A DNA stretch of 17,333 bases from an uncultured Planctomycetaceae bacterium (GTDB taxonomy: Bacteria > Planctomycetota > Planctomycetia > Pirellulales > Pirellulaceae), in the NCBI GenBank assembly GCA_903927685.1, contig CAIYOB010000175.1, positions 1 through 17,333 on the forward strand. The letters are read 5' to 3'. Positions 1 to 17,333 of this stretch are shown here, piece by piece; within the stretch, counting starts at the first letter, position 1, and the number at the start of each line of letters is the position of its first letter. A model generated the notes under the pieces. The model saw nothing but the letters and a program-made list of their open reading frames with translations. It did not search any database and was not told the DNA's origin. Position numbers and translations under genes: made by a program.

Positions 1-1
1 G

Positions 2-724
2 AACTTCCCCAACAACCCCACCGGTTATTCGATCACCAAGACCGAGGCCGACGCAATTACGGCCCTGCTGTGCGAAGCTGCCGGCGACGGCCGCAACCTG
101 GTGGTCATCACCGACGACGCCTACTTCGGCTTGTTCTACGACGAAAACGTGTACCGCGAGTCGCTGTTTGCCCGGCTGGCCGGAATCCATGAACGGATCC
201 TGGCCATCAAGGTGGACGGGCCGACCAAGGAGGAGTTCGTGTGGGGCTTCCGCACGGGCATGCTGACGTTCGGGGCCCGCGCGTTCTTGAGCGACCAGGC
301 TCTGTACCAGGCTCTGGAAAAGAAGGTCGCAGGAGCCATTCGCAGCGCCGTCTCCAACAGTCCGCACGTGTCGCAATCGGTTCTGGTCAAGGCCATGGCG
401 TCTGACGAAATCGAGGCCCAGCGAGTGGAGAAACGCGGCATTCTGGAAACGCGGGCCAAGCGCGTCCGGGAGATTCTGGCCAATCCGGATTATGCCCAGC
501 TGTGGGAGCCGTACCCGTTCAACTCCGGCTACTTCATGTGCCTGAAGCTGAAGGGCATCGACGCCGATACGTACCGTCGGCACCTCTTGGAAAAGTATGG
601 GATCGGCGTGATTGCCGACGGCGCGCACGACATCCGCGTGGCGTTTTCGGCCGTCGATGTTGATCACCTGCAGGACTTGTACGACAAGATGGCGGCGGCC
701 GCCCGGGAATTGCACGCCGGCTAG
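2..724 (+). CDS. PLP-dependent class I/II aminotransferase, 5' truncated by the window
   Basis: This is the C-terminal part of a fold-type I aminotransferase; the open frame enters the window at base 2 with no start, so the N-terminus lies outside. The first residues read NFPNNPTGY, the substrate-carboxylate loop motif of class I aminotransferases. About 30 residues on, ITDDAYFGLFY supplies the Asp and Tyr that contact the PLP ring. The PLP lysine is probably in DGPTKEEF (codon 227-229), because the following GFRTG places an arginine eight residues later, the spacing found in aspartate aminotransferase between its Schiff-base lysine and its phosphate-binding arginine. The amino donor and acceptor cannot be told from this fragment. 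The gene converges on the dehydratase, and the two share the bases CTAG as overlapping stop codons. Family assignment is firm; substrate is unknown. Confidence 0.9.
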   Translation, partial: NFPNNPTGYSITKTEADAITALLCEAAGDGRNLVVITDDAYFGLFYDENVYRESLFARLAGIHERILAIKVDGPTKEEFVWGFRTGMLTFGARAFLSDQALYQALEKKVAGAIRSAVSNSPHVSQSVLVKAMASDEIEAQRVEKRGILETRAKRVREILANPDYAQLWEPYPFNSGYFMCLKLKGIDADTYRRHLLEKYGIGVIADGAHDIRVAFSAVDVDHLQDLYDKMAAAARELHAG

Positions 725-1692
725 CCGCGACCGGAGCCCCACGGCAGCCGGTCCAGATCGACATTGCCGCCCGTCAGGGCCAACCCGACGCGGCGGCCGC
801 AGAACATCGCTGGTTGCTTGAACACCGCAGCCAGGGTCACGGCCGACGAGGGCTCGACGACGATCTTCAGCCGTTCCCAGACCAACCGCATCGCGGCCAC
901 GGTCTCCGCGTCGCTGACCGCGATGATCTCCCGCACGTGACGCGAAACCACGCTGAAGGTCCGTGCGCACAGCGCGGCCCGCAAACCGTCCGCGATCGTC
1001 TCGCCGCTCGGTGGCGCGAGCAGACGGCCGGCGTGCAGCGACTGGCGGGCATCGTCTGCACGGTCCGGCTCGACGCCCACGACCTGAGTCTCGGGACTGA
1101 CGGCGGCTGTAGCCAAGGCAATCCCGCTGATCAGGCCTCCGCCGCTGACCGGCGAGACGATGAACTCCAGTCCCTGGGCCTGCTCGTGGAACTCCAGGGC
1201 GAGCGTGCCCTGGCCGGCGATCACGGCCGAGTCGTCGTAGGGATGAACCAACACGCCGCCCGTCTGGTGCAGAATCCGTTCGGCGACGGCTTGGCGATCG
1301 GCCAGCGTCGGCAGGCACGTGGTCACTTGGCCGCCGTACATTTCCACTGCACGCCGCTTGGCGGCCGGCGCATTTTCGGGCATGACGATCTGGGCGGGAA
1401 TGCCGCGCAGCCGGGCGGCGAGCGCCAAGGCCGCCGCATGGTTCCCGGAACTGTGGGTGACCACCCCGCGCGCCGCCTGGTGGTCGGACAGCGATAGGAC
1501 CGCGTTGCAGGCCCCGCGGAACTTGAACGCCCCCGCCTTCTGCAGATTCTCGCACTTGAAGAAGAGCTGTGCGCCCGTCAGTTCGTCCAAACTGCGGCAA
1601 GTCATCACTGGGGTCCGATGAGCCAGACCTGAGATTCGCTGGGCGGCAGCACGGATCTCGGCGATGGTCGGAAGCGTCACATCTGCTGTCAT
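721..1692 (-). CDS. Serine/threonine dehydratase-like (serine racemase type) PLP enzyme
   Basis: A 323-residue fold-type II PLP enzyme of the threonine dehydratase / serine racemase / threo-3-hydroxyaspartate ammonia-lyase group. The Schiff-base lysine is K57 in AFKFRGA. The phosphate/substrate loop is SSGNHAAA (81-88), the glycine loop SGGGLISG (183-190), and TGGN (307-310) sits at the pyridine-nitrogen position. E208, A212 and D214 in GVEPDRADDA match the divalent-metal site of serine racemases. There is no C-terminal ACT regulatory domain, so it is the short catabolic or racemase form and not allosteric biosynthetic IlvA. The start is well supported: TCCTCCT on the plus strand at 1698-1704 gives an AGGAGGA ribosome site 5 bases before the ATG. 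Expected chemistry is deamination of Ser/Thr/hydroxy-Asp, or serine racemisation; the sequence does not choose between them. Confidence 0.88.
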   Translation of the reverse strand: MTADVTLPTIAEIRAAAQRISGLAHRTPVMTCRSLDELTGAQLFFKCENLQKAGAFKFRGACNAVLSLSDHQAARGVVTHSSGNHAAALALAARLRGIPAQIVMPENAPAAKRRAVEMYGGQVTTCLPTLADRQAVAERILHQTGGVLVHPYDDSAVIAGQGTLALEFHEQAQGLEFIVSPVSGGGLISGIALATAAVSPETQVVGVEPDRADDARQSLHAGRLLAPPSGETIADGLRAALCARTFSVVSRHVREIIAVSDAETVAAMRLVWERLKIVVEPSSAVTLAAVFKQPAMFCGRRVGLALTGGNVDLDRLPWGSGRG

Positions 1693-1936
1693 TGCTGTCC
1701 TCCTGATTCCTGCTTAGCCTGACGTGCCAGCGCTCAACATGCAAGACCCTGCCCTGACACCCCTGCCGGGCACTCCGCCCCAACGCTTGGTACCTTCCCC
1801 GGTCCCGTTCGATTTTCGGCTGGCTACCTCCGATCGCGAGAAATTTTTACGGTTGCGCAAAGACTTCCTCCGATATTGATGATGTCTTGTCACATTTTCT
1901 TGTCTCGACGCTCGTCTCGGGGAGCTGTCTCAGATC

Positions 1937-3346
1937 ATGAAGCTAGCACTTCCGACCCTGTTCGTGTGCGTCTTCGTAGCGTGGATCGCGGCGTCGCAGG
2001 CGTCGCCGCTCATTGCGGCGCAAGCCGGGGCGCCGACCGCGGACGGCGCCGAATCGGCGGCGGACGAGCCGCCGCTCGCGCCGGAACCGGCCGTGGATGG
2101 CGGCGAAGGCGATTCCGGGGAGGACGCGGCGGCCTGCGCGTTGTCATCGTCCTGCTGTGAATCGTGCGTCGGCGAGTCCTGTGCGACGTGTGGCGGAGCG
2201 TGCAGCTTTTTCGATCCGCCCAGCAACGCCTGCGGGGTGGACCCGAGGATCTATCGCTCGCTGATCCTGGGGCGGCTGTGGGTCGAAGCCGAGTATTTGG
2301 CATGGGCCTGCAGTTCGACGCATCTGCCGCCGCTGGTGACGACCAGCGATCCGGGAACGGCGCAGGCCGATGCCGGTGTTCTGGGCAAAGACAATACGGC
2401 AATCCTGTTCGGCAATGCCGACTACCACGGCGACTTTCGCTCTGGAGGTCGCTTGAGCGGCGGCTACTGGTTCACGCCCGAGCATCGCACGGGGATCGAA
2501 GGGAGCTTTTTCCAGGTGGATGGCGGCGATGTCGAATTCTTGGGGTTGGGCGACGGCACAAACATCCTGGCCCGGCCCATCGTGGACGCAGTCACGGGCT
2601 CGCCTGCGGCCATCCTGGTGTCCTACCCCGGTCTGCAACTGGGTGACCTCGCCGTCAAAACGGACATGGGTCTGCTGGGGGCCGAGGCCCTCTTGCGGCG
2701 GGCCTTGAGAGAGGGCAGCAACTACCGCATCGACGGGGTGGTCGGCTACCGGTATCAACGGTTGTTCGACCGCTTGGCGGTGGACGAGGCCTACGACTTG
2801 GCCAGGCCGGCCGGTTCCGTCGAAACCATTTCATTCTACCGTTTCGACGACTTGGTCTCCAAGAACCAATTCCACGGCGGCGAAGCGGGCCTGATCGGCC
2901 GCTGGTGGGGCTGCCGCTGGGCCTTCCAGGCCTTGGGCAAAGTCGCGTTGGGAGGCACGCGAACGTCCACCACGATCGGCGGCGGGACCATTCGCACGGT
3001 CACCAACGATGATCCGGACATCGACCCGGTGGAAACGTTCTACGCCGGAGGCGTGCTCGCGCTGCCCTCGAACATCGGCAGTTATGGACGGACCGAATTC
3101 GCCGCGGTGGGCGAGTTGGGCCTGCGCCTGGAATACGCGTTGAACAAGCAGTGCCGTCTGACGGCGGGCTACACCGTCATCTACTGGCCGAACGTTGCCC
3201 GCGTTACTGACTCAATTGATCGGCTGGTCGATTCCTCGCAGATCCCGCCGGCTGCCAACCCGTCGGCAACGAGCCCGAGTTTCGCCTTTCAGGACTCGGA
3301 TTTCTGGGCCCAGGGGGTAAGTGCGGGCCTGCACATCGAGTTCTGA
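1937..3346 (+). CDS. BBP7-type outer membrane beta-barrel protein
   Basis: A 469-residue exported protein of the planctomycete BBP7 beta-barrel family. Residues 1-30 are a signal peptide with a hydrophobic core (LFVCVFVAWIAAS) and an Ala-rich end. Residues 31-65 form an acidic, Ala/Pro-rich linker. A cysteine cluster follows (C67, C73, C74, C77, C82, C85, C89). The barrel begins near residue 112 with RLWVEAEYLAW, PPLVTTS, a glycine-rich stretch and LSGGYWF, which is the order I associate with this family. The protein ends in GVSAGLHIEF, with the C-terminal phenylalanine typical of outer-membrane barrels. It probably acts as a porin or outer-membrane structural protein; the ligand is unknown. 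No strong ribosome site is visible, only GGGGAG about 12 bases upstream. The 244-base divergent spacer before it must hold its promoter, but I found no convincing one. Confidence 0.82.
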   Translation: MKLALPTLFVCVFVAWIAASQASPLIAAQAGAPTADGAESAADEPPLAPEPAVDGGEGDSGEDAAACALSSSCCESCVGESCATCGGACSFFDPPSNACGVDPRIYRSLILGRLWVEAEYLAWACSSTHLPPLVTTSDPGTAQADAGVLGKDNTAILFGNADYHGDFRSGGRLSGGYWFTPEHRTGIEGSFFQVDGGDVEFLGLGDGTNILARPIVDAVTGSPAAILVSYPGLQLGDLAVKTDMGLLGAEALLRRALREGSNYRIDGVVGYRYQRLFDRLAVDEAYDLARPAGSVETISFYRFDDLVSKNQFHGGEAGLIGRWWGCRWAFQALGKVALGGTRTSTTIGGGTIRTVTNDDPDIDPVETFYAGGVLALPSNIGSYGRTEFAAVGELGLRLEYALNKQCRLTAGYTVIYWPNVARVTDSIDRLVDSSQIPPAANPSATSPSFAFQDSDFWAQGVSAGLHIEF

Positions 3347-3362
3347 ACGCCGCTCCCTGCTC

Positions 3363-3394
3363 CCACCGCTGCAGTGGCCTGGCCCAGGCGGTGG
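3363..3394 (+). terminator. Possible stem-loop terminator after the beta-barrel gene
   Basis: CCACCGC (3363-3369) is the inverse of GCGGTGG (3388-3394), a 7-bp stem 17 bases after the stop codon. There is no T-tract, so an intrinsic terminator is only a guess. The rest of the 295-base gap up to 3641 shows nothing else I can support; the frame of the next gene stays open back into it, but without an exported N-terminus or a ribosome site. Confidence 0.25.
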
Positions 3395-3641
3395 TCTCGG
3401 GCCGCTTGTGATCGGGCGATGGCCTCAGCGCACGCTGGGAGCCCAGCAGCTCGCGAGACGCTCGCGACATATCCCCGGAGCTTCGCTAGCACCGTCCAGT
3501 CCGAAATCGCCGCAATCGGGCAATCGCCACGGGGCAAACTCGTCTGGTGTCCTGGGCGTCCTTCTGGTACAGTCCGCGCGCTCCTCTTGGTTCCCGGAGA
3601 TTCTCTTTCAATACCGACCCGACCGAGGTGCGATCGCTTCC

Positions 3642-4337
3642 ATGAGGAATTCCGCCAGCCAACTCGTTGTCGTGACCGGCCTGTGCCTGACGATCGGTTT
3701 CTCGTGGGGCTGCATGGGGACGCCCGTCTATCGGATGTGGCATCGCAGCGAGTGGGTCAAGGACGAGGAAGAGCGGCCCAGCTTGCACACGCGCCTGGAA
3801 GAACTGGCCCAGTTGCGCAGCCGGGCGGACAGCATGAGCGAGGCGGAACAGGCTCAGGTCGCAACGAACCTGGCGCGTTCCCTGACCGACGATCCCACCC
3901 CGCTGTACCGCGCCCAAGTCATCCGGACGATGGGCGAATTGTCCACGCCGGCGGCTACGGAGGCTCTACGCACCGCGATCCACGATCCCGAGCCCAGTGT
4001 CCGCATTGCGGCCTGTGCTGCCTGGGGGCGCCGAGCCGGCGACGAGTCGATCCCGGTACTGGCGGAGGTGCTGGGCAAGGACGCCGAGTTGGACGTGCGG
4101 ATTGCCGCGGCTCGCGCGCTGGAGAATTATCGCACCCCGGACGTGGTCCCGGCGCTGGGTGTCGCGCTGGATGATGCGAACCCTGCCCTGCAGCATCGAG
4201 CCATCCGCTCGCTCGAAGCGGTGACCGGCAAGAACTTCGGTAACAACGTGCCGGCTTGGCGGCAGTACGTCCGCACGGGCACCGAAGACCCCTCGGCCGT
4301 GCCTTCTCTGGCGGAACGAGTGCGGGACCTTTTCTAG
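3642..4337 (+). CDS. Exported HEAT-repeat protein
   Basis: A 231-residue protein. The ATG at 3642 is preferred because it begins a secretion signal (MRNSASQLVVVTGLCLTIGF) ending in SWGC. Cys24 could be lipidated, but Trp at -2 makes the lipobox poor, so either a lipoprotein or a soluble exported protein is possible. Residues 45-85 are charged and helical. Residues about 86-200 contain roughly four HEAT/PBS-type helical repeats, with recurring patterns such as AATEALRTAIHD, PSVRIAACAAWG, LDVRIAAARALENY and ALQHRAIRSLEAVTG. The end, NVPAWRQYV, resembles the tail of other planctomycete HEAT proteins. HEAT solenoids bind proteins; no enzymatic site is visible. Its stop lies 7 bases before the next ATG and the stop region itself (TAGGTG) acts as that gene's ribosome site, so the two are probably one transcript. 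Confidence 0.78.
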   Translation: MRNSASQLVVVTGLCLTIGFSWGCMGTPVYRMWHRSEWVKDEEERPSLHTRLEELAQLRSRADSMSEAEQAQVATNLARSLTDDPTPLYRAQVIRTMGELSTPAATEALRTAIHDPEPSVRIAACAAWGRRAGDESIPVLAEVLGKDAELDVRIAAARALENYRTPDVVPALGVALDDANPALQHRAIRSLEAVTGKNFGNNVPAWRQYVRTGTEDPSAVPSLAERVRDLF

Positions 4338-4344
4338 GTGTGCC

Positions 4345-5532
4345 ATGCCGGGCCGTTGGGTTGCGTTGATCATTGGGGGAGCAGTGGCCTGGGGGGCGGC
4401 AAACGGCGCCCCCGCTGACGCCGCGGACGAACCTCGAGCGGACGTGGACGCGGTCGCGGAAGACCCGGCCGGCAGCGGCTCAAGCACAGCTCCGCCAACG
4501 CCGCTGGAAGCGCCCTCGGAATTACCCGCCGCACTGCCGGCCGAGCAACAGGCGTTACGCGACCGCGTCCGCCGCTGTCTGGCCTACTATCTGTTCCGTC
4601 CGGAGAGCACCCAGCGGCGTAGTCCCTGGGCGGTAATGCATGTGATCATCGGGTTTGGCGTGGACGCGTCGCTGTTGTCGAGCGACCGCGAAGTCAACGC
4701 CATCGCTTGGCTGTGCGCCAACGGCCCCTGCTCCGGAATGCAGTTGCTGTATGCGGCGGGCGGCTCGGTCGGCGTCCACATGGGCCCGGGTTACCAAGGG
4801 CACAGCGGCCAGCTGCTGGCCATCCTGGCCCAGTCGCGGGTCAAGATCGACTACCCGCTGGTCGTCCAGGGCCGGCGTCTGAGCATGGCGGACCTCGTCC
4901 GTTCCGAACAGGCCACGTGCCGCTCCGGCACGGAGCTGACGTTCAAACTGATCGGCCTGGCCCATTACTTGGAGCCCGACGCGGCCTGGCAGGCGGACGA
5001 CGGCCAGGCTTGGAGCATCTCGCGGCTGATCAGGGAAGAACTGGCCCAGCCGATCGTCGGGGCGGCCTGCGGAGGAACGCACCGGCTGATGGGCTTCAGC
5101 CGCGCGGTCCGCAAGCAGGAGAAGAGCGGTCGTCCTGTCGCCGGGCAATGGCTGCGGGCGCAGGAGTACGTGGACAAGTTCCACGCGTACACGTTCAAGC
5201 TGCAGAATGCCGATGGCAGCTTCAGCACGAACTGGTTCGCCAGCCGCGGCGACCAGCAGGACTTGGATCGCCGCCTGGAAACAACCGGGCATACGCTGGA
5301 ATGGCTGGTCTACTCGCTACCACCGGAACAGCTGGGCGACGAGCGGCTCGTGCGAGCGGTCTCGTACTTGACGGAACTCATGTGGCGTTATCGCGGCCGC
5401 GAGTGGGAGATCGGCCCCAAGGGCCATGCCTTGCACGCGTTGTGCTTGTACGACGAGCGCGCCTTTGACGGCCAGCCGGGCCAGCGGATGCAGCAACTTG
5501 CGTTGCGTCGCACGCGCGAACGCTTACAATAG
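4345..5532 (+). CDS. Secreted planctomycete protein of unknown function
   Basis: A 395-residue protein whose biochemical role I do not recognise. Residues 1-27 look like a signal peptide (ALIIGGAVAWGAANGAPADA). Residues 28-65 are a low-complexity acidic/Pro linker. The body carries motifs likely to be functional: GPGYQGHSGQLLAIL (147-161), CGGTHRLMG (242-250), LQNADGSFSTNWF (286-298) and TGHTLEWL (314-321). The ADGSF and TGHTLEWL segments look like those of alpha/alpha-toroid proteins (prenyltransferase/terpenoid-cyclase-like), which is inference. Similar planctomycete proteins have, as I remember, been given the improbable label 'ADP-ribosylation factor-directed GTPase activating protein'; nothing here supports that. 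H153, H246 and H316 lie in conserved-looking motifs and are the residues to test first. The gene sits 7 bases after the HEAT gene, consistent with a shared exported complex. Confidence 0.72.
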   Translation: MPGRWVALIIGGAVAWGAANGAPADAADEPRADVDAVAEDPAGSGSSTAPPTPLEAPSELPAALPAEQQALRDRVRRCLAYYLFRPESTQRRSPWAVMHVIIGFGVDASLLSSDREVNAIAWLCANGPCSGMQLLYAAGGSVGVHMGPGYQGHSGQLLAILAQSRVKIDYPLVVQGRRLSMADLVRSEQATCRSGTELTFKLIGLAHYLEPDAAWQADDGQAWSISRLIREELAQPIVGAACGGTHRLMGFSRAVRKQEKSGRPVAGQWLRAQEYVDKFHAYTFKLQNADGSFSTNWFASRGDQQDLDRRLETTGHTLEWLVYSLPPEQLGDERLVRAVSYLTELMWRYRGREWEIGPKGHALHALCLYDERAFDGQPGQRMQQLALRRTRERLQ

Positions 5533-5591
5533 CGGGGCGTCCCGTCGAGCGCTCGAGCTGACTCTGTCCCCGTTCCCGTGAAACCGCCGAC

Positions 5592-6653
5592 ATGCCTTCG
5601 CCCGCTTTCCGCAACTACCATGTTTCCGCTGAACTCGCCGGCTGCAAGCTGGCCGCCGCACTCCGCCAGTGGCGCCCCGAGGATTCGTGGTCCCAGGCCA
5701 AACGCCTGGTGCACAACCGGCATGTGCAGATCAACGGCAACTTGTGCACGGACGAGACGCGGCCGTTGAAAGACGGCGACGTCGTCAAGGTCTGGCTGGA
5801 GCCCGTCGCCGGCCCCGTACGGGCCGACGACGTGCGGATTCAATACCTCGATGCCCATCTGCTGGTGGTCGAGAAGCCGGCGGGCGTGACGACGCTGCGG
5901 CACTCGGAAGAACAGCACTGGTCCGAGCGGCGACGGCAGTTCCAGCCGACGTTGGACGAGATGTTGCGGCAGATCCTCGCCCGCAAGGGCAAAAGCACCG
6001 CCCAGGGCTACGAGGCGGGGCGAGGCAAGGACGCCGGTAAGGGCGGTCAACCGGCGGCGCGGGGGCGGCGTCCCGAGCCGCCTTCGATTCGGGCGGTGCA
6101 TCGGCTGGATCGAGATACCAGCGGACTGATGGTCTTTGCCCGCACCGCCGAAGCCGAACGGCTGCTGGTCCAGATGTTTCGCAAGCACGACCTGCATCGC
6201 GTCTACTGGGCGATCGCGCATGGCCATGTCCAGACGCAGACGTTCGAGTCCTTCCTGATCCGCGATCGCGGCGACGGGCTGCGCGGCAGCAGTCCGCGAT
6301 CGGGCGAGGGCCAGCGTGCGGTGACTCACGTGCGGCCGATCGAGTCCTTGCCCGGCTACACGTTGGTCGAATGCCGTTTGGAAACCGGCCGCACGCACCA
6401 GATCCGTATCCACCTGGCCGAGGCGGGACACATGGTCTGCGGCGAAAAAGTCTATGTCCGCCGCTTGCACGGCAAGCCGGTCAAGGACATCAGCGGCGCG
6501 ACGCGGCAGGCGCTGCACGCGGCGGAGTTGGGCTTCTGCCATCCGATCACGGGCCAGCGACTGGACTTCCAAATGCCGCTCCCCGAGGACATGCAACGCT
6601 TGCTGCAGCGGCTTCGCGGCGAATCGGCGGAACGTCGGCAAGAGCCCCGTTGA
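5592..6653 (+). CDS. RluA-family RNA pseudouridine synthase
   Basis: A 353-residue enzyme converting uridine to pseudouridine in RNA. Residues about 15-70 form an S4-like RNA-binding domain (WSQAKRLVHNRHVQINGN, then LKDGDVVKV). The catalytic domain begins at LLVVEKPAGVTT (90-101). The active-site motif HRLDRDTSGL (170-179) contains the nucleophilic Asp D173. GRTHQIRIHL (266-275) is the second RluA signature. Between the two halves of the core, residues about 104-166 form a Lys/Arg/Gly-rich insert that is longer than in E. coli RluA/C/D. The target RNA position cannot be inferred. It follows the orphan gene by 59 bases and may be read through from it. No clear ribosome site precedes the ATG, though the exported frame downstream leaves no better start. 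Confidence 0.92.
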   Translation: MPSPAFRNYHVSAELAGCKLAAALRQWRPEDSWSQAKRLVHNRHVQINGNLCTDETRPLKDGDVVKVWLEPVAGPVRADDVRIQYLDAHLLVVEKPAGVTTLRHSEEQHWSERRRQFQPTLDEMLRQILARKGKSTAQGYEAGRGKDAGKGGQPAARGRRPEPPSIRAVHRLDRDTSGLMVFARTAEAERLLVQMFRKHDLHRVYWAIAHGHVQTQTFESFLIRDRGDGLRGSSPRSGEGQRAVTHVRPIESLPGYTLVECRLETGRTHQIRIHLAEAGHMVCGEKVYVRRLHGKPVKDISGATRQALHAAELGFCHPITGQRLDFQMPLPEDMQRLLQRLRGESAERRQEPR

Positions 6654-6699
6654 CACCGCACGGTCCGCTCGGGAAATGCCTGGCGAACGGGAAAAGAGG

Positions 6700-6728
6700 T
6701 TCACTCGCCCGTGAAAAGCCGATATGAT
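6700..6728 (+). promoter_or_regulatory. Sigma70-like promoter for the zinc-ribbon/STAS gene
   Basis: TTCACT (6700-6705) and TATGAT (6723-6728) are separated by 17 bases; they match the -35 and -10 consensus at 4 of 6 and 5 of 6 positions. The predicted start of transcription falls at about 6735, leaving a leader of about 100 bases. The -35 overlaps an inverted pair, TTCAC (6700-6704) and GTGAA (6711-6715), which could be an operator. Confidence 0.45.
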
Positions 6729-6734
6729 GGAATA

Positions 6735-6757
6735 GGCGGGGTCCCACGGGACCCGCC
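6735..6757 (+). other. GC-rich stem-loop at the predicted 5' end of the STAS transcript
   Basis: GGGTCCC (6739-6745) pairs with GGGACCC (6748-6754) around a two-base spacer, extended by GGC/GCC with one bulged G. It begins where the promoter at 6700-6728 would start transcription, so it could stabilise the 5' end of the mRNA. Alternatively it is a terminator for the upstream pseudouridine synthase gene, though it lacks a T-tract. Confidence 0.35.
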
Positions 6758-6835
6758 CCGGGTGCCGGCGCCCAACCCCGGCCGGGCTGCCGACCGAAAC
6801 GAAGAAATCCACGACTCACTGCGGGGGCATAAATC

Positions 6836-7297
6836 ATGACCGAGAATCCCCCCAAGGTTACTGACCAAGTTACCTACCAGTGCCCGGTCTGCGGCCAGGC
6901 GTTGCACGGTGAGCCTTCGTTGCCGCGGTTCGACGCTCCCTGCTCCGGATGCGGTGCCCATATCTGGTGCCGGCGGCGATTCACCCAGGGCGACACGGTC
7001 TTGGATGTACTGCCGCAACGGACGCCCGAACCGCACGATGTCATCCAGGTCGTCGAAAGCCTGACACGTGGCGGCGCGGCGCCGTGCGTGACTGTCAATC
7101 TCGCGCAACTCGACACGGTGGACAGCGCCTTTGTCGCCCGTTTGGTGAGCATGAACAAGCAGATCCGCTCGTCCGGCGGCCGGCTGATCTTGAGCGGGCT
7201 CAGCACGGTCGTGCGCGAGGTGTTCGAGCAACTGCGACTGGATCGGGCCTTCGAGATCGAGGACCGCAGCGACGAGTCGGCCACGCGGGTGCGTTGA
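6836..7297 (+). CDS. Zinc-ribbon/STAS-domain fusion, anti-sigma factor antagonist-like
   Basis: A 153-residue cytoplasmic protein with two parts. Residues 14-45 form a zinc ribbon: C16-P-V-C19 and C36-S-G-C39, with C45 nearby. Residues about 65-145 resemble a STAS domain, the fold of SpoIIAA and RsbV. The VTVNLAQLDTVDSAFVARLV segment has the typical strand-turn-helix, with S97 in the VDS motif at the position that is phosphorylated in anti-sigma antagonists; GGRLILSGLSTVVREVFEQL is the following strand and helix. By family, it would bind and be phosphorylated by a serine kinase of the anti-sigma type, releasing a sigma factor or another partner. No kinase or phosphatase gene is next to it. 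The zinc ribbon on a STAS domain is unusual and could direct it to a nucleic acid or protein. A promoter candidate lies about 110 bases upstream. Confidence 0.75.
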   Translation: MTENPPKVTDQVTYQCPVCGQALHGEPSLPRFDAPCSGCGAHIWCRRRFTQGDTVLDVLPQRTPEPHDVIQVVESLTRGGAAPCVTVNLAQLDTVDSAFVARLVSMNKQIRSSGGRLILSGLSTVVREVFEQLRLDRAFEIEDRSDESATRVR

Positions 7298-7301
7298 GTG
7301 C

Positions 7302-7316
7302 GGGCGGCCGCCGCCC
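7302..7316. terminator. GC-rich hairpin between convergent genes
   Basis: GGGCGG (7302-7307) pairs with CCGCCC (7311-7316) around a three-base loop, 5 bases after the STAS stop codon and in the 80-base gap before the convergent peptidase gene. Position suggests a two-way terminator; there is no T-tract on either side. Confidence 0.3.
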
Positions 7317-7377
7317 CCGGAAGGCGCCGCCGACGGGGCCCTGTCGCCGCACACCTGTCGCTCAGCAGGGCGGCGGA

Positions 7378-8067
7378 TCAGCGTTCCTGGTACTGGCCGA
7401 AAATCGCTAAATTGGCGTCCTGCTCGTACAGCAGCGCGTCGTTCTCGACGATCGCCGGATCGCCGCCTTCGATCCACAGGAACGACAGTGTGTAGACCAT
7501 CGTCTTGGGCATACGTTGCCGCGCGTGCCGGAATTCGTGACACAGGACCGCGGCGATCGTCCCGTCGTTCTCGGCGAACAGTCCGCTGGTGATGGTCAGG
7601 TGCCCACGGAGGGCGTCGTACTTTGCCAGTTGGCCGATCGGGCTGGGCCCCTGCGTCGCACGGTTGGCAAACTGCAGCTTGCCGGCCTCGCGAGTTCGCC
7701 GCACCCAGTCAGCGACCGCCGGGTTGACCTCGGACAGAATCGCCAAAGCTGGCCCCAACGCCTGCCAACGCGCCGCCTCGTCCGTCCGGGCAAAGACGCA
7801 TTCCGAGTGCGAGGTGCGCCGCGGATCGAGGTTCGCCGCGGGCCGCAGCGCGTGGAAAGCCGGAATCGGGCCGTCGCCGGTCGCCAGCCATAACTGCAGC
7901 AGCCCCAACATCGCCAGGACGAGCACGCTGTACTTCAAGCAGTACCGCGGCACGTTTCGGCAATCCGCTACGGCACACTGGGCTTGGCTGACGACCCGGC
8001 CAAGCAGCGTCACGTCCGCTGGCAACACTCGCCCCGTCGCCGGCTGCCATGCTCCTGCTATGCTCAT
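7378..8067 (-). CDS. Membrane-anchored HExxH zinc metallopeptidase-like protein
   Basis: A 229-residue protein. The start at 8067 is chosen because GAGGG lies about 5 bases upstream; the frame remains open back to 8325, but that extension has no recognisable domain. Residues 1-44 are likely cytoplasmic and contain several cysteines. Residues 45-62 (YSVLVLAMLGLLQLWLA region) form one membrane helix, so the rest should be extracytoplasmic. The catalytic motif is LCHEFRHARQ (175-184), with H177 and H181 as zinc ligands and E178 as general base. A third ligand could be E208 or E215 in the segment VENDALLYEQDAN; this cannot be settled by eye. I cannot name a peptidase family. The short domain with HExxH near the C-terminus suggests a minimal gluzincin-type domain. 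The gene is divergent from the AEP operon. Confidence 0.65.
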   Translation of the reverse strand: MSIAGAWQPATGRVLPADVTLLGRVVSQAQCAVADCRNVPRYCLKYSVLVLAMLGLLQLWLATGDGPIPAFHALRPAANLDPRRTSHSECVFARTDEAARWQALGPALAILSEVNPAVADWVRRTREAGKLQFANRATQGPSPIGQLAKYDALRGHLTITSGLFAENDGTIAAVLCHEFRHARQRMPKTMVYTLSFLWIEGGDPAIVENDALLYEQDANLAIFGQYQER

Positions 8068-8338
8068 CTTGCCCTCGCTCGCAGGCACTGTGGTCGTGCC
8101 AAGATCCACTGGAATCCCACCGGCGGGCATTTCTCGTCCGTGACGCCGGGAGTCGACTTCAACACCCCCACCGCGGGACTCGCCTTCATGAAATCTTAGC
8201 AATTGAATCGGCCCGTGCCTAATGCCAGCGGCGCGAAAACAAAGCGAAAACGCAAAGAATTCACCGACTCTTGTCCAGGGCTTCACGCTTTCTTCATAAA
8301 GACGGCTTTTCGCCCGGTCATCCACGTCTACCCGAGTT

Positions 8339-8382
8339 ATTCACAGTCCGTTCACTGGCTCTTCACGAACGGACACTACAGT
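8339..8382 (+). promoter_or_regulatory. Candidate Pho box and promoter of the AEP operon
   Basis: Three units, ATTCACA (8339-8345), GTTCACT (8350-8356) and CTTCACG (8361-8367), repeat with an exact 11-base period. After a gap of 9 bases comes TACAGT (8377-8382), a 4-of-6 match to a -10 box. Direct repeats of about 7 bases with an 11-base period, placed about 10 bases before a -10, are the hallmark of PhoB/PhoP binding sites; GTTCACC is, as I recall, the conserved core in Streptomyces PhoP boxes, and E. coli PhoB units often end in GTCAC or GTCAT. The array lies about 100 bases before the first gene of a phosphonate operon. Binding is inference; the array itself is seen. Confidence 0.55.
8346..8374. 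repeat. 8-bp perfect inverted repeat overlapping the Pho-box-like array
   Basis: GTCCGTTC (8346-8353) and GAACGGAC (8367-8374) are exact inverses separated by 13 bases. The repeat interleaves with the TTCAC units and ends just before the -10-like hexamer. It could be a separate operator for a dimeric repressor or an incidental palindrome. Confidence 0.45.
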
Positions 8383-8469
8383 CTGGCCCCAGATACGAAG
8401 TGCCGAGGTGTGCTCAGGGGAGCACGAATCTCGGCGATGGATCAGAACTGTCTTGGAAAGGAAGGAACG

Positions 8470-9363
8470 ATGAGAGATTGTCGGAAACGGGCTGCGTTCA
8501 CGTTGGTCGAACTATTGGTGGTCATTGCCATCATCGGGGTCTTGGTGGCCTTGTTGTTGCCGGCCATCCAGTCGGCCCGCGAGGCTTCGCGGCGAGCCTC
8601 TTGCCAGAACAACTTGAAGCAGATCGGTGTGGCGTGCCAGAATCACCACGATACGTACCAATACCTGCCCGGAGCCGGCTCGGACGGCCCGCACGTGGAC
8701 TGCTGCAACGCGACCGAGCGAGGCGGCTGGAGTTGGTCTTTCTACCTCACGCCATTCATCGAGCAGGCGGCGGTGTTCGAGACCGAGGATACGACGGCCG
8801 GCCAGGCGATCGTGTCGACTTCGGTGATCGCCCCGTACTACTGCCCGACTCGGCGAGCGCCGAAGTTGTACGGCTCGTATGCCAAGTGCGACTACGCGGG
8901 CAATGCGGGCAGCACGATGAGTGTCTACGGCAAGGACGGCGTGTTTGTCCGCCAGTGGACCGGCTTGCCCAAAGCCGCGGACACGATCCTGAATCCGGCC
9001 GACGTGCGCCGCCGCTTTGCGGACATCTCGGACGGCACTTCCAACGCGGCCTTGGTCGGTGAGAAGCAACTGCACGCAACCGTCTTGGGCACCGCGGGCG
9101 GCGACAACGAACGCTGGAGCAACGCGGGATTCGACCAGGACGTGGTGCGTGTCGGGTACCAGACCCCGCAGCCCGACAGCATGCACCCCGACGACAAGCA
9201 GCCGACGTTCTGGTCGGACCGGTTTGGCGGTCCCCATCCCGCCGGTGTCAACATCGTCCGCGTCGACGGGTCGGTCGACATCGTCTCGTACGACGTCGAT
9301 CCCACCGTCTGGTTGCAGTTCTGCACGATCGCCGACGGCAATCCCATCCCGACCAAGTTCTGA
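8470..9363 (+). CDS. DUF1559 protein with type IV pilin-like N-terminus, first gene of the AEP operon
   Basis: A 297-residue pseudopilin-like protein of the family greatly expanded in planctomycetes. The ATG at 8470 follows AGGAAGGA by a few bases, a strong ribosome site; the upstream open frame lacks one. Residues 9-35 are the prepilin signature: [16 protein letters not shown], where cleavage would leave Phe at +1 with Glu at +5, then a continuous hydrophobic helix ending LLLPAIQ. The next segment, [19 protein letters not shown], is typical of DUF1559. The C-terminal head contains [28 protein letters not shown] and DPTVWLQ, also family hallmarks. The protein should sit in the inner membrane, possibly assembled into a pseudopilus, but no molecular function is proven. 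Its place as first gene of a phosphonate operon, behind a Pho-box-like site, is notable. Confidence 0.9.
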
Positions 9364-9395
9364 GACACCGACGGCCTTCTCGAAAGGAATCACTT

Positions 9396-9575
9396 ATGCG
9401 TAAGTTTGTGACGTGTTTGCTGGGGATCGTTCTGCTGGGCGTGATGGGCTGCGGCGGCGAACAGGAGTCGCCGCGCGAGCCGGGCGCCGTGAGCGAAGAT
9501 GAGATCCGCAAGATGGACCAAGAGCAACAGGCGGTCGATGCGGCCGAGCGGGAACAGCGGAAGTCACAGCCGTGA
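9396..9575 (+). CDS. Small predicted lipoprotein, 59 residues
   Basis: The frame begins at an ATG 8 bases after AAAGGA, and reads MRKFVTCLLGIVLLGVMGC, a short signal peptide with a good lipobox (VMG|C19). The mature part is about 40 residues, very polar and acidic with Glu/Gln/Lys runs (DEIRKMDQEQQAVDAA), probably one helix. It lies 32 bases after the DUF1559 gene, and its TGA overlaps the GTG start of the permease (GTGA, 9572-9575), so permease translation is probably coupled to it. DUF1559 genes in planctomycetes are often followed by small lipoproteins, and this pair fits that habit. No function is known; an accessory to the pseudopilin or to the permease is a guess. Confidence 0.78.
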   Translation: MRKFVTCLLGIVLLGVMGCGGEQESPREPGAVSEDEIRKMDQEQQAVDAAEREQRKSQP

Positions 9576-10963
9576 ACGAGCGGCCGGTTGGCGAGTCCCG
9601 ACTGCCCGCTGCCGCGGTGACGGGCGCCACGCTACCGCAGGCGAGAACTGCGGCTGGCGCCCCAAGTCCCAGCGCACCGGCGCCTCGTCGGCTGGCCTTG
9701 TCTCTGTGGTGTGTGGCGGCCGCGTTCGGCACCTACTTCTGCATGTACGCGTTTCGCAAGCCGTTCACCGCGGCCGAATACGGCGGCTATGCCCTGGCAG
9801 GCTGGGAGTTCAAGACGGTCTTGGTGGCCACCCAGATCCTGGGCTACACAATTTCCAAGTTCATCGGGATCAAAGTCATCGCCGAAATGGATGCCCGCCG
9901 CCGGGCCGTGGCGATCCTGGTCCTGATCGGCAGCGCACAGGCGGCGCTGTTGCTGTTTGCCCTCATCCCGGCACCGTACAACTTCGTCTGCCTGTTCTTC
10001 AACGGCCTGCCCCTGGGGATGGTGTTCGGGCTGGTCTTGGGCTTCCTCGAAGGCCGCCGGATGACCGAGGCGCTGAACGCCGGGCTGTGCGCCAGCTTCA
10101 TTCTCGCCGACGGAGTGACCAAGTCTGTGGGCGCGTACCTGCTGGAGTGGGGCGTCAGCCAGTTCTGGATGCCGTTCCTGGCCGGGCTTCTATTCCTTCC
10201 GCCGCTGGCCTTGGGAGTCTGGATGCTGGCCCGGATTCCGCCTCCGGACGCGGCGGATGTTGCGCACCGCAGCGTGCGCTTGCCCATGAACCGGGCGGCG
10301 CGGTGGCAGTTCTTCCGCCGTTATGCGACCGGCTTGACCCTGATCGTCCTGCTGTATCTGCTGGTGACCGTGCTCCGCAGCATCCGTGCGGATTTCGCCG
10401 CCGAGATCTGGCGGGGACTGGGGATCACTCAGCAGCCCAGCGTGTTCACGAGTTCCGAGATGTGGGTGGCGTTGGGTGTGATGCTGGTTAACGGCCTGAG
10501 CGTCCTGATCCTCGACAACCGGCGGGCGTTCTTTGCCGCGCTGGGGACGTGCGGAGCGGGACTCTTGCTGCTGGCGGTCGCCCTGCTGGGACACGCCGGC
10601 GGTTGGCTGAGCGGCTTTGCCTTCATGGTTCTGACCGGATTGGGATTGTATCTGCCGTATGTGGCAGTGCACACGACTATCTTTGAGCGGTTGATCGCGA
10701 TGACCCGCGATCGGGGCAACATCGGCTACTTGATGTACTTGGCCGATGCCTTCGGATACCTGGGCTACGTGGCGGTGATGTTCGGCAAGGGCGCGTTGGC
10801 GCAGCGGGCGCAGTTCCTCGACTTCTTCCTGGCGACGTGCGGGATCATCACGGCCGTAGCCGCCTTGTTGCTGGTCGGAGTGGGATGGTACTTTTTCGAC
10901 CATCGGACAACATCCGTTGCGACAGAACCGGCCCTGGCGGGCGAACCCGCCGCGGGACGGTGA
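9572..10963 (+). CDS. 12-helix MFS permease (DUF5690-like), candidate AEP transporter
   Basis: A 463-residue membrane protein starting at a GTG that overlaps the preceding stop by 4 bases. After a 40-residue Pro/Ala-rich cytoplasmic tail I count 12 hydrophobic helices (about 42-61, 81-101, 112-132, 137-158, 168-190, 199-220, 250-268, 295-313, 318-338, 345-368, 388-406, 415-441). I recognise it as the DUF5690 type. Helix 1 has YAFRKPF (59-65) and helix 2 has YTISKFIG (92-99). Aligned by eye from memory, these match YLVRKNF and YGFSKFIMG of E. coli GlpT, the glycerol-3-phosphate:phosphate antiporter. R62, K96 and R269 (TVLRSIRADF, helix 7) fall on GlpT R45, K80 and R269, which surround phosphate. 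With phnX and phnW in the same operon and no ABC transporter, uptake of AEP, perhaps in exchange for phosphate, is the natural inference. Confidence 0.8.
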   Translation: MNERPVGESRLPAAAVTGATLPQARTAAGAPSPSAPAPRRLALSLWCVAAAFGTYFCMYAFRKPFTAAEYGGYALAGWEFKTVLVATQILGYTISKFIGIKVIAEMDARRRAVAILVLIGSAQAALLLFALIPAPYNFVCLFFNGLPLGMVFGLVLGFLEGRRMTEALNAGLCASFILADGVTKSVGAYLLEWGVSQFWMPFLAGLLFLPPLALGVWMLARIPPPDAADVAHRSVRLPMNRAARWQFFRRYATGLTLIVLLYLLVTVLRSIRADFAAEIWRGLGITQQPSVFTSSEMWVALGVMLVNGLSVLILDNRRAFFAALGTCGAGLLLLAVALLGHAGGWLSGFAFMVLTGLGLYLPYVAVHTTIFERLIAMTRDRGNIGYLMYLADAFGYLGYVAVMFGKGALAQRAQFLDFFLATCGIITAVAALLLVGVGWYFFDHRTTSVATEPALAGEPAAGR

Positions 10964-10981
10964 ATACACGGAGGACGGGAG

Positions 10982-12100
10982 ATGAAACAAACCGATTCCA
11001 GGGACTTGGCGACCGCTGCTCCGGGCGGCGTGCGAGCCGGTCGAGCGGCGGTCTTCACCGGCGTCGGGCGGCCGCTCGAACTGCAGACCATGCCCGTGCC
11101 GGAGCCGAAGACGGGCGAGATCCTTGTGCGCGTACTCGGCTGCACCGTGTGTGGGAGCGACGTCCACACCTGCTTGGGCCGGCGGACGACGCCCTTGCCG
11201 GCGATTCTCGGTCACGAGATCCTCGGCCGGATCGAAGCCTTCGGAACGGCGGCGCCGCGCCGGGATGCCCGCGGCCGGCCGTTGAACGCGGGGGATCGCG
11301 TCACCTGGTCGCTGGTGGCCAGTTGCGGGGCCTGTTTCTATTGCCGTCGCGGCCTGCCGCAGAAGTGCACGCAGGCGTTCAAGTACGGGCACCAGGCCCT
11401 GCAAGCGGAACTTGGACCGCGGGGCGGACTGGCCGACTACTGCCTGCTCGCGCCGGGAACCGCGGTGGTGCGGCCGGACGAGACGCTCAGCGACGAAGCG
11501 GCCTGCCCGGCCAACTGCGGGACCGCGACGATGATCGCGGCGGCCGAAGCGGCCGGGGACGTGCGCGACCGTTGCGTCGTAGTGCTGGGCGCCGGACTGC
11601 TCGGCCTGACCGGCTGTGCCCTGGCCCGCAGCCGCGGTGCGGCCGAGGTGATCCTGGCAGACACCCAGGCGAGCCGTCTGGCACGGGGCGAGATGTTCGG
11701 CGCCACGCGGATCGTGGCTGCCGACCAATTGGCCGCCGACGTCAAGTCGGCGACGAGCGGCTACGGCGCCGACGTGATCATCGACACGGCCGGCGTGCCG
11801 GAAGCCTTTGAGGCCGGTTTTCCGCTGCTCCGGCTGGGCGGCACGTTCGTCCTGGTCGGCGCGGTGTTCCCGGCGCGGGCCGTCGACCTGCACGTCGAAC
11901 GCATCGTCCGCAGGAACCTGCGGCTGTGCGGCATTCACAACTACCTGCCGGAACAACTCGTCCGGGCGCTCGAGTTCCTGGAGCGTCGCGAGTTTCCGTG
12001 GGACACGCTGGTGTCGCAATGGCTGCCGCTGGCCGAGGCCCAGCGGGCGTTTCAGCGGGCGCAGGACCCGGCGGTCGTGCGCGTCGGCGTGCGGCCGTAG
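10982..12100 (+). CDS. Zinc alcohol dehydrogenase, phosphonate-catabolism associated (HpnZ-like)
   Basis: A 372-residue medium-chain dehydrogenase with a GGAGGA ribosome site 6 bases before its ATG. Catalytic zinc residues are C57 (TVCGSDVH), with H78 and E79 in GHE. The structural zinc loop is C115, C118, C121 and C129 (SCGACFYCRRG...KC). The Rossmann nucleotide loop is VLGAGLLGL (201-209), followed by an acidic residue at the end of the second strand (VILAD), pointing to NAD rather than NADP. The closest group I know is the 'putative phosphonate catabolism associated alcohol dehydrogenase' set (TIGR03366), found beside AEP genes. Its substrate is unproven. It might oxidise a hydroxyphosphonate into the pathway, interconvert phosphonoacetaldehyde and 2-hydroxyethylphosphonate, or reduce the acetaldehyde released by PhnX. 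Confidence 0.88.
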   Translation: MKQTDSRDLATAAPGGVRAGRAAVFTGVGRPLELQTMPVPEPKTGEILVRVLGCTVCGSDVHTCLGRRTTPLPAILGHEILGRIEAFGTAAPRRDARGRPLNAGDRVTWSLVASCGACFYCRRGLPQKCTQAFKYGHQALQAELGPRGGLADYCLLAPGTAVVRPDETLSDEAACPANCGTATMIAAAEAAGDVRDRCVVVLGAGLLGLTGCALARSRGAAEVILADTQASRLARGEMFGATRIVAADQLAADVKSATSGYGADVIIDTAGVPEAFEAGFPLLRLGGTFVLVGAVFPARAVDLHVERIVRRNLRLCGIHNYLPEQLVRALEFLERREFPWDTLVSQWLPLAEAQRAFQRAQDPAVVRVGVRP

Positions 12101-12115
12101 GCGGGAGGAGAAAGG

Positions 12116-12280
12116 ATGCCTGTGGTGCCGCGGAAAAAGCCCTCCCCGGCCGCTACCGCGTCCGACCCTCCCGCAAGCGGGAGGGTGAAGTGCGTGACTG
12201 CGACCGAATCTGCTGCCAGCGGGAGGGGGAAGCACTGGGCGGCTGTTTGTTATGGCACGTTTAAATCTGGAGAGAATTGA
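12116..12280 (+). CDS. Small open frame with a strong ribosome site between the dehydrogenase and phnX
   Basis: A 54-codon frame starts MPVVPRKKPSPAATASDPP and ends 2 bases before the phnX ATG. Its start follows GGAGGAG by 5 bases, the best ribosome site in the operon. The product is basic and low in complexity, with SGRVK and SGRGK arising from two copies of GCGGGAGGG in the DNA, so it is likely to be repeat-derived. It could be a translated spacer that keeps ribosomes moving into phnX, or a relic: the strong ribosome site may once have served phnX before the repeat was inserted. No homologue is recognised. Confidence 0.3.
   Translation: MPVVPRKKPSPAATASDPPASGRVKCVTATESAASGRGKHWAAVCYGTFKSGEN
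12165..12186. repeat. Perfect 10-bp palindromic hairpin, dispersed-repeat-like
   Basis: ACCCTCCCGC (12165-12174) and GCGGGAGGGT (12177-12186) are exact inverses around AA. A further GCGGGAGGG copy lies at 12219-12227 and CCCTCCCC at 12140-12147. This composition resembles the short GC-rich dispersed palindromes common in planctomycete genomes. In the mRNA it would form a stable hairpin about 100 bases before phnX, where it could tune expression of phnX/phnW or protect mRNA ends. Confidence 0.6.
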
Positions 12281-12282
12281 GC

Positions 12283-13119
12283 ATGAAATCGACGTTTGAG
12301 TTTCGCCGCAGCTATCGCGGCCCGGTCCAGGCGGTGATCTTCGATTGGGCCGGTACGACCGTGGACTACGGCTGCCGGGCTCCGACCGAGGTCTTTCGCA
12401 ATGTGTTCGCGCAGGCCGGCGTCGAAATCACGGTGGGCGAAGCCCGCGGCCCGATGGGCACCTACAAGAAGGATCACATCCGGACCTTGCTGCAGCTGCC
12501 GGCTGTGGCAGAACGCTGGCGGAACGTCCACGGCCGGTTGCCGGACGAGAGCGACGTCGAGCGGCTGTACGTCCAGTTCGAGCCGCTGCAGATCGCCAGC
12601 GTTACGCAATACGCCGACGTGATTCCCGGCGTGTGCGAGACCGTGGCCTGGCTCCGCAATCGCGGCATCCGCATCGGGTCCAGCACGGGCTATACGACAG
12701 CCATGATGGAACCGCTCGTCGCTGCCGCCCGGCAAAACGGCTATGCGCCGGACGAAGTCGTCACGATGTCCGACGTCCCCGCCGGCCGGCCCGCTCCTTG
12801 GATGTGCTTCGAGAACGTCCGGCGACTGGGCGTCTACCCGATGGAGGCGGTGGTGGTGGTGGACGACACGCCGGTGGGCATCGAAACCGGGCTGAACGCG
12901 GGCGGCTGGACCGTGGCGGTGGTGAAGACGGGCAACGAATTGGGGCTGTCGCGGGAAGCGGTCGAAGCTTTGGACGCAGCCGAATTGCGGCGCCGGCTCG
13001 ACCTAGCCTCGGTCCGCCTGGCGCGGGCCGGAGCGCACTATGTGCTCGACAGCGTCGCGGACCTGCCGGCGTGCGTCGACGATGTGGAACGTCGGCTGCG
13101 GCAGGGGGAAAAGCCATGA
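12283..13119 (+). CDS. phnX: Phosphonoacetaldehyde hydrolase (phosphonatase)
   Basis: A 278-residue HAD-superfamily enzyme that splits phosphonoacetaldehyde into acetaldehyde and phosphate. The ATG at 12283 is preferred to an in-frame TTG at 12277 because GGAGAG lies 8 bases before it. The nucleophile is D21 in IFDWAGTTVD (19-28), with Ala in place of the usual HAD acid at +2, as in known phosphonatases. The Schiff-base lysine is K62 in GPMGTYKKDHIR, the cap-domain motif unique to PhnX. SSTGY (about 134-138) is HAD motif II. DVPAGRPAPW carries the substrate-loop residues, and VVDDTPVGIETGLNAGGWTV is the Mg-binding motif. The stop overlaps the phnW start (ATGA, 13116-13119). Together with phnW it forms the complete two-step AEP-to-phosphate pathway. 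Confidence 0.97.
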   Translation: MKSTFEFRRSYRGPVQAVIFDWAGTTVDYGCRAPTEVFRNVFAQAGVEITVGEARGPMGTYKKDHIRTLLQLPAVAERWRNVHGRLPDESDVERLYVQFEPLQIASVTQYADVIPGVCETVAWLRNRGIRIGSSTGYTTAMMEPLVAAARQNGYAPDEVVTMSDVPAGRPAPWMCFENVRRLGVYPMEAVVVVDDTPVGIETGLNAGGWTVAVVKTGNELGLSREAVEALDAAELRRRLDLASVRLARAGAHYVLDSVADLPACVDDVERRLRQGEKP

Positions 13120-14252
13120 CGGCCTTTGCACAACTGCCCCGCTCGCCGCTGGACAAACTCCTGTTCACCCCCGGCCCGCTGACGACCAGCATGACGGTCA
13201 AGCAAGCCATGTTGCGCGACTTGGGGTCGCGCGACCACGAGTTCCGGCGGATCATCGTCGACGTCCGCGAGCGTCTCCTGGCCGTCGCCGGCCTCACGCG
13301 GGCTGAAGGCTACGAGGCAATTCCGCTGCAGGGTTGCGGCACGATGGGGCTGGAAGCGGTTCTGACGTCCACGCTGCCGCCCCGGGGAAAACTGCTGGTG
13401 CTGATCAACGGAGCGTACGGCGAGCGGATCTTCCGGATGGTCCAGTTGCTGCCCGGAATCGAGCCCCTCGCCTATCGGGTGCCGGAAGACCAGACGTTCG
13501 ACGCGGCCGAAGTCGAGCGGCGTTTGGCCGCGGACTCGGCGATCGCGATGGTCGTCGTCGTTCATTGCGAAACGACGACGGGGATCCTGAATCCGCTGGT
13601 TCCCGTGGGCCAAGTCGTCCGGCGGCACGGCCGGCGGTTCTTCGTGGATTCGATGAGCGCTTTGGGTGGCGTGGAGTTCGATTTCCGTGGCTGCGGCATC
13701 GACTATCTGGTCTCCTCGGCGAATAAGTGCATCGAAGGCGTGCCGGGATTCTCCTTCGTCCTTTGCCGCCGCGAGGCATTGGAGTCGGCGGCCGGCCGGG
13801 CGCGGAGCCTGAGCCTGGATCTGCTGGCGCAGCTCCGCGGCTTCGAAGCGGACGGGCAGTTCCTGTACACGCCGCCGACCCACGCCTTGCTGGCCTTCCA
13901 CCGAGCCTTGGCGGAGCTGACGCTCGAGGGCGGCGTGCCGGCCAGGGCCGCCCGCTATGCCCGCAACCAACATGTGCTAGTCGACGGGATGCGGTCCCTG
14001 GGCTTCGAGACCTTTGTCCCCGACGCCCTGCAAAGCTCCATCATCACCACGTTCCGGAACCCCGTGCTTCCCGGGTTCACCTTTCAGGCGTTCTACGACC
14101 GGCTGGAGGAACACGGTTTCGTGATCTACGGCGGGAAGGTGCTCCATCAGGCCACGTTCCGGATCGGCACGATTGGCAGGCTGTTCGAGACGGACATCCG
14201 CGCGTTGCTCGCCGCGATCCGCCAGACGCTGGCCGAGCTTTCTTCACAATAA
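13116..14252 (+). CDS. phnW: 2-aminoethylphosphonate--pyruvate transaminase
   Basis: A 378-residue class V aminotransferase converting AEP and pyruvate into phosphonoacetaldehyde and alanine. The ATG at 13116 overlaps the phnX stop by 4 bases, and AGGGGGA lies just upstream, so translation is coupled; a much longer open frame upstream is only a shadow of phnX. LLFTPGPLTTS (15-25) is the conserved N-terminal motif, QGCGTMGLE (72-80) the PLP-phosphate loop, HCETTTGILNP (150-160) the substrate/cofactor segment and FFVDSMS (176-182) holds D178 for the pyridine nitrogen. The Schiff-base lysine is K204 in SANKCIEGVPGF. YGGKVLHQATFRIGTIG near the C-terminus is also typical. Length is normal for the family (about 365-380). 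The last codons overlap the first unit of a second Pho-box-like array. Confidence 0.97.
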   Translation: MTAFAQLPRSPLDKLLFTPGPLTTSMTVKQAMLRDLGSRDHEFRRIIVDVRERLLAVAGLTRAEGYEAIPLQGCGTMGLEAVLTSTLPPRGKLLVLINGAYGERIFRMVQLLPGIEPLAYRVPEDQTFDAAEVERRLAADSAIAMVVVVHCETTTGILNPLVPVGQVVRRHGRRFFVDSMSALGGVEFDFRGCGIDYLVSSANKCIEGVPGFSFVLCRREALESAAGRARSLSLDLLAQLRGFEADGQFLYTPPTHALLAFHRALAELTLEGGVPARAARYARNQHVLVDGMRSLGFETFVPDALQSSIITTFRNPVLPGFTFQAFYDRLEEHGFVIYGGKVLHQATFRIGTIGRLFETDIRALLAAIRQTLAELSSQ

Positions 14253-14296
14253 ATCAACGCCCCTTTCACGCTTCCTTAATGCTGCAGCCCCATACT
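14242..14296 (+). promoter_or_regulatory. Second, degenerate Pho-box-like array with promoter, upstream of the second DUF1559 gene
   Basis: Four 7-base units on an 11-base period: CTTCACA (14242), ATCAACG (14253), TTTCACG (14264) and CTTAATG (14275). Units 1 and 3 contain exact TTCAC; units 2 and 4 match at 3 of 5. The last unit ends at 14281 and CATACT (14291-14296), a 4-of-6 -10 match, follows after 9 bases, the same gap as in the array before 8470. The ATG of the next gene is 73 bases further. The array overlaps the 3' end of phnW. Confidence 0.42.
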
Positions 14297-14368
14297 CTCG
14301 CGGCCGGAGACGCGGGGGACGGCCCCGTTCTCCTGACGCCGTTCGCGAGACAAAACACAGGAAAGACC

Positions 14369-15313
14369 ATGAGATTGACTCGAAGGGCAGGACGGAACGT
14401 CGGATTCACCTTGGTTGAACTTCTGGTGGTCATCGCGATCATCGGGATCTTAGTCGCGCTGTTGCTGCCGGCGATCCAAGCGGCGCGGGAATCGGCCCGC
14501 CGCACCCAATGCGCGAACAATCTGAAACAGGTCGGCATCGCCCTGCACAACTATCACGAATCGTTCAAGACGTTTCCCTACGGCTGGGACAACCGCGGCA
14601 CCGGCTGGACGCTGCACCTGCTGCCGTTTGTCGAATTGAACAGCATCTACAGCACGATCCATTTCCAGGAAAGCGGGCCGGGCAACTGGGACTCCGGTTC
14701 CGAGAATCAAGTGGCCTGCGAGACGGTCATCGCGGTCTACCGTTGTCCGTCGATGCCGCTGCCCGAGCACGTTGATTACAACGGTATCGCAAACCGGGTG
14801 CCGGCCAGCTACCGCGGTTGCTCGGGGTCGGAGTCCAGCAGCGATGACGCGAGCGACGCAAGTCCAGGCACCAAGTCGTTGGAACATCTTAAGCAAAATG
14901 GCGTTTTCTACGCCTGCAGCAGCGTGCGTTTTCCGGACGTGTCAGACGGCACGTCGAATTCGATCTTCGTCGGCGAGTCCCGCACCGATCCCGATTTCAG
15001 CAAGGACGGACAGGGGATGGACTTCTGGTACATCGGTTCGCCGCAGGCGGACCCGTGCGCGTGCGACGGCGGGACGGGAGGGACCGAGTTCACCGAGTTC
15101 GTGGGCTCTACCCTGGCCCCCATGAATGCCTTTATCAAGCGGCCCGATGTCTCCGGATACCTCATGGAGCTGTCTTTTGGCAGCTACCACCCGGCCGGCG
15201 CGCATTTCCTGATGGGAGACGGGAACGTCCGCTTCATCCAGGACTCGATCGACCCAACGGTCTACCTCGGCCTCGGCTCCATCCGCGGCGGCGAAACCGT
15301 GTCGGGGTTCTGA
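14369..15313 (+). CDS. DUF1559 protein with type IV pilin-like N-terminus, after phnW
   Basis: A 314-residue paralogue of the protein at 8470. The ATG at 14369 is chosen because AGGAAAG lies a few bases upstream and the prepilin leader MRLTRRAGRNVG is short and basic, as expected. Cleavage before [20 protein letters not shown] would expose the methylation-type N-terminus with Glu at +5. QAARESARRTQCANNLKQVG follows, then a head with VSDGTSNSIFVGES, a Cys-containing acidic loop (PQADPCACDGG), YHPAGAHFLMGDGNV and DPTVYLGLG. It is 116 bases after phnW, so it may be read through from the operon or driven by its own Pho-box-like promoter. Beyond a membrane-anchored pseudopilin-like protein its function is unknown. 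Confidence 0.9.
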   Translation: MRLTRRAGRNVGFTLVELLVVIAIIGILVALLLPAIQAARESARRTQCANNLKQVGIALHNYHESFKTFPYGWDNRGTGWTLHLLPFVELNSIYSTIHFQESGPGNWDSGSENQVACETVIAVYRCPSMPLPEHVDYNGIANRVPASYRGCSGSESSSDDASDASPGTKSLEHLKQNGVFYACSSVRFPDVSDGTSNSIFVGESRTDPDFSKDGQGMDFWYIGSPQADPCACDGGTGGTEFTEFVGSTLAPMNAFIKRPDVSGYLMELSFGSYHPAGAHFLMGDGNVRFIQDSIDPTVYLGLGSIRGGETVSGF

Positions 15314-15369
15314 CGGCGCGCCAAGCCGCGAATCCACTCAATCTTCAGCGACCACACGACGGGTACGAA

Positions 15370-15849
15370 ATGACGACATTCAGATTGCGTTTGGCTTCGA
15401 TCCTGGCACTCGGCGCCGCGGCTTGTACTGGATGCGGCCAGGCCGGTCCGGACTACGCGAGTCTCGGTCTGTGCTCGGTTCAGGGCACGGTGACGTTGGA
15501 CGGCTCGCCCTTGGAAAGAGCGCTCGTGCTATTCGAACACGAAGACAAGACGTTTTCCTACGGGCTGACGGACAGCAGCGGCCACTACGAGTTGATGTTC
15601 AACTCGCGGCAACCGGGCGTTCTGAAGGGCAAGAAGACGGTCCGCATCTGGTCGTCCCGCGGCATTCCCGGGGCCTCGGAAGCCGGTAGCGGCGAGGAAG
15701 GCGCGGAGCCGGATGCGATGGGCGGTGAAGAGGGGCGGAAGCCAACCCCGGCGGCAGCCGAGCGGGTTCCGGCCAAGTACAACACCAAATCCGAACTGAC
15801 GGCGACCGTCGAGAAGGACGCAGAGTTCGACTTTCCGCTGACATCGTGA
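15370..15849 (+). CDS. Lipoprotein with carboxypeptidase-regulatory-like (Ig-like) domain
   Basis: A 159-residue predicted lipoprotein. The signal peptide is MTTFRLRLASILALGAAAC, with lipidation at C19 or C22 (ACTGC). Residues about 35-75 read VQGTVTLDGSPLERALVLFEHED, then YGLTDSSGHYEL, the beta-sandwich pattern of the carboxypeptidase regulatory-like domain. A Gly/Glu-rich disordered stretch (about 98-130) follows, and the end, VPAKYNTKSELTATV then FDFPL, closes the domain. Such lipoproteins commonly follow DUF1559 genes in planctomycetes; this one is 56 bases after such a gene and probably co-transcribed. The domain binds or stiffens extracellular proteins in other contexts; no enzymatic residues are seen. 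No strong ribosome site is evident upstream of the ATG. Confidence 0.83.
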   Translation: MTTFRLRLASILALGAAACTGCGQAGPDYASLGLCSVQGTVTLDGSPLERALVLFEHEDKTFSYGLTDSSGHYELMFNSRQPGVLKGKKTVRIWSSRGIPGASEAGSGEEGAEPDAMGGEEGRKPTPAAAERVPAKYNTKSELTATVEKDAEFDFPLTS

Positions 15850-15920
15850 GCCGGTTCGGCCCGATTCGCGCAAGAACGCCAAGGCGGAGCCCTCGCAGCG
15901 GGTGCCTGGGGTCGAGCGGC

Positions 15921-15980
15921 GTGGCGTAAGCTTCCAGCTTGCGGGAGATCATGCCATCGCAAGTTGGAAGCTTACGCCAC
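15921..15980. repeat. 23-bp inverted repeat with 14-base loop between convergent genes
   Basis: The left arm (15921-15943, starting GTGGCGTAAGCTTCC) and right arm (15958-15980, ending GGAAGCTTACGCCAC) are inverse over 23 positions with a single difference, which is a G-U pair in RNA. The loop is 15944-15957. It lies 72 bases after the lipoprotein stop and 20 bases before the end of the convergent nuclease gene. It could be a two-way terminator, a short non-autonomous element or a dispersed genomic repeat. Confidence 0.8.
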
Positions 15981-15999
15981 TTTGTTTCTCGAACGCTGC

Positions 16000-16614
16000 T
16001 TACTCGCGCGGCGGCAGCCGCCCTTCGGCCCGCATCCGCTGAGCGACCTCGCGCATCCGCTTGCGGTACAGGTACGGCGATTCGAAGGGGACCGGTCCGG
16101 CCGCCGACGCCGCGTCCCGGCAGGCGGCGGCCGGCTCGGGCAGCCCGTTGTCGCCGAACACCGAGACCGTCTCCACGGCCAGCCCCGCCGCCAGCAACAA
16201 GACCGACACATTCTTGCCGTTCACCAAGACGTACCCCAGCGTGCGGCCGTACGGATCGAGCGTCGCGGCGCGGACCAGTTCCACTCTGTCCGCAGCAGCA
16301 AAGACGCCGCGCGTGAAGGCCACCGCCTCCGGGCCGAACGGCTGGTCGTAGGGAATGTCGTGCTCGACGTGCCGCGTCTCGGGCGCGTCCATTCCCAAAA
16401 TCCGTACCGTCTCCGCCTCCGCCGGCCCCCAAGCGATCACAATCGTGTCCCCGTCGTCGACGCGCACGGCGTCGACCGGCACCGGGACATTGACGCCATG
16501 CGGACGGGGTTGAGGTTGGGGCGGATTGTCTGCCCCGGGGGCCTGGGAAGCCAGGGCCACGGCCAGGACGAGCGAGACACTGCCCGGACGCCAGAATCGG
16601 AATCGTCGCGTCAT
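16000..16614 (-). CDS. Exported thermonuclease-like (SNase-fold) nuclease
   Basis: A 204-residue protein of the staphylococcal nuclease family, which cuts DNA and RNA with calcium. The start at 16614 is preferred because AAGAGGAG lies about 6 bases upstream; a longer frame back to 16659 has no such site. Residues 1-28 are a signal peptide (RPGSVSLVLAVALASQAPGA), followed by a Pro/Gln linker to about 45. Family residues are all present: D56 in VDDGDT, R71 in VRILGMDAPET, D77, E96 in FGPEA and R124 in DPYGRTLGYV, matching SNase D21, R35, D40, E43 and R87. The C-terminus (about 165-204) is an Arg-rich helix. It should be an active secreted or periplasmic nuclease, useful for scavenging nucleic-acid phosphate, though no Pho-type control is evident on its own strand. 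Confidence 0.88.
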   Translation of the reverse strand: MTRRFRFWRPGSVSLVLAVALASQAPGADNPPQPQPRPHGVNVPVPVDAVRVDDGDTIVIAWGPAEAETVRILGMDAPETRHVEHDIPYDQPFGPEAVAFTRGVFAAADRVELVRAATLDPYGRTLGYVLVNGKNVSVLLLAAGLAVETVSVFGDNGLPEPAAACRDAASAAGPVPFESPYLYRKRMREVAQRMRAEGRLPPRE

Positions 16615-16737
16615 CGAATCTCCTCTTGGTGGTTGGTGAGTGATGGCCCAGGAGAACATCCGCGGGTTAGGGAATCGGGAAGAACACGTGAAGAGGCAAA
16701 GAAGAACACGCGGCGGCGAGCCTGGCTGGCGGGCTGA

Positions 16738-16766
16738 TTTCCCCGATTCTTCACGGGTTCTTCGCC
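16738..16766 (+). promoter_or_regulatory. Weak 11-base-period TTCAC-like repeats before the Sel1 gene
   Basis: TTTCCCC (16738), CTTCACG (16749) and CTTCGCC (16760) recur every 11 bases; only the middle one has an exact TTCAC. They end 40 bases before the ATG at 16807, and no -10-like hexamer lies at the expected spacing. This may be chance and is listed for comparison with the two arrays near the AEP genes. Confidence 0.2.
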
Positions 16767-16806
16767 AGAACCCAACCGGGCAGATTTAGCATCTCGCGAA
16801 AGGCCA

Positions 16807-17333
16807 ATGACAACCCCCGGGAGCAAGAGCATGGTCGCAGTTCCACTCGGCAGTCGCGTCGCTTCGGTTGCGGTTCGGGAAATGACAACAAGGGGGGCCG
16901 TCGCCCGGCGATCGGCGCCGCCTCGGCCGCAGGTTGCCGCCGGAGGGCTCGCCCAATTGCGCCAATCGGCTCGGGCTGGCCATGTCACGGCCATGTATCG
17001 GCTCGGCGTTGAGTCCCCCGAGCCCGAGGAACGTGAACACTGGCTGCGTGAAGCCGCGCACGAGGGCTACGTCCCCGCGATGTACGCGTTCGGCCTGAGC
17101 TGTGAACGTCCCGGGTGCCGTCGCAGCTGGCTGCGTGCGGCAGCGGAACAGGGGCACGTCGAGGCGATGTACGCGTTGACCGCGGAACTGGAGGACTTTG
17201 ACGAGCGCCAACGCTGGTTGCAGGCAGCGGCCGAAGAAGGGCACGTGGCCGCGATGTATTATTGGGGCCTGGTCTGCGACGATCCCCGCGAGAGCGAGCG
17301 GTGGCTGAGCGAAGCGGCTCGCAACGGCTGCCA
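16807..17333 (+). CDS. Sel1-like repeat protein, 3' truncated by the window
   Basis: The frame begins at ATG 16807, after AAAGG at 16799-16803, and stays open to the end of the window (175 complete codons); an in-frame stop at 16735 limits the start. Internal ATGs at 16831 and 16882 are alternatives. Residues 1-57 are basic and Ala-rich with no clear signal peptide. From 16978 on come four helical repeats of exactly 29 residues, each beginning G-[HY]-V-x-A-M-Y and ending W-L-x-x-A-A. The A-M-Y and W-L...A-A positions match the two helices of Sel1-like repeats, but canonical ones are about 36 residues. The next repeat starts (GC) as the window ends. Such solenoids act as protein-binding scaffolds; the partner is unknown. 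Confidence 0.75.
   Translation, partial: MTTPGSKSMVAVPLGSRVASVAVREMTTRGAVARRSAPPRPQVAAGGLAQLRQSARAGHVTAMYRLGVESPEPEEREHWLREAAHEGYVPAMYAFGLSCERPGCRRSWLRAAAEQGHVEAMYALTAELEDFDERQRWLQAAAEEGHVAAMYYWGLVCDDPRESERWLSEAARNGC
16978..17325 (+). repeat. Four tandem 87-base coding repeats (29 residues each)
   Basis: Units run 16978-17064, 17065-17151, 17152-17238 and 17239-17325. The protein motifs AMY and WL are in register in all four, while the DNA has diverged, so the repeats are old and kept by selection on the protein. Confidence 0.8.

Follow-up and report, generated by a model that had tools for sequence, protein, structure and literature searches.

A predicted Pho-box promoter ahead of a DUF1559 gene and a row of phosphonate genes in a planctomycete

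A Pho box substitutes for the -35 element and keeps a set distance to the -10 element, and 11-base tandem sites are also used by other regulators of the OmpR family. PHO boxes are built of 11-nt direct repeat units (PMC4415409). The core of the S. coelicolor unit is GTTCACC; that of E. coli is CTGTCAT, and there PhoB overlaps the -35 region together with sigma (PMC4415409, PMC3348028). The PhoP box of S. coelicolor comprises up to several such units with TTCAC in their core and lies before pstS (PMC4415409, PMC7866108), and phosphonate genes stand behind a Pho box in the phn cluster of E. coli (PMC7866108). RegX3, of the mycobacterial SenX3-RegX3 pair, is likewise named as a phosphate-responsive regulator (PMC4415409). 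For planctomycetes, no Pho box was found in the open-licence literature searched, mostly as titles and abstract openings; the two papers that contain both terms use them in unrelated places, the Pho boxes being those of Acinetobacter and Agrobacterium (PMC11828411, PMC3972451). A 2026 survey of 926 genomes identified neither PhoP nor PhoR in some Planctomycetota genomes and cautions that divergent homologues of both may be missed (PMC13170248). Against this background we describe one planctomycete family in which pst operons and a PhoB-PhoR pair have boxes, together with a boxed gene row that includes phosphonate genes. The Pho box is a known kind of element, and the phylum is apparently new for it.

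The window, by which we mean the whole stretch of 17,333 nucleotides that was analysed (uncultured Planctomycetaceae bacterium, GenBank assembly GCA_903927685.1, contig CAIYOB010000175.1), contains the following repeat arrays and -10 element:

8260 to 8297, plus strand: distal array of TTCAC (8260), TTGTC (8271), TTCAC (8282) and TTCAT (8293), period 11
8340 to 8366, plus strand: predicted Pho-box array of three TTCAC units, period 11, from the sequence and the matrix score
8377 to 8382, plus strand: predicted -10 element TACAGT, 10 bases (8367 to 8376) past the last unit
14243 to 14280, plus strand: array TTCAC/TCAAC/TTCAC/TTAAT, starting within the last bases of phnW and preceding the second DUF1559 gene

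The three TTCAC units (8340-8344, 8351-8355 and 8362-8366) lie at a period of exactly 11 bases, precisely where the earlier, sequence-only reading of this DNA had seen them; the TACAGT element that it reported is present as well, at a gap of 10 bases and not 9. Since the two spacers between the units differ (AGTCCG and TGGCTC), the array is not a tandem repeat. Matches to the TTCAC triple with at most three mismatches number nine in the window against 0.19 expected, a count reached in none of 200 shuffles. Scored with a matrix trained solely on pst arrays from other genomes, the site reaches 31.7 bits (28.0 for the units alone), whereas the best of 1000 dinucleotide shuffles of the window attains 16.0 bits (15.8 for the units) and none equals the site, which bears out the earlier judgement that three such units are improbable by chance. 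The shuffle scores and the differing spacers thus lead us to reject both a chance and a tandem-repeat origin of 8340-8366. With its 11-nt direct repeats, a core of known type and a fixed gap to the -10 element, the segment 8340-8382 is very probably a Pho-box promoter, the predicted site of a phosphate-starvation regulator.

The sequence-only reading had placed this box before an AEP operon. Phosphonate genes do follow in the same row, but the nearest gene is a DUF1559 gene starting at 8470:

7378 to 8325, minus strand: ORF of a divergent gene, whose part conserved in the relative described below begins near 8070
8470 to 9363, plus strand: DUF1559 (SBP_bac_10) protein with a type IV pilin-like N-terminus (PF07596, 5.2e-43; PF07963), the first gene past the box
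9396 to 9575, plus strand: putative lipoprotein of 59 aa, from its sequence
9572 to 10963, plus strand: DUF5690 protein (PF18943, 4.6e-142)
10982 to 12100, plus strand: HpnZ-type phosphonate-associated alcohol dehydrogenase (TIGR03366, 365.8 bits, cut-off 328.1)
12277 to 13119, plus strand: PhnX phosphonoacetaldehyde hydrolase (TIGR01422, 350 bits, cut-off 220)
13116 to 14252, plus strand: PhnW 2-aminoethylphosphonate--pyruvate transaminase (NF010006, 455.2, cut-off 296; TIGR02326, 433, cut-off 400.8)
14369 to 15313, plus strand: second DUF1559 protein (PF07596, 2.4e-52)

The first phosphonate-associated gene of the row starts at 9572 and phnX at 12277, so that 3.9 kb, including a 176-base gap after hpnZ, separate the box from phnX. 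The adjacent phnX and phnW, both above curated cut-offs and overlapping by four bases (ATGA, 13116-13119), form a phnW-phnX degradation operon; in contrast with the E. coli phn genes, which are a C-P lyase cluster, the window thus carries the hydrolytic route, behind a pseudopilin-like gene. DUF5690, whose function is unknown, occurs in 25 of 40 PhnX loci of the family and is, from its neighbours, a candidate phosphonate transporter. The putative lipoprotein had no match in a Pfam search and shares 50% identity over 56 aa with the ORF behind the DUF1559 gene of the relative.

We infer that the box acts as promoter for the DUF1559 gene and that it would control the phosphonate genes by read-through, which the 4-base gene overlaps support but do not prove. 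When phosphate is scarce, a PhoR-type kinase would phosphorylate a PhoB-type regulator of the OmpR family, which would bind the three TTCAC units head to tail, and perhaps the distal array too. The bound regulator would substitute for a -35 element and recruit RNA polymerase to TACAGT, giving a transcript that would start near 8388-8390 and may carry the DUF1559, lipoprotein, DUF5690, hpnZ, phnX and phnW genes as one message. 2-Aminoethylphosphonate would then be imported, presumably by the candidate transporter, and cleaved for its phosphate.

The PhnX of the window matches a metagenome-assembled genome of Candidatus Anammoximicrobium (locus L001, 77% identity), and we scanned all 9.7 Mb of this genome (G001) for TTMAC-N6-TTMAC-N6-TTMAC, allowing a single mismatch and using the reversed pattern as a control. 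Four triples were found against none for the control: one ahead of phoB-phoR, one ahead of DUF5690-hpnZ-phnX, one ahead of the window DUF1559 gene's orthologue and one beside a resolvase gene, the last probably by chance. TTCAC alone proved too narrow a unit, with eight matches at up to two mismatches against four for the reversed pattern. The array before the phosphonate genes of G001 reads TTAAG (7122), TTCAC (7133), TTAGC (7144) and TTAAC (7155), followed by N10 and TAGAGT. The boxed OmpR-family regulator has TAGAAT, also at gap 10, and its gene is followed by that of a HAMP-PAS histidine kinase. Its best match by sequence among solved structures is RegX3 (2oqr, 1.3e-45), from a different phylum, and of its ten homologues at E <= 1e-60 in the 41 genomes searched, G001 included, seven have a PstC or PhoU gene no more than about 7 kb away. 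The pstS gene of G001 lies at a contig end, with its upstream promoter beyond the contig.

The DUF1559 orthologue of G001 is 83% identical to the window gene and its divergent neighbour is orthologous as well, but this cassette is on one contig (C93) and the phn operon on another (C259), each boxed, whereas the window has them in one gene row. Ahead of the G001 DUF1559 gene stands TTAAC/TTAAC/TTGAC, a strong array with a unit score of 22.4 bits that, in a MAFFT alignment with this locus (L221), falls opposite the distal units 8271-8297 of the window. The gene-proximal array of G001, CTAAC/GTCAC/CTAAC-N10-TAGACT, is weak, its 12.7 bits being less than the best window shuffle attains. By its build and its distance it corresponds to 8340-8382, the -10 element ending 84 bases before the start codon in G001 and 88 in the window; in the MAFFT alignment its units are not in register with 8340-8366.

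The repeat recurs at phosphate genes in the family of G001. Among 119 family genomes, the exact TTMAC triple has 65 matches in 38 genomes and the reversed triple 28 matches, both counts including tandem repeats; 11 of the 65 adjoin a PstC gene. We took the best 80 PstC places by rank as the pst set, and when one mismatch is allowed, triples are present there at spacing 11 in 20 of 80 regions and at each other spacing from 6 to 33 in 0-2. From these 20 arrays we built a leave-one-out matrix that requires three units, with a cut-off of 14 bits that was our own choice and equal for all spacings. Counted by locus, on either strand and at any position, and with the caution that related genomes are not independent, this matrix found sites at spacing 11 in 54 of 80 pst regions as compared with 1-4 at spacings 9, 10, 12 and 13, leaving 26 regions without a site of 14 bits or more. 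At the same four control spacings, phoX loci had 0-3 sites versus 9/22 at spacing 11, and loci of phoB homologues 0-1 versus 6/10; the dnaN control loci gave 1/30 at spacing 11 and 0-4 at the others. The claimed 11-base repeat of phosphate genes was thus recovered before phoB in G001 and at pst, phoX and phoB-homologue loci of family genomes, which supports the Pho-box reading. It was not recovered at the phosphonate loci of the family (40 of the 57 places above the cut-off), where no box stands out from background (3/40 at spacing 11 versus 3-6/40 elsewhere), and the idea of a box common to phosphonate operons family-wide finds no support here. The link between phosphonate genes and a Pho box is seen within a single genus-level group, and not generally in the family. 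At the phylum level, where each locus reached no further than 1.5 kb upstream of PstC, sites at spacing 11 occur in 7 of 30 pst loci and sites at six other spacings in 0-3, which suggests phylum-wide use of the 11-base array.

Most of the pst sites (49 of 54) sit 1063-1601 bases before PstC, where pstS begins, on the strand of PstC in 37 cases and on the opposite one in 17. That all 54 are upstream of PstC says little, because the regions analysed contain far more sequence upstream (median 4072 bases) than downstream (485). The nine phoX sites comprise four upstream on the same strand, four upstream on the other strand and one inside the gene, and not all six phoB-homologue sites are directed at the regulator gene. 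A TANNNT follows at a gap of exactly 10 bases in 14 of 35 held-out and 6 of 19 training pst sites, compared with a background of 0.0047 per position; at the other gaps from 0 to 29, the held-out sites have one each at 8, 20, 21, 22 and 23 and none elsewhere. In another count 7 of 20 arrays carry this -10 element, and 34 of the 54 pst sites are without it. The planctomycete box accordingly differs from that of S. coelicolor in its unit, TTMAC (A 0.52 and C 0.48 at the third place), which is preceded by a mild TC and lacks a strongly conserved base behind it, as against GTTCACC, and in having a -10 element at gap 10 in 20 of 54 pst sites; from the E. coli PhoB box, which shares the tandem 11-nt units (PMC4415409), it differs in its core word. 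The 11-base arrays at pst, phoB and phn genes of relatives, together with TANNNT at gap 10, are what make 8340-8382 very probably a Pho-box promoter. They provide a concrete, testable operator for the planctomycete phosphate-starvation response, TTMAC-N6 three times, N10 and TANNNT, with which Pho regulons can be predicted from the genomes of this mostly uncultured group.

How far the influence of the window box extends can be read in a second way, with the box serving the DUF1559-lipoprotein pair only and the phosphonate genes being expressed constitutively or from another promoter. The location of the boxed DUF1559 gene and the phn operon of G001 on separate contigs fits this reading and implies that the DUF1559 box need not be a phn promoter in origin, and most phn loci of the family have no box. 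We nevertheless consider it rather unlikely, because the stop codon of the lipoprotein gene overlaps the start codon of DUF5690 (GTGA, 9572-9575) and in G001 a box of like build stands at the phn operon itself, so that both species have a box before the phn row. A search of 8150-15900 found neither a sigma-70-type -35/-10 pair nor a plus-strand terminator-like site, each a weak negative given that shuffles yield 0.8 and 5.9, respectively. A search of the window at up to two mismatches showed no array in the stretch from the DUF1559 gene to DUF5690.

The array could also be the binding site of an OmpR-family regulator other than PhoB, and here the genes behind the exact sites are informative. 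The loci analysed contain 53 distinct exact sites, of which 11 were flagged as tandem repeats, including one ahead of a PstC gene; for 32 of the remaining 42 a script picked a downstream ORF, and 20 of the 32 ORFs were searched against Pfam. These 20 are PstS (2), PhoU (2), PhoX (1), a phosphate-selective porin (1), phytase-like (1), DUF1559 (5), response regulators (3, one being that of G001), a sulfatase (1) and four others (pentapeptide, HD, HlyD and PP-loop). Several OmpR-family regulators use direct repeats of about 11 bases, and two boxed regulators besides that of G001 (at L249 and L263) have no PhoB assignment. Control of the window site by such a relative of PhoB is nonetheless very unlikely in view of the PstS, PhoU, PhoX, phosphate-selective porin and phytase-like genes, of the dominance of pstS promoters, of the histidine kinase behind the boxed G001 regulator and of the proximity of PstC or PhoU genes to most of its homologues. 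Finally, a functionless chance arrangement of TTCAC words, for which one could invoke the imperfect triples at control genes and at other spacings and the site beside the G001 resolvase gene, is hardly credible for a site whose score is reached in 0 of 1000 shuffles, with the G001 orthologue of the gene behind it having one of just four sites genome-wide.

The most interesting side of the Pho-box promoter is its repeated tie to DUF1559, a large family of unknown function whose members become candidate phosphate-response genes. DUF1559 genes stand behind Pho boxes twice in the window, in G001, at a further family locus (L071) and in at least 5 of the 32 exact-site genes (binomial P 2.5e-5, assuming that they make up 1.1% of genes; the seven genomes counted have 19-79 copies each), and they also occur beside phosphonate genes. 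L071 is one of the three phosphonate loci with a site: at 7240-8838 it has an array ahead of a DUF1559 gene and one more ORF, and this DUF1559 gene is divergent from DUF5690-ADH-phnX. We tentatively propose, as a conjecture with somewhat less than even chances, that some of these pseudopilin-like proteins form a phosphate-starvation module in planctomycetes and may build a surface or secretion machinery that collects organic phosphorus; in the lineage of the window such a gene could have become the promoter-bearing head of the phn operon, with the Pho box kept although the promoter changed.

Other arrays of the window were not listed in the sequence-only reading. The distal array, a weaker in-phase array 80 bases upstream of the main box, scores 15.9 bits on its units, barely over the shuffle maximum of 15.8. 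The array at 14243-14280, ahead of the second DUF1559 gene, scores 20.6 bits, above all 1000 shuffles, and is followed by a -10-like TACTCT at a gap of 12 instead of 10 bases (14243-14298 in all). Over 171 residues the second DUF1559 protein shares 82% identity with the DUF1559 ORF that follows phnX in L001, where a weak CTAAC/GTCAC/CTAAC-N10-TACACT (11.9 bits) precedes the orthologue. Two different DUF1559 promoters of G001 (L001, 11097-11139, and L225, 6607-6649) are near-identical, with CTAAC/GTCAC/CTAAC-N10-TANACT in common, and by their sequences they look as if they had been duplicated along with their genes.

TTCAC-like arrays occur on both strands at 16666-16792, with unit scores above the maximum of 1000 shuffles (15.8 bits). 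On the minus strand, TTCAC/TTCCC/CTAAC (22.6 bits on the units) lies where a gene for an SNase-family nuclease (16000-16659, PF00565) starts; Pho control of this nuclease would fit the array, but its distance to the annotated ATG is just 6 bases. On the plus strand, TTCCC/TTCAC/TTCGC (17.5 bits) continues to CCAAC-N10-TAGCAT ahead of an ORF at 16807. At the other end of the window, 721-1692 encodes a threonine-dehydratase-like enzyme whose best NCBIfam match, at 443.4 bits and below the cut-off of 550, is the beta-hydroxyaspartate dehydratase BhcB. The divergent gene had no match in a Pfam search of 7378-8325; its part at 7378-8070 is 67-70% identical in G001 and contains a CHEFRH stretch that, by eye, resembles an HExxH motif. 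Between the divergent and the DUF1559 genes, CTTCATSAAATCTTAGC (8184-8200 in the window, 1415-1431 in L221) is conserved in both species and may be part of the divergent promoter.
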